Shown here: positions 1 through 64,000 of the stretch, one piece after another
How positions within the stretch are numbered: position 1 is the first letter of the stretch
How the letters are laid out: every line of letters begins with the position of its first letter
Assembly: GCF_913773735.1 (NCBI RefSeq)
Contig: NZ_CAJYEB010000049.1
Location: 124,001-188,000 of the forward strand
DNA length: 64,000 nucleotides
DNA from: an uncultured Massilia sp.
GTDB taxonomy: Bacteria > Pseudomonadota > Gammaproteobacteria > Burkholderiales > Burkholderiaceae_D
Reading direction: 5' to 3'
Made by a program: the position numbers and the translations under genes
The notes under the pieces: generated by a model
Seen by the model: only the letters and a program-made list of their open reading frames with translations
Database searches by the model: none
What the model was told of the DNA's origin: nothing

Positions 1-1
1 C

Positions 2-673
2 CTGCCCGGCAACGAGCAGAACCTCGACCTCGCCCAGGCCGCGCGCCGCGCCGGCTGGAACGTGCTGACCATGCACTACCGCGGCAGCTGGGGCTCGGCG
101 GGCCGCTTCACGCTGGCCGGCGCCGGCGACGACGTCGACGCCGCGATGGCCTTCCTGCGCGATCCGGCGACGGTGCAGCGCTTCGGCATCGACACGCGCC
201 GCATCGTCGTCGCCGGCCACAGCATGGGCGGCTTCTTCGCCGCCCGCCATGCCGCCAGCCACGACGTCGCCGGCGCGATCCTGCTCGATCCGTGGAACAT
301 CGGCGCCACCGGCAAGGACGTGCGCGCCCATCCCGAAACCCGCCAGGACCGCATCGCCGCGATGGGCGAAGACTTCGGCACCAGCCTGGCCGGCACCGAC
401 GCCGCCACCCTGATGCGCGAGGTCGAGCAGCATGCCGACGACTGGGACCTGGCCGACGCCGCCGCCGGCCTGGCGCGCAAGCCGCTGCTGGTCGTCGGCG
501 CGCAGCGCGGTTCCGCCGCCGCCGTCGCGCCGGTCGTGGCCGCCGTCAAGGCGCAGCCGGGCGCGCAGGTGCAGGCGCTGACCCTGGCGTCGGACCACGC
601 GTTCGCCGACCAGCGCATCGCGCTGGCCGCGGCCGTGGTGCGCTGGCTGGACGCGCGGCGCAGCGCACGCTGA
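2..673 (+). CDS. Alpha/beta hydrolase, 5' end outside the window
   Basis: The reading frame is already open at base 2 and runs to the TGA at 671-673, so the N-terminus lies to the left. The ATG at 71 is unlikely to be the start, because coherent hydrolase sequence (LPGNEQNLDLAQAARRAGWN) precedes it. The nucleophile elbow GHSMGG is encoded near base 220, a strand-like LLVVGA segment follows near 487, and a candidate catalytic His lies in SDHAF near 594. This is the serine-hydrolase alpha/beta fold. No signal peptide can be judged. Substrate unknown: an esterase, a dienelactone-hydrolase-like enzyme or an acyl hydrolase are all possible. It is separated from the GH9 gene by that gene's own promoter, so a shared role is not implied. 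Confidence 0.85.
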   Translation: MPGNEQNLDLAQAARRAGWNVLTMHYRGSWGSAGRFTLAGAGDDVDAAMAFLRDPATVQRFGIDTRRIVVAGHSMGGFFAARHAASHDVAGAILLDPWNIGATGKDVRAHPETRQDRIAAMGEDFGTSLAGTDAATLMREVEQHADDWDLADAAAGLARKPLLVVGAQRGSAAAVAPVVAAVKAQPGAQVQALTLASDHAFADQRIALAAAVVRWLDARRSAR

Positions 674-685
674 CGCCGGCGCGGG

Positions 686-714
686 TTGACCGCGCGCCTT
701 GCCGCCGGTAGGAT
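686..714 (+). promoter_or_regulatory. Sigma-70-type promoter of the GH9 gene
   Basis: TTGACC at 686-691 and TAGGAT at 709-714 are separated by 17 bp, a good sigma-70 arrangement. The predicted start near 721 gives a leader of about 38 nt before the ATG at 759. The operator-like palindrome at 714-727 begins at the last base of the -10 box, a position where a repressor would block initiation. Read from sequence only; no transcript data. Confidence 0.55.
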
Positions 715-727
715 GAAATCGATTACA
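714..727. promoter_or_regulatory. LacI-type operator at the GH9 promoter (class A)
   Basis: TGAAATCGATTACA is a near-perfect 14-bp palindrome with central CG and TG/CA ends (12 of 14 positions symmetric), the usual shape of LacI/GalR-family operators. It overlaps the predicted transcription start. Thirteen of 14 bases recur at 13717-13730 inside the 5' end of the GH95 gene of the same pathway. Confidence 0.5.
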
Positions 728-758
728 CACCATCACCGCATCCACCCCGGGAGACCGC

Positions 759-2519
759 ATGCCACTTCGCGCGCGCCGCCACGCCGCCCATCCTTTCCAT
801 CCGCGCCGGCTGGCCGTCCTGGCCGCGCTGCTCGGCGCCGCCCAAGGTGCAGCCCAGGGGACCGACGCCATCCAGGTCAACCAGCTGGGCTTTTTGCCCG
901 GCGCGCGCAAGCTGGCCGTGGTGGCGGTGGCCGACGGGGCGGCGGCCGCGCGCTTCGCGGTGCGGGACGCCGCCGGCCGCACCGTGCTCGCCGGGCCGCT
1001 CGGCGCCGCCACCACCTGGGCCCCCTCCGGCCAGCCGGTGCGCGTGGCCGATTTCTCGGCGCTGCGCACGCCCGGCACCTACCGCATCGCCGTCGACGGC
1101 GTGGGCGAGTCGACGCCGTTTCCCGTCTCCGCCGACGCCTACCGCGCGCTCGACGCCGCCGCGGTCCGTGCCTACACGATGAACCGCGCCGGCATCGCCC
1201 TCGACCGGCGCGTGGCGGGGCCGTACGCGCGCGCGGCCGGCCATCCGGACGACAGGGTGCTGGTGCACGCGTCGGCGGCCTCCGCGGCGCGCCCCGCCCG
1301 CACCGTCATCGCCAGCCCGAAAGGCTGGTACGACGCCGGCGACTACAACAAGTACGTCGTCAACTCGGGCATCAGCACCTGGACGCTGCTGGCCGCCTAC
1401 GCGCACTTCCCGGCCTGGTTCGACGCGCTGGCGCTGGACCTGCCGGAGGATGCCGGCGGCGGCCCGCGCCTGCCCGGCCTGGTGCACGAGGTCCTGTGGA
1501 ACCTCGACTGGATGGCGACGATGCAGGATCCGCAGGACGGCGGCGTCTACCACAAGCTGACCAACCAGGGCTTCGACGGCATGGTGATGCCGGACCGGGC
1601 GACGGCGCCGCGCTACGTGGTGCAGAAGACCACCGCGGCGGCGCTCGACTTCGCGGCGACGCTGGCCGCCGCCAGCCGGGTGCTGGCGCGCTTCGACACC
1701 GCGGCGCCCGGGCGCTCGGCGCGCTGGCTGGCGGCGGCCGAGCGCGCGTGGCAGTGGGCGCTGGCGCATCCGGACGTGGTCTACCGCCAGCCGGACGACA
1801 TCCGGACCGGCACCTACGGCGACGATCGCCTGGACGACGAATTCGCCTGGGCCGCGGCCGAGCTGCTGGCCGCCACCGGCAAGGCCGCGTACCGCGACCC
1901 GGCGCCGGCCGCGGGCGCCGCGCGCTCCACGCAACCCGACTGGGGCGACGTGCGCATGCTGGGCTGGATCGCGCTGGCCGGCCAGGAACGGCGCCTGCCG
2001 GACGATGCGCGGACGGCGCGCCGCGACCTGCTGGCGGCGGCCGACACCCTGCTGGCGCGCTGGCAGGCGTCGCCCTACCGGCTGGCGATGGCGGACCGGG
2101 ACTTCGTCTGGGGCAGCAATGCCGTGGCGCTGAACCAGGCGCTGGTGCTGGTCCAGGCCTACCGCTTCACGCAACGGCGCGACTACCTGGACGCCGCCCA
2201 GTCGGCGCTCGACTACACGCTGGGCCGCAACCCGCTCGGCACCTCCTACGTGACCGGGTTCGGCGCGCGCGCGCCGCGCCACCCGCACCATCGTCCGTCG
2301 GTGGCGGACGGCATCGCCGCTCCGGTGCCGGGCTGGCTCGTCGGCGGCCCGAACCCGGGCCGCCAGGACGCGGCCGACTGCAAGGCAGGCTACCGCTCCG
2401 CGCTGCCGGCGCTGGCGTGGCTGGACGACGACTGCAGCTACGCCAGCAACGAGGTCGCCATCAACTGGAACGCGCCGCTGGTGTACGTGGCGGCGGCGCT
2501 GCAGGTGCTGCAGCGCTAG
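759..2519 (+). CDS. GH9 endo-beta-1,4-glucanase with N-terminal Ig-like domain
   Basis: A 586-aa protein. The first 34 residues look like a signal peptide. Residues about 36-125 (QVNQLGFLPGARK onward) match the Ig-like CelD_N domain that precedes many GH9 modules, and the rest is the GH9 (alpha/alpha)6 domain. Visible catalytic features are the YDAGDYNKYV motif with D192/D195 and the C-terminal SNEVAINWNAP segment with acid Glu at about 565. GH9 enzymes cut beta-1,4-glucans by inversion. In this context the likely substrate is the xyloglucan backbone or its oligosaccharides, though cellodextrin is equally possible for the family. The gene has its own promoter and operator and converges on the esterase gene with only 2 bp between the stop codons. 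No carbohydrate-binding module is visible. Confidence 0.9.
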   Translation: MPLRARRHAAHPFHPRRLAVLAALLGAAQGAAQGTDAIQVNQLGFLPGARKLAVVAVADGAAAARFAVRDAAGRTVLAGPLGAATTWAPSGQPVRVADFSALRTPGTYRIAVDGVGESTPFPVSADAYRALDAAAVRAYTMNRAGIALDRRVAGPYARAAGHPDDRVLVHASAASAARPARTVIASPKGWYDAGDYNKYVVNSGISTWTLLAAYAHFPAWFDALALDLPEDAGGGPRLPGLVHEVLWNLDWMATMQDPQDGGVYHKLTNQGFDGMVMPDRATAPRYVVQKTTAAALDFAATLAAASRVLARFDTAAPGRSARWLAAAERAWQWALAHPDVVYRQPDDIRTGTYGDDRLDDEFAWAAAELLAATGKAAYRDPAPAAGAARSTQPDWGDVRMLGWIALAGQERRLPDDARTARRDLLAAADTLLARWQASPYRLAMADRDFVWGSNAVALNQALVLVQAYRFTQRRDYLDAAQSALDYTLGRNPLGTSYVTGFGARAPRHPHHRPSVADGIAAPVPGWLVGGPNPGRQDAADCKAGYRSALPALAWLDDDCSYASNEVAINWNAPLVYVAAALQVLQR

Positions 2520-2521
2520 GC

Positions 2522-3622
2522 TTACCACCCCATCTTCTTGCGCACGAACGCGGCCAGCCGCTCGCCGTTCTCCTGGTGCTGGAACACGCGCGGATGCGCG
2601 CCATAGCCGGTGTACGGGAAGAACAGCGTGTCGATGCGCCGGTCGCCATCTTCCTTGCGCATGCGCTCCACGGCGGCACGCACGTAGCCCGGCCACGGCG
2701 AACCCGCGCGCGTGGCGTCCATGCTGCCCAGCGCGCACACGATGTAGGCCTTCGGATACAGCGCGCGGATGCGCCTGACCAGGCGCGCATAGGCGTCGAT
2801 GCGCTGGGCCTCGTCCGGTTCCGGCTGCAGCTTGTGGTCGCGCCCGATCAGCCAGGAATCGTTCTGCATCAGGTTGACCACGACCACGTCCGGCGTCCAG
2901 CGCCCGAAGTCCCAGCGCGTGTCGTTGTCGCCGACGGCGCTGAGCTGGTCGTAGAAGTCCGGCATGGTGAACGGGAACCAGCTGATCATCACGCCGATGC
3001 CGCTCTGCGACGTCATGTGCAGCTCGGCGCCCAGGCTGCGCGCCGCGATCGCGGCGTACGACATGTCGGCGTTCTTGTCGCGCTTGACCGCGTCGTCGCC
3101 GTTGAACGGCGCCTCGTTGCCCATGCCGCTGGTGATCGAGTCGCCGAAGACCTCGATGCGGCGCGCCGGCCGCGGCGGCGGCGCCAGCAGCGTGGCGCCG
3201 TCGTCGAGTTCGAAGCCGCGCAGCACGGTCGCGCCCTCCTCGCCCTCGGTGCGCTTGACGATGCGGAAGCTGTGCCGGCCCGGCGCCAGTCCGGTCGCCA
3301 CCTGGTAGGTCTTGCTGCCCTTGGCCGCCTGCAGGATCAGCGGCGTGGCCGCCCTGCCGTCGATGACGACGCCGAAGTAGTTCTGGCCCCGTTCGTCGTC
3401 CAGCGTCACCGACAGCGACGTGCCGGTGAAGTTGCCGGCGATGGCCGTCGCCGGCCAGGAGATCACCGGCGCCGCCGGGTCGGCCACGTCGATGCGCCCG
3501 GTGTAGCGCAGCTGCTTGTCGGCAGGCGAGATCGCGGTGCCGGCGTGGGCCGCATTGGCCAGCACGGCGGCCACCGTGGCTGCCAATGCAGCGGTCAGTG
3601 CGGCGCTCAGGATGTGCTTCAT
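2522..3622 (-). CDS. CE2-type SGNH acetyl esterase
   Basis: A 366-aa secreted protein with signal peptide (about residues 1-27, ending AANAAHAG-like). A beta-rich N-terminal domain (about 30-150) is followed by an SGNH hydrolase domain. The serine block is FGDSITSGMGNEA, the Asn block is NLMQNDSW, and the catalytic His lies in GYGAHPRVFQHQ. A jelly-roll-plus-SGNH layout is characteristic of carbohydrate esterase family 2, which removes acetyl groups from plant polysaccharides. It is the last gene of the xyloglucan series, 13 bp after the GH31 stop, so it probably deacetylates xyloglucan galactosyl side chains or oligosaccharides. The family call is confident; the substrate is inferred from neighbours. 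Confidence 0.85.
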   Translation of the reverse strand: MKHILSAALTAALAATVAAVLANAAHAGTAISPADKQLRYTGRIDVADPAAPVISWPATAIAGNFTGTSLSVTLDDERGQNYFGVVIDGRAATPLILQAAKGSKTYQVATGLAPGRHSFRIVKRTEGEEGATVLRGFELDDGATLLAPPPRPARRIEVFGDSITSGMGNEAPFNGDDAVKRDKNADMSYAAIAARSLGAELHMTSQSGIGVMISWFPFTMPDFYDQLSAVGDNDTRWDFGRWTPDVVVVNLMQNDSWLIGRDHKLQPEPDEAQRIDAYARLVRRIRALYPKAYIVCALGSMDATRAGSPWPGYVRAAVERMRKEDGDRRIDTLFFPYTGYGAHPRVFQHQENGERLAAFVRKKMGW

Positions 3623-3635
3623 GTCGTTCTCCTCG

Positions 3636-6515
3636 TCAAAGCTTGATCGTCACCGGCTTGCCGTCGTAGTCGACGGTGCGGTCGGCCGCGTCCAGATCGG
3701 CGGCCGGCACCACGCCCGGACGCAGCACGCGCACCTTGAACCGGCGCCTGGCCACCATGCCCGGATAGCTGCCGGCGCGCGCGCCGATCGTCACCGTGCC
3801 CGTCCTGTCGTCCCAGCTGAACGGGATGCGCGTGGCTTCGCCGCGCTGGTAGCCGTTCGAGACGCCGTCGTCCTCGTACAGCGTCGCCTTGCCGCTGGCG
3901 CCGGCCACCACCTGCAGCACGATCGGCGCGTCCGGTTTCTCGTCCACGTACTGGGTCACCGGGCCGGTCGCCACGATGCTGCCGGCGCGCAGGAACACGG
4001 GGATGCGGTCGGCCGGCGCGTCGACGGTGGCCGTGCTGCCGCCTTCGTGGCGCATGCCGGTGTCGAAATCGACCCAGTCGGCGCCGGCCGGGAAGACGAC
4101 GGTGCGCTGGCGCGCCCGGTAGCGCGTGACCGGCGCCACCATGAAGGCGGGGCCGAACATGTACTGGTCCTTGACGTCCTTGACGCGCTCGTCGTGCGGG
4201 AAGTCCATCACCAGGCCGCGCATCATCGTGCCCGAGGCGTAGTGGGTGTCGGCCGCCATCGAGTAAATATAGGGCATCAGGCGGTAGCGCAGCTTCAGGT
4301 AGGCCACCATGTTGTCGCGCATGGCGTCGTCGCCGGCGGCGATGTTGTAGATCTCGCGCTTGACCACCTCGCCGTGCGAGCGGAACAGCGGCGAGAACGC
4401 GCCGAACTGGAACCAGCGCCAGTTCAGTTCGCGCCACTCGGCCATGTCTTCCGGCTTGCCCTGGGCCGCCGCCGTGGCGCGGTTTTCCTGCGCCGCGCCG
4501 ACGTCGCCGCTCTGGAAACGGTTTTCCTGGGCGTAGCCGCCGATGTCGTGGGTCCAGTTCGGAATGCCCGACATCGACATGTTCACGCCCGAGGCGATCT
4601 GGTCGTGCAGGTTGTTCCAGCGCCCGGCCGTGTCGCCGCTCCACACGGCGACCGAATTGCGCTGGATGCCGGCGAACCCGGAGCGCGACAGGATGAACTG
4701 GCGGGTGTCGGGCTGGTCGCGCCGCAGGTGCTCGACCATGCCGCCCGAGTGCAGCAGGCTGTACGGGTTGAAGGTGATCTCGCCGGCGCCGTAGACGGTC
4801 GGGCCGATCAGCGTCTTGAAGTCCTCCGGGCGCGAGTTCGACAGCACGTCCGGCTCGGTATTGTCCATCCACCAGGCGTCGAAGCCCAGGTCGACCACCT
4901 TCTTGATCTGGCGGTAGTAGATGTCGCGCGCTTCCTGCGTGTACGGGTCGTAGTGGCTGTTCTTGTAGCCGGGACCGACCCAGTCGAGCGCACCATCCTC
5001 GACGTTCTTCGTCCACATGTACCCCTTTGACGCCAGCTCCTTGTAGTTGGCGGTATTCGCATAGAACTTGCCCCAGATGGAGATCATGATGCGCGCGTGC
5101 TGCTTGTGGACGGCGTCGACCATGCCCTTCGGATCCGGGAAGCGAACCTTGTCGAAGTCGTGCGAGCCCCAGCCGTCTTCCGGCCAGTAGAACCAGTCCT
5201 GCACGATGTTGTCCAGCGGCCAGCCGCGCTTGCGGTACTCGGCCACCGTGTCGAGTAGCTGCTGCTGCGTCTCGTAGCGCTGGCGCGACTGCCAGAAGCC
5301 GTAGGCCCACTTCGGCATCATCGGCGCCTGCCCGGTCAGCAGGCGGTAGCCCCCGACCACGTTGTCCATGCTGTCGGCGCTGATCACGTAGTAGTCGATG
5401 GCCTGCGCGGTCTCCGAGGACAGCGTCAGCGAATGGCGCTCGGGCGCCGGCAGCGGATCGTTGTGCGTCATCGCCACCATGCCGCCCGACGGCTTCCATT
5501 CCAGGTGCAGCCTGACCGGGCGGTCCTTCTCGAACGTCACCTCGACGTTGTGGTACCACGGGTTCCAGCCCTGGCGCCACACGTCCAGGACCTGCTTGCC
5601 GTCGATCGACAGCGTCGCGTAGTCCGACGCGTACAGCTGCATCTTGTGCACGCCGGGCTTGCTGCTGGCCATGCTGCCGTCCCAGACCACCTTCACGTCC
5701 TTGCCCGCCAGGTCCTTGGCCGGCGGCAGTTCCTTCGGCCAGTGCTCGGCCACGTCCTTCAGGTACTGGTAGGCGATGTCCTTTTCCTGGCGCTCCAGCG
5801 CCAGCTTGCCGTCGATGTAGTAGCGCGCCGTCAGGCCGCCCGGCTTGCCGTCGGCATCGCTCAGCGCCAGGTCGCGCGACAGCCAGGCATACGGTGTCGG
5901 ATCGCCGAAGCGGCTGATGCCGTTGTTGTCCCACAGGACGCCGTAGTTCTTGTCCGAGACGACGAAGGGCACGGCGGCGATCATGTTGTGCTGGGCCAGC
6001 AGGACGTCTTCGCCGTTGTAGTTCATCTGGCCGTTCTGGTGCTGGCCCAGGCCGTAGAACGCGTCCGCGGTGCCGTGGTTGAATCCCTGCCGGACCGCCA
6101 GCATCGGCTTGCCGCCCACGTCCACGGCGGTCATGCTTTCCGACGCCTGCGTCAGGAAGGGCTTGCCGGCGGCGTCGAAGAAGCGCACCTGGCCGTCCTT
6201 CAGCGACACCTCGGCCGCGATGCGCTTCGCCTTCAGGCGCACGGTGCCGGCGCTGCCGCCCCTGGCCGCGACGGTGAAGGCGCAGGCGCACGGCCTGGCC
6301 ACCGTCATCAGCGAGGGCGTCAGGGCCTTGCCGGGCTGGTCGAGCTTTAGCACCCGGACGATGTTGTCGCTCATCAGGTTCAGGCGCACGGCCCGGGCGG
6401 CGCCCGTGTCGGGGCGCACCTCGATGCCGGTGGCGCTCTTCTGGTAGCTGCCGGCCAGGGCCTGGCTGGCCGCCGCCAGCAGCAGGGCCGCGGCGGCGAT
6501 TCGGGTCAAACGCAT
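3636..6515 (-). CDS. GH31 alpha-xylosidase with PA14 insert
   Basis: A 959-aa protein with a signal peptide (residues 1-21, cleavage after ALA), hence periplasmic or surface-exposed. Layout: N-terminal galactose-mutarotase-like beta domain, a PA14-like insert at about 230-375, the GH31 TIM barrel, and a C-terminal beta region with the DUF5110-type segment. The nucleophile is D551 in WWMDNTEPD and the acid/base is D628 in VWSGDTAG. The inserted PA14 domain is the distinctive feature of Cellvibrio japonicus Xyl31A, an alpha-xylosidase specific for xyloglucan oligosaccharides, so the same activity is expected: releasing the non-reducing-end alpha-1,6-xylose. It starts 27 bp after the GH35 stop. 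The xylose released would feed the oxidative pathway encoded at 16593-23064. Confidence 0.92.
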   Translation of the reverse strand: MRLTRIAAAALLLAAASQALAGSYQKSATGIEVRPDTGAARAVRLNLMSDNIVRVLKLDQPGKALTPSLMTVARPCACAFTVAARGGSAGTVRLKAKRIAAEVSLKDGQVRFFDAAGKPFLTQASESMTAVDVGGKPMLAVRQGFNHGTADAFYGLGQHQNGQMNYNGEDVLLAQHNMIAAVPFVVSDKNYGVLWDNNGISRFGDPTPYAWLSRDLALSDADGKPGGLTARYYIDGKLALERQEKDIAYQYLKDVAEHWPKELPPAKDLAGKDVKVVWDGSMASSKPGVHKMQLYASDYATLSIDGKQVLDVWRQGWNPWYHNVEVTFEKDRPVRLHLEWKPSGGMVAMTHNDPLPAPERHSLTLSSETAQAIDYYVISADSMDNVVGGYRLLTGQAPMMPKWAYGFWQSRQRYETQQQLLDTVAEYRKRGWPLDNIVQDWFYWPEDGWGSHDFDKVRFPDPKGMVDAVHKQHARIMISIWGKFYANTANYKELASKGYMWTKNVEDGALDWVGPGYKNSHYDPYTQEARDIYYRQIKKVVDLGFDAWWMDNTEPDVLSNSRPEDFKTLIGPTVYGAGEITFNPYSLLHSGGMVEHLRRDQPDTRQFILSRSGFAGIQRNSVAVWSGDTAGRWNNLHDQIASGVNMSMSGIPNWTHDIGGYAQENRFQSGDVGAAQENRATAAAQGKPEDMAEWRELNWRWFQFGAFSPLFRSHGEVVKREIYNIAAGDDAMRDNMVAYLKLRYRLMPYIYSMAADTHYASGTMMRGLVMDFPHDERVKDVKDQYMFGPAFMVAPVTRYRARQRTVVFPAGADWVDFDTGMRHEGGSTATVDAPADRIPVFLRAGSIVATGPVTQYVDEKPDAPIVLQVVAGASGKATLYEDDGVSNGYQRGEATRIPFSWDDRTGTVTIGARAGSYPGMVARRRFKVRVLRPGVVPAADLDAADRTVDYDGKPVTIKL

Positions 6516-6542
6516 GGTCTTGTCTCCTCGTGACGCTGTTGT

Positions 6543-8201
6543 CTAGTAGGTGCCCAGCCGGACCTTGAGCACGGTCGGCGTCGCGGGCAGGTTCAGCCCG
6601 TAGTCGGTCTGGTCGCCGTTCCAGTTGCGCTCCATGACCCACTTGCCGTCGGCGTCGAAGCGGCCTTCCTCGACGCGCGCGAACATCGACGGCTTGCCGG
6701 CGTTGGCGCCGCTGCCGGCGAACTTGACGCGGATCTGCTGGCCCACCAGCACGAATTCGTCGGGCCCGACCTGGGCGATCGCCACGCCGCCGGACGGCTG
6801 TTCGGTGCCGGGGGCGTACTCGCTCTTGTCTTTCAGGTATTCGCGCTCGCCGAACTGGAACTCGCGGAACGTCAGCGTGGCCTTCCAGCCCGTCATCTCG
6901 ACGGCCTGCGCGGCGCGGTCGTCGCCCTCGGCCACGCCGTACGTCCGGCCCTCGAAGGCCCACCTGGCCCACTGGCGCTGCAGCGGCGCGAACGCGCCGT
7001 AGATCCGCGCGAACGGCTCGACCATGCGCCGGTCGGTGGCTTGCGCACCGAGCGGGTAGTTGCTGTACGCGGCGTAGTCGATGCCGAACGGCGCCACGCC
7101 GATGGCCCCCTTGCCGACGATCTGGTAGACGTAGCGCGCGTAGCTGGCGCCGTTGCCCATCTCCGGCACCATCAGCGGATTTCCGCGCGTCTGGAACTGG
7201 CGCAGGATCGCGTCGACCTTCTTCGACTCCGGCATGTAGATGTCCGGACCGGCGAAGTCGATGTGCGGCGCCGCAGCCCGGTAGATGCCCAGCACGTCGT
7301 GGGTCGGGCCGCCGCTGGCGAAATCCTTGTTCCATGGCGGCGCGGGGTCCTTGAGCGGATCGCGCAGCGCATTGTTGACGAACATCGGCAGGTCGTACAC
7401 GGCGCGTCCCGCCCGGGCGATCTCCTCGATGTAGCGGGCGATGGCCCAGCTGTGGAAGTACTGGTCGGCGTAGTCGCCGTAGACCTCGCGCCACGATCCG
7501 CGCGCCGGGCGCCCGGCCGGCGGCTTCTGGTGCGCCAGCACGGCGGCGGGCACCGGCTGCGCGAACGCGGCGGCGGCGCGCTTGCCGTAGTCGCGCGCGA
7601 CGCCGTAGGTGCCGACCTCGTTCTCGACCTGCACCATGATGACGGTCTTGCGGTCGCCGTCGATGCGCTTGATGTGCTCCATCAGCGCCACGAAGGCCTT
7701 CCTGTCGGCGGCCAGCGTGGCGTCGCCGAACGGCGACAGGCAGTAGCTTGTCTTGCCGTCCTTGTCGATCATGCGCGGGAAGCGCGCATTGTCGAATTTC
7801 ACCCACTCGGGCGTGTAGGCGGCGCCAGTATTCTTCCAGGTGCCGAACCACAGCAGCACCAGGCGCTTGTCGTGCTTCCTGGCCTCGGCGACCAGGGTGT
7901 CGACGTAGGAGAAATCGAAACTGCCCTCCTTCGGCTCGACCTGTTCCCAGGCCACCGGGATTTCCAGCGTGTTGGCGTGCGCGTCCTCGAGCGCGGCCCA
8001 GACCTTCGCCAGCGCGGCGGGATAGTTGCTGGAATTGTGGGCCTGGCCGCCCAGGATCAGGTAGGGCGCGCCGTCGACCAGCAGGGCGTGGCGCCCGTCC
8101 TTCTCGACGATGCGCGGCATCTCGGCGGCATGGGCGCCGGCCGCGCCGAGCGCGGCGAGCAGCACGGACAGGACGAGCGGGCGTGGAGCGTTGTTCTTCA
8201 T
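6543..8201 (-). CDS. GH35 beta-galactosidase (Bgl35A-like)
   Basis: I start at the ATG 8201 (552 aa), because MKNNAPRPLVLSVLLAALGA begins a clean signal peptide; an upstream in-frame ATG at 8234 would put 11 odd residues in front. The GH35 barrel shows the acid/base Glu195 in QVENEVG and the nucleophile Glu347 in MVPEMGN. The C-terminal 150 residues are the beta-rich domain found in the bacterial GH35 subgroup that includes Cellvibrio japonicus Bgl35A, which removes the beta-1,2-galactose from xyloglucan L side chains. Its position between a TonB receptor and an alpha-xylosidase fits exactly that step: galactose must leave before xylose becomes accessible. It is much shorter than LacZ-type enzymes. 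Confidence 0.9.
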   Translation of the reverse strand: MKNNAPRPLVLSVLLAALGAAGAHAAEMPRIVEKDGRHALLVDGAPYLILGGQAHNSSNYPAALAKVWAALEDAHANTLEIPVAWEQVEPKEGSFDFSYVDTLVAEARKHDKRLVLLWFGTWKNTGAAYTPEWVKFDNARFPRMIDKDGKTSYCLSPFGDATLAADRKAFVALMEHIKRIDGDRKTVIMVQVENEVGTYGVARDYGKRAAAAFAQPVPAAVLAHQKPPAGRPARGSWREVYGDYADQYFHSWAIARYIEEIARAGRAVYDLPMFVNNALRDPLKDPAPPWNKDFASGGPTHDVLGIYRAAAPHIDFAGPDIYMPESKKVDAILRQFQTRGNPLMVPEMGNGASYARYVYQIVGKGAIGVAPFGIDYAAYSNYPLGAQATDRRMVEPFARIYGAFAPLQRQWARWAFEGRTYGVAEGDDRAAQAVEMTGWKATLTFREFQFGEREYLKDKSEYAPGTEQPSGGVAIAQVGPDEFVLVGQQIRVKFAGSGANAGKPSMFARVEEGRFDADGKWVMERNWNGDQTDYGLNLPATPTVLKVRLGTY

Positions 8202-8283
8202 GCGGGTTGGTATCCTCACGGGCGTTGACGACATCGATGAGGGCGGGCGCCGCGGGACCAGCCCGCGGCGCCCGCCCCGCTGC

Positions 8284-11200
8284 TTAGAACGCGTAGCGCA
8301 GCGACGCCGTGTAGCGGCGGCCCGAGACGAACCACGCGCGGCCCTTGTCGCCGATCCCCTGCGTCATCAGCTGCTTGTACTTGGCGTCGGTCAAGTTCTG
8401 CGCCTCGACGCCGAGCGACAGGGTCTCGGTGAAGTTATAGAACAGCGACGCGTCGAGCTGGCCGAAATCGTCCGCCCAGGTCGGCAGCGCCCAGGCGATG
8501 TTGCGCTGGCCGACGGTCGGGCTGTTCGGATTGGTGTCGGTGCCGTCGGTGCCGCGGGTGCCGTTGACGTTCACGGCCTGCAGGTACTTCGAGCGCCAGC
8601 TCCAGGCCAGGCGCGCCGACAGCGGGCCCTTGTCGTACAGCAGCGCCAGGTTGTACGAGTTCTTCGACAGGTTCTGCAGCGGCAGGTTGCCGAAGGTGCG
8701 ACCGTCGACGTCGCAACCGTTCAGGTTCAGGTTCAGGTTGCCGGTGCCGCCGTCGCTGCCCGAGCAGTAGGCCGAGAACACCGGGTTGTACAGCTTCTGC
8801 GCGCTGTCCACGTAGGTGTAGTTGGCCTGCAGGCCGATGCCCGACATCCAGCCCGGCAGCTTGTCGAAGTACTGCTGGTAGGCGATCTCGACGCCGCGCG
8901 CATGGCCGCGCGCGCCGTTCACGGGCGCCGTCACGTTGAAGTCGTAGCGCTTGCCGTCCTGTCCCTGCAGCGCATAGCCGTAGGACTGGGTGATGATGAT
9001 GTCCTTCAGGCGCTTGTTGAACACGGCCACCGTCAGCGAGCCGGCCGGCGCGAAATACCACTCGCCGGTCAGGTCGACCTGGCTCGACTTCACCGGGCGC
9101 AGGTTGGGATTGCCTTCGCTCGAACCGGTCAGCGCCACGTTGTTCACGGTGCGCACGGTGCCGGCCGCGTTCAGGCTCGAGTCGACGGTTTCGGACAGCG
9201 TCGTGTAGCCCTGCAGCTGGCTGAAGTCCGGGCGCGAGATGCCCATCGCGGCGCCCATGCGGAACTGCAGCTTGTCCGTCGCCTTCATGCGCAGGTTCAG
9301 GCTCGGCAGCACGTTGTGGTAGCTGTTGTCGTAGTCGCGCGGCGCCGACTGCGCGGCGATGATCGGGATCGCCGGGCCGACCTGGGTGATGCTCGACGGG
9401 TCGTTCGGGATGCCGGTCGGGTTGAACACGGTGTAGCCGCGCGCCTTCATGTCGGTCTGGACGTAGCGGATGCCGACGTTGCCGTCCACCGGGAAGCGCC
9501 AGTCGTCGAAGCCGAAGCGCAGCTGGGTGTAGAAGGCGCCGGTCTTCTCGCTCTGCGAGTTGGTGCCCGCCGGGTCGGTGCCGAACGTGGCCGCGTTCCA
9601 GGTGCTGCAGCTCGCCGGCACGCCCTTGGACGCCGCCACTTCCTTGCACAGCACGTCGTAGTAGCCGTGCAGCGTCGCGTAGCTGCCCGGATAGCCGGTG
9701 GCCAGGGCCACGTTCGGGAACACCAGCGACGGCACGCTGGTATTGTTGTTGAAGAAGTTGTTGAAGTCGTGCACCTGGGTCTGGCCGCCGAAGCGCGGAT
9801 CGCCCAGGTAGGCCAGGTGCTTGACGCCGTTGGCGTCGACCAGCTCGCCCTGCCATGGCTGGGTGACGGCGCCCCAGTTGTAGCTCGGATTGCTGTTCTG
9901 CGTCACCGCGTCGCGGTCGGTGAAGCGCACGCCGAAGCGCACGTCGCGCAGCACCGGGTGGTCGAACGCGTATTTCGCATCGAGCTTGAGCGCCCATTCG
10001 TCCGCCTCGCTGCGGTCGAGGTGCTCCTGGGTGAACGCCCAGTAGTAGTTGTTCGGATTGGCCAGGTAGGCGCGGTCGGCATCGCTGAACGTCAGCGTCG
10101 GCACGCCGCCGCGCAGGTCGAGGTTCTCCTGCTGCATCTTGATCGCCGTGGCGACGGTCGAGTCGAAGCTGTGCGACTTGGCCTTGATGCGCTGCACGTC
10201 GGCATCGAAGGTCCAGGCCGAGTTCGGGCGCCAGGTGGTGTGCCACGAGATGTCGGTGGTGTCGGACTTGCGGTTGGCCGAGCGGGTGTCGGCGCCGAAG
10301 TCGATGCCGCCGTCGACCGTGTCGCGCAGCACGCCACTCAGCAGCGCGCCCCTGGCGTCGTATGTCGCGCCCGGGTCGACGGTGATGTTGTACGGGCTGG
10401 CGGCCGAGAAGATCGCCTGCTCGTCCCACTGCATCTCGTACTTCGACTTGAAGTAGGTCAGCGAGGAGCTCAGGGTGGCGTCCTTCTTCCACTGCAGGGC
10501 CGCGTAGGCGCCTTCGCGCTTGCGGTTGAACTCCAGCGTGCGCCACTGCGAGCCCTTCGGCACCCACACCGTCTTGCCCGGCTGGACGTCGTTGCGCGGA
10601 TAGTAGGGCTCGACCTGGAACGCGTCGGTGCGGGTGCCGCTTTCCGAATACGCCAGGTCGACCAGCGCGCCGACCTCGCCGAAGCCGGTCTTCCAGCGGT
10701 CCGACACCATCACCGAGCCGGACGGCGACCATTTGCCTTTCTTGAGTTCCGAATAGGTGTTCGACAGCGAGGCGGCGACCTTGCGGCCCTTGAAGTCGAA
10801 CGGCATCGCCGTGCGCAGGTTGACCAGCCCGCCGATGGCGCCCTCGATCTGCTCGGCCGACGGGTTCTTGTAGATGTCTACGCCCGCCATCAGTTCCGGC
10901 GGGACGTCCTCGAAGTTCAGCGAACGGCCGCCGTTGGCCGAGAACGAGTCGCGGCCGTTCAGTTCCGAGCGGGTATAGGTCAGGCCGCGGATGGTCACGC
11001 CCGACCCCTCCACCGAATAGTGCTCCGGGTCGCCCTTGGCCATGGTGCGGTCGATGGTCACGCCCACGACGCGCTGCAGCACCTCGGTGACCGAACGGTC
11101 CGGCAGCTTGCCGATGTCCTCGGCGACGATCGAGTCGACGATCTCGTCCGAGTTCTGCTTGAGCTTCTGCGCCGAGTTCAGCGCCGCGCGCTGGCCGGTC

Positions 11201-11328
11201 ACCACCACGACGTTGCCGGCCTGCGGGGCCTGGGCCTGGGCATCGGTCTGCGCGCTGGCCGCGTTGGCGGCGAGCAGGGCGATCTGGGCGGCCGCGACGG
11301 CGATCGCGGTTTTCTGGAATTGCTTCAT
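8284..11328 (-). CDS. TonB-dependent outer-membrane receptor for glycan
   Basis: A 1014-aa outer-membrane protein: signal peptide (1-26, ending ANAASAQ), a TonB-box-like stretch (NVVVVTGQRAAL, about 39-50), a plug domain (about 60-180, with KLPDRSVTEVLQRVVGV and VDIYKNPSAEQIEGAIGG) and a 22-strand barrel ending in Phe (LRYAF). The size and plug motifs match the carbohydrate-type TonB receptors of Caulobacter, Xanthomonas and Cellvibrio, which work without a SusD partner; none is present here. Flanked by GH95 and GH35 genes, it most likely imports xyloglucan oligosaccharides produced outside by GH74 and GH9. The 86-bp gap upstream contains a strong hairpin, so its expression may differ from that of the genes before it. 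Confidence 0.93.
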   Translation of the reverse strand: MKQFQKTAIAVAAAQIALLAANAASAQTDAQAQAPQAGNVVVVTGQRAALNSAQKLKQNSDEIVDSIVAEDIGKLPDRSVTEVLQRVVGVTIDRTMAKGDPEHYSVEGSGVTIRGLTYTRSELNGRDSFSANGGRSLNFEDVPPELMAGVDIYKNPSAEQIEGAIGGLVNLRTAMPFDFKGRKVAASLSNTYSELKKGKWSPSGSVMVSDRWKTGFGEVGALVDLAYSESGTRTDAFQVEPYYPRNDVQPGKTVWVPKGSQWRTLEFNRKREGAYAALQWKKDATLSSSLTYFKSKYEMQWDEQAIFSAASPYNITVDPGATYDARGALLSGVLRDTVDGGIDFGADTRSANRKSDTTDISWHTTWRPNSAWTFDADVQRIKAKSHSFDSTVATAIKMQQENLDLRGGVPTLTFSDADRAYLANPNNYYWAFTQEHLDRSEADEWALKLDAKYAFDHPVLRDVRFGVRFTDRDAVTQNSNPSYNWGAVTQPWQGELVDANGVKHLAYLGDPRFGGQTQVHDFNNFFNNNTSVPSLVFPNVALATGYPGSYATLHGYYDVLCKEVAASKGVPASCSTWNAATFGTDPAGTNSQSEKTGAFYTQLRFGFDDWRFPVDGNVGIRYVQTDMKARGYTVFNPTGIPNDPSSITQVGPAIPIIAAQSAPRDYDNSYHNVLPSLNLRMKATDKLQFRMGAAMGISRPDFSQLQGYTTLSETVDSSLNAAGTVRTVNNVALTGSSEGNPNLRPVKSSQVDLTGEWYFAPAGSLTVAVFNKRLKDIIITQSYGYALQGQDGKRYDFNVTAPVNGARGHARGVEIAYQQYFDKLPGWMSGIGLQANYTYVDSAQKLYNPVFSAYCSGSDGGTGNLNLNLNGCDVDGRTFGNLPLQNLSKNSYNLALLYDKGPLSARLAWSWRSKYLQAVNVNGTRGTDGTDTNPNSPTVGQRNIAWALPTWADDFGQLDASLFYNFTETLSLGVEAQNLTDAKYKQLMTQGIGDKGRAWFVSGRRYTASLRYAF

Positions 11329-11351
11329 TACGGTCTCCTGTTGACTGTCAT

Positions 11352-11373
11352 GGCGCCCGTCCCTGCGGGCGCC
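11352..11373 (-). other. Intercistronic hairpin before the TonB receptor
   Basis: GGCGCCCG (11352-11359) and CGGGCGCC (11366-11373) form a perfect 8-bp GC-only stem with a 6-nt loop. There is no T-tract on either side, so it is not a classical intrinsic terminator. It lies in the 86-bp gap between the GH95 stop and the receptor start, where a processing or stability element is plausible. Confidence 0.45.
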
Positions 11374-11414
11374 CTCTCTGCTTCATGGTGCCGGCTGCTT
11401 GACGGCCGGCTTCA

Positions 11415-13748
11415 TCAATGGTTGTCGAACGCGCTCGCGGCGACGGTCCGGTCCTGCCCCGGCGCCACGTCCACGTCGATCGCATGCGCGCCGTAGCGCA
11501 CCCTTGCCCTGCCCGTCCCGGCCCGCGCGCGCAGCGTCGCGCCGGCCAGGCGCCCGCCCTTCCAGGCGATGTCCACTTCCAGGCCGCCGCGCGCCCGCAG
11601 GCCGCGCACGCGGCCGTCCGGCCAGGCCGGCGGCAGCGCCGGCAACAGCACGACCTCGCCGTCCTGCGACTGCAACAGCAGTTCGGCGATGGCGGCGGTG
11701 GCGCCGAAGTTGCCGTCGATCTGGAACGGCGGGTGCACGTCGAACAGGTTCGGGTAGGTACCGCCCGCATTGTTGTGTTCCGAGCCGGCGCCGGCCTGCT
11801 CCGCCGCGCGCGCGCCCGGCGTGGCCAGCAGGCCGCGCAGCATGCGGTGGGCGCGCGCGCCGTCGTGCAGGCGCGCCCAGAACGCCATCTTCCAGGCCAT
11901 GCCCCAGCCGGTGCCGGCGTCGCCGCGCGCCTCCAGCGTGCGCCGCGCGGCCGCGGCCAGCGCCGGCGTGCGCAGCAGGTCGATCTGGCGTCCCGGGTAC
12001 AGCGCGTACAGGTGCGAGACATGGCGGTGCGTGTCGGCCGGCGTGTCCAGGACCGGATCGGTCTTCTCCTCCAGCCATTCGAGCAGTTGCCCCCAGCTGC
12101 CCACGCGCGGCGCCGCCAGGCGGTCGCGCAGCCCGGCCAGCGTGCGCCGCAGTTCCTGGTCCACGCCGAGCACGGTGGCCGCGCGCACCGTGTTGTCGAA
12201 CAGGTCCCAGACGATCTCCTGGTCGTAGGTCACCCCATCCTCGACCGGGCCGTGTTCCGGCGACCAGCCCTGCGGCGCCACCAGCCGGCCGTCCGGCAGC
12301 GCCTTCAGCTGGTCCTGCCAGAACGCACTGGCTTCCTTCAGCACCGGGTAGGCGACGTCGCGCAGGAAGGCCTCGTCGCCGCCGAACGCGTAGTGCTCCC
12401 AGAAGTGGCGCGCATACCAGGCATTGGCCGTCTTGTTCCACAGGTAGCCGGTGGCGCCGAACGGATTCGATTCCGTGCGCAGCGTCCAGCCGCGCACCGG
12501 CTGGCCGTCCGCTGCCGTGAACGCGGCCGCGGTCGCGCGCCGCCACACCGGCGCCAGCGCCCGCACGAAGTCGAAGAACGGCTGCGCGGTCTCGCCCAGG
12601 TTGGCGACGTCGGCCGGCCAGTAGTTCATCTGGACGTTGATGTTGGTGTGGTAGTCGCTGTTCCACGGCGGCGCCAGGCTGTTGTTCCACAGGCCCTGCA
12701 GGTTGGCCGGCAGCGCGCCGCGCGAGCTCGACGCCAGCAGGTAGCGGCCGTACTGGAAGTACTGCGCCTCCAGCTCCGGATCGTTGCCCTCCCGCGTGTA
12801 GGCCAGGATGCGCGCGTCGGTCGGCAGCGCGCGCCGCTGCGGGGCGGTGTCGCCCAGGTCCAGCGCCACGCGGCCCAGCAGGGCGGCGACATCGCGTTCG
12901 TGCTCGGCGCGCAGTTGCGCCGGCGGGCGCGCCGCCGCCGCGTCGACCTGCGCGGTCACGCGCGCCAGCGGATGCGCGCCCTGGAAGCGGCGCGCGGCGT
13001 CGAACGCATAGCTGGTGCCGGCGCCCAGCACCAGCGTCAGCGCGTCGCAGCCGGAGAACACGAGGCGCTCGCCCTCGACGCGCACCCGGCCGCCTTCGTG
13101 CTGCACCTGCACCTGGCTCGCATAGCTCAGCGCGTTCGTGCTCGGCGCCGACCGGCCCTGCTCCCCCGGCGGCACCCAGCCCGCCAGCGAGCCGGTCGCG
13201 TACAGGCGCTGGCCGGCGGCCACGATGTGCGCGCCGTGGCGGTCGGTGAGTTCGACGGTGCCGCTGTACTGGCCGGGACGGTCGGCCGTCAGGCGCAGCA
13301 CGATCACCTGGGCCGGATTGCTGGCCCAGGCCTCGCGCCGGAACCGTACCCCGTCCTTCTCGTAGGCGACGGCGTGGATGCCGCGCGCCAGGTCGAGCGT
13401 GCGGCGGTAACCGCGGATGCCGTCGCCGTGGCCGCGCAGTGCGACGAACAGGTCGCCGAAGGGCTGGTAGGCGCCCATCGTGCGGTCGTCGCCGGTCCAC
13501 AGCGTGATGTCGTTGAACTGCAGGTGTTCGCGCGCCGGCTGGCCGAACACCATCGCGCCGATGCGGCCATTGCCGATCGGGAGCGCCTCGCGTTCCCAGC
13601 CCGTGTCGTTGTCCGCCGCCGGACGGTCGTAGCGCAGCAGCAGCTCCGGTGCGGCGCCGGCCGGCGCGCTCGGCACGGCTGCGCACGCGGCCAGGGCGAG
13701 CAGCGCGGCCAGCCTGTGAAATCGATTACGTAAGCGGTTCTGCGGCAT
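11415..13748 (-). CDS. GH95 alpha-L-fucosidase (Afc95A-like)
   Basis: A 777-aa protein with a basic N-terminus and hydrophobic core (about residues 12-25); LAAC near residue 22 could be a lipobox. The GH95 family is supported by the N-terminal beta-sandwich start [15 protein letters not shown] and by the (alpha/alpha)6 domain with [11 protein letters not shown] (about 367-377), acid Glu511 in [10 protein letters not shown] and Asp678 in [10 protein letters not shown], the positions known to matter in the family. GH95 enzymes remove alpha-1,2-linked fucose from galactose by inversion, the outermost step in degrading the fucosylated F side chain of xyloglucan. The start is 16 bp after the GH74 stop, so the genes are probably co-transcribed. 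An operator-like palindrome lies within codons 7-11. Confidence 0.92.
13717..13730. promoter_or_regulatory. Operator-like palindrome inside the GH95 5' end
   Basis: TGAAATCGATTACG matches the GH9 promoter operator at 13 of 14 bases, but here it lies in coding sequence, about 19 bp inside GH95. Intragenic binding could make a roadblock or a repression loop with other sites. It could also be chance, since Arg-Asn-Arg-Phe-His codons produce it. Confidence 0.3.
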
Positions 13749-13764
13749 GGTCGGGGCGCCCGGT

Positions 13765-16026
13765 TCAGGTGGCGGGCTTGCCGTAGACGATGCCGCGGCC
13801 GGCGGTGCTCATGTAGACCACGCCGAACCGGTTCATGTCGCCCACCACGAACTGGCCGTCCCCCGGACCGCCGTACTGGTGGGCGTCGTCGTTGATGCGC
13901 GCCCAGCTGGCGCCGCCGTCGAGCGAGCGGTGCAGGCCGCGCACGTTCGCCACCGTGCCCCAGATGTAGATCGCCGGCGCCGCGGCGCCCGGCGCTGCCT
14001 TGCCGAAGCCGATCGCGCCGCAGAAGGACACGCCGGGCAGCAGCGCGAACTGCGCGCCGCCGTCGACCGAATGGGCCAGGCCGCCCTCCTTCAGCGCCAC
14101 CCACAGGTCGCCGGAGCGTCCGGGCGCCAGGCGGATCAGCGGCGCGCCGCCGGGAGGCCGGCTGGCGCGCGGCGCGACGCGCGCGCCGCCGTCGCTGCGG
14201 GCCAGCAGCGCGCCGTTCTCCGGGTCGTAGGCATAGAACGCGGCGGCATCGACCGGGTCGGCGGCCGGACGCAGGCCGGCCCGCGCCAGTCCCTCGACCC
14301 GGGTCCAGCGCGCGCCGCCGTCGGCCGAGCGCCAGGCGACGGCGGCGCGTTCCGGCACGTGCAGCAACACCGCGCCGTCGGCCGACAGCGCCACCACGCC
14401 GCGCCGCCCCTGCAGGGACGCCGTCTTCGTCCAGTGCGCGCCGCCGTCGCGGGTCAGGTACATGCTGTCGCCCAGCCGCACCATCGTGCGGGGGCTGCGC
14501 GCGGCATAGTCCAGGCCCGTCGTCGTGCCCATCTGCGGCGCGTGGATGCGGCCGGGGCGCGCCGGGTCGTCGTGCAGGTAGCCGTCGATGTCGCCGATGG
14601 CCGACACCAGCGGGCCGCCCGGGATGCTGACGAGGCCCAGCGGCACCGTCTCTTCCATGCCGGCGACCGTGAAGGTCCAGGTGGCCGGCACGGCGTCGAC
14701 GTCGGCGGCGCGGAACACGCCGTTGCCCGACGTGACCCAGACGGCACGCGGATCGGCCGGATCGAATGCGACGGAGCCGGTCCAGTGGATGCCGTGGCCC
14801 TGCAGCCAGGGCACACCGGCGGCGTCGCGCGCGAAGCCGCGTCCGATCACGTCGGTCCAGCTGGCGCCGCCGTCGCTGCTGACGAAGATGCGGTCGCCCC
14901 GGGCGTCGCCCTGCGCGACGAAGGTGTTGATGGTGGAGACCACCAGCCGGCGCGGATGCGACGGATCGACGCTGACGCCGGCGAACGGCCGGGTCCAGCC
15001 GCGCGGCGTGATCTCGGTCCACTTGCCGCTGGCGATGTGGTATTTCCAGACCTGGCCACGGTCCATCGGTTCGCGCCCGTCCTTGTCCGGATGCGGGCCG
15101 GCACCGTTCGCGTAGGTGACGACGAGGTTGCCGGCGCCGTCGAGGACGGCGCGCTGCGGCATCAGGTCGGACGGCGCGCCGGCGACCGGCGCGAAGTGCT
15201 CGCCCCCGTCGTCGCTGCGGTACAGGTTCGGCCCGCCGCTGCCGGAGCGCGACACGCCGGCGAACAGGCGCTGCGCGCGCCCCCGCGCCACGCTGGCCGG
15301 ATCCGGCAGCACGATCGGGATGCCGGCGTCGTTCGGCGTGGCGGTCACCGGCAGGCCGGCCATCCGGGTCCAGGTGCTGCCGGCGTCGCCGCTCACGAAC
15401 AGGCCGTCGCGCCGCGTGCCGACGTACAGGCGCTTGCCGTCTGCCGGATCGACGGCGAGACGTTCGCCGGCCTGGCGCCCCATGCCGTTGCCGTGGGTCT
15501 TGAACCGGGCGCCGACGTCGACGATGTCGAAGGTCTTGCCGGCGTCGTGCGAGCGCAGGATGGCGGTGCGCCCGCCGTTCAGGTACTGGATGCCGGCCAG
15601 CAGGTAGAGGGTGGAAGCGTCGCGCGGATCGATGGCCAGGGCATCGATCCCGAGGAAGCCGGCCTGGTCCTGCGCCACCCAGTCGAGCAGCGGCACCCAG
15701 CGCCATGCCTGCGGATCCCAGCGGTAGGCGCCGCCGACGTCGGTGCGGGCGTAGAAGACGCCCGGCGCGGCGCGGCTCGGGATCACGGCGGTGACGAAGC
15801 CGCCGCCGCCGATCGCGACGCTGTCCCAGCGGTATGCGACGGCGCGCGGCAGTGACGGCGACGGCACGGCCGCTGCGGCGTCGACGTCGGCGCCGCCGGC
15901 CCACGCGCCGCCCGCCGCCAGCGCCAGCGCGACCGTGACGGCCGGTGCGCTGCGCGCGAGCGCGGCGACGGCGGCGCATGCCGCGCGCGTGCCCGCGCCG
16001 TGCCGGCGGAAGATCGAGGATCGCAT
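13765..16026 (-). CDS. GH74 endo-xyloglucanase
   Basis: Start set at ATG 16026 (753 aa): it is preceded by AGGAG at good spacing and begins a long signal peptide (cleavage near residue 45), whereas the frame upstream is AT-rich and unlike protein. The mature part is two seven-bladed propellers with repeated Asp-box-like motifs ([39 protein letters not shown]). The motif [13 protein letters not shown] carries the conserved catalytic Asp96 of the family. GH74 enzymes cut the xyloglucan backbone by inversion, endo or exo. As first gene of the series it initiates polymer attack outside the cell. No carbohydrate-binding module is present. Confidence 0.93.
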
Positions 16027-16073
16027 GGGTCTCCTGGTAGCTATTGTTAGCTTGTTCTTATAAATCTGTGGAA

Positions 16074-16103
16074 ATGCTAAGCGAATGACCGCAGCCGTGG
16101 CAA
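16074..16103 (-). promoter_or_regulatory. Candidate promoter of the GH74-led series
   Basis: On the minus strand TTGCCA (16103-16098) and TAGCAT (16079-16074) are 18 bp apart, 5 of 6 and 4 of 6 matches to the sigma-70 boxes. The palindrome at 16110-16123 lies just upstream of the -35. Weak evidence; another start further upstream is possible. Confidence 0.3.
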
Positions 16104-16109
16104 GCGAAA

Positions 16110-16123
16110 TGTTCGCGCTAACA
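16110..16123. promoter_or_regulatory. LacI-type operator upstream of GH74 (class B)
   Basis: TGTTCGCGCTAACA is a 14-bp palindrome (12 of 14 symmetric) with central CG. It fits the pattern TGTTnGCGCnAACA, shared with the perfect palindrome at 60168-60181. Both are followed by GTA. Confidence 0.5.
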
Positions 16124-16477
16124 GTAGGTTTCCCATGCGTCTTCCACAACTTCGCCGATTTGCGTGGCAATCGTCGTGAAATCGAGTTCAGAACATGACA
16201 TGATGGAGTATATCGGTGACATTTGTTGTTTTTTGGAACAGGAAACGGGCTCTGCGGCGCGAATCTTAACGCATATCAATACAAGACTGCCGCGCATTTG
16301 GCGTGCTACCGTGCATGCAACGTGACGCCGCGCTTGCGCGCGCATCGTCCGGCCATTCGATGTGCCTGCCGCAGCCATGTCCTGCAACCGGTTTCACAAC
16401 GCTTTATCGTCCCGCGCGGTTGGACGCCCTCCCGGCACGATCCCCAGCAAAAATGGCGTCCACTCGATGGTAGCGCC

Positions 16478-16492
16478 TAACAAATAGTGTTA
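16478..16492. promoter_or_regulatory. Inverted repeat upstream of the semialdehyde dehydrogenase
   Basis: TAACA-N5-TGTTA lies 100 bp upstream of the ATG at 16593. The half-site order is opposite to the LacI-type palindromes, so it may belong to another regulator. A similar TAACA-N4-TGTTA occurs at 25659-25672 in the GH3 operon leader. Confidence 0.25.
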
Positions 16493-16592
16493 ATCTTCTG
16501 GCCGCGGCATCCTGCCGACGCCACGACAACAACAGGGAGACGTGCGACGGCGCCCCGCCCTCGCCATCCGACCGCTTCAGAGAGGGAATTCC

Positions 16593-18173
16593 ATGACCAT
16601 CATCAACGGCGACATGATCATCGGCCAGCGCATCGTGCGCGGCGCTTCCGGCAGCACGCATGCCTTCAATCCGGCCACCGGCGCCACGCTCGAACCCGCG
16701 TTCGGCCTGGCGTCGCGCGCCGACGTCGACGCCGCCTGCGCGCTGGCCGAAGGCGCGGCGGACGCCTACCGCGCCGTGCCGCTCGCGCAGCGCGCCGCCT
16801 TCCTGGAAACGATCGCCGAACGCATCATGGACCTCGGTCCGGCGCTGGTCGAGCGCGCGGGCCAGGAATCGGGCCTGCCCGCCGCGCGCCTGGAGGGCGA
16901 GCGGGGCCGCACCGTGAACCAGCTGCGCCTGTTCGCCGGCGTGGTGCGCGCCGGCCGCTTCCTGTCCGCGACCCTCGACGGCGCCCTGCCCCAGCGCACG
17001 CCGCCGCGCCCCGACCTGCGCCTGCGCAAGATCCCGCTCGGCCCGGTCGCCGTGTTCGGCGCCTCGAACTTCCCGCTGGCGTTCTCGGTCGCGGGCGGCG
17101 ACACGGCATCGGCGCTGGCGGCCGGCTGCCCGGTCGTGGTCAAGGCCCACAACGCCCACCTCGGCACCTCGGAACTGGTGGCCAGGGCGATCCGCCAGGC
17201 CGCCATCGACTGCGGCATGCCGGACGGCGTGTTCTCGATGCTGGTCGGCGAAGGCAACCAGGTCGGCCAGGACCTCGTCGGCCATCCGGCGATCCAGGCG
17301 GTCGGCTTCACCGGCTCGCGCGGCGGTGGCCTGGCGCTGGTGGCGGCCGCCAATGCGCGCAAGGTGCCGGTCCCGGTCTATGCCGAAATGAGCAGCATCA
17401 ACCCGTTCTTCCTGCTGCCGGGCGCGCTGGCCGCCGGCGGCGCCGCGCTGGCCCAGGGCTTCGTCGATTCGCTGACGCTGGGCGTGGGCCAGTTCTGCAC
17501 CAACCCCGGCCTGGTGATCGCGCTGGCCGGTCCCGACCTCGACGCGTTCCGCGCCGCCGCGACCGCCGCGCTGGGCGCCAAGGGCGCCGGCACCATGCTC
17601 AGCGCCGGCATCCACGCGGCCTACACGGGCGCGGTGGCGCGCCGCGCGGGCATCGCCGGCGTGGAACTGGTGGCCCAGGGCGGCGCCGAGGGCGCCGGCT
17701 GCGCCGCCCGCGCCGCGCTGTACCAGACCGACGCCGCCACCTTCGTCGCCAACCCGGCGCTGGAAGACGAGATCTTCGGCCCCGCCTCGCTGGTCGTCGT
17801 GTGCCGCGACGAGGACGAGCTGCTGCGCGTGGCGCGCCACGTCGAGGGGCAGCTGACCGCCACGATCCACGCCGCGGCGGCCGACCGGCAGCTCGCCGCG
17901 CGCCTGCTGCCCGTCCTGGAGCGCAAGGCCGGCCGCATCCTGTTCAACGGCTTCCCGACCGGCGTCGAGGTCTGCCACGCGATGGTGCACGGCGGCCCGT
18001 TCCCGGCGACGTCGGACAGCCGCAGCACCTCGGTGGGCGCGGCGGCGATCGAGCGCTTCCTGCGGCCGGTGTGCTACCAGGACGTGCCGGCCGGGCTGCT
18101 GCCGGATGAGTTGAAGGACGAGAACCCGCTGGGGCTGGCGCGGGTGGTGGATGGGGAGTTGAAGCTGGCCTGA
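16593..18173 (+). CDS. 2-oxoglutarate semialdehyde dehydrogenase (Weimberg pathway)
   Basis: A 526-aa cytoplasmic aldehyde dehydrogenase. The ATG at 16593 follows AGAGGGA at correct spacing; an earlier in-frame ATG at 16542 lacks a ribosome site. Family marks: the NAD(P)-binding segment [13 protein letters not shown], the catalytic Glu in [10 protein letters not shown] (about residue 266) and the catalytic Cys in [10 protein letters not shown] (about residue 301). The length, near 525 aa, and these motifs match the 2,5-dioxovalerate dehydrogenases used by oxidative pentose and hydroxyproline pathways. It makes 2-oxoglutarate from the semialdehyde that the operon at 18406-23064 would generate from xylose. 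It is convergent with that operon and divergent from the GH74 series, so it is probably transcribed separately. Confidence 0.9.
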
Positions 18174-18182
18174 TAGCCGCCG

Positions 18183-18346
18183 CTTGCGGTGCGCTCGGGG
18201 AGCGCACCCTGCGTATACCGGGTCGGCAAGCGCCGGCTGGACGCGTGGACGGGAGACCCGTCCACTTGCGGTGCGCTCGGGGAGCGCACCCTAGGTGTAC
18301 CGGGCCGGCAAGCGCCGGCTGGACGCGTGGACGGGAGACCCGTCCA
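18183..18346. repeat. 82-bp tandem duplication carrying paired hairpins
   Basis: Two adjacent copies, 18183-18264 and 18265-18346, differ only at a few positions near their middles. Each holds two near-perfect hairpins. In copy one these are GGTGCGCTC/GAGCGCACC (18188-18196 with 18200-18208) and GTGGACGGG/CCCGTCCAC (18245-18253 with 18257-18265). The element fills most of the gap between two convergent transcription units. It looks like a REP/BIME-type intergenic repeat and could act as a bidirectional transcription stop or mRNA stabiliser. Confidence 0.8.
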
Positions 18347-18405
18347 CCCTACGCGCCATGCGTCGACGTGAACGGGAAATCGCGGGGTGGACGGCTGCGC
18401 CCGGG

Positions 18406-20187
18406 TCAGTGGTTATGCCGCGGCATGTCGTCCGCCACGCCCCGGTACTTCAGCGCCATCTCCATCACCCCGCCCGTGTGCAGCTGCCCCACGGTGGCGC
18501 GGTAGATTTCCTGCCAGGGCGTCTGGTTGGGCGGGATCGGCGGCGGCGCCTCCTGGCGGCGCGCGTCCAGCACGCCGTCGTCCAGCAGCACGTCGCAGCG
18601 CCCCGTGTTCAGGTCCACGCGCACCACGTCGCCCGTGCGCAGCAGCGCCAGGTTGCCGCCGGCCGCGCTTTCCGGCGAGGCGTTCAGGATCGACGGGCTG
18701 TCCGAGGTGCCGGACTGGCGGCCGTCGCCCAGCGTCGGCAGCGCCGTGATACCACGCTTGATCAGGGCGTCGGGCGGCTGCATGTTGACGACTTCCGCCG
18801 AACCCGGCCAGCCGATCGGACCGGAACCGCGGATCACCAGCATCGTGCGCTCGTCGATGTCCAGCGCCGGGTCGTTGATGCGGTGGTGGTAGTCGTCCGA
18901 GCCGTCGAACACGACCACGCCGCACTCGAAGCGGTTTTCCGAACCCGGCGTCGACAGGTAGCGCGCGCGGAACGCGTCCGAGATCACGGACGTCTTCATG
19001 ATCGCGAAGTCGAACAGGTTGCCCTTCAGGACCATGAAGCCGGCCTTTTCCTTGAGCGGCCGGTCGAACGGGCGGATCATCTCGCGGTCGCCGCTCTCGC
19101 GCCCGACCAGGTTCTCGGCCATCGTGCGCCCCGTCACCGTCGGGCGGGCGGACCGCAGCCGGCCCCGCTGTTCCAGTTCCCACATGATGGCCGGGGTGCC
19201 GCCGGCGCGGTGGAAGCGCTCGCCCAGGTATTTCCCGGCCGGCTGCATGTTCAGCAGCAGCGGCACGTCGTAGCCGTGTTCCATCCAGTCCTCGGGCGCG
19301 ATCTCGACGCCGGCGTGGCGCGCCATCGCGACGATGTGCGGCTGGGCGTTGCTGGAGCCGCCGATGGCCGCGTTGACGACGATCGCGTCGAGGAAGGCGT
19401 CGCGCGTCAGGATCGTCGACGGGCGCAGGTCCTCGAACGCCATGCCGACGATGCGCCGGCCGGTCTCGTAGGCCATCTGGCCGCGCTCGCGGTACGGCGC
19501 AGGGATCGCCGAGCAGCCGGTCAGCGACATGCCCAGCGCCTCGGCCACGGCATTCATCGTCGAGGCCGTGCCCATCGTGTTGCAGTGGCCGGCCGACGGC
19601 GCCGAGGCCGTCGCGATCTGGATGAACTTGTCCTCGTCGATCTCGCCGGCGGCCAGGCGCCGGCGGCCCTTCCAGATCGCCGCGCCCGAGCCGACCAGCT
19701 CGCCCTCGAACCAGCCGTCGAGCATCGGCCCGCCGGACAGCACGATGGCGGGGATGTCGACCGTGGACGCGGCCATGATCTGGGCCGGCGTGGTCTTGTC
19801 GCAGCCGGTGGTCAGCACCACGGCGTCGATCGGGTAGCCGTGCAGGATCTCGACCAGGCCCAGGTAGGCCAGGTTGCGGTCCAGCGCCGCGGTCGGGCGG
19901 CGGCAGTTCTCGAAGATCGGGTGCAGCGGGAATTCCATCGGGATGCCGCCGGCGTCGCGGATGCCGTCGCGCACGCGCTTGGCCAGTTCCAGGTGGATGC
20001 GGTTGCACGGTGTGATGTCGCTGCCGCTCTGGGCGATGCCAATGATCGGCTTGCCGGAGCGTAGTTCCTCGGGCGTGATCCCGTAGTTCATGAAGCGCTC
20101 GAGGTAGAGCGCCGTCATGTCGATGCGCGCCTGGTTGTCGAACCAGTCCTGGGAACGGAAGCGGCGTGGGGGATGTGCTTGGTTCAT
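18406..20187 (-). CDS. Pentonate dehydratase, IlvD/Edd family (xylonate dehydratase)
   Basis: A 593-aa protein of the IlvD/Edd family, about the size of the pentonate-specific members (Caulobacter XylD is close in length). The Fe-S ligand cysteines are visible at C61 (SDITPCNRI), C129 (TTGCDKTTPAQ) and C202 (SAGHCNTMG), with Lys131 following C129 as in the metal-bound lysine of the family. The neighbours (lactonase, SDR, ketodeoxypentonate dehydratase) point to D-xylonate to 2-keto-3-deoxy-D-xylonate; L-arabinonate is a possible alternative or additional substrate. Its ATG overlaps the stop of the lactonase gene (ATGA), implying translational coupling. It is the last gene of the operon. Confidence 0.9.
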   Translation of the reverse strand: MNQAHPPRRFRSQDWFDNQARIDMTALYLERFMNYGITPEELRSGKPIIGIAQSGSDITPCNRIHLELAKRVRDGIRDAGGIPMEFPLHPIFENCRRPTAALDRNLAYLGLVEILHGYPIDAVVLTTGCDKTTPAQIMAASTVDIPAIVLSGGPMLDGWFEGELVGSGAAIWKGRRRLAAGEIDEDKFIQIATASAPSAGHCNTMGTASTMNAVAEALGMSLTGCSAIPAPYRERGQMAYETGRRIVGMAFEDLRPSTILTRDAFLDAIVVNAAIGGSSNAQPHIVAMARHAGVEIAPEDWMEHGYDVPLLLNMQPAGKYLGERFHRAGGTPAIMWELEQRGRLRSARPTVTGRTMAENLVGRESGDREMIRPFDRPLKEKAGFMVLKGNLFDFAIMKTSVISDAFRARYLSTPGSENRFECGVVVFDGSDDYHHRINDPALDIDERTMLVIRGSGPIGWPGSAEVVNMQPPDALIKRGITALPTLGDGRQSGTSDSPSILNASPESAAGGNLALLRTGDVVRVDLNTGRCDVLLDDGVLDARRQEAPPPIPPNQTPWQEIYRATVGQLHTGGVMEMALKYRGVADDMPRHNH

Positions 20188-21065
20188 GCTGTGGGCTCCT
20201 GCAGCCGCAGCGCGTGCTGCGGCAGGCCGGGCACGTCGGCCCGGAAAGTGAACAGCCCGCCGGCCAGCGGCTGGGCCGCCTGCTCGTCGGGCGACAGGCC
20301 CTTGCGCGCCGTGGTCGCGTACACGGTGCGCAGGTCGGGGCCGCCGAAGGCCAGCTTGGTCACGTTGGCGCACGGGAAGCGCACCTCGCCGACCTTGCGA
20401 CCGGCGGGGTCGAAGCGGTCGATGCGCCAGCCGCCGAACGTCGCCACCCACAGGTGGCCGTCGGCGTCCACCGCCATCCCGTCCGGATAGCCGCCGTCGG
20501 CGATCTCCACGAAGGTGCGCTTGCCGGACAGGCTGCCGTCCGCCGCCACGTCGAACGCGTACACGCGCTTGTCGAGCGTGTCGGTGTGGTACAGCGTGCG
20601 CCCGTCCGGGCCGAGCGCCGGGCCGTTGGTGATGACGTAGCCGTCGTCCATCGTGCGCACGGCGGCGCCGTCGAAGCGGTACAGCGCGCCGCTGGGCTGC
20701 GCCTCGGCGTCGTGCATCGAGCCGAACCAGAGCACGCCGCCGGCGTCGACGTGGCCGTCGTTGAAGCGGTTGTCCTCGATGTCCGCCTCGACCTTCGCCA
20801 GCGCGACGAACTCGCCGCTGTCGGGCAAAAAGCGGTACAGGCCGTCCTCCAGCGCGCACACCATGCCGCCGTCGTCGGCCGGGACGATGAAGCTCGGCTG
20901 GCCCGGCGCCGGCCAGGTGCGGCGGTCGCCGCCGTCCGGCGCGCAGCGCGCGATGCGCCGGCCCTTGATGTCGACGAACCAGACCCACGGGCCCCGCGCG
21001 TCCCACAGGACGCCCTCGCCCAGCGCGGCCTGGATCTCCCAGATGCAGGTCGGCTGGATGCTCAT
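20184..21065 (-). CDS. SMP-30/gluconolactonase-family sugar lactonase
   Basis: A 293-aa six-bladed beta-propeller of the SMP-30 family. Metal-site residues are recognisable: Glu17 in ALGEGVLWD, Asn in NRFNDGHVD, Asn in YVITNGPALG and Asp in YPDGMAVDADG. There is no signal peptide. It should open the xylono-lactone produced by the neighbouring SDR to xylonate. It is joined to both neighbours by ATGA overlaps: its start overlaps the SDR stop and its stop overlaps the dehydratase start. That fixes both boundaries and strongly supports a single operon and pathway. Confidence 0.9.
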   Translation of the reverse strand: MSIQPTCIWEIQAALGEGVLWDARGPWVWFVDIKGRRIARCAPDGGDRRTWPAPGQPSFIVPADDGGMVCALEDGLYRFLPDSGEFVALAKVEADIEDNRFNDGHVDAGGVLWFGSMHDAEAQPSGALYRFDGAAVRTMDDGYVITNGPALGPDGRTLYHTDTLDKRVYAFDVAADGSLSGKRTFVEIADGGYPDGMAVDADGHLWVATFGGWRIDRFDPAGRKVGEVRFPCANVTKLAFGGPDLRTVYATTARKGLSPDEQAAQPLAGGLFTFRADVPGLPQHALRLQEPTA

Positions 21066-21853
21066 GCGCCGTACCACCCGGCGTCGACGAAGTATTCGCG
21101 GCCGCTGCAGCGGCGCGCGTTGTCGGACGCCAGGAACAGGGCCAGCGCGGCCACGTCCTGCATCTCGACCCGCGCGGGGATGCACTGGCCGGCCAGGATG
21201 CGCGCCTCCTCGTCCGGGTTGTGCCACAGCTGTTCCTGGCGCGGCGTGCGCACCGCGCCCGGCACGATCGTGTTGGCGCGGATGCCGTCCTTGCCGAGCT
21301 CGCGCGCCATGCCGCGGGTCATGCCCTCGATGGCCGCCTTCGCGGTCATGTACAGGTCGAGCTGGGTGTGCGGCAGGTGCCAGGAGATGGAGCCGAAGTT
21401 CAGGATCACGCCGGCGCCGCGCGCCTTCATGCCCGGGATCACGGCCTGGCTGCAGAAGAACTGGTGGCGCAGGTTCACGTTCATGCGACTTTCCCAGTAG
21501 GCCGGGGTGACCGCCTCGATCTCGTGGCGGTCGTCGTTGGCCGCGTTGTTGAGCAGGATGTCGACGCCGCCGGCCTCGGCCTCGATGCGCGCGAAGGTCG
21601 CCTTGAGCGCATCGAGGTCGGTGAGGTCGCAGTGGACGAAGGTCGGCGCGGCCGGCGCGCCGGCCAGCGCGCGCTCCAGGTCGCGCGAGGCCTGCTCGGC
21701 GATGTCGAGGAACCAGACGCGGGCGCCCTGGGCGGCGAAGGCGGCGGTCAGTTCGCCGCCGATGCCGCTGCCGCCGCCGGTGATGACGACGCGCTTGCCC
21801 GCCAGGTCGGGATAGGTGGCGTAGACGAAGGATGGTTGGTGGTTGTGAGGCAT
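21062..21853 (-). CDS. SDR sugar 1-dehydrogenase (probable D-xylose dehydrogenase)
   Basis: I start at ATG 21853 (263 aa, MPHNHQPSFVYATYPDLAGK). The frame is open further upstream, but the longer start at 21934 would overlap the preceding gene by 67 bp. Classical SDR features are the nucleotide motif GGGSGIGGE, NNAAND, the active-site Ser in FGSISW and the Tyr-x-x-x-Lys in LYMTAKAAIEG. Length and context match the Caulobacter XylB type, which oxidises D-xylose to xylonolactone with NAD+. Specificity for arabinose or another aldose cannot be excluded from sequence alone. It lies 14 bp after the ketodeoxypentonate dehydratase and overlaps the lactonase by 4 bp. Confidence 0.85.
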   Translation of the reverse strand: MPHNHQPSFVYATYPDLAGKRVVITGGGSGIGGELTAAFAAQGARVWFLDIAEQASRDLERALAGAPAAPTFVHCDLTDLDALKATFARIEAEAGGVDILLNNAANDDRHEIEAVTPAYWESRMNVNLRHQFFCSQAVIPGMKARGAGVILNFGSISWHLPHTQLDLYMTAKAAIEGMTRGMARELGKDGIRANTIVPGAVRTPRQEQLWHNPDEEARILAGQCIPARVEMQDVAALALFLASDNARRCSGREYFVDAGWYGA

Positions 21854-21867
21854 GTGGTTCTCGGGTT

Positions 21868-23064
21868 TCAGGTGGACGCCAGCAGGCCGCGCTGCGCCAG
21901 GTTCTCGTACAGGGCGCGCACGCCGAAGGTCCACGGCGCGATCGCGTCGCTGCGCTGCACCGTGTTGACCAGCGCGCCGAGCGTCGGGGTGGCGATGACG
22001 ACGCGGTCGCCCATGTGGTGGGTGAAGCCGCCGCCCTCGGCGTCGCGGTCCGCGATCGGCGAGAACATCGTTCCCAGGAACAGCATGAAGCCGTCCGGGT
22101 ACTGGTGGTGCCGGCCGCAGGTCTGCGCCACCAGGTCGAGCGGGTCGCGGCTGATCTCGCGCATGAAACTGCTGCCTTCCAGGACGAAGCCGTCGTCGAC
22201 GCCTTCGATGCGCATGCGCACCTCAAGGGCGCGCACGGTGTCGATGGTGAAGGCGTCGTCGAACAGGCGCACGAACGGGCCGATGGCGCAGGACGCGTTG
22301 TTGTCCTTGGCCTTGCCCAGCAGGAGCGCGCTGCGGCCCTCGATGTCGCGCAGGTTGACGTCGTTGCCCAGCGTGGCGCCGACGACTTCGGCGCGGCTGT
22401 TCACGGCCAGCACGATTTCCGGCTCCGGATTGTTCCAGTGCGAGGCCGGATGCAGGCCGACCGCCGCGCCGTGGCCCACCGACGACATCGGCTGCGACTT
22501 GGTGAACACCTCGGCGTCCGGGCCGATGCCCACTTCCATGTACTGCGACCACAGGCCGCGCCCGGCCAGCTCGGCCTTCAGGCGCATGGCGGCCGCGCCG
22601 CCCGGTTCGATCTCGGACAGGTCGGTGCCGATCGACGCCTGCAGGTCGGCGCGCAGGTCGGCCGCGCGGGCCGGATCGCCCTTGGCCTGCTCCTCGATCA
22701 CGCGCTCGAGCAGGCTGACGGCGAAGGTCACGCCGGCCGCCTTGATCGCCTGCAGGTCGCACGGCGCCAGCAGGCGCAGCGCGTCCGCGGCGGGCTCGCC
22801 GGCCAGTGCGGCCTGCGCCAGTTCGGCGGCGTTGCCGAGGTCCTCGCCCTCGGCCGAACGGGCGACGGCCAGCAGGTCGGCGCGCTCGAACAGCGCCGAC
22901 AGCGTGGGGGCGTGACGGGTGATGTCGACCAGGCGGCCGCCGCGCACGGCGACGACGGCCGGGCCGGCCACGCCGCCCGCCGCGGGCGCCGGGCGCCAGA
23001 CGCGGCCGACCAGCAGGGCGCGGTCGAGGTCGTCCGGCAGCGGATTGACTTGGTATGCTGTCAT
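21868..23064 (-). CDS. 2-keto-3-deoxy-D-pentonate dehydratase, FAH family
   Basis: A 398-aa member of the fumarylacetoacetate hydrolase superfamily. The metal-binding Glu-x-Glu region is NPEPEIVLAVN, and GATLGNDVNLRDIEGRSA follows, as in the XylX / KdaD dehydratases of pentose oxidation. These remove water from 2-keto-3-deoxy-xylonate (or -arabinonate) to give 2-oxoglutarate semialdehyde, the substrate of the dehydrogenase at 16593-18173. The N-terminal ~140 residues are the usual extension of this subgroup. The gene begins 13 bp after the GH3 stop. The presence of this enzyme rather than an aldolase indicates the Weimberg rather than the Dahms branch. Confidence 0.88.
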   Translation of the reverse strand: MTAYQVNPLPDDLDRALLVGRVWRPAPAAGGVAGPAVVAVRGGRLVDITRHAPTLSALFERADLLAVARSAEGEDLGNAAELAQAALAGEPAADALRLLAPCDLQAIKAAGVTFAVSLLERVIEEQAKGDPARAADLRADLQASIGTDLSEIEPGGAAAMRLKAELAGRGLWSQYMEVGIGPDAEVFTKSQPMSSVGHGAAVGLHPASHWNNPEPEIVLAVNSRAEVVGATLGNDVNLRDIEGRSALLLGKAKDNNASCAIGPFVRLFDDAFTIDTVRALEVRMRIEGVDDGFVLEGSSFMREISRDPLDLVAQTCGRHHQYPDGFMLFLGTMFSPIADRDAEGGGFTHHMGDRVVIATPTLGALVNTVQRSDAIAPWTFGVRALYENLAQRGLLAST

Positions 23065-23077
23065 GGTGTCTCTCTGG

Positions 23078-25477
23078 TTATGCCACCGTCAGCGTCGCCG
23101 TCTTCAGGTCGACGCTGTTCGGTCCGGCGAAGATGGTGAAGGTGCCCGGCTCGACGACACGCTTCATGGTGGCGTCGTGGAAGGCCAGGTCGCCCGGCTT
23201 GATGTCGAAGGTCACGGTGCGGCGCTCGCCCGGCCGCAGGCTCACGCGCCGGAAGCCCTTGAGCTCCAGCAGCGGACGCGTGACGGAGCTGACGTCGTCG
23301 CGGATGTACAGCTGCACGACCTCGTCCCCGGCCCGCGCGCCGACGTTCGCCACGTCGACCTCGACCCGCGTGCTGCCGTCGCGCGCGATGCGCGCGCGCT
23401 CCAGGCGCGGCGCGCCGATCTCGAAGCGCGTGTAGGACAGGCCGAAGCCGAACGGGTACAGGGGCGTGGTGACGCCGTCGATGTAGCCGCGCCGGCTGCT
23501 GGGCTTGCGGTTGTAGAACATCGGCAGCTGGCCGGCCTCGCGCGCGATGGTGACCGGCAGCTTGCCGCCCGGGTTGGCGCGGCCGAACAGCAGGTCGGCC
23601 ACCGCGTGGCCGGTCTCCTGGCCCAGGTACCAGCATTCCAGCAGCGCGTCGGCGCGCTCGGCCAGCAGGTTGGCGGACAGCGGGCGGCCGTTCAGCAGCA
23701 GCACGACGGTCGGCTTGTTCAGCGCGAAGATGGCGCGCGCCAGGTCGTTCTGCTGGCCGATCAGGTCGAGCGTGGTGCGGTCGCCCAGGTGGTTGTCGGC
23801 CCAGGCTTCGCGCGCGGTCTGCTCGTTGTCGCCCAGGACCATGACGATGGTGTCGGCCGACTTCGCCGCCTCCACCGCCTCGGCGATCAGGCGCGCGTTG
23901 ACTTCCGGCTTCGTGAACACGATCTCGTCCTTGCCCCAGACGTGGCCCTCGGTCAGGCGCACGCCTTCCGCGTACGCCAGCGCGAAACCCTGCGCCTGCG
24001 CCTCGGCCTGCAGGCCCTCGTACACCGACACCACGTGGCGCGGCACGTCGGAGTAGCCGCCGATCGGCGTGTCCTTCGCGTGGGTGCCCAGCAGCAACAC
24101 CTTGCCGACCTTCTTCGCGTCGAGCGGCAGCAGGCCCTTGTCGTTCTTCAGCAGCACCGCGCTGCGGCGCGCCGCCTCGCGCGCCAGCGCGATGGCGTCC
24201 GGCGTGGCGGTGAGCGCCGCGGCGCGGCCGGCGTCGACGTAGGGGTTGTCGAACAGGCCGGCGTCGAACTTGAGCTTGAGCACGCGGCGCACCGAGGCAT
24301 CGATCTCGGCGACCGCGATGCGGCCTTCGCGCACCAGGTCCAGCAGCGCCAGGTAGGCCTTGGGATCCGGCGTCTCGACGTCGACGCCGGCCTTCACGGC
24401 GCGCAGCGCCGCTTCCTTGTCGTCGGCGGCGAGGTGGTGGCGGCCCACCATCTCGTCGATGGCCATGTAGTCGGATACCGTCAGGCCCTGGAAACCCCAC
24501 TCCTTGCGCAGCACGTCGGTGAGCAGCCAGCGGTTGGCGTGCGACGGGATGCCGTCGATCTCGTTGTACGACGGCATGACGGCCGCGATGTTCGTCTCGC
24601 GCACGATCTTTTCGAACGGCGGGAAGAAATCCTCGCGCAGCGTGCGCTCGCCGACGTTGGCCGGGCCGGTGTTGGTGCCGCTCTCGGGCTGCCCGTGGCC
24701 GGTCATGTGCTTCAGGGTGGCGTGGACCTTGTCCCTGGCCAGCGGCAGCGTGGTGCCGGAAAAGCCGACCACGGCGGCCTTGCCCATCACGCCGCACAGG
24801 TGCGGATCCTCGCCGTAGGTCTCCTCGATGCGGCCCCAGCGCGGCTCGCGCGCCACGTCCACCACCGGCGCCAGCGCCAGGTTGGCGCCGCGCGCGCGCA
24901 TCTCGCGCGCCGCCACGGCGTACACCTGCGTGACCAGGTCCGGATCGAAGCTCGACGCCAGGCCGATCGCCTGCGGGAAGCTGGTCGCCTCGCGCGCCAC
25001 GTAGCCATGCAGCGCCTCTTCGTGCATCAGCACCGGAATGCCCAGGCGCGTGCGCTCCAGCGCCCATTTCTGCACCGCGTTGACGTATTCCGCCGTCTCC
25101 TGCGGGCCGCGGTTGGGGACCTCGCCGGCGTCGCCGGCGGCGCTGGGCTTGTCCAGGCGGCGGTCGGACGGGCGCGCGAACATGCCCATGCCATGCGGCC
25201 AGGCGGCGGCCATGCGGTCGGCGTCGAAGCTGGCGTCGTCCTTCTGCACGGCGGCCTTCTTCACCCACAGGCACTGCATCTGGGCGATCTTTTCCTCCAG
25301 CGTCATGCGCTTGAGGAGGTCTTCCACGCGCGCCGCGACCGGCGCGCCGGCCTGCTTGTACAACGGTGTGGCCGCTCCGGCGGCGGCTGCCGCCGCGGCG
25401 CCCGGCACGGCCGCGAGGCTCACGGCGCCCGCCATGCCGCCCATCGATGCCAGGAATGTCCTGCGCTTGAATGCCAT
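23078..25477 (-). CDS. GH3 beta-xylosidase or beta-glucosidase, Tat-type signal
   Basis: A 799-aa protein. The N-terminus MAFKRRTFLASMGGMAGAVS has the twin-arginine pattern and an Ala-rich hydrophobic region, so export by Tat is likely. Layout: GH3 barrel (about 50-360) with nucleophile Asp336 in LTVSDYMAID, the alpha/beta sandwich (about 400-630), and a C-terminal fibronectin III-like domain (about 690-790). The EETYGEDPHL segment is common in the beta-xylosidase/beta-glucosidase groups. As first gene of the xylose-oxidation operon it may liberate xylose from xylo-oligosaccharides. A role on the glucan core of xyloglucan, after alpha-xylosidase action, is equally reasonable. Confidence 0.88.
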   Translation of the reverse strand: MAFKRRTFLASMGGMAGAVSLAAVPGAAAAAAAGAATPLYKQAGAPVAARVEDLLKRMTLEEKIAQMQCLWVKKAAVQKDDASFDADRMAAAWPHGMGMFARPSDRRLDKPSAAGDAGEVPNRGPQETAEYVNAVQKWALERTRLGIPVLMHEEALHGYVAREATSFPQAIGLASSFDPDLVTQVYAVAAREMRARGANLALAPVVDVAREPRWGRIEETYGEDPHLCGVMGKAAVVGFSGTTLPLARDKVHATLKHMTGHGQPESGTNTGPANVGERTLREDFFPPFEKIVRETNIAAVMPSYNEIDGIPSHANRWLLTDVLRKEWGFQGLTVSDYMAIDEMVGRHHLAADDKEAALRAVKAGVDVETPDPKAYLALLDLVREGRIAVAEIDASVRRVLKLKFDAGLFDNPYVDAGRAAALTATPDAIALAREAARRSAVLLKNDKGLLPLDAKKVGKVLLLGTHAKDTPIGGYSDVPRHVVSVYEGLQAEAQAQGFALAYAEGVRLTEGHVWGKDEIVFTKPEVNARLIAEAVEAAKSADTIVMVLGDNEQTAREAWADNHLGDRTTLDLIGQQNDLARAIFALNKPTVVLLLNGRPLSANLLAERADALLECWYLGQETGHAVADLLFGRANPGGKLPVTIAREAGQLPMFYNRKPSSRRGYIDGVTTPLYPFGFGLSYTRFEIGAPRLERARIARDGSTRVEVDVANVGARAGDEVVQLYIRDDVSSVTRPLLELKGFRRVSLRPGERRTVTFDIKPGDLAFHDATMKRVVEPGTFTIFAGPNSVDLKTATLTVA

Positions 25478-25667
25478 CGTTTCTCGTCTCCCTGCTTATT
25501 GTGGTGTGCCGGCGTCGCGGCGGATGGATGGCAGGGTGGACGCCAGGCGAAGCGGATGCGCGGCAATGCCCGCGCCCGGACGCGCGTGGCGCCGGCGGAT
25601 GCCTGGATGGTGCATGGATGTCTCCCTGTCCTTGTTATGTGTGTGCGCAACATCGGAATAACAGAAA

Positions 25668-25681
25668 TGTTACCGCAACCA
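25668..25681. promoter_or_regulatory. LacI-type operator at the GH3 promoter (class B, diverged)
   Basis: TGTTACCGCAACCA keeps the TGTT and CA ends and the central CG of the class B pattern, though with only 8 of 14 symmetric positions. It starts 4 bp downstream of the -10 box and covers the predicted transcription start, the same placement as at the GH9 and symporter promoters. Confidence 0.4.
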
Positions 25682-25685
25682 TTCC

Positions 25686-25715
25686 AGTCTAGCGTTCGGA
25701 ATTGGCGCTTGTCAA
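25686..25715 (-). promoter_or_regulatory. Strong sigma-70 promoter of the GH3-led xylose operon
   Basis: On the minus strand a perfect TTGACA (25715-25710) is followed after 18 bp by TAGACT (25691-25686). This is the best -35 box I noticed in the window. Transcription would begin near 25679 and run through GH3 and four pathway genes to 18406. Confidence 0.6.
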
Positions 25716-25813
25716 TCAAATATTCGACGGACGAACTATTAGGGGAAGACGGGGTACAAGAAGCGCGCCGCGGCGCTGCCGACGACGCGCGAGTGCGGGC
25801 GGTCAGGCCGCGT

Positions 25814-26932
25814 TCAGCCGGCCTGGCGCTGCTTCGCGGCCCTGGCCGGCAGCCGTGCCGGCGGGCGCGTGCGCGGGGCGGCGTCGGACTGGCGGCGCAC
25901 CAGCTCGAACGCCATGTCGACCTGCTCCGGCGCGGCCGGCACGCCCTCGCGCAGCGCGCGCACGTGGCGCACCAGCGCCTGCACGGCTTCGCGCGCCATC
26001 TCGGCGGTCGGCTGGCGCACCGTGGTCAGCTCGGGCCAGATGGTCGTGGCCAGCGCCGTGTCGTCGAAGCCGGTGACGGTCAGGTCGCCCGGCACGTCCA
26101 GGCCCAGGCGGTGGGCGACGGCCACCGCGGCGGCGGCCATGTCGTCGTTGCTGGCGAAGATCGCCGTCGGCCGCTCGTCGAGCGCCAGCAGCTGCTCGGC
26201 CGCGTCCAGCCCCGAGCGGTAGGTGAACATGCCCTGCACCACCAGTTCCTCGGCGGCGTCGGCGTGGCGGTCGGCGACCGCCGCGCGATACCCCTCCAGG
26301 CGGCGCGCGCTGGCGCTCTGGTTCGGGTGGCCGACCACGAAGCCGATGCGCTGGTGGCCCAGGGCGATCAGGTGCCGCGTCATGTGGTAGGCGGCCTGGT
26401 AGTTGTCGATGCTGACGCCGCCTACGCGCGGGTCCGGCACGCCGCGCGCCACCGCCACCGCGGGGATGCCGGCCGCGTCGATGGCCGCCAGGACGGCGTC
26501 GCTGTCGCACAGCGGGGGCGGCAGGATGATGCCGTCCAGCCCGTTCCCGATCAGGCGTTTCGCATGCTCGGCCTCGTGCTCGCCGGCCTCGCACTTCTCG
26601 ACGAACAGCTGGACGTTGTTCAGGCCGGACTGGGTCAGCAGGCCGACCAGGAATTCGCTCAGGTAGGCGGCGCTCGGGTTACTGTACAGGAAGCCGACGC
26701 GGATCGGCTTCGATCCGGCCAGGTTGCGCGCCTCCTGGTTCGGCGTGTAGTGCAGCGCGGCCACCGCCTCCGCCACCTTGCGGCGCGTGCTCTCGCGTAC
26801 CAGTCCCTTGCCGTTCATGACCCGCGACACCGTCATCGCGGACACCCCGGCCAGCTTGGCGACGTCGGCCATGGTCGGCTGGCCGCGGCGCTCCACGTCG
26901 TCCTGGATGGCGTCTGGTTTGGCTTTGGTCAT
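25814..26932 (-). CDS. LacI-family transcriptional repressor
   Basis: A 372-aa LacI/GalR protein. The N-terminal helix-turn-helix is TMADVAKLAGVSAMTVSRVM (about residues 20-39), followed by the hinge region with YTPNQEARNLAGS. The periplasmic-binding-protein-like effector domain spans about 75-340. LacI proteins bind 14-bp palindromes with central CG, such as those at 714, 16110, 25668, 60124 and 60168. It lies directly upstream of the GH3 operon promoter on the same strand, the typical place for a local repressor; the likely effector is a sugar or sugar acid from xyloglucan or xylose. Which of the two operator classes it recognises cannot be decided by eye. Confidence 0.92.
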   Translation of the reverse strand: MTKAKPDAIQDDVERRGQPTMADVAKLAGVSAMTVSRVMNGKGLVRESTRRKVAEAVAALHYTPNQEARNLAGSKPIRVGFLYSNPSAAYLSEFLVGLLTQSGLNNVQLFVEKCEAGEHEAEHAKRLIGNGLDGIILPPPLCDSDAVLAAIDAAGIPAVAVARGVPDPRVGGVSIDNYQAAYHMTRHLIALGHQRIGFVVGHPNQSASARRLEGYRAAVADRHADAAEELVVQGMFTYRSGLDAAEQLLALDERPTAIFASNDDMAAAAVAVAHRLGLDVPGDLTVTGFDDTALATTIWPELTTVRQPTAEMAREAVQALVRHVRALREGVPAAPEQVDMAFELVRRQSDAAPRTRPPARLPARAAKQRQAG

Positions 26933-27001
26933 TGGCGTGGGGCTTCCTGTGGGCGGCGCGGCCGGCGCGCGGGCGGAGTTGTTTGAGCTATCGTAACACA
27001 G

Positions 27002-27769
27002 TTATCTCTTTGGCACCGGCTCGCGGTTTGCGCTAACATCCGGGTCCGCGAAGACGATGGTCGCATACGGCGACAGCACGGTCCAGCCCAGCGCCTCGTA
27101 CAGCGCCCTGCCCTCGGACGTCGCCACCAGCACGCCGTGCGCGGCGGCCGGACCGCGGGTCGCGCCCAGCGCCCCCATCAGCGCCGACGCCAGGCCGCGG
27201 CGCCGGTGCGCCGGCGCGGTGACGATCCGGTCGAACACGAACGCGCCGCCATGGGCGGCCGCATGCCCGCTGGCGGCCGGCGTGCCGTCGTCCGCCAGGA
27301 TGCGCGCGCCGGCGACGCCGCCATGCACCGACAGCGCGAGACGGTAGCCGGGCGGCAGCGCCGGCCCCGCCGGGAACGGCCCGGCGTGCGTCATCAGCCA
27401 CCCCTGCGCCTGCGCCGTCCAGCCCGGCGGCGCCAGCGCGAGCAGCGCGTCGGTGGCGGCGCACAGCTTGAGCGGGATGCCGGGCCGGCGGATCGCCGCG
27501 GCCAAGGCGCGCAGGCCGTCGACGGGCAGCGCGAACACGTGGCGGCGGATCTCCTGCGCCGTCCCCGTGTCCACGCGCATGCCGCCATGGTCGGGGACGG
27601 GCGCGGGCAGGCCGCGCGCCAGCGAGCGGGCCGCGAGCCAGTCCCACAGCAATTGCTGCCGGGCCGGGTGCAGCATCGCGGTGCCGGGTGCGGTGCCGGG
27701 TGCGGTGCCGGGTGCGGTGCCGGGCGCGGTGCCGGCGCCGGCGAATGGATCGGAACGGTGAGGCGGCAT
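27002..27769 (-). CDS. GNAT-family N-acetyltransferase with repeat-encoded N-terminus
   Basis: Up to 255 aa. The C-terminal half shows the GNAT acetyl-CoA motif VTAPAHRRRGLASALMGAL and the later YEALGW segment typical of the fold. The first 31 residues contain five GTAP-like units encoded by the 12-bp repeat at 27678-27737. The ATG at 27676 (224 aa) just after the repeat is an alternative start, and neither start has a clear ribosome site. Target unknown. The gene follows no obvious operon partner; the LacI gene starts 69 bp downstream. Confidence 0.75.
   Translation of the reverse strand: MPPHRSDPFAGAGTAPGTAPGTAPGTAPGTAMLHPARQQLLWDWLAARSLARGLPAPVPDHGGMRVDTGTAQEIRRHVFALPVDGLRALAAAIRRPGIPLKLCAATDALLALAPPGWTAQAQGWLMTHAGPFPAGPALPPGYRLALSVHGGVAGARILADDGTPAASGHAAAHGGAFVFDRIVTAPAHRRRGLASALMGALGATRGPAAAHGVLVATSEGRALYEALGWTVLSPYATIVFADPDVSANREPVPKR
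27678..27737. repeat. 12-bp tandem repeat, about five copies
   Basis: Unit GCGGTGCCGGGT repeated head to tail, the last two copies degenerate. In the minus-strand acetyltransferase frame it encodes GTAP units, so copy-number change keeps the frame. Slippage-prone. Confidence 0.8.
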
Positions 27770-27829
27770 CGGCGTGCGCCGGCGCGGTCAGGCGCCGGGC
27801 GGGTGCGAGGCCGATCCGGACGGCCGCCG

Positions 27830-27884
27830 GATCAGCGGCCGATCAGCGCTCGAGCAACGGTCGATCAACGGTTGATCAACGAGC
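27830..27884. repeat. 11-bp tandem repeat across the 3' end of cheV
   Basis: Five imperfect 11-bp units (27830, 27841, 27852, 27863, 27874) of the form GATCAnCGnnn. The last two overlap the final codons and stop of cheV. With an 11-bp period, gain or loss of a unit inside the coding part would shift the frame at the C-terminus. Confidence 0.7.
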
Positions 27885-28824
27885 GCAGCGTGCGCGACAG
27901 GTCCTCGGCCGAGAACTTGGCGACGTAGGCGTCGGCGCGCACGTTCTTGACGTGTTCCTCGTTGGTGGTGCCGGACAGCGAGGAATGGATCACCACGGGC
28001 ATGTCGCCGAAGCGCGGGTTCGACTTGATGTTGCGGGTCAGCGTGAAGCCGTCCATTTCCGGCATCTCGAGGTCGGTCAGCACCAGCGCGACGCGGTCGT
28101 GCACGCTCTTGCCCTCGGCCTCGGCGGACGCCGCAATCGCATTGAGCTGGTCCCAGGCTTCCTTGCCGCTCTTGGTCATCACGAACGGCAGGCCCATGGC
28201 GTCCAGGCCCTGCTCGATCAGGGCGCGCGCGACGACGGAATCGTCGGCCGCCAGGATCACGGCGCCCGGCTTGAGCTTCATCTTCTCGCCCACGGCCTGC
28301 GCGATGTTCTCGTTGTCGGCTTCCGGGTTCAGGTTGCGCAGGATGGTTTCGACGTCGAGCACCTGCGCCAGGCGCGGCGGATGCTCGTCGGTCTGCGGCA
28401 GGCGCGCGATGCTGGTCACCATGCCGCTGCCGGCGCTGTGCTCGGCCGACATCACCTGGCTCCAGTCCAGGCGCACGATCTCTTCCACGCTCTCGACGGC
28501 GAACGCCTGGGTGGTGCGGGCGAACTCCGTGACCAGCATGATGTTCAGGCCGGTCCTGGGCTTGACACCGGTGATGCCCGGCAGGTCCAGCACCTGGATG
28601 ATCTGGCCGCGCAGGTTGACGACGCCGAGCACGTGCTCGGGCGCGCCCGCCACCTTGGTGATCGTCGGCATGGCGACGATCTCGCGGATCTTGAACACGT
28701 TGATGCCGAACAGCTCGCTGTGGTCGCCGCCGTCGTCGCCGCCGAGGCGGAACAGCAGCAGTTCGAATTTGTTGTTGCTGGTGAGATTACTGCGCTCGTC
28801 GACTTCCTGTTGAACCGATTTCAT
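27865..28824 (-). CDS. cheV: Chemotaxis coupling protein CheV
   Basis: A 319-aa protein with an N-terminal CheW-like domain (about 18-165, including LFGINVFKIREIV and VLGVVNLRGQIIQVLDL) and a C-terminal receiver domain (about 185-315). The receiver has the phosphoacceptor Asp in LVLTDLEMPEMDG, an acidic pair in ILAADDS, and the conserved Lys in AYVAKFS. This is the CheV architecture: it couples chemoreceptors to CheA and tunes signalling by its own phosphorylation. No other chemotaxis or flagellar gene is in the window, which is common for cheV orphans. The last codons lie in an 11-bp tandem repeat. Confidence 0.93.
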   Translation of the reverse strand: MKSVQQEVDERSNLTSNNKFELLLFRLGGDDGGDHSELFGINVFKIREIVAMPTITKVAGAPEHVLGVVNLRGQIIQVLDLPGITGVKPRTGLNIMLVTEFARTTQAFAVESVEEIVRLDWSQVMSAEHSAGSGMVTSIARLPQTDEHPPRLAQVLDVETILRNLNPEADNENIAQAVGEKMKLKPGAVILAADDSVVARALIEQGLDAMGLPFVMTKSGKEAWDQLNAIAASAEAEGKSVHDRVALVLTDLEMPEMDGFTLTRNIKSNPRFGDMPVVIHSSLSGTTNEEHVKNVRADAYVAKFSAEDLSRTLRSLINR

Positions 28825-28967
28825 GTCCCCATCCCAAAAAGATCATTCCTGTGAGAAATTCTAGTCGTGAATCCTCGCACTGTGTAAAGACTCGGGGTCG
28901 GCGGCGTCAATTTCGCAACGTTTGGTTCCAAAAAACCACAAACCAGCGGATCCGCTTCATGGAATCG

Positions 28968-29918
28968 TCATTTATGGGCGTCGACATCGGCCAGCGCCAG
29001 CCGCGCCATCGTGCGGATGCCCTCGTAGGACTTGGCGGCGGCGATGAAGCGGCCGTTGTGGCAGAACCCGGCGTCCGGCACGCCGGTGACCGCCGCCAGC
29101 TCGGCGTCGCGCAGTCCGGCCCAGGCCAGCGGCAGGTCGGCGCGGGCGTCGAAGTTCTCGGTACTGGTCGGCACCGTGTGGATCATGTGGCGCTGCTCGG
29201 CCAGGTTATGGCTGATCACGAACAGCACGCCCGGCATCTCCTTGCGCACCACGGTCGACCAAGGCAGCGCGCCGTTCTTCAGGAACAGCACGCGGCCGTC
29301 CTCCAGCAGTTCGGAGGCGCGCACCTGCTCCAGCGCCAGCAGCGCGCCGACGCGGTACTTGACGGCGTTGACCATGATGTCGGTCAGCACGGCCATCGCC
29401 CGCTCGAACTGCGCGGTCCGGTAGTCCTCGGCGGCGGCGCCGTAGCCGAGGCGCTGTTCGTCCATCCAGTTCAGGTTGTAGCCGGACACGATGGCCGACA
29501 GGCCGTAGCCGCCCGGCGCGCTCTTGGCCGCGCCGACGTCGGACAGGTCGAGGTACTGGACGACGTCGCCGTCGATCGCCCAGGCGATCTGCTGGGCCGT
29601 CTCCAGCGGCAGCACGTGGCCGGCGTGCGCGGCCGCCAGCGCGGCGACGCAGCGCGCGCCGTATTCCTTCCATACCAGGCCGGCGCTGGCGTACGGCACG
29701 CCGCTCATGCGCGCGCCGTCGAAGCCCTTCTGGTGATGGTCGAAGCGGCCGCTGGCCGGATCCCAGACGCCGCCGACGTCGATGGCGAAATCGGCCGACG
29801 CGATGATGGCGGCGTCGCGCGTGCGCACCAGGCCGGCGTCGGGGAACAGGATCCTGAGGACGGCGACGGCCCACGCGTCGTCCGCGTGGAATTTGCCGCC
29901 GTGGGTTGCAATCAGCAT
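28968..29918 (-). CDS. MYG1 family metal-dependent hydrolase (UPF0160)
   Basis: A 316-aa protein. The N-terminus MLIATHGGKFHADDAWAVAV contains the HxxxFHxDD metal motif of the MYG1/DHH-like family, and a further DVGGVWDP...FDHHQKGF segment supplies DHH-type ligands (about 48-66). Eukaryotic MYG1 is a 3'-5' RNA exonuclease; bacterial members are mostly uncharacterised, so a phosphoesterase or nuclease role is only inferred. No signal peptide, so cytoplasmic. It stands 143 bp upstream of cheV on the same strand and diverges from the cyanophycinase gene. Confidence 0.88.
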   Translation of the reverse strand: MLIATHGGKFHADDAWAVAVLRILFPDAGLVRTRDAAIIASADFAIDVGGVWDPASGRFDHHQKGFDGARMSGVPYASAGLVWKEYGARCVAALAAAHAGHVLPLETAQQIAWAIDGDVVQYLDLSDVGAAKSAPGGYGLSAIVSGYNLNWMDEQRLGYGAAAEDYRTAQFERAMAVLTDIMVNAVKYRVGALLALEQVRASELLEDGRVLFLKNGALPWSTVVRKEMPGVLFVISHNLAEQRHMIHTVPTSTENFDARADLPLAWAGLRDAELAAVTGVPDAGFCHNGRFIAAAKSYEGIRTMARLALADVDAHK

Positions 29919-30061
29919 GGCGTGGCTCTATCGGTTGGTCTGGGTCGCATCATACCGGTTCGCGCGCCGTTCGCCCAACGCGCACGGCCGCGCGTCGTCC
30001 GGCATCTCCGGTATCATCCTGTAGCAACGCCAACCCAACCTTCGCCCCGGAGCCGAGTCCC

Positions 30062-31306
30062 ATGTCATTACGCCTGGCCGCAGCCTTCCTGCCCGCCCTT
30101 GCCTTCGCCGCCACGCTGTGGCCGTTCGCCGCCCCGGCCGCGCATGCCGCCGAGGCCGCGCCGCCGAAGGGCGCGCTGGTGATCGCCGGCGGCGCGCTGC
30201 GCGCCAACAACGACCAGGTGTGGGACCGCATCGTAGAACTGGCCGGCGGGCGCGGCGCCCGCATCGCCGTGTTCCCGACCGCCGCCGGCAACCCGCAGCG
30301 CTCGGGCGACTTCATCGCCGGCGTGCTGGCGCGCCACGGCGCCAGGCCGTTCGTGGTGCCGCTGGCGCCGCGCCTGGCCGGCAGCGACGTGCGCCGCGCG
30401 GCCGAGGACCCGCAGCTGGCGGCCAGCGTGCGCGCCGCCGGCGGCGCCTTCTTCACCGGCGGCGACCAGGGCCGCATCACGGCCGCGCTGCGCCGTCCGG
30501 ACGGCAGCGACAGCGCCGTGCTGGAAGCTCTGTGGGCCATGTACCGGCGCGGCGGGGTCATCGCAGGCACCAGCGCCGGCGCGGCGATCATGAGCCGCAC
30601 GATGTTCTACGAGGGCCGCGCGCCGCTGCCCACGCTCAAGGACGGCATCACCGACGGGCGCGACATCGCGCCGGGCCTGGGCTTCATCGGCGACGACGTG
30701 TTCGTCGACCAGCACCTGCTGGTGCGCGGCCGCTTCGCGCGCATGCTTCCGGCGATGCTGGCCAAGCGCTACCGGCTCGGCCTGGGCATCGACGAGAACA
30801 CGGCGGCCGTCGTCACTTACGCCGGCAACCGCCAGCTGATCCAGGTGATCGGCTACAAGGGCGCGATCCTGCTCGACCTGGCGCAGGCGACGACGGACAC
30901 GTCGCGTCCCGGCTTCAACATCGCCAACGCGCGCATCAGCTACCTGGACAGCGGCGACCGCTACGACGTCGCCAGCGGCGCCTTCACGCCGGGCGACGAC
31001 AAGAACAAGGTGGACCCCGAAGCGCCGGCGGTGCGCGGTCCGCTGTTCGCCGCCGACATCCTCGGCAACACGACGGTGGTCGACCTGCTGCAGAAACTGT
31101 GCGACAGCGACCAGCAGCGCGCCACCGGCATCGCCTTCGGCGGCCCGGGCAGCGGCACGCCGGAACGCGGCTTCGAGTTCCAGTTCTCGCGCACGCCCGA
31201 GAGCGAGGGCTGGGAATCCACGGTGGCCGACACCTATTCGGTGTACCGGATGCGCATGGACGTGCGGCCGGTGAGGGTCAAGCAGCCGCTGTACGAGGCG
31301 GAGTGA
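30062..31306 (+). CDS. Secreted cyanophycinase (CphE-like)
   Basis: A 414-aa protein starting at ATG 30062 with a signal peptide (residues 1-30, ending AAHAAEA). The frame is open 5' of this ATG but without protein-like sequence. The peptidase S51-type nucleophile elbow GTSAGAA places Ser171, and the acid/His region includes FFTGGDQGRI and VDQHLLVRGRF. Cyanophycinases hydrolyse cyanophycin (multi-L-arginyl-poly-aspartate) to beta-Asp-Arg dipeptides. Length and export signal resemble the extracellular CphE enzymes that degrade cyanophycin from other organisms, rather than the about 270-aa intracellular CphB. No cyanophycin synthetase or isoaspartyl dipeptidase is in the window. Confidence 0.87.
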   Translation: MSLRLAAAFLPALAFAATLWPFAAPAAHAAEAAPPKGALVIAGGALRANNDQVWDRIVELAGGRGARIAVFPTAAGNPQRSGDFIAGVLARHGARPFVVPLAPRLAGSDVRRAAEDPQLAASVRAAGGAFFTGGDQGRITAALRRPDGSDSAVLEALWAMYRRGGVIAGTSAGAAIMSRTMFYEGRAPLPTLKDGITDGRDIAPGLGFIGDDVFVDQHLLVRGRFARMLPAMLAKRYRLGLGIDENTAAVVTYAGNRQLIQVIGYKGAILLDLAQATTDTSRPGFNIANARISYLDSGDRYDVASGAFTPGDDKNKVDPEAPAVRGPLFAADILGNTTVVDLLQKLCDSDQQRATGIAFGGPGSGTPERGFEFQFSRTPESEGWESTVADTYSVYRMRMDVRPVRVKQPLYEAE

Positions 31307-31349
31307 AGCGTAGCCGGGCGCCCCGGGTCGCATCGGGGATCGACGTCTT

Positions 31350-31390
31350 GCCGGCCCCGTCGGCCGCCGCCGGCCGCACGGGGCGCCGGC
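31350..31390. terminator. Large GC hairpin between convergent genes
   Basis: GCCGG-CCCCGT-CGGCCG (31350-31366) pairs with CGGCCG-ACGGGG-CCGGC (31371-31390), with a CCGC loop, one bulged C and a two-base bulge: about 17 base pairs. It lies in the 85-bp gap between the cyanophycinase stop and the lrp stop. There is no T-run, so a bidirectional stop is a guess from position and strength. Confidence 0.4.
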
Positions 31391-31391
31391 G

Positions 31392-31877
31392 TCAGCGCCC
31401 CACCGCCAGCGCCAGCGTCTCCTTCACCTCTTCCATCACCACGTAGCTCTTCGACTGCCCGCCGTCGGCCACGTGCAGGATCTCGCCCAGCAGGCGCCGG
31501 TACTCGGTCATCTCGGGGATGCGCGCCTTGATCAGGTAGTCGAAGTCGCCCGACACCAGGTGGCATTCCATCACCTCGGGAATGGCCAGCATGGCGCGGC
31601 GGAAGCGCTCGAAGGCCTTCTCGGACTTCTGGTGCAGCGTGATTTCGACGAAGACCAGGATCTGCAGGCCCAGCGCCTGCGGCGCCACGCGCGCATGGTA
31701 GCCAGCGATGACGCCGTCGCGCTCCATGCGCTTGACCCGCTCGATGCAGGGCGTCAGCGACAGGCCCACCTGCTCGGCCAGGTCCTTCATCACGATCCGC
31801 CCGTCCTGCTGCAGGACGGCCAGGATGTGCAGGTCGATCTTGTCGAGCACGCGGTTCGACGCTTTTTGCACGCGCAT
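31392..31877 (-). CDS. Lrp/AsnC-family transcriptional regulator
   Basis: A 161-aa Lrp-type regulator: helix-turn-helix at about 13-60 (DLHILAVLQQDGRI, DLAEQVGLSLTPCIERVKRM), then the RAM/ligand domain (about 75-150, with VMECHLVSGDFDYLIKARI). It diverges from dadA with 103 bp between the starts. In gammaproteobacteria Lrp-type proteins control dadAX in response to alanine or leucine, so this is probably the local regulator of the dadA-alr unit. The intergenic sequence is AT-rich, suitable for Lrp binding. Confidence 0.92.
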   Translation of the reverse strand: MRVQKASNRVLDKIDLHILAVLQQDGRIVMKDLAEQVGLSLTPCIERVKRMERDGVIAGYHARVAPQALGLQILVFVEITLHQKSEKAFERFRRAMLAIPEVMECHLVSGDFDYLIKARIPEMTEYRRLLGEILHVADGGQSKSYVVMEEVKETLALAVGR

Positions 31878-31980
31878 GAATTTTCACCAAAAAGTCACGT
31901 AATTACCGAAGCAATTATCGCGTGCCTACATGTAACATGGCAATCTTTTCTAAATCTGCAGGAACTCAGGAAGAATAGCT

Positions 31981-33282
31981 ATGCGAGCAACGCGCGTTTT
32001 GGTGCTGGGCAGCGGCGTGGTCGGGGTGACCACTGCCTATTATCTGGCCAAGGCCGGCCACGACGTCACCGTCATCGACCGCCAGCCCGGTCCGGCCCTC
32101 GAGACCAGTTTCGCCAACGCCGGCCAGATCTCGCCCGGCTATGCCTCGCCCTGGGCCGCCCCCGGCATCCCGCTGAAGGCGTTCAAGTGGCTGTTCCAGC
32201 GCCACGCGCCGCTGGCGATCCGTCCGGACGGCAGCCTGTTCCAGCTCCAGTGGATGTGGGAGATGTACCGCAACTGCGACGCGTCGCGCTACGCCGTCAA
32301 CAAGGAACGCATGGTGCGCCTGGCCGAATACAGCCGCGACTGCATCCGCCAGCTGCGCCGCGACACCGGCATCGCCTACGAAGGCCGCCAGCAGGGCACG
32401 CTGCAGCTGTTCCGCACCCAGGCCCAGTTCGACGGCGCCGCCAAGGACATCGAGGTGCTCAAGGAAGCCGGCGTGGCCTTCGAGGTGCTCGGCCGCGAAC
32501 GGCTCGGCAGCGCCGAGCCGGCGCTGGACCGCGTGCGCGACAAGCTGGTCGGCGGCCTGCGCCTGCCGAACGACGAGACCGGCGACTGCCAGCTGTTCAC
32601 CGCGCGCCTGACGCAGATGGCGCGCGAGCTGGGCGTGCGCTTCGAGTTCGACACCGAGATCCAGCGCCTGGACATCGTGGGCGGCGAAGTGGCTGCCGTG
32701 CACACCAGCAAGGGCCCGTTCGGCGCGGATCGCTACGTGCTGGCGCTGGGCAGCTATTCGCGCCTGCTGCTGCAGGACTGGTTCCGCGTGCCGGTCTACC
32801 CGCTCAAGGGCTATTCGATCACGGTGCCGATCGTCGACGCGGCCCGCGCGCCGGTGTCGACCATCCTCGACGAAACCTACAAGATCGCCGTCACCCGCTT
32901 CGACGACCGCATCCGCGTCGGCGGCATGGCGGAGATCGCCGGCTACAGCAAGGTGCTGAACCCGGCCCGCCGCGAGACGCTGGAAATGGTGGTGAACGAC
33001 CTGTTCCCGGGCGGCGGCGACGTCGCCAACGCCACCTTCTGGACCGGCCTGCGCCCGATGACGCCGGACAGCACGCCGATCGTCGGCGCCACGCCGCTGC
33101 GCAACCTGTTCCTGAACACCGGCCACGGCACGCTCGGCTGGACCATGGCCTGCGGCTCGGCCAGCGTGATCGCCGACCTGGTGGGCGGACGCAAGCCGGC
33201 CATCCACGCCGACGACCTGGCCGTGTTCCGCTACGCCGGCAACGGCGCCGCGCAAGCCCGTCCGGCCCTGGCGCGCGCGTGA
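31981..33282 (+). CDS. dadA: D-amino acid dehydrogenase
   Basis: A 433-aa flavoprotein with an N-terminal FAD-binding motif [20 protein letters not shown] (about 6-25) and the family segment [18 protein letters not shown]. The C-terminal [13 protein letters not shown] and [15 protein letters not shown] segments are typical of DadA. It oxidatively deaminates D-amino acids, mainly D-alanine, at the inner face of the membrane and passes electrons to the respiratory chain. Length matches E. coli DadA (432 aa). The ATG follows AGGAAGAATAGCT. The alanine racemase gene begins 2 bp downstream, giving the usual L-Ala to D-Ala to pyruvate catabolic pair. Confidence 0.94.
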
Positions 33283-33284
33283 GC

Positions 33285-34457
33285 ATGGGCGCACCGATCG
33301 CGGCGGGTACGATGACCCGCACCGGCCATGGCGCCCAGGCGCCGCAGGAAGACCTGGCCGCGGCCCGCGCCGGCGCCCTGCTCGACATCGACCTGGACGC
33401 CATCCGCGCCAACTACCGGCTGCTGCGCGCGCGCGCCGGCGGCGCCGAGGTGGCCGGCGTGATGAAGGCCGACGCCTACGGCCTGGGCATGGCGCAGGTG
33501 GCGCCGGCGCTGGTGCTGGAGGGCTGCCGCACCTTCTTCACCGCCCACCTGGACGAAGGCATCCGCCTGCGCGCCCTGGTGCCGGCGTCCAGCACGATCT
33601 ACGTGCTGCACGGGCCGATGCCCGGCACCGCGCCCGACTTCCTCGCCCACGACCTGGTGCCGGTACTGAACGACCCCGGCCAGGTGCACGAATGGACCGG
33701 CGCCGCCCGCGCGAGCAGGCGGCGCCTGCCGGCCGCCATCCAGGTCGACACCGGCATGTCGCGCATGGGCCTGTCGCCGGCCGACCTGGCCGGACTGGGC
33801 GCGCCGGCCGACTGGCTGGCCGCGCTGCAGCCACGACTCTTGATGAGCCACCTGGCCTGCGCCGACGTCCCCGGCCATCCGATGAACGCCGCCCAGCGCG
33901 CGCGCTTCGAGGAACTGCGCGCGCTGTTCCCCGGCGTGCCGTGCAGCCTGGCCAATTCCTCGGCCGTGTTCCTGGACCCGGCCTTCCACTACGACCTGGT
34001 GCGGCCGGGCGCCGCCCTGTACGGCATCAATCCGCAGCCGGAGCAGCCCAATCCCCTGCGCCAGGCCGTGTCGCTGCGGGCGCGCATCGTGCAGGTGCGC
34101 GACGTCGCGGACGGCGCCGCCGTCGGCTACGGCGCGCGCTGGATCGCCGAGGGCCCGCGCCGCATCGCCACCATCGCGATCGGCTACGCCGACGGCTGGC
34201 TGCGCGCCCTGACCAACCGCGGCTTCGCCTTCGTCGACGGCGTGCGCGTGCCGGTCGCCGGCACGGTGTCGATGGACAGCGTCACGCTCGACGTGAGCGC
34301 CATCCCGCGCGAGCGCATCGCGGCGGGGCTGGCGGTGGAACTGCTCGGCCCGCACCAGCACGTGGACGAGGTGGCGGCGCAGGCGGGCACCATCGGCTAC
34401 GAGGTGCTCACGCGCCTGGGCAGCCGCTTCCACCGGCGCTACCGGATGGCCGGCTAG
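33285..34457 (+). CDS. Alanine racemase, catabolic type
   Basis: The ATG at 33285 gives 390 aa. A GTG at 33279 overlapping the dadA stop and an ATG at 33312 are alternatives; the family is usually 355-370 aa, so the later start is reasonable. The PLP lysine lies in GVMKADAYGLGM and the second catalytic Tyr in AVGYGARWIA, with TIAIGYADGWLRA and VAGTVSMDS also diagnostic. It is a fold-III PLP enzyme interconverting L- and D-alanine. Paired with dadA it corresponds to dadX, but whether it is the only alanine racemase of the genome is unknown. Confidence 0.92.
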   Translation: MGAPIAAGTMTRTGHGAQAPQEDLAAARAGALLDIDLDAIRANYRLLRARAGGAEVAGVMKADAYGLGMAQVAPALVLEGCRTFFTAHLDEGIRLRALVPASSTIYVLHGPMPGTAPDFLAHDLVPVLNDPGQVHEWTGAARASRRRLPAAIQVDTGMSRMGLSPADLAGLGAPADWLAALQPRLLMSHLACADVPGHPMNAAQRARFEELRALFPGVPCSLANSSAVFLDPAFHYDLVRPGAALYGINPQPEQPNPLRQAVSLRARIVQVRDVADGAAVGYGARWIAEGPRRIATIAIGYADGWLRALTNRGFAFVDGVRVPVAGTVSMDSVTLDVSAIPRERIAAGLAVELLGPHQHVDEVAAQAGTIGYEVLTRLGSRFHRRYRMAG

Positions 34458-34689
34458 GCGCACGCCGGCCCGCGCGCCTGCAACCCGGAGGGTGGACGAC
34501 TGCCCTCCTGCCTCCGCAACGACGCGGCGTCCACGCTGCCCACGCGTGACGTGCGCGTCGTGTCGGCCTGGCTCGCAAGCGGCCGCGGGCGCTTTCCGGA
34601 AAAACCTGACAATTCCTTCGATATGCCCTGCATCGGCACGCAAGCGGCGTCACCTACAATGACAGTTCCTTAACTTCCGCAAGCCCGCC

Positions 34690-36255
34690 ATGGAATTGCT
34701 CCTCGACCCCAATATATGGGTCGGCCTCCTTACCCTCATCGTGCTCGAGATCGTCCTCGGCATCGACAACCTCATCTTCATCGCCATCCTGGCGGAAAAA
34801 CTCCCCCCGCACCAGCGCGACAAGGCGCGCGTCCTCGGCCTGTCGCTCGCCATGGTCATGCGCCTGGGCCTGCTCACGATGATCTCGTGGATGGTCACGC
34901 TGACCGCCCCCCTGTTTTCCGTCGCCTCGCTGTCGTTCTCCGGACGCGACCTGATCCTGCTGGTCGGCGGCCTGTTCCTGCTGTTCAAGGCGACGATGGA
35001 ACTCCATGAGCGCGTCGAGGGCAAGACCCACGTCCAGAGCGGCAAGCGCGAATACGCCAGCTTCGCCGCCGTCGTGGCCCAGATCATCGTGCTGGACGCC
35101 GTGTTCTCGCTCGACGCCGTGATCACGGCCGTCGGCATGGTCGACCAGCTCGGCGTCATGATGGCCGCCGTGATCATCTCGATGAGCGTGATGCTGTTCG
35201 CCTCCAAGCCGCTGACGCGCTTCGTCAACGCGCATCCGACCGTGGTGGTGCTGTGCCTGAGCTTCCTGCTGATGATCGGCCTGAGCCTGGTCGCCGAAGG
35301 CTTCGGCTTCCACATCCCCAAGGGCTACCTGTACGCCGCGATCGGCTTCTCGGTGGTGATCGAGGCGCTGAACCAGCTCGCGCGCCGCAACTTCATCCGC
35401 AAGGACGCGCACATCCCGCTGCGCGACCGCACCGCCGACGCCGTGCTGCGCCTGCTGGGCGGCCGCCAGCGCCACGCCCACGACGACGAACGGCAGGACG
35501 CCGCCGGCCAGGCCGAGGCGCCCGCCTTCGACGCCGAGGAGCGCGCGATGGTCAGCGGGGTGCTGAGCCTGTCGCAGCGCTCGATCCGCTCGATCATGAC
35601 CAACCGCTCGGACATCTCGTGGATCGACATCGGCGACGCCCCGGCCGCCGTGCGCGCCCGCGTGCTGGCCACGCCGCACGGCTTCTTCCCCGTCTGCCGC
35701 GGCCAGCTCGACGAGATCGTCGGCGTGGCGCGCGCCAAGGACCTGATCGCGGACATCGCGCTGAACGGCGCGATCGACCCGGCCAGCATCCGCCAGCCGA
35801 TCGTGATGCCGGAAGCGAGCGGCGTGTTGAAGGTGATGGAGACGCTCAAGCGCTCGCACGGCCAGGTGGTGCTGATCGCCGACGAATACGGCACGCTGCA
35901 GGGCCTGGTCACGCCGATCGACATCCTGGAAGCGATCGCCGGCGAATTCCCGGACGAGGACGAACAGCCGGTGGTGCAGGAAGCCGGCCCGGGACGCTGG
36001 CGCGTCGACGGCACGGCCGACCTGCACTACCTGGAACAGGTGCTGCAGGCGAGCGACCTGGTCGGCGACGGCCACGACTACAGCTCGCTGGCGGGCCTGA
36101 TGCTGGAACGCTTCGGCACGCTGCCCGCGGCCGGCGACGGCCTCGCGATCGGCGGCTTCCGCTTCGAGGTGGCCGAGGTGGTGGAACGCCGGATCGCGAC
36201 GGTCCTGGTGACGCGCCTGGAGGACGAGACGGTCGTGCCGGGCCAGGACGACTGA
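34690..36255 (+). CDS. TerC-family membrane protein with CBS and CorC domains
   Basis: A 521-aa protein. Residues about 10-245 carry seven or so membrane helices of the TerC family, with the acidic motifs [13 protein letters not shown] and [14 protein letters not shown] that form its metal site. A cytosolic CBS-domain pair (about 300-425) and a CorC/HlyC-type C-terminal domain (about 435-515) follow. This is the YegH/YoaE arrangement. TerC proteins are linked to manganese export, but the CBS-bearing class is little studied. The 232-bp upstream region has a TACAAT that could be a -10 box near 34652; I could not recognise a yybP-ykoY manganese riboswitch there. Confidence 0.9.
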
Positions 36256-36339
36256 GCGCCGCCCGGCCGTCCCGGCCCGAATGCGCCCGCAGGCCGGTCG
36301 CGTGGGCCGGGCGGCCCGGCCACGACGCCGCCGCCCGCC

Positions 36340-37026
36340 TCAGTGCACGCAGCTGACGTAGGCCGTCGCCGTGTCGGCGCGCGCGGCCGTCGCCCCGCTG
36401 GCCAGGTCGACGACGGCATGGCCTTCCTGCCCGGCTGCGGCGCCGTCCGACGCCCAGGTCGCGCCCAGCGTCCAGCCGCGGCCCGCCGCGGCGCCGGCGC
36501 CGCGCAGCGCGCCCAGTTCCGCGGCCGTCGGCTGGCGCCAGCCGGCCACGCTGTCGATGATCGACGTCTTGCAGAAAGCGTCCGCATTGGTCCAGGTGTC
36601 GGTGCGGGTCACGCCGTACCAGATCAGGCCACCCGAGGGGAAGCTGGCCGCGCTCGACGCCGGCGCCACGCAAGCGCCGTTGACGGCGGTCGCCGGGGCG
36701 GTGCAGGCCGGGGCGCCGGTGACGGTCAGCGTGGTGGACGTCGACGTCGGGCCATAGCTGCCGTGGCTGGACTGCGCCGCCGTGATCGTGCTCGTGCCGG
36801 CGCCGCGGATGGTGACGGTGGCGCCCTCGATGGTGGCGACCGCCGGATTGCTGCTGGTGAAGGTGAACGCGGCCGGGCTGCGCGAGCTGGGCGCCGTCAG
36901 GGTGAAGGGAGCGTCGCCCGCGGTCTTGGTGATGGCGGGGAAGTCGCCGAGCGGCGGCCCCTGGTCGGGATCGCCGCAGCCGAGGAGCAGGCAAGCCAGG
37001 AACAGCCAACCGAACAGTACCTTCAT
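36340..37026 (-). CDS. Lipoprotein with Ig-like domain
   Basis: The start is ATG 37026 (228 aa), preceded by AAGGA at 5 bp spacing. MKVLFGWLFLACLLLGCGD is a lipoprotein signal with lipobox LLGC. Residues about 25-105 resemble a bacterial Ig-like (BID_2-type) fold, with FTFTSSNPAVATIEGATVTI. The C-terminal half (IWYGVTRTDTWTNADAFC, GWRQPTAAELGAL) resembles the DUF1566/formylglycine-like repeats of surface proteins. Four Cys residues outside the lipobox could form disulfides. Function unknown; it stands alone. Confidence 0.8.
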   Translation of the reverse strand: MKVLFGWLFLACLLLGCGDPDQGPPLGDFPAITKTAGDAPFTLTAPSSRSPAAFTFTSSNPAVATIEGATVTIRGAGTSTITAAQSSHGSYGPTSTSTTLTVTGAPACTAPATAVNGACVAPASSAASFPSGGLIWYGVTRTDTWTNADAFCKTSIIDSVAGWRQPTAAELGALRGAGAAAGRGWTLGATWASDGAAAGQEGHAVVDLASGATAARADTATAYVSCVH

Positions 37027-37188
37027 GATCGTCCTTCGCAAATGGGGATGGGACGCCGACCGGCCGGCGCCGGCATGCGCCCGCTACTCTACCAAAAGCG
37101 GCGCCCGACAGATGCGCACTTTGTCACGCGGATCGCGCGGCCGCCGGGCAGGATACAATCCGACACCGAACACCCGCCGGGTCACCTC

Positions 37189-38535
37189 ATGTTCCGATCG
37201 AAGCGCATCGCCCTCGTACTGTGCCTGCTCGCCGCCCTGGGCGCGGCGGTCGGCCACGCGATGCTGTCCAGCCTGCAGGCCGTGCCGGCCACGCGCCTCG
37301 CGCCGGATGCCGCGTATCCGGACATGCCCGCCGACGTCCGCCATCGCTACCTGACGGTGCCGCTCGACCACGCCGCCCCGGCGCGCGGCGTGTACCGCGC
37401 CTACTACCTGCTCGGCAAAGGGTTCGACCCGGCGGGACCGGTGGTGTTCTTCCTGACCGACGGCCAGATGGAGCTGGTGAGCCCGGACGCGGACGCAAGC
37501 TTCTTCGATGCCCAGCTGCCCGGCCTGTCCTACGTGCTGGTCGGCCACCGCGGCCACGGCCCGGCGCAATTCCCGGAGGTCTACCGCGGCGGCCGCACCG
37601 ACGTCGCGGCCGCGATGAACCTGTACGGCTCCTGGCAGCAGGTCGAGGACATCGAGCGCGTGCGCCAGGACATGGCGGCGCACGGCCTGCTGCCGCCGGA
37701 CGGGCGCATCATGCTGTTCGGCGCTTCCGGCGCCGGCATGCTGGTCCAGCAGTACCTGCATCGCCATGGCGGGCACGTGTCGCGCGCGCTCCTCGCCACC
37801 ACCGGCGCGCCGGACCTCGCGCGCCTGGGCGGCCGCAGCTTCGCGCGCCGCCTCGACGAATTCGATCCGCGCACGGCGGCGGCGCTGGCGCGCCGCGGCG
37901 CGGCGGGCGGCGTCGCGCCGGACCTGGCCTACATGCTGTTCCAGCTGGGACGCCAGGGCGCGGCGGGCCTGGCCCGCTACGCCGACATCGTGCCCGATAC
38001 GGGCAGCGCGGCGCCGCTGGCCTATGCCTGGCACTGGCTGCATCCGTCCCTGAACTGGCCGCTGGCGCGGTCCCTGATGGACGCGCCGGCCGCCGATGCG
38101 GTCAAGGTGCGCATGGTGGAGCTGATGGGCGCGGACCTGAAGGCGCGCGCGGGCGGCAGTGCGGGCGGCAGTGCGGGCAGCAGTTCGGGCGGCAATGCGG
38201 GCGGCAGCGCGGGCGAACCGCTGCCGTACGCCTGGTCCGCGCAGGTCCTCGCGGACTTCATGGCGGCGGATGCGCCGCTGCCGGACCTGCGGCTGGACCG
38301 CGCCCGCTTCCGGGGGGAAGTGCTGGTCGTGGCGGGCGCCCAGGACGTGGTGTTCTCCCCCGCCATCGGCGCGGCGATCGCGACGGCGTATCCGGACGGA
38401 CGCTTCCTGCTGGTGCGCGGCGGGCACCGCCTGGAACGCGATCCGGCCTACCAGCACGCGCTGCGCCGCGCATTCTTCCGCCACGGGCTGCACGCGCCGC
38501 AGACGCGGGCCCTGCTCGCCGCGCCGCCGGCGTGA
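37189..38535 (+). CDS. Alpha/beta hydrolase (S33-like) with GGSA repeat loop
   Basis: The ATG at 37189 gives 448 aa with a signal peptide or anchor (1-25) and a TACAAT -10-like box about 35 bp upstream. The nucleophile elbow is LFGASGAGMLVQQYL, the Asp is in VVAGAQDVVFSP and the His in RGGHRLERD. VPLDHAAPARGVYRAYYLL near the N-terminus resembles the TAP/prolyl-aminopeptidase class of secreted hydrolases. A Gly-Ser-Ala-rich loop of about 22 residues, encoded by the tandem repeat at 38149-38214, interrupts the domain near residue 325. Substrate unknown: peptidase or esterase. Confidence 0.82.
   Translation: MFRSKRIALVLCLLAALGAAVGHAMLSSLQAVPATRLAPDAAYPDMPADVRHRYLTVPLDHAAPARGVYRAYYLLGKGFDPAGPVVFFLTDGQMELVSPDADASFFDAQLPGLSYVLVGHRGHGPAQFPEVYRGGRTDVAAAMNLYGSWQQVEDIERVRQDMAAHGLLPPDGRIMLFGASGAGMLVQQYLHRHGGHVSRALLATTGAPDLARLGGRSFARRLDEFDPRTAAALARRGAAGGVAPDLAYMLFQLGRQGAAGLARYADIVPDTGSAAPLAYAWHWLHPSLNWPLARSLMDAPAADAVKVRMVELMGADLKARAGGSAGGSAGSSSGGNAGGSAGEPLPYAWSAQVLADFMAADAPLPDLRLDRARFRGEVLVVAGAQDVVFSPAIGAAIATAYPDGRFLLVRGGHRLERDPAYQHALRRAFFRHGLHAPQTRALLAAPPA
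38149..38214. repeat. 12-bp in-frame tandem repeat, about 5.5 copies
   Basis: Unit GCGGGCGGCAGT with small variations, encoding GGSA-like tetrapeptides in the hydrolase. Copy-number change keeps the frame and would only lengthen or shorten a flexible loop. Confidence 0.8.
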
Positions 38536-38545
38536 GCGGCGCCGG

Positions 38546-39715
38546 TCAGCCGGACTTGCGCGCGGCGGGAGCGGCCTGCGCCACCTTCACCGCGTCGCCG
38601 TCGGCGATGCCGTCCGGCGGGCTGTCGATGATGCGGTCGGCGCGCGTCACGCCGTCGAGCTGCACGGCGCTGCCCAGGTCGCGCGCGATGGCGACCGTCT
38701 TCAGCGCCACGCGCCCGCCGGCGCCGACGGTCGCCACCTGCGGCCCGGCCTTGCCGAGGATGACGGCGCCCGGCGGCACGACCACGGCGTCCTGCGCAAC
38801 CGGCAGGTCGAAACGCACGTTGGCGAAGGCGCCCGGCAGCAGCTCGCCGCCGGCGTTGTCGACGGCCAGCTGGACCAGCATCGCGCCGGTGCCGGTGTTG
38901 ATGGCCTGGGCCAGCGACTGCACGGTGGCCCGGTAGGTCTTGCCGGCGCGTTCCGGCACGGTCAGCACGGCTTCGCTGCCCGGCTTGATCAACGCCACCT
39001 GGCGCTGCGGCACCTGCACGTAGACGCGCAGCTTGCGCAGGTCGGAGACGACGAACAGCTCGCCGCCGCTGGCCGCGCTGCCGGCGCTGACCAGCGCGCC
39101 GACGTCGGTATTGCGGGCCGTCACCACGCCGTCGAACGGCGCCACCAGGCGCGTGTAGCGCTTGAGCGCCTGCTGGCGGTCGACGCTGGCCTGCAGCGCC
39201 GCCACGTTCGACTGCTTCGAGACCCAGGCGCCCTGCTTCTCGTCGGCTTCCTGCTTCGACACTGCGTTCTGGCCCACCAGCGACTGCCAGCGCCGGGCGG
39301 TGCTCTCGGACAGCTGCAGGTCGCTGCGCGCGACGGCCAGCTGGGCCTGCGCCTGGCGCAGGTCCTGGTCGAGGTCGGGCGTCTCCAGCGTGGCGAGCAC
39401 CTGGCCGGCCTTGACCGGGGTGCCGATGTCGACGTTCCAGCTGCCGACGTAGCCGCTGACGCGCGCGTAGATCGGGGCGCGCGCCCAGGCTTCGATGCGG
39501 GCCGGCAGTTCCAGCGGCGCGTTCGGCGCGGCCTTCAGGGCCACCAGGCTGACGGTCGGCACCGCGCGGGCGGCCGCGTCTTGCTGCAGCGCCTCGGCCT
39601 GCGAATGGCGCGTGAACAGGCCGCCGGCGACGACGGCGCCGGCGCCGACGACGAAGACGCCGGCCACCAGCAGGCCGCGTCCGGACCTGGCGGAAGAAGA
39701 AGTGTTAGTGTGCAT
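38546..39715 (-). CDS. RND efflux periplasmic adaptor subunit
   Basis: A 389-aa membrane fusion protein. An N-terminal hydrophobic anchor (about 14-34) is followed by the lipoyl/biotinyl half-motifs, a helical hairpin (about 115-180, LDQDLRQAQAQLAVARSDL), the second lipoyl half FDGVVTARNTDVGALVSAG, and beta-barrel and membrane-proximal domains. There is no lipobox Cys. It would link the inner-membrane pump encoded just upstream to an outer-membrane channel. Its start overlaps the end of the permease gene by 11 bp, so the two are co-translated. No outer-membrane factor gene is adjacent. Confidence 0.92.
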   Translation of the reverse strand: MHTNTSSSARSGRGLLVAGVFVVGAGAVVAGGLFTRHSQAEALQQDAAARAVPTVSLVALKAAPNAPLELPARIEAWARAPIYARVSGYVGSWNVDIGTPVKAGQVLATLETPDLDQDLRQAQAQLAVARSDLQLSESTARRWQSLVGQNAVSKQEADEKQGAWVSKQSNVAALQASVDRQQALKRYTRLVAPFDGVVTARNTDVGALVSAGSAASGGELFVVSDLRKLRVYVQVPQRQVALIKPGSEAVLTVPERAGKTYRATVQSLAQAINTGTGAMLVQLAVDNAGGELLPGAFANVRFDLPVAQDAVVVPPGAVILGKAGPQVATVGAGGRVALKTVAIARDLGSAVQLDGVTRADRIIDSPPDGIADGDAVKVAQAAPAARKSG

Positions 39716-42700
39716 GGACGGGGACTCCGGGTTGGTGTGGCAGGTCCGGCGCGCCGCGCGCGGCGCGACGGCCGTGGACCAGGCTGAAGACGACGGGGAC
39801 GAACACGAGCGTGGCGACGGTCGAGAAGATCAGGCCGCCGATCACGGCGCGGCCCAGCGGGGCGTTCTGCTCGCCGCCCTCGCCCAGGCCCAGCGCCATC
39901 GGCAGCATGCCGATCACCATCGCCAGGGCGGTCATCAGGACGGGGCGGAAGCGCACGAAGCCCGCTTCCAGCGCGGCCGCCGACGCGTCCCGCAGTTCCA
40001 CCAGGCGCTCGCGCGCGAAGCTGATCACCAGCACGCTGTTGGCGGTGGCCACGCCCATGCACATGATGGCGCCCGTGAGCGCCGGCACGGACAGCGTCGT
40101 GTGGGTGGCGAACAGCATCCAGACGATGCCGGCCAGCGCGGCCGGCAGCGCCGACACGATCACCGCCGGGTCGCTCCACGACTGGAAGTTCACCACGATC
40201 AGCAGGTAGATCAGCACCACGGCGCCCAGCAGGCCGAACAGCAGGCCGGAGAACGCGCGCTCCATCGTCCGCACCTGGCCCAGCATCTCGACGGTCGAAC
40301 CCTTTGGCACGTCGGCGGCGGTGGCGGCGATGGCCTGGCGGATGTCGGCGGCCACGCCGCCCAGGTCGCGGTCCTGCGTGGTGGCGTGGATCTGCACCAT
40401 CGGCTGCACGTCGTACTGGCTGACCAGCGCGCTGGCGTTGCTGCGCTGGATGCTGGCGATGGCGCCCAGCGTGGCGGCGTTGGCGTTGCTGCCGTTGCCG
40501 ATCGGGAGGTCCTGCAGCGCGGCCAGCGAATCCATCTGGTGCTGCGGGGTCTGCATGACGATCGAATAGCTGACGCCGTTGGCAGGATTGAGCCAGTAGG
40601 TCGGCGCCACCTGGCTGCTGCCGGCCAGGTTGACGACCATGCTGTTGGCGACGTCGCGCGTGCTCAGGCCCAGCAGCTGCGCCTGGGTGCGGTCGACGTC
40701 GACGTTGAACACCGGCGCGCGGTTGCTCTGCTGGATGCGCGCGTCGGCCACGCCGGGGATCGCGCGGATGCGCTTGAGCAGCTTTTGCGCATAGGCGAGG
40801 TTGGACTCGACGTCGCGCCCGCGCACCTGCACGTCGATCGGCGCCGGCGAACCGAAGTTCAGGATCTGGCTGACGATGTCGGCGGGCGGGAACGAGAATG
40901 TGGTGTCCGGGAACGCGCGCGGCAGCGCTTCGCGCAGCGCGCGCACGTAGTCCGCGGTCGGGCGGTGGCCTTCGGCGAGGGCGATCTGGAAGTCGCCGTC
41001 GTGCGAGCCCGAGGTGCCGGTATTGTTGTAGGTGAGGTTGATCGACGACGCGGGCAGGCCGATGTTGTCGACCATCGTGGCGATCTGGCTGCCCGGGATC
41101 GTGCGGCGGATCGCCTGCTCGATCCGGGCGAAGCGCGCCGCCGTCTCCTCGATGCGGGTGCCGACCGGCACGCGCGCATGGATCAGCAGCTGGCCCGAAT
41201 CCACCGCCGGGAAGAAGTTACTGCCCAGGAAAGGCACGAGCAGGAAGGACAGCGCCACCACGGCCAGGAACACCGGCAGGAACACCTTGCGGCGCAGGAT
41301 CGCCCGTTCCAGCAGGCCGCGGTAGCCGTGGCGGATGCGCTCGAAGCGCGCCTCGAAGCCGCGCTGGAAGCGCTGGGCCGGGTTCAGCCGCTCGACCCGG
41401 TCCGCGTGCGCGTCATGCGGCGCGTGGGGCTTGAGCAGCCAGTTGGCCATGGTCGGCACCAGGGTGCGCGACAGGATGAAGGAGCAGACCAGCGCGAAGA
41501 TCACGGCCTTGGCCATCGGCACGAACAGGAAGCCCGCGACGCCCTCGAGGAAGAACATCGGGATGAACACGATGCAGATGCACAGTAGCGAGACCAGCGC
41601 CGGCGCCACGATCTGCTGGGCGCCGTCCAGGATCGCCGGCTCCACCGCCTTGCCGTGTTCCAGGTGCCAGTTGATGTTCTCGATGGTGACGGTGGCGTCG
41701 TCCACGAGGATACCGACCGCCAGCGCCAGGCCCCCCAGCGTCATCAGGTTCAGCGTCTCGCCGGTGGCGGCCAGCGCGATCAGCGCGCCCAGGATCGACA
41801 GCGGGATCGACACCGCGATGATCACGGTCGAGCGCCAGCTGCCCAGGAACAGCAGGATCATCACGCTGGTGAGGGCCGCCGCGATCGCGCCCTCCATCGC
41901 CACGCCCTTGATGGCCGCGCGCACGAACACCGACTGGTCGTTGATCGGCGCGACCTTCAGGGCGTCCGGCAGCGCGCCCTTCATGGCGGCCAGGCGCGAG
42001 CGCACGCCGTCGACGATCGCCAGCGTCGAGGCAGTGCCGTTCTTCAGCACCGACATCAGCACCGAGCGGCCGCCGTCGACGTGCACGACATTGGTCTGCG
42101 GGGCGTTGCCGTCGTGGACGTCGGCAACGTCGCTCAGCAGGATGGTCGCGCCGTTCACCACCTTGACCGGGATGCGGGCCAGGTCCGCGATCGCCGACGG
42201 CGCGCTGTTGAGCTGGATGGTGTATTCGAGGGCGTCGATCTTCTGCGTGCCCACCGGCGTCAGGATGTTCTGGGACGCCAGCGCGTTCGCGATGTCCTGG
42301 GCCGACAGGCCGCGCGCCTGCAGCGCGTCCGGCCTGACGTCGACCTGCACCTGGCGCTGCTTGCCGCCGTACGGCAGCGGGATCGCGGCGCCCGGCACCG
42401 ACACCAGCGGCAGGCGCAGCGTGTTCATGCCCACGTCGAACAGCTGCTGCTCCGACATGCCGGCGCCGGACAGCGCCAGCTGCAGGATCGGCACCGTGGC
42501 GGCGTTGTAGTTGATGACCAGCGGCGGCGTGATCCCGGGCGGCATCTGCCTGACCACGCCCTGGGCGATCGCCGTCACCTGGGCGTTGGCCACCGCGATG
42601 TTCACGCCCGGCTGGAAGAAGATCTTCACCACGCTCACGCCCGGGTAGGTGTTCGCCTCGATGTGCTCGATGTCGTTGACCGTCGTGGTCAGCGAGCGCT

Positions 42701-42908
42701 GGAACAGCGTCGAGATGCGGCCGGCCATCTGGTCCGGCGGCAGGCCCGTGTACTGCCAGGCCACCGCGATCACCGGCATGCGGATGTCGGGGAAGATGTC
42801 GGTCGGCGTGCGCATGGCGGCCAGCGGCCCGATGATGAGCAGCGTGAGCGCCAGCACGACGAAGGTATAGGGGCGGCGCAGCGCGATGCGGACCAGGCCT
42901 AGCAGCAT
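39705..42908 (-). CDS. RND efflux transporter permease subunit
   Basis: A 1067-aa inner-membrane pump. I start at ATG 42908, preceded by GGAG at 7 bp and beginning MLLGLVRIALRRPYTFVVLA, a normal RND start. Twelve membrane helices with two large periplasmic loops are evident, and the proton-relay acidic pair is visible in TM4 (VGILVDDATVTIENI). AcrB-like segments include PDIRMPVIAV and GVATANSVLVISFARE. It probably exports hydrophobic or drug-like compounds; heavy-metal export is less likely, given the HAE-type TM4. It forms an operon with the adaptor gene. A perfect palindrome at 43033-43047 lies upstream. Confidence 0.93.
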   Translation of the reverse strand: MLLGLVRIALRRPYTFVVLALTLLIIGPLAAMRTPTDIFPDIRMPVIAVAWQYTGLPPDQMAGRISTLFQRSLTTTVNDIEHIEANTYPGVSVVKIFFQPGVNIAVANAQVTAIAQGVVRQMPPGITPPLVINYNAATVPILQLALSGAGMSEQQLFDVGMNTLRLPLVSVPGAAIPLPYGGKQRQVQVDVRPDALQARGLSAQDIANALASQNILTPVGTQKIDALEYTIQLNSAPSAIADLARIPVKVVNGATILLSDVADVHDGNAPQTNVVHVDGGRSVLMSVLKNGTASTLAIVDGVRSRLAAMKGALPDALKVAPINDQSVFVRAAIKGVAMEGAIAAALTSVMILLFLGSWRSTVIIAVSIPLSILGALIALAATGETLNLMTLGGLALAVGILVDDATVTIENINWHLEHGKAVEPAILDGAQQIVAPALVSLLCICIVFIPMFFLEGVAGFLFVPMAKAVIFALVCSFILSRTLVPTMANWLLKPHAPHDAHADRVERLNPAQRFQRGFEARFERIRHGYRGLLERAILRRKVFLPVFLAVVALSFLLVPFLGSNFFPAVDSGQLLIHARVPVGTRIEETAARFARIEQAIRRTIPGSQIATMVDNIGLPASSINLTYNNTGTSGSHDGDFQIALAEGHRPTADYVRALREALPRAFPDTTFSFPPADIVSQILNFGSPAPIDVQVRGRDVESNLAYAQKLLKRIRAIPGVADARIQQSNRAPVFNVDVDRTQAQLLGLSTRDVANSMVVNLAGSSQVAPTYWLNPANGVSYSIVMQTPQHQMDSLAALQDLPIGNGSNANAATLGAIASIQRSNASALVSQYDVQPMVQIHATTQDRDLGGVAADIRQAIAATAADVPKGSTVEMLGQVRTMERAFSGLLFGLLGAVVLIYLLIVVNFQSWSDPAVIVSALPAALAGIVWMLFATHTTLSVPALTGAIMCMGVATANSVLVISFARERLVELRDASAAALEAGFVRFRPVLMTALAMVIGMLPMALGLGEGGEQNAPLGRAVIGGLIFSTVATLVFVPVVFSLVHGRRAARGAPDLPHQPGVPVHAH

Positions 42909-43032
42909 TGTCGGACTCCAGAAGATGAGCGTGCGCACGGACGCCGGCGGCAGGCAACTGCGGCGAACGCCGCGCATCTGCGCGTAAAGACAGCCCAAGC
43001 CGGAGAACGAACCGTGCGAGCCCGCTAATATG

Positions 43033-43047
43033 ATGGAAAATTTCCAT
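43033..43047. promoter_or_regulatory. Perfect palindrome upstream of the RND operon
   Basis: ATGGAAA-A-TTTCCAT, 7 bp each side of a single A, lies 125 bp upstream of the permease start in AT-rich sequence. It has the form of a homodimeric repressor or LysR-type site. Confidence 0.4.
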
Positions 43048-43449
43048 GCTGGCTAGATGTTTTGCGGTGCAGCACGCGGGGAATTTTGTACAGTCCTGCA
43101 ACATGTACTGACAACGTTGAATTCCCCGCCGCCCGCAACCGCAGCGCGACACAATCGGATGCCGCCACGGCGCCGGACCGCAACCGTCGTCACGAAAGGA
43201 CGCCCCCTGTCGCAACGCATCCTGTTGCTCCCCCTGGCGCGAATCGCCGTTCTTCAGCGCGCGCGGACGGGCGGCGCCGGCCGGGGCGGACGCCTGGACG
43301 GCCAGCCGGGACGCGACGCCACCGACGCCGCCCGGCCCGCGCCGCGCGAGCGCTTCAGCCGGCGCCGGGCATGTCAGCCATCCTCGGTGGCCCCGGGAAC
43401 GGCGGCGGCCGGCCGTCGCAAGCCGGCCAGCGGCGTGCGCGCGGCCCGC

Positions 43450-43487
43450 CCGGCTGTGCCAAGTCCGCACTTTCCGGCTGTGCCAAG
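43450..43487. promoter_or_regulatory. Direct-repeat operator candidate of the MocR gene
   Basis: CCGGCTGTGCCAAG occurs identically at 43450-43463 and 43474-43487 (24-bp period), ending 76 bp before the MocR start. MocR-family regulators such as GabR and TauR bind pairs of direct repeats near their own promoters, which supports autoregulation here. Confidence 0.5.
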
Positions 43488-43563
43488 AAGGCGCCAGCCG
43501 GGCGCGCGCTCGCCCGCGGCCGCACACCGGTGGCATAATCGGCGGTCGACCACGACCATCGCC

Positions 43564-44988
43564 ATGAACCGCGCCCCGCTTCCCTCCTACCTGACGCTCG
43601 ACCCCGCCAGCACGCTGCCGCGCTACCGCCAGCTGCACCAGCGCGTGCGCGACGCCATCGGCGCCGGCCTGCTGCGGCCGGGCGACCGCATTCCCGCCGC
43701 GCGCTGGTTGGCGCAGGAACTGGGCGTGGCGCGCGGCACCGTGGCCGCGGCGGTGGCGCTGCTGGCCGCCGAAGGCTGCGTCGAGACGCGCGGGGCGGCC
43801 GGCGCCGTCGTCACCGCGCTGCCCGTGGCGGCCGAAGCGCCGGCCGCGGCGCCGGCGCCGGCCCGCCCCGGCCAGCCGCTGGACCTGGGCGCGGCCGTCG
43901 CGCCGCTCGCGCTGCAGATGGGCGTTCCCGCGCTCGACCGGTTCCCGCGCAAGACCTGGGCGCGCCTGGCCGCCGGCGCCGCGCGCGCCACCCAGGCGCG
44001 CCACATGCTCAAGGAATCCGCGTTCGGCGCGCCCGGCCTGCGCGCGGCCATCGCCGCCCACCTGCGCATCGCGCGCGGAATCGGCTGCGCCCCGGAACAG
44101 GTGTTCGTGACGGCCGGCTACCGCGAGACGCTGCACCGCGTCGCGCGCGTGCTGCTCAGGGCGGGCGACCGGGCCTGGACCGAGGATCCGGGCTTTCCGC
44201 CGACGCGCCACCTGCTGGGCGCGCTCGGCATCGAGACCGTGCCGGTGCCGGTCGACGCCGGGGGACTGGCCGTCGCCCAGGCGCTCGCGATGGCGCCGGC
44301 GGCGCGCGCCGCCGTGCTCACGCCCGCGCACCAGTGCCCGCTGGGCGTGGCCCTGTCCGGAACGCGCCGGCTGGAACTGCTCGACTGGGCGGCGCGCACC
44401 GGCGCCTGGCTGGTCGAGGACGACTAGGACGGCGAATTCCGCCATGCCGGCAAGCCGCTGCCGGCGCTGGCCAGCCTGGACCGCGACGGCCGCGTGCTCT
44501 ACTGCGGCACCTTCAGCAAGGTGATGTTCCCGGCGCTGCGCCTGGCCTACCTGGTGGTGCCGCCGGCGCTGGTGGAGCGCTTCGAGGCCGACGCCGCCAC
44601 CTTCGGCGCCGGCCAGCCGCTGCTGACCCAGGCGATCGTGCGCGACTTTCTGCAGGAAGGGCATTTCGTGCGCCACATCCAGCGCATGCGCCGGCTCTAC
44701 GCCGAGCGCAGCGCGCTGCTGCGCGCGGCCCTGCTGGACGCCGCCGGCGGCCGGCTCGACATCGATCCGCCGCCGGGCGGCATGCACCTGCTGGCGCGCC
44801 TGGCGCAGGGCGAGGACCGTGCGCTGGCGGCGCGCCTGCGCGCCGGCGGACTGGCGGTGCAGCCGCTGTCGTCCTGGTACGCCGGGCCGCGCGCGCGCGC
44901 CGGCCTGCTGCTGGGCTTCGCCAACGTCGCCGACCCCGGCCAGGCGGCGGTGCTGGCCGCGCGGCTGGCGGCTGCGCTGGACGGCTGA
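43564..44988 (+). pseudogene. MocR-type (GntR/aminotransferase) regulator with in-frame amber codon
   Basis: The frame starts at ATG 43564 and would encode about 474 aa, but codon 288 is TAG (44425-44427). Before it lie a GntR winged helix (LPRYRQLHQRVRDAIGAGLL, GDRIPAARWLAQELGVARGT) and half of a fold-I aminotransferase domain, ending AWLVEDD. After it the same frame continues without other damage as DGEFRHAGKPLPALASL, with the PLP lysine region YCGTFSKVMFP. Family members read EDDYDGEFR or EDDYDSEYR at this place, so a Tyr codon (TAC or TAT) became TAG by one substitution. The intact paralogue at 49303-50820 shows EDDYDSEYRF. A recent nonsense mutation, a sequencing error or amber read-through are all possible. 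Confidence 0.85.
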
Positions 44989-45036
44989 ACGGCTGAGCGG
45001 CGCGGCCCGGGCATCGCGCCGGGCCGCCCCCTGCCG

Positions 45037-45690
45037 TCACTGCAGTACCCGCGCCGCCCGCGCCACCGGCGCCTGCTCCGGCGCCGGGACCGCGCTGCGC
45101 CGGCCCGGATCGATCAGGCCGCGCGCCGCCGCGACGACGACGGCGTGGGTGCGGGCGGTCGCGTCCAGCTTGCTCATCACGCCCTTCACATGGGTCTTGA
45201 CGGTGCCGACCCCGATGCCGAGGCGGCGCGCGATCAGCTTGTTGCAATACCCCTCGGCCAGCAGGTGCAGCACGTCGGTCTCGCGCTCGGTCAGCGCGGC
45301 CCGCCCGAGGCCGGCCGCCACGTTGCGCGAGACCGGCTCGCTCAGGTAGCGGATGCCGCGCAGCAGCTGGCGCACCGCGTGCGCCAGCTCGTCCGCCGGA
45401 CAGGACTGGTGCAGGTAGCCCAGCACGCCGCTTTCCATCGCGGTGCGCACGTCCCACTCCTTGTCGCGCTGGCTGACGACCAGCACCGCCTGGCGGCCCG
45501 CGCCGGCGCGCGCCAGCGCGATCCCGGTCGCATGGTCGGCCACCAGCACGCGCGCCAGCGCGCGCTGGGCCGGTTCGCGCGCCTCGCTGGTGACGCGCCA
45601 GTCCGCGTGCGCGGCGAGGATGGCGTACAGGCCCGCGTCCATCGCGGGGTCGGCGTGCACGACGTGCACGTGGTTCGGAATCGTCGACAT
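45037..45690 (-). CDS. LuxR/NarL-type regulator with degenerate receiver
   Basis: A 217-aa protein whose ATG 45690 follows AGGAG at 8 bp. The C-terminal LuxR helix-turn-helix (about 145-200: ALTERETDVLHLLAEGYCNK, GTVKTHVKGVMSKL) is normal. The N-terminal receiver-like domain is atypical. The usual acidic pair is reduced to one Asp (HVVHADPAMD), a possible phospho-site is D52 in VLVADHATG, and the conserved Lys is replaced in GYLHQS. It may be a phosphorylation-independent or ligand-sensing pseudo-receiver. It is the last gene of a co-directional set with azoreductase and NADH dehydrogenase genes, so redox control is a guess. No partner histidine kinase is nearby. Confidence 0.85.
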   Translation of the reverse strand: MSTIPNHVHVVHADPAMDAGLYAILAAHADWRVTSEAREPAQRALARVLVADHATGIALARAGAGRQAVLVVSQRDKEWDVRTAMESGVLGYLHQSCPADELAHAVRQLLRGIRYLSEPVSRNVAAGLGRAALTERETDVLHLLAEGYCNKLIARRLGIGVGTVKTHVKGVMSKLDATARTHAVVVAAARGLIDPGRRSAVPAPEQAPVARAARVLQ

Positions 45691-45779
45691 GGTCTGGCTC
45701 CTGCTGGTGCGGCCGGCGCCGCGGGTTGCGATGCCGTCTTCATCGGCCGCGGCCCCCCGCGCGGGCAAGTCAAGCGATG

Positions 45780-46430
45780 TCATTCGCCGTGAAGGGCGCC
45801 GGTCACACGGGCGCCGGCCGGCGCCGGCAGCGCGGCGAACCAGCCGTCGACCGCCTCGCGGGCCGCGACGCGGGCAGCCTCGGCGCGCTGCGCGCCGAGC
45901 GCCGTGCCTTCCAGCGAGAACACGGTGATGTCGCGCAGGCCGATCATCGGCAGCACGGCGCGCAGGTAGGGCTCCAGGAAGTCCGGCTGGCGCGCGCGCG
46001 GGCCGGTGCGCAGGCCGCCGCTGCTGACGGCCACGTACACGGGGCGGTCCGCCAGCGTGCCGACCTTGCCCTGCGGCGTCAGGCGCATCGTGCGGTGCAC
46101 GCGCACCACGTGGTCGAGCCAGGCCTTCAGCGCCGACGGCACGGTAAGGTTGTGCATCGGGGTGCCGATCACCAGCACGTCGGCGGCTTCCAGTTCCGCG
46201 ATCAGCACGTCGGAGCGCGCCAGCGACGCGCCGCCGGCGGCGCCGTCGCCGCCGCCGAGGGCGTGCGCATAGTCGCCGTCCACGTGCGGCAGGTCGTGCA
46301 GCGACAGCAGGCGCTGGACGACGCGCGCGCCGGGACGGCGCCGGTGCAGGTGGCCCACCACGTGCTCGGACAGGCAATGGCTGTCGCTCTCGCGTCCGCG
46401 CGGGCTGGCGCTGATGTGCAGGATGTTCAT
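45780..46430 (-). CDS. azoR: FMN-dependent NADH-azoreductase
   Basis: A 216-aa flavodoxin-like fold protein. The FMN phosphate loop is ISASPRGRESDSHCLSEHVV, followed by IGTPMHNLTVPSALKAWLDHV, the AzoR/NQO-family flavin site. SSGG follows near residue 140. AzoR enzymes reduce quinones and azo compounds with NAD(P)H and protect against electrophilic quinones. ATG 46430 follows AGGAG. It starts 10 bp after the upstream GNAT gene and is followed by the LuxR gene, within a probable quinone/NADH redox operon. Confidence 0.9.
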   Translation of the reverse strand: MNILHISASPRGRESDSHCLSEHVVGHLHRRRPGARVVQRLLSLHDLPHVDGDYAHALGGGDGAAGGASLARSDVLIAELEAADVLVIGTPMHNLTVPSALKAWLDHVVRVHRTMRLTPQGKVGTLADRPVYVAVSSGGLRTGPRARQPDFLEPYLRAVLPMIGLRDITVFSLEGTALGAQRAEAARVAAREAVDGWFAALPAPAGARVTGALHGE

Positions 46431-46440
46431 GGAATTCTCC

Positions 46441-46890
46441 TCATGGCAGTTCGGTTCGGGGCGCGGCGGCATCCGCCGCGAAACGCAGCGCCAGCGGCAG
46501 CAGGCCGGCGCGGAAATAGAAGCGCTGGGCGCGCACGTTGGCCAGGCCCGTGTCGAGCACGACCCGGCTGCAGAGCGCGGCGCGGGCGATCGCGCGCAAG
46601 GCCTCGACCAGGCGCGCGCCGTGGCGGTGGCCGCGCGCCGCCGGCAGCGTGACCAGGTCGTCCACGTACAGGAAGCGGCCGAAGACGAGGTTTTCCTGGA
46701 TCCGGTAGCCGGCAAGGGCGACCACCTCCGTGCCCGCGCGCGCCGCCAGGATCCGGTAGCCGCCGGCGCGCATGCGGGCGCAGGCGGCCAGGAAGGCGTC
46801 GACATCGGCCAGCGCGGGGCGCAGCGTCGCCATCGCGGGCCAGCAGGCGCGCAGCTCGGCGTCGGTGTCGGCATGGAACAGGTCATCCAT
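46441..46890 (-). CDS. GNAT-family N-acetyltransferase
   Basis: A 149-aa single-domain GNAT protein. Acetyl-CoA-binding motif A is visible as LPAARGHRHGARLVEALRAI, preceded by the beta-strand pair FGRFLYVDDLVTL and followed by VVLDTGLANVRAQRFYFRAG. The substrate cannot be told. It sits between the membrane protein (14 bp) and azoR (10 bp) genes on the same strand and is surely co-transcribed. A role in detoxifying amines released by azo reduction is conceivable but only inferred from position. Confidence 0.85.
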   Translation of the reverse strand: MDDLFHADTDAELRACWPAMATLRPALADVDAFLAACARMRAGGYRILAARAGTEVVALAGYRIQENLVFGRFLYVDDLVTLPAARGHRHGARLVEALRAIARAALCSRVVLDTGLANVRAQRFYFRAGLLPLALRFAADAAAPRTELP

Positions 46891-46904
46891 GGCATCCTCC
46901 CGGT

Positions 46905-47960
46905 TCAGGCGACGTGGATGCGCAGGCCGCACATCGCCATCGTGATCAGGATCGCGACGGTGGCCGCGAACACGGTACCGCCGGCCAGCACGCGGTCGCC
47001 GAGGCGGCGCCCCTTGCCGTGCGCCAGCAGGATGCCGCGCAGGCCGCAGAAGGCGTGGGCGATGGCGAAGAAGACCGCCAGCAGGTAGTACGGCAGCAGG
47101 CGGATGTTCCAGGCGTCCTTCAGCAGGCCGTTGGGTGCGCCGACGCCGAAACCCCAGTCGCTGTCGATGCGCAGCACGACGCGCGCCAGGTAGAGCACGG
47201 CGTTGACGTGGCTGACCACGGCGAATACCAGGAACACGCCGCCGGCGACCTGGAAGGTGCGCACGGCGTCGCTGGCGCGTCCGGTCAGGCGCCAGGCCAT
47301 CAGCGCGCCGCTCACGATCAGGAAGCCGAAGGCGCCGATCAGCAGCGGTTCGCCGGCGCGCGAGCGGTACGCCGTGCGCAGCACCTTCATCACGGCGGCG
47401 TGGGCGTCGGGGCCGATCCAGCCGACCATGTGGTTGGCCAGGTGGGCGCACAGGTACAGCACGGCGACGACGGCGGCGATGCCGTGCGCGACGCGCCAGC
47501 GGCCATTGCCGGCCGCGGCCGGCGCCACCGGCGGCGCGCTGCGCGGCGCCAGCGCCACGGCCAGCGCCAGCGCGCCCCACAGCGCCAGCGTGAACGGCAG
47601 GTCCCAGGCGGGATGGCCGAGCAGCATGAAGACCACGCCGGCCAGCGTGAACAGCGGCGGCACCCCCACCGCCAGCAGCGCCACGCGGCGCGCCAGCAGC
47701 TGGGCCGCGCTCGGCCGCGGCTCGCGCCCGAGGCGCACCGCCAGCGCCAGCGCCAGCAGCGGCAGCACGTTGGCGGCCAGCAGCAGCGTCGCGGCGGCCA
47801 GCCAGGCTTCCCAGCCGGCGCCGACGGCGATCGCGCTGGCGGCGCCGTGGAAACCGGCCAAAACGTAGGGATACACGGCGGCCAGCGCGGGCGCGGCGAA
47901 CCAGGACGGCCGCAGCGCCGCCGGCGCCACGGCGAGGGAAGCGGGATGGACGTGGGACAT
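46905..47960 (-). CDS. Polytopic membrane protein, cytochrome-b-like
   Basis: A 351-aa protein with about eight hydrophobic helices and no signal peptide. The C-terminal half has HGIAAVVAVLYLCAHLANHM and VSHVNAVLYLARVVL, where spaced His residues in helices recall the haem-binding four-helix cytochrome b subunits of fumarate reductase/succinate dehydrogenase. This is a resemblance by eye, not a proven family assignment. It lies 23 bp after the type II NADH dehydrogenase gene. A membrane partner passing electrons to or from quinone is plausible; haem binding is not demonstrated. Confidence 0.7.
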   Translation of the reverse strand: MSHVHPASLAVAPAALRPSWFAAPALAAVYPYVLAGFHGAASAIAVGAGWEAWLAAATLLLAANVLPLLALALAVRLGREPRPSAAQLLARRVALLAVGVPPLFTLAGVVFMLLGHPAWDLPFTLALWGALALAVALAPRSAPPVAPAAAGNGRWRVAHGIAAVVAVLYLCAHLANHMVGWIGPDAHAAVMKVLRTAYRSRAGEPLLIGAFGFLIVSGALMAWRLTGRASDAVRTFQVAGGVFLVFAVVSHVNAVLYLARVVLRIDSDWGFGVGAPNGLLKDAWNIRLLPYYLLAVFFAIAHAFCGLRGILLAHGKGRRLGDRVLAGGTVFAATVAILITMAMCGLRIHVA

Positions 47961-47983
47961 GGCGTTTCCTTTCGATGGGCGGT

Positions 47984-49192
47984 TCAGGGCACGATGACGT
48001 GATCGGGATTGGCGGTCGCGAAGGCCGCCTCGCGCTGCGGCGCGGGGGGGTAGATCCATTCGGTGTTGATGGCGCGCTTGAGCGCCTTGGCCTCGGCGCC
48101 GGTCAGGCGCACCTGGCGGTCCCACCCTTCCGTGTAGACCGCGCCCCAGGGGCCGAGGTCCAGGCAGGTGACGTACTTGGGCTGGCGGTACGGGTGCAGC
48201 GGCAGCCCGGCCAGCTCCGCGGCGGCGTTGTGGCCGGCCACGCGGCCCAGGCCGAGCGCGTGCTGGCACGACATGGCCGCCACGTTGCCGGCATCGTCGG
48301 TGGCGGCGCGCGCCACGTCGCCCGCCACGAATACCCCGTCCACCCCGGCCGCATGCAGGAAGTCGTCCGCCGGCACCCGGCCGAAGCGGTCGTGGCCGGC
48401 GCCGACCATCACGGCCAGCGGATTGGCGCGCATGCCGGCGGTCCAGATGACGGTGGCGGCTTCGAAGCGGCGCCCGTCCGCCGTGGTGGCGCCGCCGGCA
48501 TCGATGGCGGCCACCCGCGCGCCGGTCACGACCTCGATCCCGAGCTCGGCCAGCGCCGCCTCGATCACCGGCCGCGGCGCCGGTCCGAGGTCGGGGCCGA
48601 TCGCTTCGGCCTGCTCCAGGATCACCACGCGCACGTCGGCGTCCAGGCCCAGCACGCGGCGCAGGCGTTGCGGCATCTCGGCCGCGGTCTCGATGCCGGT
48701 GAAGCCCCCGCCGGCGACCAGCACCGTGTCGCGCGCCCGGCTCGCCGGCCGCGCCGCCAGGTCGCACAGGTGGCGCTCGAGCGCCTGCGCGCCGTCGAGC
48801 TGGTCGACGTCGAACGCATAGGCGGCCAGCCCCGGGACCGCCGGCCGGAACACGCGGCTGCCGGTGGCCAGCACGAAGCGGTCGTAGGGCAGCACGTGGC
48901 GCGTGCCGTCGTTGGCGCCGACGTAGACCCGGCGCGCGGCCGCGTCGATGTCCTGCACGTGGCCGGCCAGGTGGCGCACGCCGACCGCCGCGAACAGCGG
49001 CGCGAGGTCGGGCGCCATGCCCTCCAGCGCCGCCTCGTACAGGCGCGGACGCATGTGCAGCGCGGCCTGCGGCGAGACGACGGTGATGCCGATGCCGTCT
49101 TCCCGGCCCGCCAGCGCCACGGCGCGCGCCGCCGCCAGCGCCGCCCAGGTCCCGGCGAAACCGCTGCCCGCGATGACGATCTCCTGTTTCAT
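47984..49192 (-). CDS. Type II NADH:quinone oxidoreductase-like flavoprotein
   Basis: A 402-aa two-dinucleotide-binding flavoprotein. The FAD site is IVIAGSGFAGTWAALAAARA at the N-terminus, the NAD(P)H site is VLVAGGGFTGIETAAEMPQR (about 162-181), and the second FAD motif is VDGVFVAGDVARA. This matches the NDH-2 family, which moves electrons from NADH to quinone without pumping protons. There is no clear C-terminal membrane helix. It is the first gene of the five-gene minus-strand set and diverges from an intact MocR regulator with 110 bp between starts. A nitroreductase- or sulfide-quinone-like activity is an alternative. Confidence 0.87.
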   Translation of the reverse strand: MKQEIVIAGSGFAGTWAALAAARAVALAGREDGIGITVVSPQAALHMRPRLYEAALEGMAPDLAPLFAAVGVRHLAGHVQDIDAAARRVYVGANDGTRHVLPYDRFVLATGSRVFRPAVPGLAAYAFDVDQLDGAQALERHLCDLAARPASRARDTVLVAGGGFTGIETAAEMPQRLRRVLGLDADVRVVILEQAEAIGPDLGPAPRPVIEAALAELGIEVVTGARVAAIDAGGATTADGRRFEAATVIWTAGMRANPLAVMVGAGHDRFGRVPADDFLHAAGVDGVFVAGDVARAATDDAGNVAAMSCQHALGLGRVAGHNAAAELAGLPLHPYRQPKYVTCLDLGPWGAVYTEGWDRQVRLTGAEAKALKRAINTEWIYPPAPQREAAFATANPDHVIVP

Positions 49193-49302
49193 GATGTGCT
49201 CCTCGGTGGTTGTCGATGGCGCCATTCTCGAATTACACTGGCCTCCTGTCTTGATCCGGATTTCACATAAATGACTAGTCCACTTTGCAGGGGCGGCCGC
49301 CG

Positions 49303-50820
49303 ATGAGCGCGCGCCGCCGTACCGATGCGCCGATCTGGTCGCTTCCCCTGGGCAGCCCGGACGACGGCGAAACGCTGCAGCGCTGGCTGTACCGCACGCT
49401 GCGCCAGGCCATCCTGGACGGGCGTCTCGGTCCCGGGGCGCGCCTGCCCGGCACCCGCGCGCTGGCGCGCCAGCAGGCGCTCGCGCGCGGCACCGTGCAG
49501 GCGGCCTACGACCAGCTGCTGTCCGAGGGCTACCTGGACGCCGCCCGCGGCAGCGCCACGCGCGTGGCGGCGACCCTGCCGGAGCGCAGCCTGCAGGCGC
49601 CGGCCGCGCACGACGGGCCGCCGGCGCCCGCGCGCCCCGAGCCGGCACCGCCGCCGGCGGCCTGGTGGACCGGACGGCTGGACGGACTGGGCGCCGCCTT
49701 CCCGCTGCAGCCGGCGCCGGGCGGCGCGCCGCCGTTCCACCCGCACCGCTGCGACGTCGCCGCCTTCCCGGTGGACACCTGGCGCCGCCTGCACGTGCGC
49801 CACCTGCGCCCGGGCCGCCCGGACGTGTTCGGCGATACCGGCCCCGCTGGCCTGGCGGCGCTGCGCCAGGCGATCGCCGCCCACCTGCACGTGGCGCGCG
49901 GCGTGGCGGTGCCGCCCGAGCAGATCGTGGTGCTCGGCAGCGTGCAGCAGGCGCTCGACATCTGCCTGCGCCTGCTGGTCGGGCCGGGCGAGACGGTCTG
50001 GATGGAGGATCCGGGCTATGCCGGCGCGCGCCAACTGATGCTGGCCTCGGGCGCGCGCGTGGCCGACGTGCCGGTCGACGCCGACGGCATGCGGGTCGAG
50101 GACGGCCTGCGCGCCGCGCCGCACGCGCGCCTGGCCTACGTCACCCCGGCGCGCCAGGCGCCGCTGGGGATGGCGCTGGCGCCGCAGCGGCGCCTGGCCC
50201 TGCTCGACTGGGCGGTCGCGAACGATGCCTACGTGTTCGAGGACGACTACGACAGCGAGTACCGGTTCGTCGCCAAGCCGATCCCGGCCCTGCGCAGCCA
50301 TCCGGGCAGCGAGCGCCACGTGATCCTGGCCGGCACCTTCAGCAAGCTGCTGTTCCCCGGCATCCGCCTGGCCTTCGTCGCGCTGCCGCGCCACCTCGTC
50401 GACCGCTTCGTGCGCGCCTTCTCGCTGACCAACCGCGGCGCCGGCGGCCTGGCGCAGGCGGTGCTGGCCGACTTCATGGCCGAGGGCCATTTCGACCGCC
50501 ACGTGCGGCGCATGCGCCGCCTGTACGCGGCGCGCGCCGCCGCCTTCGAGGATGCGGCGCGGCGCCACTGGCACGGCCTGCTGGAGGTGCCGGCGCCGCA
50601 GGCCGGGCTGGACGTGGTGGCGCGCCTCGTCGGCATGGACGAGGACACGGCGCTGGCGCGCCTGGCGCCGGCCGGGCTGACCGGTTTTCCGCTGCGGCGC
50701 TACTGCGGCAGCGCGCGTCCGGCGCCCGGACTGGTGATGGGCTTCGCGCCGTTCGACGCCGACGCCATCGAGGATGGCGCGCGGCGCATCGCGCGCGCCC
50801 TGTCCGGCCGCGGCGCGTGA
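49303..50820 (+). CDS. MocR-type (GntR/aminotransferase) transcriptional regulator
   Basis: A 505-aa intact MocR protein starting at ATG 49303. The winged helix (about 25-90: TLRQAILDGRLGPGARLPGT, QALARGTVQAAYDQLLSEGY) is followed by a linker of about 60 residues rich in Ala and Pro and an aminotransferase fold-I domain. PLP-domain marks are VFEDDYDSEYRF and the Schiff-base Lys in AGTFSKLLFPGIRLAF. It diverges from the NADH dehydrogenase-azoR operon, which it probably controls. It is the natural comparator for the amber-interrupted paralogue at 43564. Confidence 0.93.
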   Translation: MSARRRTDAPIWSLPLGSPDDGETLQRWLYRTLRQAILDGRLGPGARLPGTRALARQQALARGTVQAAYDQLLSEGYLDAARGSATRVAATLPERSLQAPAAHDGPPAPARPEPAPPPAAWWTGRLDGLGAAFPLQPAPGGAPPFHPHRCDVAAFPVDTWRRLHVRHLRPGRPDVFGDTGPAGLAALRQAIAAHLHVARGVAVPPEQIVVLGSVQQALDICLRLLVGPGETVWMEDPGYAGARQLMLASGARVADVPVDADGMRVEDGLRAAPHARLAYVTPARQAPLGMALAPQRRLALLDWAVANDAYVFEDDYDSEYRFVAKPIPALRSHPGSERHVILAGTFSKLLFPGIRLAFVALPRHLVDRFVRAFSLTNRGAGGLAQAVLADFMAEGHFDRHVRRMRRLYAARAAAFEDAARRHWHGLLEVPAPQAGLDVVARLVGMDEDTALARLAPAGLTGFPLRRYCGSARPAPGLVMGFAPFDADAIEDGARRIARALSGRGA

Positions 50821-50824
50821 GCGC

Positions 50825-52243
50825 TCAGGCGCCCGCCACCGTCTTCGGCTCGAGATAGGATTCGAGTCCGAAGCTGCCGAACTCGCGCCCCACGCCGGAC
50901 TGCTTGAAGCCGCCGAAGGGCGCTTCCGGCACGTCGTACAGGCCGTTGACGAACACCCGTCCCGCCTCGATGCGCGCGGCGACGCGCGCGGCGCGGGGGG
51001 CATCGGCGCCGAACACGTACGCCTGCAGGCCGTAGACGGTGTCGTTGGCGATCGCCACCGCCTCGTCGTCGTCGCGGTAGGCGATCATCGACAGCACGGG
51101 TCCGAAGATCTCCTCGCGCGCGATGGTCATGTCGTTGCGCACCCCGGAAAACAGCGTCGGACGCACGAAGTGGCCCCGTTCCAGCCCCGCCGGCTTGCCG
51201 GGACCGCCCACCAGCAGGCGCGCGCCTTCGGCCAGGCCCTGGCGGATGTAGCCCTGCACGCGCTCGTACTGGCGCGCGCTGACCATCGGTCCGATGCGCG
51301 TGTCCGGCCGGCGCGGGTCGCCCACCACCAGCGCCGCCATCTCGCGCGCCGCCAGGCGCTCGGCTTCGTCCAGCCGGTGCGCCGGCACCAGCAGGCGCGT
51401 GCCGGCCAGGCAGGCCTGGCCGCTGTTGTTGACGGCGGCGGCGACGGCCAGCGGCATGGCGGCCTCGAAATCGGCGTCGTCGAGCAGGATCGTGGGCGAC
51501 TTGCCGCCCAGTTCCAGCGTCACGCGCTTCATGGTGTCGGCCGCGCCGCGCATGATCGCCTTGCCGACGGCGGTCGAGCCGGTGAACGAGATCTTGGCGA
51601 CGTCCGGGTGCCGCACGATCTCGGCGCCGACCTCGTCGCCGCGCCCCGTGACGATGTTGAACAGGCCGGGCGGCAGGCCCGCGCCGTGCAGCACCCGCGC
51701 CAGCAGCGCCGCCTGGCGGGCGCTCAGTTCGCTGGGCTTGATCACGGCGGTACAGCCGGCCGCCAGCGCCGTGGCCAGCTTGCTGCAGACGAAGCCGTAG
51801 GTGGCGTTCCACGGCGTGATCAGGCCGGCCACGCCGACCGGCGTCATGAACACCCTGGCCGCGCCGGCCGTGCGCTCGAAGGCGAAGGTGCGCAGCAGCG
51901 CGGCGGCCAGGCCGAAGGACTCGGCGGCGCGCCGCGCCGTGGCCACGCACGTGGCCGGGGCGCCGCCGTATTCCTCGATCATCGTCGCGACGAGTTCGCG
52001 CTCGGCCTGCGCCACCGCCCGCTGCAGGCGCTCCAGCCAGCCGATGCGCTCGGCCGGCGTGGTGGCGGACCAGGCGCCGAATGCGCGCCGCGCGGCCGCG
52101 ATGGCGGCGCGCGTGTCGGTCGCGTCGGCCAGGCGCACCCGCGCGGCCGGCCGGCCGTCGACCGGGTCGATCAGTTCCATGGTGTCGGTGCCGTGCGGCG
52201 CGCGGAAGGCGCCGTCGATGTAGATGTGGTCGATGTCGTGCAT
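50825..52243 (-). CDS. Aldehyde dehydrogenase
   Basis: A 472-aa NAD(P)-dependent aldehyde dehydrogenase. Motifs: TPWNATYGFVCSKLATALAA for cofactor binding, VIKPSELS, FTGSTAVGKAI, catalytic Glu in LELGGKSPT and catalytic Cys in NNSGQACLAGTR. PFGGFKQSGVGREFG is typical near the C-terminus. Substrate not predictable; the broad class includes betaine, vanillin and semialdehyde dehydrogenases. It is divergent from the SDR-nsrR pair, and its upstream region includes the NsrR-type site at 52362-52384. Convergent with the MocR gene, 4 bp between stops. Confidence 0.9.
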   Translation of the reverse strand: MHDIDHIYIDGAFRAPHGTDTMELIDPVDGRPAARVRLADATDTRAAIAAARRAFGAWSATTPAERIGWLERLQRAVAQAERELVATMIEEYGGAPATCVATARRAAESFGLAAALLRTFAFERTAGAARVFMTPVGVAGLITPWNATYGFVCSKLATALAAGCTAVIKPSELSARQAALLARVLHGAGLPPGLFNIVTGRGDEVGAEIVRHPDVAKISFTGSTAVGKAIMRGAADTMKRVTLELGGKSPTILLDDADFEAAMPLAVAAAVNNSGQACLAGTRLLVPAHRLDEAERLAAREMAALVVGDPRRPDTRIGPMVSARQYERVQGYIRQGLAEGARLLVGGPGKPAGLERGHFVRPTLFSGVRNDMTIAREEIFGPVLSMIAYRDDDEAVAIANDTVYGLQAYVFGADAPRAARVAARIEAGRVFVNGLYDVPEAPFGGFKQSGVGREFGSFGLESYLEPKTVAGA

Positions 52244-52361
52244 GCATTCTCCTGTGGAAGCGCGCGCGCTGGCGCAACGCCACCAGTCTAGCGACGCACG
52301 ATTGCCCCCACCGGGCCAAGACCGCGGTTTTCGACCGGGCCAAGCCAGCGGCGCCCGCTTA

Positions 52362-52384
52362 AAGATGCATTATTGATGTATCTT
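52362..52384. promoter_or_regulatory. NsrR-type 23-bp operator
   Basis: AAGATGCAT-TATTG-ATGTATCTT is an 11-1-11 inverted repeat with 9 of 11 paired positions matching and the AAGATGyAT arms known for NsrR sites. It lies 35 bp upstream of the SDR gene whose next neighbour encodes an NsrR-like protein, and 118 bp upstream of the divergent aldehyde dehydrogenase. Confidence 0.6.
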
Positions 52385-52419
52385 AATCCGATCGCTCACC
52401 CATCGAGAAAGGACACACC

Positions 52420-53205
52420 ATGAGCACCAAGGGATATGCCGTCGTCACCGGCGCGTCGGCCGGCATGGGCGCGCTGTTCGCGCAGCGCCTGGCCCGGGAC
52501 GGCCACGACCTGGCGCTGGTCGCCCGCAACGGCGCCGCGCTGGAAGCGCTGGCCGCGCGCCTGCGCGCCGACACCGGCCGCAGCGTCGACGTCGTCGCCG
52601 CCGACCTGGCCAGCGAAGACGGCCTGCGCCGCGTCGAGGACCTGCTGCGCGGGCGCGGCGACGTCGCCATGCTGGTCAACAATGCCGGCGTCGGCTCGAT
52701 GCGGCCGCTGCTCGACAGCGACGCCGGCGAACTGACGCGCATGATCGCGCTGAACGTCACCGCCCTCACGCGCCTGACGCACGCGGCGCTGCCGGGGATG
52801 GTCGCGCGCGGCGCCGGCACCATCGTCAACGTCTCGTCGATCGTCGCCATCGCCACGGAGATGATGAACGGCGTGTACGGCGCCTCCAAGTCCTACGTCC
52901 TGGCCTTTACCCAGGCGCTGCAGCACGAGCTGGCCGGCAAGGGCGTGCGCGTGCAGGCCGTGCTGCCGGGCGTGACGGCGACCGGCTTCTGGGACACGCT
53001 GGGCCACCCGCTCGCGCGCCTGCCAGCCGACTGGATCATGGACGCCGGGGAGCTGGTCGACGCCGCCCTGGCCGGCCTGCGTCGCGGCGAGGCGGTGACG
53101 ATCCCGGGCCTGCACGCCCCCGAGCGCTGGGACGCCCACGAGGCGAGCCGGCGCGCGCTGGCCACGCTGTTCGGCAACGCCCGCCCCGCCGCGCGCTATC
53201 GCTGA
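52420..53205 (+). CDS. Short-chain dehydrogenase/reductase
   Basis: A 261-aa classical SDR: the cofactor motif TGASAGMGALFAQRLA, NNAGVG, catalytic Ser in IVNVSSIVA and Tyr-x-x-x-Lys in VYGASKSYVLAF. An Arg after the second strand (LVARNGAALEAL) favours NADP. The substrate is unknown; the closest general group acts on carbonyl lipids or xenobiotics. It is the first gene behind the NsrR-type operator and is followed after 79 bp by the nsrR-like gene, so it is a candidate NO-responsive function. Confidence 0.88.
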   Translation: MSTKGYAVVTGASAGMGALFAQRLARDGHDLALVARNGAALEALAARLRADTGRSVDVVAADLASEDGLRRVEDLLRGRGDVAMLVNNAGVGSMRPLLDSDAGELTRMIALNVTALTRLTHAALPGMVARGAGTIVNVSSIVAIATEMMNGVYGASKSYVLAFTQALQHELAGKGVRVQAVLPGVTATGFWDTLGHPLARLPADWIMDAGELVDAALAGLRRGEAVTIPGLHAPERWDAHEASRRALATLFGNARPAARYR

Positions 53206-53284
53206 CCGCCCCTCCCGGATGGCGCATCGCCCCGCGCATGCGGTCCGGGCGGACGCGACGCGCTTCCGGTATACTGGTCGGCCC

Positions 53285-53737
53285 ATGCGCCTGACTTCCT
53301 TTACCGACTATACGCTGCGCACCCTGCTGCACCTCGGGAGCAACCGCGACCGTCTGGTGACCATCCAGGAGATCGCGGACCTGCACGGCATTTCGAAGAA
53401 CCACCTGATGAAGGTGGTGAACGAACTCGGCCGTAACGGCATCGTCGAGACCGTCCGCGGCCGCAACGGCGGGTTCCGCCTGGCCCACGAACCGAAGGAC
53501 ATCAACGTCGGCGCCGTCGTGCGCCTGGCCGAGAGCGATTTCTACATGGCCGAATGCTTCAATCCGTCCGGCACGCCCTGCGGCCTGGTCAAGGCCTGCC
53601 GCCTGAAGAGCGTGCTGAAGGACGCCACCTCCGCCTACCTGGCCGAGCTGGACCGCCACACGCTGGCCGACCTGCTGCCGGAACCGCCGCCGAAGGAAGC
53701 GCCCGTCACGCTGCACCGCGGGCCGCTGGCGGCGTAG
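53285..53737 (+). CDS. nsrR: Rrf2-family NO-sensing repressor, NsrR-like
   Basis: A 150-aa Rrf2 protein. MRLTSFTDYTLRTLLHL is the signature N-terminus, with a winged helix through about residue 65 (IADLHGISKNHLMKVVNELG). Cluster ligands match NsrR: D8, C91, C99 and C105 (AECFNPSGTPCG, LVKACRLKS), the Asp plus three Cys set described for the NsrR [4Fe-4S] cluster. IscR-type spacing would differ. Nitric oxide destroys the cluster and lifts repression. A TATACT box at about 53268-53273 could give it its own promoter besides read-through from the SDR gene. No hmp, norB or nirK is in this window. Confidence 0.9.
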   Translation: MRLTSFTDYTLRTLLHLGSNRDRLVTIQEIADLHGISKNHLMKVVNELGRNGIVETVRGRNGGFRLAHEPKDINVGAVVRLAESDFYMAECFNPSGTPCGLVKACRLKSVLKDATSAYLAELDRHTLADLLPEPPPKEAPVTLHRGPLAA

Positions 53738-53855
53738 GCGTGCGCGCGGCGTCGCGGCGAACGGGAGTCCGGGTTTGATGATAAGAACCGGGAAGCCACG
53801 CCGTGCCGCGGCAAGCACAATGGCGCCTTCTTCATCACGCACGAAAGGAAACGCC

Positions 53856-54260
53856 ATGACCGCCTACCGTCTCGCCGACCGCCCCGAAGGCATCGTCGAC
53901 GCGCTGCTTGCCCACATCAATTCGCTCGACGAAGACGTCATGCTCGGGTTCTACGACCCGGAAGGGATGCTGGTGGACGCCGACGGCGTCGCGCAGCGCG
54001 GCCCCGACGCCATCCGCGCCGAGCTGCGCAAGTACTTCCGCCTCGGCCTGCCGATGCGCATCAGCGCGCGCCACATCTTCGTGGCCGGCGACATCGCCTC
54101 GCTGGTCCTCGACTGGTCCATCGTGGGCACCGGACCGGACGGCGCGCCCGTCGACATGGTCGCCACCGCGAACGACATCGCGCGGCGCGGTCCCGACGGA
54201 CTGTGGCGCTACCTGATCGACAATCCGTTCGGCACGGCGCTGCGCCAGCCGGCGCGCTGA
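53856..54260 (+). CDS. SnoaL/NTF2-like protein
   Basis: A 134-aa protein starting at ATG 53856 behind AAAGGAAA. The cone-shaped NTF2-like fold is suggested by the early DALLAHINSLDEDVMLGFYD, GMLVDADGVAQRGPDAIRAE and the late strands ISARHIFVAGDIASLVLDWS and GLWRYLIDNPFG. Such proteins are ketosteroid-isomerase-like enzymes or binding proteins; no assured catalytic set can be named. The ada gene starts 2 bp after its stop, so the two are co-transcribed. Confidence 0.8.
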   Translation: MTAYRLADRPEGIVDALLAHINSLDEDVMLGFYDPEGMLVDADGVAQRGPDAIRAELRKYFRLGLPMRISARHIFVAGDIASLVLDWSIVGTGPDGAPVDMVATANDIARRGPDGLWRYLIDNPFGTALRQPAR

Positions 54261-54262
54261 CC

Positions 54263-55336
54263 ATGGCCGGCGCCGCGCAGTCCGGCCACCCGGCCGTGAC
54301 GGACGACCCGCGCTGGCAGCGCATCGTGGCGCGCGATCGCGGCGCCGACGGCGCGTTCTGGTATTCGGTCGCCAGCACCGGCGTGTTCTGCCGGCCGTCG
54401 TGCCCGGCGCGCACCGCCGATCCGCGCCACGTCCGGCTGCACGACACGCTGGAGCAGGCGCGCGCCAGCGGTTGCCGGCCCTGCCGGCGCTGCCATCCGG
54501 AAGGCATGTCGACGCAGCAGCGCAACGTCGAACTGGTGGCGCGCGCCTGCGCCGCCATCGCCGCCAGCGAGCACGCGCTGCCGCTGGCGGCGCTGGCCGC
54601 GCAGGCCGGACGCAGCCCCAGCCACTTCCATCGCCTGTTCAAGGCCGTCACCGGCATCAGCCCCAAGGCCTACCACGCCGCCTGCCGCGCCGAGCGGCTA
54701 CGCCGGGCCCTGCCGGGCGCCGCCAGCGTGACGCGCACGCTGTACGAGGCCGGCTTCGGCTCGAGCTCGCGCTTCTATGCCACCGCGCCGGCCGCGCTGG
54801 GAATGGCGCCGCGCCGCTACCGCGCCGGCGGCGCCGACGAGACGATCCGTTTCGCCGTCGGCGCCACCAGCCTGGGCGCGCTGCTGGTGGCGTCGAGCGC
54901 CGCCGGCGTCGTCGCGATCCTGCTGGGAGACGATCCCGACGCCCTGTTGCGTGACCTGCAGGACCGCTTCCCGCGCGCGACCCTGGTCGGCGCCGATGCC
55001 GACTACGAGCAACTGGTCGCGCGCGTGGCCGGCATGGTCGAGCGGCCGGCGCTGTGCTGCGATCTGCCGCTGGACGTGCGCGGCACCGCGTTTCAACGGC
55101 GCGTCTGGGAAGCGCTGCGCGCCATCGGCCCGGGAACGACCGTCAGCTATGCCGAGCTGGCGCGCATCTGCGGCGTCCCGGGCCGGCTGGGCGACGTGGC
55201 CGCGGCCTGCGCGGCGAACGTCCACGCGGTGGCGATTCCCTGCCACCGCGTGGTGCGCGGCGACGGTGGCGCCTGGGGCTATGCATGGGGCATCGAGCGC
55301 AAGGCCGCGCTGCTGCGGCGCGAATCGGAACGGTGA
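54263..55336 (+). CDS. ada: Bifunctional DNA alkylation repair regulator Ada
   Basis: A 357-aa protein with the full Ada layout. The N-terminal zinc/methylphosphotriester domain has Cys43, Cys47, Cys71 and Cys74 (GVFCRPSCPART, GCRPCRRCHPEG). The AraC-type helix-turn-helix spans about 95-185 (AAQAGRSPSHFHRLFKAVTG). The C-terminal O6-methylguanine methyltransferase has acceptor Cys about 327 in AIPCHRVVRGDG. Methylation of the first domain turns Ada into an activator. Downstream are an AhpD-like gene and convergent polB; no alkB or alkA is visible nearby. Confidence 0.95.
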   Translation: MAGAAQSGHPAVTDDPRWQRIVARDRGADGAFWYSVASTGVFCRPSCPARTADPRHVRLHDTLEQARASGCRPCRRCHPEGMSTQQRNVELVARACAAIAASEHALPLAALAAQAGRSPSHFHRLFKAVTGISPKAYHAACRAERLRRALPGAASVTRTLYEAGFGSSSRFYATAPAALGMAPRRYRAGGADETIRFAVGATSLGALLVASSAAGVVAILLGDDPDALLRDLQDRFPRATLVGADADYEQLVARVAGMVERPALCCDLPLDVRGTAFQRRVWEALRAIGPGTTVSYAELARICGVPGRLGDVAAACAANVHAVAIPCHRVVRGDGGAWGYAWGIERKAALLRRESER

Positions 55337-55427
55337 GGGTTCCGGCGCCTGTCACACGCGCCGCCGCTGCCACGTCTAACAGGCATGAGGACGCATTCCG
55401 CGTCCGGCAACCCGAAAGGAACGCACC

Positions 55428-55892
55428 ATGTCGCACACTGCCCGCATCCCCCTGTTCAACCTGGCCCCGGCGCCCCTGAAGGCGATGATCGCCCTGTCGC
55501 ACGCCGCGAAGCAAAGCTCGCTCGGCCCGCGCCTCGTCGAGCTGGTCAACCTGCGCGTCTCGCAGGTCAACGGCTGCGGCGTGTGCGTGGACATGCACTG
55601 GCGCGACCTCGTCGGGCAGGGCGTCGACCCGCGCCACCTGAACAGCATCGCCGCCTGGCGCGAGTCGCCGTTCTTCGACGCGCGCGAACGCGCCGCGCTG
55701 GCCTGGGCCGACGCCGTCAACGCCCTGCCCGGCCGCGACGACACCGACGCCGCCTGGCCCGCGCTGCGCGAACACTTCAGCGAGACCGAGATCGCGGAAC
55801 TGGGGTATGCGATCGCCGTCATCCGCGGCTGGAACGTCATCAACCTGTCGCTACGCAATCCGATCCCGGTGACGCCGCCGGCGGGCATGTAG
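55428..55892 (+). CDS. AhpD-like carboxymuconolactone decarboxylase family protein
   Basis: A 154-aa protein with the peroxidase-type CxxC motif C50-x-x-C53 and His57 in NGCGVCVDMHWRDLV. This is the CMD/AhpD fold with thiol-dependent alkylhydroperoxidase or related redox activity. LVNLRVSQVNGCG and the following ESPFFDARERAALAWADA are typical of the YnjA/AhpD subgroup. It is preceded by AAAGGAA and lies 91 bp after ada, possibly in the same transcript; methylation and oxidative stress functions are often adjacent, but no direct link is shown. Confidence 0.88.
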   Translation: MSHTARIPLFNLAPAPLKAMIALSHAAKQSSLGPRLVELVNLRVSQVNGCGVCVDMHWRDLVGQGVDPRHLNSIAAWRESPFFDARERAALAWADAVNALPGRDDTDAAWPALREHFSETEIAELGYAIAVIRGWNVINLSLRNPIPVTPPAGM

Positions 55893-55909
55893 CCACCCGC
55901 GCAGGGCGT

Positions 55910-58321
55910 TCAGAACAGCGCGCCCTGCCTGCTGGTCAAGCGCGCGAAGCTGTCGTCCAGGAACGGCAGGATCCCGTCGGCCACCGGTTCGAGCTGACGC
56001 GTCAGATAATGCTCGTAGTCGATGGCGGCGGCGCCGCCCGCCTCCACCAGTTCCATCGGCTCCGGCCCGGCCAGGGTCATCACGTAGCGGATCCAGCCGC
56101 CGTTGCGGTACTGGGCCGGACGGCCGCGACGCAGGTGGAACTCGTCGGCGCTGCGGGCGGCGCGCACGTGCGGCGGGACGTTGCGCTGGTAGTCCTCGAG
56201 CGGCCGGCGCAGGCGCTTGCGGTACACCAGCCGGGCGTCGAAGTCGCCGGCCAGGGTGCGCGCCACGTAGTCGCGCACATACTCCTCGTAGGGTTCGCCG
56301 CGGAAGATGCGGCCGTACAGCCCCTGCTGGAAGGCCTGGGCCAGCGGCGTCCAGTCGGTACGCACCGTCTCCAGTCCCTTGTAGACCACCTCCTCGCTGC
56401 CGTCGGCGCGCCGCACCAGGCCCGCGTAGCGCTTCTTGCTGCCCTCGTCGGAGCCGCGCACGGTCGGCATCAGGAAGCGCCGGAAGTGCGTCTCGTATTC
56501 CAGCTCCAGCGCGCTGTCGATGCCGAGCTCCTCCTGCAGGTGCGTACGCCACCAGCCGTTGACGTGCTCGACCAGGTCGCGGCCGATGCGCGCGGCGTCC
56601 TCCTCCGCATGGGCGCGCCCGAGCCAGACGAAGGTCGAGTCGGTGTCGCCGTAGATCACCTGGTGGCCGCGCGCCTCGATCAGCGCGCGCGTGCGGTGCA
56701 TGATGTCGTGGCCGCGCATCGTGATCGACGAGGCCAGGCGCGGGTCGAAGAAGCGGCAGCCGGTGGTGCCCAGCACGCCGTACATGGCGTTCATGATGAT
56801 CTTCAGCGCCTGCGACAGCGGCGCGTTGCGCTCGCGCTTGGCCGCCTCGCGCTCCTGCCAGACCCGCGCCACGATGCCGGGCAGGCAGTGGCGCGTGCGC
56901 GAAAAGCGTCCGCCGCGGTAGCCGGGCACGGTATCCGCCTCGTCCTCCTCCAGGCCGGCGACCAGGCCGACCGGGTCGATCAGGAAGGTGCGGATGATCG
57001 ACGGATACAGGCTCTTGTAGTCCAGCACCAGCACCGAATCGTACAGGCCGGAGCGCGAATCCATCACGAAGCCGCCGGGGCTGTCCGCGCCCGGCACGTC
57101 GCCGATGTTCGGGGCCACCCGGCCCAGGCGGTGCATCAGCGGCATGTAGGCGTGCTCGAAGGCGGCCACCGAGCCGCCGCTGCGGTCCGCCGCCAGGCCG
57201 GTGACGCTGGCGCGCTCCAGCAGGAAGGCCATCAGGCCCGCCTTGGCGAAGATGCGCGTGACCAGCTCGCAGTCGCGCAGGTTGTAGCGCGCCAGCGCCG
57301 GCTTGTCCTGTTCGAACATGCGGTCGATGCCCGCCATCCGGTCGTACGGGTTGTCGATCGCCTTGCCCTCGCCCAGCAGGCTCTGGGCCACGTGTTCCAG
57401 GCTGAACGAGGGGAAGGTCCAGGTGGCCGAGCGCAGCGCCTCGATGCCGTCGATGACCAGGCGCCCGGCGATGCAGACGAAGTAGTGTTCCTGCCTGCCG
57501 TGTTCGCGCCACTCGATGGCGCTGCCGTCGCGGCCCAGGCGCAGCGGGCGCTGCGCCTGCTGCGCGTGCTGCTGCAGCACGCGCAGGTCGAACTGCACCA
57601 GGTTCCAGCCGATGATGGCGTCCGGGTCGTGGCGCCGGATCCAGGATTCGAAGCGGTCCAGCAGCGCCACGCGGGTGGCGCAGACCTCGTAGTCGAAGTC
57701 CAGGCCGGTGGCGTCGCCGTTGGCCGGGCCGAGCATGTAGACCTGGCGCTGGCCGCAGCCTTCCAGCGCGATCGAGCGCAGCTCGCCCTGCATCGTCGTT
57801 TCGATGTCGAGCGAGACAGTGCGCAGCAGCGGGCGGTAGCCGGGCGCCGGCTTGAGCTGGGCGTCGCGCAGCAGGTCCGGCGCGCCGGGCGCGGGCAGGC
57901 CGGCGAAGGTGGCCGGCGCCGTGATGAAGCGCTCCATCAGGTAGCGGTCGGGCGGGCGCACGTCCGCCTCGTAGACGTCGATGCCGTGCTCGCGCAGGCG
58001 CTTCTCGATGCGCAGCAGGTGGCGGTAGTGGCGGCAGTACAGGCCCAGCACGGGCCGGTGGCGGAAGTCCAGCAGCGCCAGCGGCCGCAGCTCCCAGCCG
58101 CGTTCGCGCGCCAGCAGGCCGCGCGCGGCCTCGCCCTGCTCCTGCGGGACGAAGGCGATGGCCGGCTGCGGCGCCAGGCGCACGCGCCGCGCTCCAGCGT
58201 CGGTGGCGAGCCAGAACTCGACCTCCACGCCGGCGTCGACGTCGCGCCAGTGGCGCGTCAACAGGAAGCCCTGCGGCGCGGGTGCGGCCGCGGCCTGCGG
58301 CGTGTCGGCGGGACGGTCCAT
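55910..58321 (-). CDS. polB: DNA polymerase II (B family)
   Basis: An 803-aa family B polymerase, close to E. coli Pol II (783 aa). The 3'-5' exonuclease motifs are [12 protein letters not shown] and [14 protein letters not shown], with [13 protein letters not shown] for Exo III. The polymerase motifs are [13 protein letters not shown] (A), [16 protein letters not shown] (B) and [12 protein letters not shown] (C). All acidic catalytic residues are present, so both activities should be intact. Pol II takes part in damage tolerance and replication restart, usually under SOS control; I could not recognise a LexA site. It begins 15 bp after the DUF455 gene stop, so the two form an operon. Confidence 0.95.
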
Positions 58322-58336
58322 CGGCGCGCGCCGCCC

Positions 58337-59173
58337 TCAGGCCGGCATGGCGGCGCCGGCATAGCGCGCCAGCTCGGCCTCGGTGAAGCCGGCGCGCCGG
58401 CGCGCCTCGATGTTGAACGGCCCTTTCATGACGGGCGCCTGGTACTGGACGGTCAGGGCGTCGTAGGTCGCCACCGGCTCGAGCCCGCGCCCGTCGCACA
58501 GGTACAGGTACCAGCGGTTGCCGATCTCGACGTGGCCGACCTCGTCGCGCAGCAGGATGTCGAGGATGCCGGCCGCCGCGCGGTCGCCGGCCTGCGCCAG
58601 CTTGGCGCGCAGCGGCGGGATCGCGTCCAGGCCGCGGGCCTCCATCGTGCGCGGCACCAGCGCCATGCGCGCCAGCACGTCGCCGCTGGTCTTGGCGACC
58701 ATCTCCCACAGGCTGTCGTGGCCGGGGAAGTCGCCATAGCGCCAGCCGAGCGCCTCCAGGTGCGCCGCCAGCAGGCCGAAGTGGTACGCCTCCTCGGCGG
58801 CCACGCGCAGCCAGTCGGTGTAGTACGGCGCCGGCATGTGCGCGAAGCGCCAGACGGCGTCCAGCGCCAGGTTGATCGCATTGAATTCGATGTGCGCCAG
58901 CGCGTGCACGAGCATCGCACGGCCCTCGACGGTGGCCATCGAGCGGCGGCCCACCAGGCGCGGCGGCACCAGTTCCGGGCGCGCCGGCCGGCCGGGAATC
59001 CCGGCGGCGGGGACGAGCACGGCGGCCGTGTCGATGGCCAGGGCGCCGGCCGCGTGCGCCGCGGCCAGCGCGGCCACGCCGGCGGCCTTGGCGGCAGGGT
59101 CGGTCTCGACCAGGCAGCGCAGGGCCGCGGCGCGCAGTTCGGTCGGTTCGGGCAGGGGCGCCGCGTTCGTCAT
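58337..59173 (-). CDS. DUF455 family ferritin-like protein
   Basis: A 278-aa protein from ATG 59173; ATG 59188 (283 aa) is also possible and neither has a strong ribosome site. Helical ferritin-like fold with metal-ligand candidates in LVHALAHIEFNAINLALDAV, AAEEAYHFGLLAAHL and DEVGHVEIGNRWY, the Glu and His pattern of DUF455. The family is related in fold to diiron carboxylate proteins such as MiaE; no activity is established for it. Located immediately upstream of polB in the same transcription unit. Confidence 0.87.
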   Translation of the reverse strand: MTNAAPLPEPTELRAAALRCLVETDPAAKAAGVAALAAAHAAGALAIDTAAVLVPAAGIPGRPARPELVPPRLVGRRSMATVEGRAMLVHALAHIEFNAINLALDAVWRFAHMPAPYYTDWLRVAAEEAYHFGLLAAHLEALGWRYGDFPGHDSLWEMVAKTSGDVLARMALVPRTMEARGLDAIPPLRAKLAQAGDRAAAGILDILLRDEVGHVEIGNRWYLYLCDGRGLEPVATYDALTVQYQAPVMKGPFNIEARRRAGFTEAELARYAGAAMPA

Positions 59174-59267
59174 CGATGGATCCGGCATGGCAAAACGTAA
59201 AGGGCGGTAGTGTAGCATCCGGCCACGCCGGACACCACGCTACCGCCCCGTGGCGCGACTCGTACGC

Positions 59268-59930
59268 TCAGCGCTGGATCGGCGTGTCCTCGCTGCGCGG
59301 CGGCGTCACCAGCGGCGGCGGCTGCATCGGCTGCGGCGCGATCGGTTGCGGACCGGTGCCGGTGCCCGCATCGGTGGCGCCCGTGGACGAGCTGCCGGTG
59401 GCGCCCGTCTCGCCGCTGCCCGAGGCGCTGATGCCGGTGCCCGAGTTGCCCGTCGCGGCGGCGCCCTCGTCGAGGCTGCGCGGCGTGGCGTCCGCCACAC
59501 CGGCGCCGCCCGACGACGTCGCGCCGCCCTGCGAACCGCCCACGGCGGTGGCGCCGGCATCGGCCGGATCCGGCGCGGCGGTCGTGCTGACCACGCGCTC
59601 GCTCACGCTGCCGCTGGGCGCCTCGGCCACCAGCTGCTTCGCATTGGCCATGTCGTCGCGGTAGACCTGGCGCGCCTGCTCCAGGCACGACGCGCGCTCG
59701 CTCTTCGCCCCGCGGCCGCACTCGGCCTTCTGCTGGGCGTAGGCCGCATTGATTTCCTTCTTGATGGTGGAGAGACTCTGCTGCTGGTTCTTGTTGCCCT
59801 GGTACCAGCGTGCCGGGTCGCCGGGCTTCTTGGCGGTCTGCTGCTGCGCGGCCACGGCCGGCACGGTGGCGACGGCGCACAGGGCGCACGCCGCCGCGAT
59901 GCTGCGGATCGAAAGCATGGTGAGTTTCAT
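59268..59930 (-). CDS. Secreted protein with Gly/Ser/Thr-rich C-terminus
   Basis: A 220-aa protein with signal peptide (1-28, ending AVAAQ) and perfect ribosome site AGGAGG before ATG 59930. Residues 35-105 are hydrophilic and helical (STIKKEINAAYAQQKAEC) with two Cys. Residues about 125-205 are low-complexity Gly, Ser, Thr and Ala with GTGTGPQPIAPQPMQ at the end. No recognised domain. It may be a periplasmic or surface protein; function unknown. Confidence 0.8.
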   Translation of the reverse strand: MKLTMLSIRSIAAACALCAVATVPAVAAQQQTAKKPGDPARWYQGNKNQQQSLSTIKKEINAAYAQQKAECGRGAKSERASCLEQARQVYRDDMANAKQLVAEAPSGSVSERVVSTTAAPDPADAGATAVGGSQGGATSSGGAGVADATPRSLDEGAAATGNSGTGISASGSGETGATGSSSTGATDAGTGTGPQPIAPQPMQPPPLVTPPRSEDTPIQR

Positions 59931-60123
59931 GTTGTCCTCCTGATGATGTGCGTTCCAGGGGCTGCGCCGACCGGCGCACGCCGTTACGCGCCTCGCGCCA
60001 CCTTGTCAAGGTGACATCAGGCTTGGGGCCAGTATAGTCGTTTTAACAGCATCCCCGCGTTCCTTTCCCTTAGGCATATTTACGGCCGGGGCCGCGTGCT
60101 TCCAGTACCCGCGCCGGGATTTC

Positions 60124-60137
60124 TGAAAACGGTTTCA
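60124..60137. promoter_or_regulatory. LacI-type operator overlapping the symporter -35 box
   Basis: TGAAAACGGTTTCA: a 14-bp palindrome (12 of 14 symmetric) with central CG, close to the cre-like TGAAAnCGnTTTCA form. It overlaps the predicted -35 at 60134-60139. Confidence 0.5.
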
Positions 60138-60162
60138 AAATCGGCCGCAAGCATGCTAGGAT
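60134..60162 (+). promoter_or_regulatory. Candidate promoter of the sugar symporter
   Basis: TTCAAA (60134-60139) and TAGGAT (60157-60162), spacing 17 bp. The -10 hexamer is identical to that of the GH9 promoter and is likewise followed at once by a 14-bp operator. The leader would be about 200 nt. Confidence 0.45.
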
Positions 60163-60167
60163 TCAAA

Positions 60168-60181
60168 TGTTTGCGCAAACA
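60168..60181. promoter_or_regulatory. LacI-type operator at the symporter start site (class B)
   Basis: TGTTTGCGCAAACA is a perfect 14-bp palindrome beginning 6 bp after the -10 box. It shares the TGTTnGCGCnAACA pattern and a following GTA with the GH74 site at 16110-16123. Confidence 0.6.
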
Positions 60182-60253
60182 GTAACATGCGCAGGCACTG
60201 GCGGGCGGTCACCGGCATGGCGATTCAGTGACATTTCCGATAACCTCTTGCCA

Positions 60254-60285
60254 GGGTGAACGTAGAACACAGGCAACGTTCACCC
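60254..60285. other. Perfect 10-bp inverted repeat in the symporter leader
   Basis: GGGTGAACGT (60254-60263) and ACGTTCACCC (60276-60285) with a 12-nt loop, 83 bp before the ATG. No T-run follows. It could be an RNA hairpin or a spaced protein-binding site. Confidence 0.5.
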
Positions 60286-60367
60286 GACCGCGGCACGTGG
60301 GCGCAAGGCATCGGCCGACGACATAACAAACAGCGGACGCCACGTCCGCAATACGAGACACCTATCC

Positions 60368-62035
60368 ATGAACCTGTTTTCATCCCTCGACACATTCGTC
60401 TTCCTCGTCTACTTCGTGGTCGTGGCCGGCTACGGCATCTGGGTCTACCGGCGCAAGAAGAGTGCTTCGACATCCGCCTCGCACGACTACTTCCTCGCGG
60501 AGGGGTCGTTGACGTGGTGGGCGATCGGCGCATCGCTGATCGCCTCCAACATCTCGGCCGAGCAGTTCATCGGCATGAGCGGTTCCGGCTACCGCATTGG
60601 CATGGCGATCGCCGTGTACGAACTGATGGCCGCGGCCACCCTCGTCATCGTCGCCGTGTTCTTCATGCCGGTGTACCTGAAGAACCGCATCTACACGATG
60701 CCGCAGTTCCTCGAGCAACGCTACGGCAAGGCCGTGGCCACGACCATGGCGCTGTTCTGGCTCGGCCTGTACGTGATCGTCAACCTGACCTCGATCCTGT
60801 ACCTGGGCGCGCTGGCGATCGGCAGCATCGTCGGCATCGGCGTGTTCCCGTGCATGCTGTTCCTGGCGATCTTCGCGACCATCATCACGCTGGGCGGCAT
60901 GAAGGTCATCGGCTACACCGACGTGATCCAGGTGCTGTGCCTGGTGATCGGCGGCCTGGTCACGACCTGGATCGCGCTCGACCTGGTGGCGACGCTGGGC
61001 CAGGGCAACGGCGCCATCCGCGGCGCGACGGAACTGTTCCGCAGCACGCGCGACCACTTCAACATGATCCTGGGCCGCAACGACCCGAACTACATGGACC
61101 TGCCGGGCCTGACCACCCTGATCGGCGGCATGTGGATCGTCAACCTGAACTACTGGGGCTGCAACCAGTACATCACCCAGCGCGCCCTCGGCGCCGACCT
61201 GCGGACGGCGCGCAAGGGCCTGCTGTTCGCCGCCTTCCTGAAGCTGCTGATGCCGGTGATCGTCGTCCTGCCGGGCATCGCCGCGTTCGCGCTGGACCGC
61301 GCCGGCGTGCTGGGCGACGCGATGCGCGTCGGCGGCGAGCTGAATCCGGACCGCGCCTACCCCACGCTGCTGGCCATGCTGCCGTCCGGCCTGAAGGGCG
61401 TCGCCTTCGCCGCGCTGACCGCGGCCGTCGTGGCCTCGCTGGCCGGCAAGGCGAACTCGATCGCGACCATCTTCACGCTCGACATCTACAAGAAGAACTT
61501 CAACAAGGACGCCGGCGAGCAGCGCATGGTGTGGATCGGCCGCGTCTCGGTGGTGATCGCGATGCTGCTGGCGGTAGGCATCGCGCCGTTCATGGGCATC
61601 GACAAGAAGGGCGGCTTCCAGTACATCCAGGAATACACCGGCTTCGTCTCGCCGGGCATCCTGGCCATGTTCCTGCTGGGCTTCTTCTGGAAGAAGACCA
61701 CGGCGCCGGCCGCGATGTTCGCGACCATCGGCGGCCTGGTGTTCTCGATCGTGCTGAAGTTCCTGCCCGAGATGATGGACCTGCGCTTCCTGGCCCCGAT
61801 CGGCTTCGCCGCCGACAACGGCCACGGCGTCTACGAGATCCCGTTCCTGGACCGCATGTTCATCGTGTTCTGGGCCGTGGTTGCGGGCATGGTCGTCATC
61901 AGCAGGATGGGCGACGCCACCAAGATCAAGGCGCTGGTCGTCGACCGCCAGCTGTTCCGGGTCGACGGCGCGTTCGCGTTCGGCTCGGCCGTCGTGTGCG
62001 TGCTGGTGGCCATGATCTACGGCGTCTGGTGGTAG
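60368..62035 (+). CDS. SGLT-like sodium:sugar symporter (SSS family)
   Basis: A 555-aa inner-membrane protein with about 14 hydrophobic helices. The size and sequence resemble the Vibrio SGLT (543 aa) branch of the solute:sodium symporter family. Telling segments are DYFLAEGSLTWWAIGASLIA, SNISAEQFIGMSGSGY, NLNYWGCNQYITQRAL and ALTAAVVASLAGKANS. Sugar is the expected substrate: galactose, glucose or xylose. Two LacI-type operators at its promoter resemble those of the xyloglucan and GH3 operons, so it may import the monosaccharides those enzymes release in the periplasm. It is followed by an intrinsic terminator, hence monocistronic. Confidence 0.92.
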   Translation: MNLFSSLDTFVFLVYFVVVAGYGIWVYRRKKSASTSASHDYFLAEGSLTWWAIGASLIASNISAEQFIGMSGSGYRIGMAIAVYELMAAATLVIVAVFFMPVYLKNRIYTMPQFLEQRYGKAVATTMALFWLGLYVIVNLTSILYLGALAIGSIVGIGVFPCMLFLAIFATIITLGGMKVIGYTDVIQVLCLVIGGLVTTWIALDLVATLGQGNGAIRGATELFRSTRDHFNMILGRNDPNYMDLPGLTTLIGGMWIVNLNYWGCNQYITQRALGADLRTARKGLLFAAFLKLLMPVIVVLPGIAAFALDRAGVLGDAMRVGGELNPDRAYPTLLAMLPSGLKGVAFAALTAAVVASLAGKANSIATIFTLDIYKKNFNKDAGEQRMVWIGRVSVVIAMLLAVGIAPFMGIDKKGGFQYIQEYTGFVSPGILAMFLLGFFWKKTTAPAAMFATIGGLVFSIVLKFLPEMMDLRFLAPIGFAADNGHGVYEIPFLDRMFIVFWAVVAGMVVISRMGDATKIKALVVDRQLFRVDGAFAFGSAVVCVLVAMIYGVWW

Positions 62036-62055
62036 CACACGCCCCCGCCCCCGAA

Positions 62056-62079
62056 GGCAGCCCACGGGCTGCCTTTTTT
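62056..62079 (+). terminator. Intrinsic terminator of the symporter gene
   Basis: GGCAGCCC-AC-GGGCTGCC (or a 7-bp stem with CACG loop) followed directly by six Ts, 20 bp after the stop codon. A textbook Rho-independent terminator. Confidence 0.85.
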
Positions 62080-62146
62080 CATGGCGCCGCCCAAGGAAAG
62101 AACAAGTTCGCCCGCCGCCAAAGCCGTTCCCCAACACCATTTCCCA

Positions 62147-62193
62147 AAACCGGGGTCAGAGCCGGGGTCAGAGCCGGGCTCTGACCCCGGTTT
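62147..62193. repeat. REP-like palindromic element
   Basis: A 15-bp arm (62147-62161) and its exact inverse (62179-62193), with a further direct copy of CCGGGGTCAGAG between them (62162-62173). The CCGGGGTCAGAG/CTCTGACCCC sequence is a dispersed intergenic palindrome known from many proteobacteria. No transposase is near it in this window. Confidence 0.7.
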
Positions 62194-62307
62194 GTGGCAG
62201 CGCAAATCGGCTGGGGCGGCAGCGGACGGGACTCGCGGTCGCGCCGACGTCCGGCGCGGCGGTGTGCCGGCGTGCTATCGTCGCGTTTCCCCCGGACTGC
62301 CGCCACG

Positions 62308-62994
62308 ATGCCCACGCCAATCTGCCATCCCTGCCCCGACGACGACGGCCATCCGGTCTTCATCGCCCGCCCGTCGTCGCCCTGTGAGCCCGACGCCTGG
62401 CACGACCCCGCCCGCGTGGCGACGGCCGTGCCGGGCGGCTGCGTGCCCGCGGCGCTCAATGGCCTCGCGTTCGGCCCCGCCGGCCTCGCCGGCCTGCCCC
62501 CTCCCGCAGGCATCGAGGAACCGGCCTTCGTCCTGCCCCCGGGCCTGGAGGCCGCCGCCGGCGCGGTGGTGGTCGAGGACGACGGACGCGTGTGGCTGGT
62601 GGCGCCGACCAATGCGTTCGGCGGCTACGCGGCCACCTTTCCGAAGGGGCGCGTCGATCCCGGCGCCAGCCTGCAGGCGACCGCCGTGCGCGAGGTGTTC
62701 GAGGAATCGGGCCTGGCCGTCGAGATCGTCGCCTTCCTGGCCGACGTGCGCCGCACCCGGACCTTCACGCGCTACTACCTGGCGCGCCGCGTCGGCGGCA
62801 ATCCGGCGCTGATGGGCTGGGAGACGCAGGCGGTGCACCTGGTGCCGCCGGCGCGGCTGGCGGACGTCGCCGCGCACGCGAACGACACGGCCATCATTGC
62901 CGCGCTGGGGCGGCGCGCCGCCGCCGGCGCGGACGCGGTCAGGTCGTCAGCACCAGCGAAAAGAACACCCGCGTCGGGCCGTTCGAGAGCTTGA
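62308..62994 (+). CDS. Nudix hydrolase
   Basis: A 228-aa protein from ATG 62308. The Nudix box is FPKGRVDPGASLQATAVREV plus FEESG: the REVFEESGL core with its catalytic glutamates is intact, but the first box Glu (G-x5-E) is Ala. YAATFPKGR and ETQAVHLVPPARL fit the NUDIX fold. It probably cleaves a nucleoside diphosphate derivative; the substrate is unknown. The N-terminal ~90 residues are an extension rich in Pro and Ala. The last 56 bp overlap the convergent gene to the right, so the true C-terminus may be a recent frame extension. Confidence 0.85.
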   Translation: MPTPICHPCPDDDGHPVFIARPSSPCEPDAWHDPARVATAVPGGCVPAALNGLAFGPAGLAGLPPPAGIEEPAFVLPPGLEAAAGAVVVEDDGRVWLVAPTNAFGGYAATFPKGRVDPGASLQATAVREVFEESGLAVEIVAFLADVRRTRTFTRYYLARRVGGNPALMGWETQAVHLVPPARLADVAAHANDTAIIAALGRRAAAGADAVRSSAPAKRTPASGRSRA

Positions 62995-64000
62995 AGAACA
63001 GCTTGTTGCGGCCCTTGCGAAAGCGTACCGTGCGCCGGCCCTCGCTCAGGTTGTAGTCGCGCACGTGGGTATTCCAGGTGTCGTACGCCTGGCCGAAGAA
63101 CCAGCCCTTGTCGACGTTCCCGCCACCCCAGACCAGCCTGTCGTTGAGCCAGAGCCGGGCGTCGTCGTCGGCGCCGACCCAGATCGTCAGGTCCCTGTCC
63201 TCGTCCATCATCAGTTCCGTATAGCCGTAGTACACGGCGTCCTCCTCGGCCACCGGCGGCACCAGCGGATAGCGCGCCGCGTCGACGTATTCCCAGCGCA
63301 GCAGGCGGCCATCCTTGCCGCGATAGGCGGCGTCCAGGACGACGGCCTGCTCCGGCGGGTGGCGGCCATTGGCGAACAGGCCCGCGCCATGCCGGCCCTC
63401 GAAGGGACCGATCAGGTACCAGCGATCGACGAACACGCGGCTGGCGTACGGACCGCCGGGGCCGATCACGCCGCCCGACCCCTTGGCGACCGCGCCGGCG
63501 CCCACGGCGGGGATCCGTCCCTTGCCGCCGTCGAAGAGCCCGTACTGGCCCGATGCCGCATAGGCCTTCGTCGGCTGCTCCGGCAGGTCGGGATGCGAAA
63601 AGTCGGTGATCCGCTCCAGCACCGACAGCAGCGCCACGCCGCTGGTCTTGCCCTGCGTCGCCGGGCCCTGGCCCGTGGCTGCGCCGAGGGCCGCATCGCC
63701 CGGCGCCAGGCTGCCGTCCTCCGACGGCCGCATGCCGGCGGGGCGCGCCGGGCCGGCCGTCACCGGGGTGCCGTCGCGCTGGCGCTCCAGTTCGCGCCGG
63801 CGCTGCTCCAGGGCGGCGCGCGCCCGCGCTTCGAGCCCGGCGATCCGCGCCGCGGCGTCGGCAGCGTCCCGCGGCGCGGGGCGCGCGGTCTCCGGCGGCG
63901 GGCTGGCCTGCGCCAACCGTTCGAGCGCCTTCTCCTTCGGGATCGCGAGCAGCGTCGCGAGTCGCGCCGCCTTGATGTCCCGCTCGATCCCGTCGATGGC
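62939..64000 (-). CDS. Hypothetical protein with PA14-like domain, 5' end outside the window
   Basis: The frame ends at 62939 and is open to the right edge, so the start is missing. The visible 353 residues begin with a charged helix that may be a coiled coil (IAGLEARARAALEQRRRELE). A Gly/Ala linker follows, and then a beta-rich domain with RWYLIGPFEGRHGAGLF, LTIWVGADDDARLWLNDRLV and GRNKLFFKLSNGPTRVFFSL. The D-D-A-x-L-W-L-N-x-x-L-V pattern is like PA14/carbohydrate-binding jelly rolls. It is convergent with the Nudix gene. No function can be assigned. Confidence 0.8.
   Translation of the reverse strand, partial: AIDGIERDIKAARLATLLAIPKEKALERLAQASPPPETARPAPRDAADAAARIAGLEARARAALEQRRRELERQRDGTPVTAGPARPAGMRPSEDGSLAPGDAALGAATGQGPATQGKTSGVALLSVLERITDFSHPDLPEQPTKAYAASGQYGLFDGGKGRIPAVGAGAVAKGSGGVIGPGGPYASRVFVDRWYLIGPFEGRHGAGLFANGRHPPEQAVVLDAAYRGKDGRLLRWEYVDAARYPLVPPVAEEDAVYYGYTELMMDEDRDLTIWVGADDDARLWLNDRLVWGGGNVDKGWFFGQAYDTWNTHVRDYNLSEGRRTVRFRKGRNKLFFKLSNGPTRVFFSLVLTT

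Follow-up and report, generated by a model that had tools for sequence, protein, structure and literature searches.

An amber codon at the PLP-contacting tyrosine of a MocR/GabR-type regulator gene in an uncultured Massilia sp.: probably a recent null allele

A regulator gene of the MocR/GabR type in an uncultured Massilia sp. carries an in-frame TAG exactly where its relatives encode a tyrosine that contacts PLP, which raises the question of whether the gene has been lost, is read through, makes a useful short product, or is in fact intact in the organism and miscalled in the assembly. We addressed it in a stretch of 64,000 nt (the window), which lies in contig C49 of a 5.88-Mb draft genome of 52 contigs. 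The reading that we regard as probable is that a PLP-dependent autoregulator was inactivated very recently by a single nonsense mutation at the tyrosine codon and that the allele is null. It would most likely be an ordinary recent nonsense allele rather than a new kind of regulator, and no new mechanism is indicated.

Read with TAG as X, the frame extends from the ATG at 43564 to a TGA at 44986-44988; of its 474 codons, only codon 288, flanked by EDD and DGEFR, is an internal stop. The preliminary description, which had reported an otherwise undamaged frame with an amber codon at the PLP-contacting tyrosine and the motif EDDYD in the paralogue at 49303, was correct on all these points. The start was assigned by homology, and no clear ribosome-binding site was visible by eye upstream of it; a restart at GTG 44494 was considered unlikely since none was visible by eye there either, an argument weakened by the same lack at the assigned start. 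The read-through protein matches the GntR wHTH family (PF00392, 52.6 bits against a cut-off of 27, E 3.5e-14) and the fold-I family Aminotran_1_2 (PF00155, 76.7 bits, E 2.6e-21), and four relatives from the genus align with it from residue 6 or 8 to residue 473 at 58 to 61% identity; the frame is therefore a gene and not a chance GC-rich open reading frame. The PLP lysine K319 and the aspartate D286 of the MocR/GabR type are both present in the DNA, while a protein ended at residue 287 is without K319. With its two-domain frame interrupted at codon 288, the locus is a disrupted gene of the MocR/GabR subfamily of GntR regulators, not an intact member. A tRNA-Ala called by ARAGORN across its 3' end (44933-45028) was dismissed as false, the contig having no RF00005 match and the Rfam tRNA families giving none at 43000-46000 with E values up to 1. 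The features of the locus are collected in Table 1.

Table 1. Positions in the window of the mocR gene, its predicted control elements and the neighbouring features discussed in the text
Feature	Position	Strand	Remarks
Operator box 1	43450..43463	+	CCGGCTGTGCCAAG; predicted
Operator box 2	43474..43487	+	direct repeat identical to box 1 and offset from its start by 24 nt; predicted
Third box	43488..43501	-	putative; weak, inverted, 8/14 positions (own count); clearer in sisters L003-L005
GCATAAT	43533..43539	+	-10-like, putative promoter element; common to the window and sisters L002-L005
mocR, 5' part	43564..44424	+	287 codons: GntR-type wHTH, linker, start of the fold-I PLP domain
TAG	44425..44427	+	codon 288, column of GabR Tyr281
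mocR, 3' part	44428..44988	+	undamaged; PLP lysine codon 319, phosphate arginine codon 326, TGA end
LuxR-type regulator gene	45040..45690	-	GerE domain; convergent neighbour
MocR paralogue	49303..50820	+	intact, 44% identical
Second operator-like pair	52311..52344	+	two copies of CCGGGCCAAG at 24-nt spacing, flanked by the genes for ALDH (-) and SDR (+)

GabR of Bacillus subtilis (PDB 4N0B, 4MGR), which likewise joins a wHTH to a fold-I PLP domain, served as the reference for the residues concerned. Counted on the alignment, codon 288 corresponds to Tyr281 of GabR, and Asp279, Lys312 and Arg319 are kept as D286, K319 and R326. In GabR, Tyr281 stacks with the PLP ring and is believed to hold Lys312 away from the PLP-GABA aldimine (excerpt of PMC6917764). 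Besides the stop, the window gene differs from GabR in having Pro at the position of Arg207 and Cys at that of Phe250, and its effector is thus probably not GABA. The GabR cluster is marked by the aromatic triplet Tyr205/Phe250/Tyr281 (excerpt of PMC6677901); the window gene has F211, C258 and the stop at 288 in these columns, so that the triplet is not kept, and its five sister orthologues in the genus have F, then C or S, then Y (N in one, G005). The read-through protein also scores 372.6 bits with the PdxR-type MocR model (NF052282, cut-off 320), a label that is unspecific here, as the paralogue passes the same cut-off with 372.5. Some PdxR are known to have direct boxes mixed with inverted ones (excerpt of PMC5320631), and the eight window neighbours scanned include no pyridoxine (pdx) gene.

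How strictly the tyrosine is conserved depends on the relatives considered. It was found in 69 of the 70 aligned relatives, 55 of which came from genome searches and 15 from the 27 named loci (L031, on the same contig as L002, and the partial or distant L046 and L048-L057 were left out); the single exception has Asn. The solved relative closest in sequence, 7pq9 (entitled PLP-dependent aminotransferase family protein), has Tyr there, and so does the next, GabR. The earlier statement that homologues share the tyrosine thus stands for the relatives aligned here and does not extend to the whole family: Tyr281 is typical of the GabR cluster, and Ala, Val or Ile are frequent at this column in other MocR clusters (excerpt of PMC6677901). 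A homologue of Bradyrhizobium macuxiense (L047, 8001-9366), kept in the alignment group of all relatives, appears to carry a frameshift, with its two parts in separate frames. That the stop falls on the tyrosine is probably a coincidence, since 60 of the 474 codons besides codon 288 are one change from a stop. A given nonsense mutation would strike the PLP tyrosine with a chance of roughly 1 in 60, which is mildly striking and no evidence of design.

Among 88 matches from 392 family genomes (E 1e-100, at most four candidates scored per genome, one genome per species), an internal stop occurred in the window copy only. At E 1e-60, 2 of 112 matches from 62 genus genomes had one, the window copy and G005:C23, where the stop is a TGA 10 codons short of the end of the aligned stretch. 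The main rival explanation is that the organism has an intact gene and that the TAG arose as an error in the consensus. The assembly is a draft, and neither the frame nor the promoter shows any decay, a lack that fits an error equally well. Against this, 159 matches in the same assembly (27 to Aminotran_1_2, 52 to the TonB receptor and 80 to ABC families) contained no stop, and 19 matches to the MocR protein itself contained one; the assembly thus does not look noisy, although the Aminotran_1_2 control did not list the mocR locus despite its 76.7 bits, so that broken genes may be under-reported in it. The site is also remote from both ends of its 244-kb contig, and, as a rule, consensus sequences contain few lone substitution errors. 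Weighing these points, we infer that the base is real and regard an error as unlikely, though as the strongest of the competing readings. As to the local sequence, CTAG is scarce across the window (12 occurrences against 55 expected from trinucleotides), and the mocR TAG sits in one.

We then determined whether the part of the gene behind the stop had begun to decay. GC3 is flat across the stop (0.951 before it and 0.952 after it). In the tree, the window gene is sister to the five genus orthologues with support of 100/98, and its branch of 0.48 compares with about 0.42 to 0.58 summed for the sisters, with no acceleration. Among columns invariant in 26 outgroup rows, the window gene has changed 7 of 69 after the stop and 9 of 77 in the middle part, against 10 to 15 of 69 and 12 to 13 of 77, respectively, in the five sisters. 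In the first 96 residues it has changed 9 of 38, slightly above the 5 of 37 or 38 to 8 of 37 or 38 of the four sisters that keep the N-terminus; L006, whose N-terminus is missing, has changed 1 of 3 there. Relative-rate counts for the 3' part gave 13 to 16 changes in the window gene only against 21 to 29 in the sister only. Neutral decay is thereby limited to about 2 to 12% of the branch, under an assumed omega of 0.05 to 0.2 and with no baseline change allowed. Unchanged GC3, an ordinary branch, conserved 3' columns and the small limit on decay together mean that the lesion is recent or is an error, two of the possibilities that the preliminary description had put forward, next to a strain-specific inactivation. 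Relaxed selection was also considered, since, among the 31 clade rows, the window gene shows the most departures from clade-invariant columns (at the 98% level 7 of 114, against 4 in the next row), mostly before the stop. It was rejected: the five sisters had themselves helped to define invariance, and the effect was gone with outgroup-defined columns except in the first 96 residues.

An undamaged 3' half would also fit continued translation past the TAG to a full-length protein, whether through a suppressor, through a recoding system or through misreading by near-cognate tRNA-Tyr, and for an autoregulator few copies may suffice. An amber-suppressor tRNA, which had been proposed as something to look for, was not found: none of the 64 tRNA genes (64 by RF00005, and 64 by ARAGORN on the 39 stretches holding them) has a CTA anticodon, which is still compatible with rare misreading. 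The PylS model reached 27 bits in this genome, below its cut-off of 178; of the 14 control genomes, 13 gave a match in this search, but just one of them exceeded the cut-off. TAG moreover serves as the end of 5 of the 36 high-GC3 open reading frames of the window, a crude choice of frames. On these grounds a suppressor tRNA, pyrrolysine and a reassigned UAG were rejected. The window copy being the only one of the 88 family-level matches with a stop (at most four candidates scored per genome) speaks against readthrough as well, which we hold to be very improbable in any form. In one particular form, the native protein could be regenerated through tRNA-Tyr, because the amber codon stands at a tyrosine position; low-level misreading would then supply a trickle of the native autoregulator and the stop would act as a dose-setting device, an idea to which we give even less credence. 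One tRNA-SeC gene with a tca anticodon was seen elsewhere in the genome (G000:C35:151725-151815, L136) and suggests use of selenocysteine there.

The region upstream of mocR carries a perfect 14-nt direct repeat, its copies starting 24 nt apart and lying 77 to 114 nt before the ATG, such as arose in 4 of 5,000 Markov resamplings of this region. Related boxes with the same 24-nt spacing and 0 or 1 mismatch to the pattern stand in the corresponding stretch of sisters L002-L005, with an inverted box after them in L003-L005. The fifth sister, G010, gave no such pair in its 19-kb locus, where the wHTH is missing too. Two direct boxes and an inverted one make up the commonest MocR motif, present in 32% of regulons, and GabR itself binds direct repeats (excerpt of PMC5320631). 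This repeat layout is found at the promoter of the window gene, with the inverted box weak, and the boxes are its predicted operator.

With both the wHTH and the operator intact, the 287-residue product could in principle be a selected short regulator, bound to the operator without PLP sensing and acting constitutively or dominantly over full-length paralogues. Under long selection for such a product, however, the 3' part should have decayed, and it is instead as conserved as in the sisters; the cut also falls within the fold, and the remaining 87 family-level matches, from up to four scored candidates per genome, are free of internal stops. In GabR, C-terminal dimerisation is what enables DNA binding (excerpt of PMC6522883). 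The constitutive or dominant half-protein of the preliminary description therefore appears unlikely, and we would assign the short regulator as a whole only a slim chance. Since the product lacks both the PLP lysine and the C-terminal half on which GabR depends for dimerisation and DNA binding, a null allele is the likelier outcome of the recent nonsense mutation. Translation would end at residue 287 and reach neither the PLP lysine nor the dimer-building second half of the aminotransferase fold. The resulting fragment is predicted to be unstable, inactive and unable to hold both operator boxes. The putative autoregulation would be lost, and with it control over other targets. Besides the promoter of mocR itself, those controlled may include the divergent RND operon and, at 52311, the promoter of ALDH/SDR.

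The last of these carries the second operator-like pair, which suggests a candidate second target of the broken MocR, or of the paralogue, with ALDH and SDR as the genes controlled. For the paralogue, no direct repeat of at least 9 nt was found at 49130-49330, which slightly favours the broken MocR as the owner of the pair. The strict operator pattern occurs at four places in the 62 genus genomes, namely both window sites, the mocR promoter of G021 and one site in G042; the pattern had been widened after the 52311 pair was seen, so that its match there is partly circular. The backward control also gave four places, all in one genome (G028). The narrower pattern gave 15 places in the window's own genome with up to 2 mismatches, against 6 for the backward control, and, with up to 3 mismatches allowed, 5 in the window, where shuffled sequence averaged 0.72. 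The strict pattern had no place in the 391,778 bases of the named loci L032-L057. The site in G042 lies at G042:C1:2831266-2831299, and the genus search gave that genome no close mocR orthologue.

Orthologues of mocR with at least 58% identity are present in 6 of the 62 genus genomes, that of the window included. Those of Massilia niastensis (L002), G021 and G036 resemble the window gene in identity (58 to 61%), operator layout and membership of the sister clade (100/98), and have Rrf2 and CMD genes within 19 kb, as does the window; G021 and G036 have the SDR gene too. Unlike it, they have Tyr at the column and an open frame, and their 18- to 19-kb loci gave no match to the RND gene of the window. 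Overall, a close Rrf2 relative occurs in all five sister loci, CMD in four (not G010) and SDR, at 69%, in three (G021, G005 and G036); in the window, these genes sit 7 to 11 kb from mocR with other genes between. The two other orthologues are altered. In G005 (L004, G005:C67:41523-42929), the frame is otherwise open but has Asn at the Tyr281 column. In G010, a genome of one contig, nothing corresponding to the initial 91 residues of the L003 match was found, and the MocR PLP domain lies in frame behind a protein resembling glycosyltransferase family 41 (L062 7641-10298; 18.4 bits, below the cut-off of 25). Three of the six clade members thus have a lesion or a pocket change: the stop in the window, the loss of the DNA-binding domain in G010 and the Asn in G005. 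Given this and the sparse occurrence of orthologues, the regulator looks dispensable in its clade.

The window gene would accordingly be a clean case of a PLP-dependent regulator that has apparently only just been lost, in a clade that keeps the gene sparsely and has altered it in other ways as well. Beyond the allele itself, the interest of the locus lies in this repeated alteration and in the predicted operator and candidate targets that it offers for a MocR group so far uncharacterised. Among the sister loci, sequences resembling the N-terminus of the convergent LuxR-type regulator were seen by eye near mocR in L058, L059 and L061, the three viewed.
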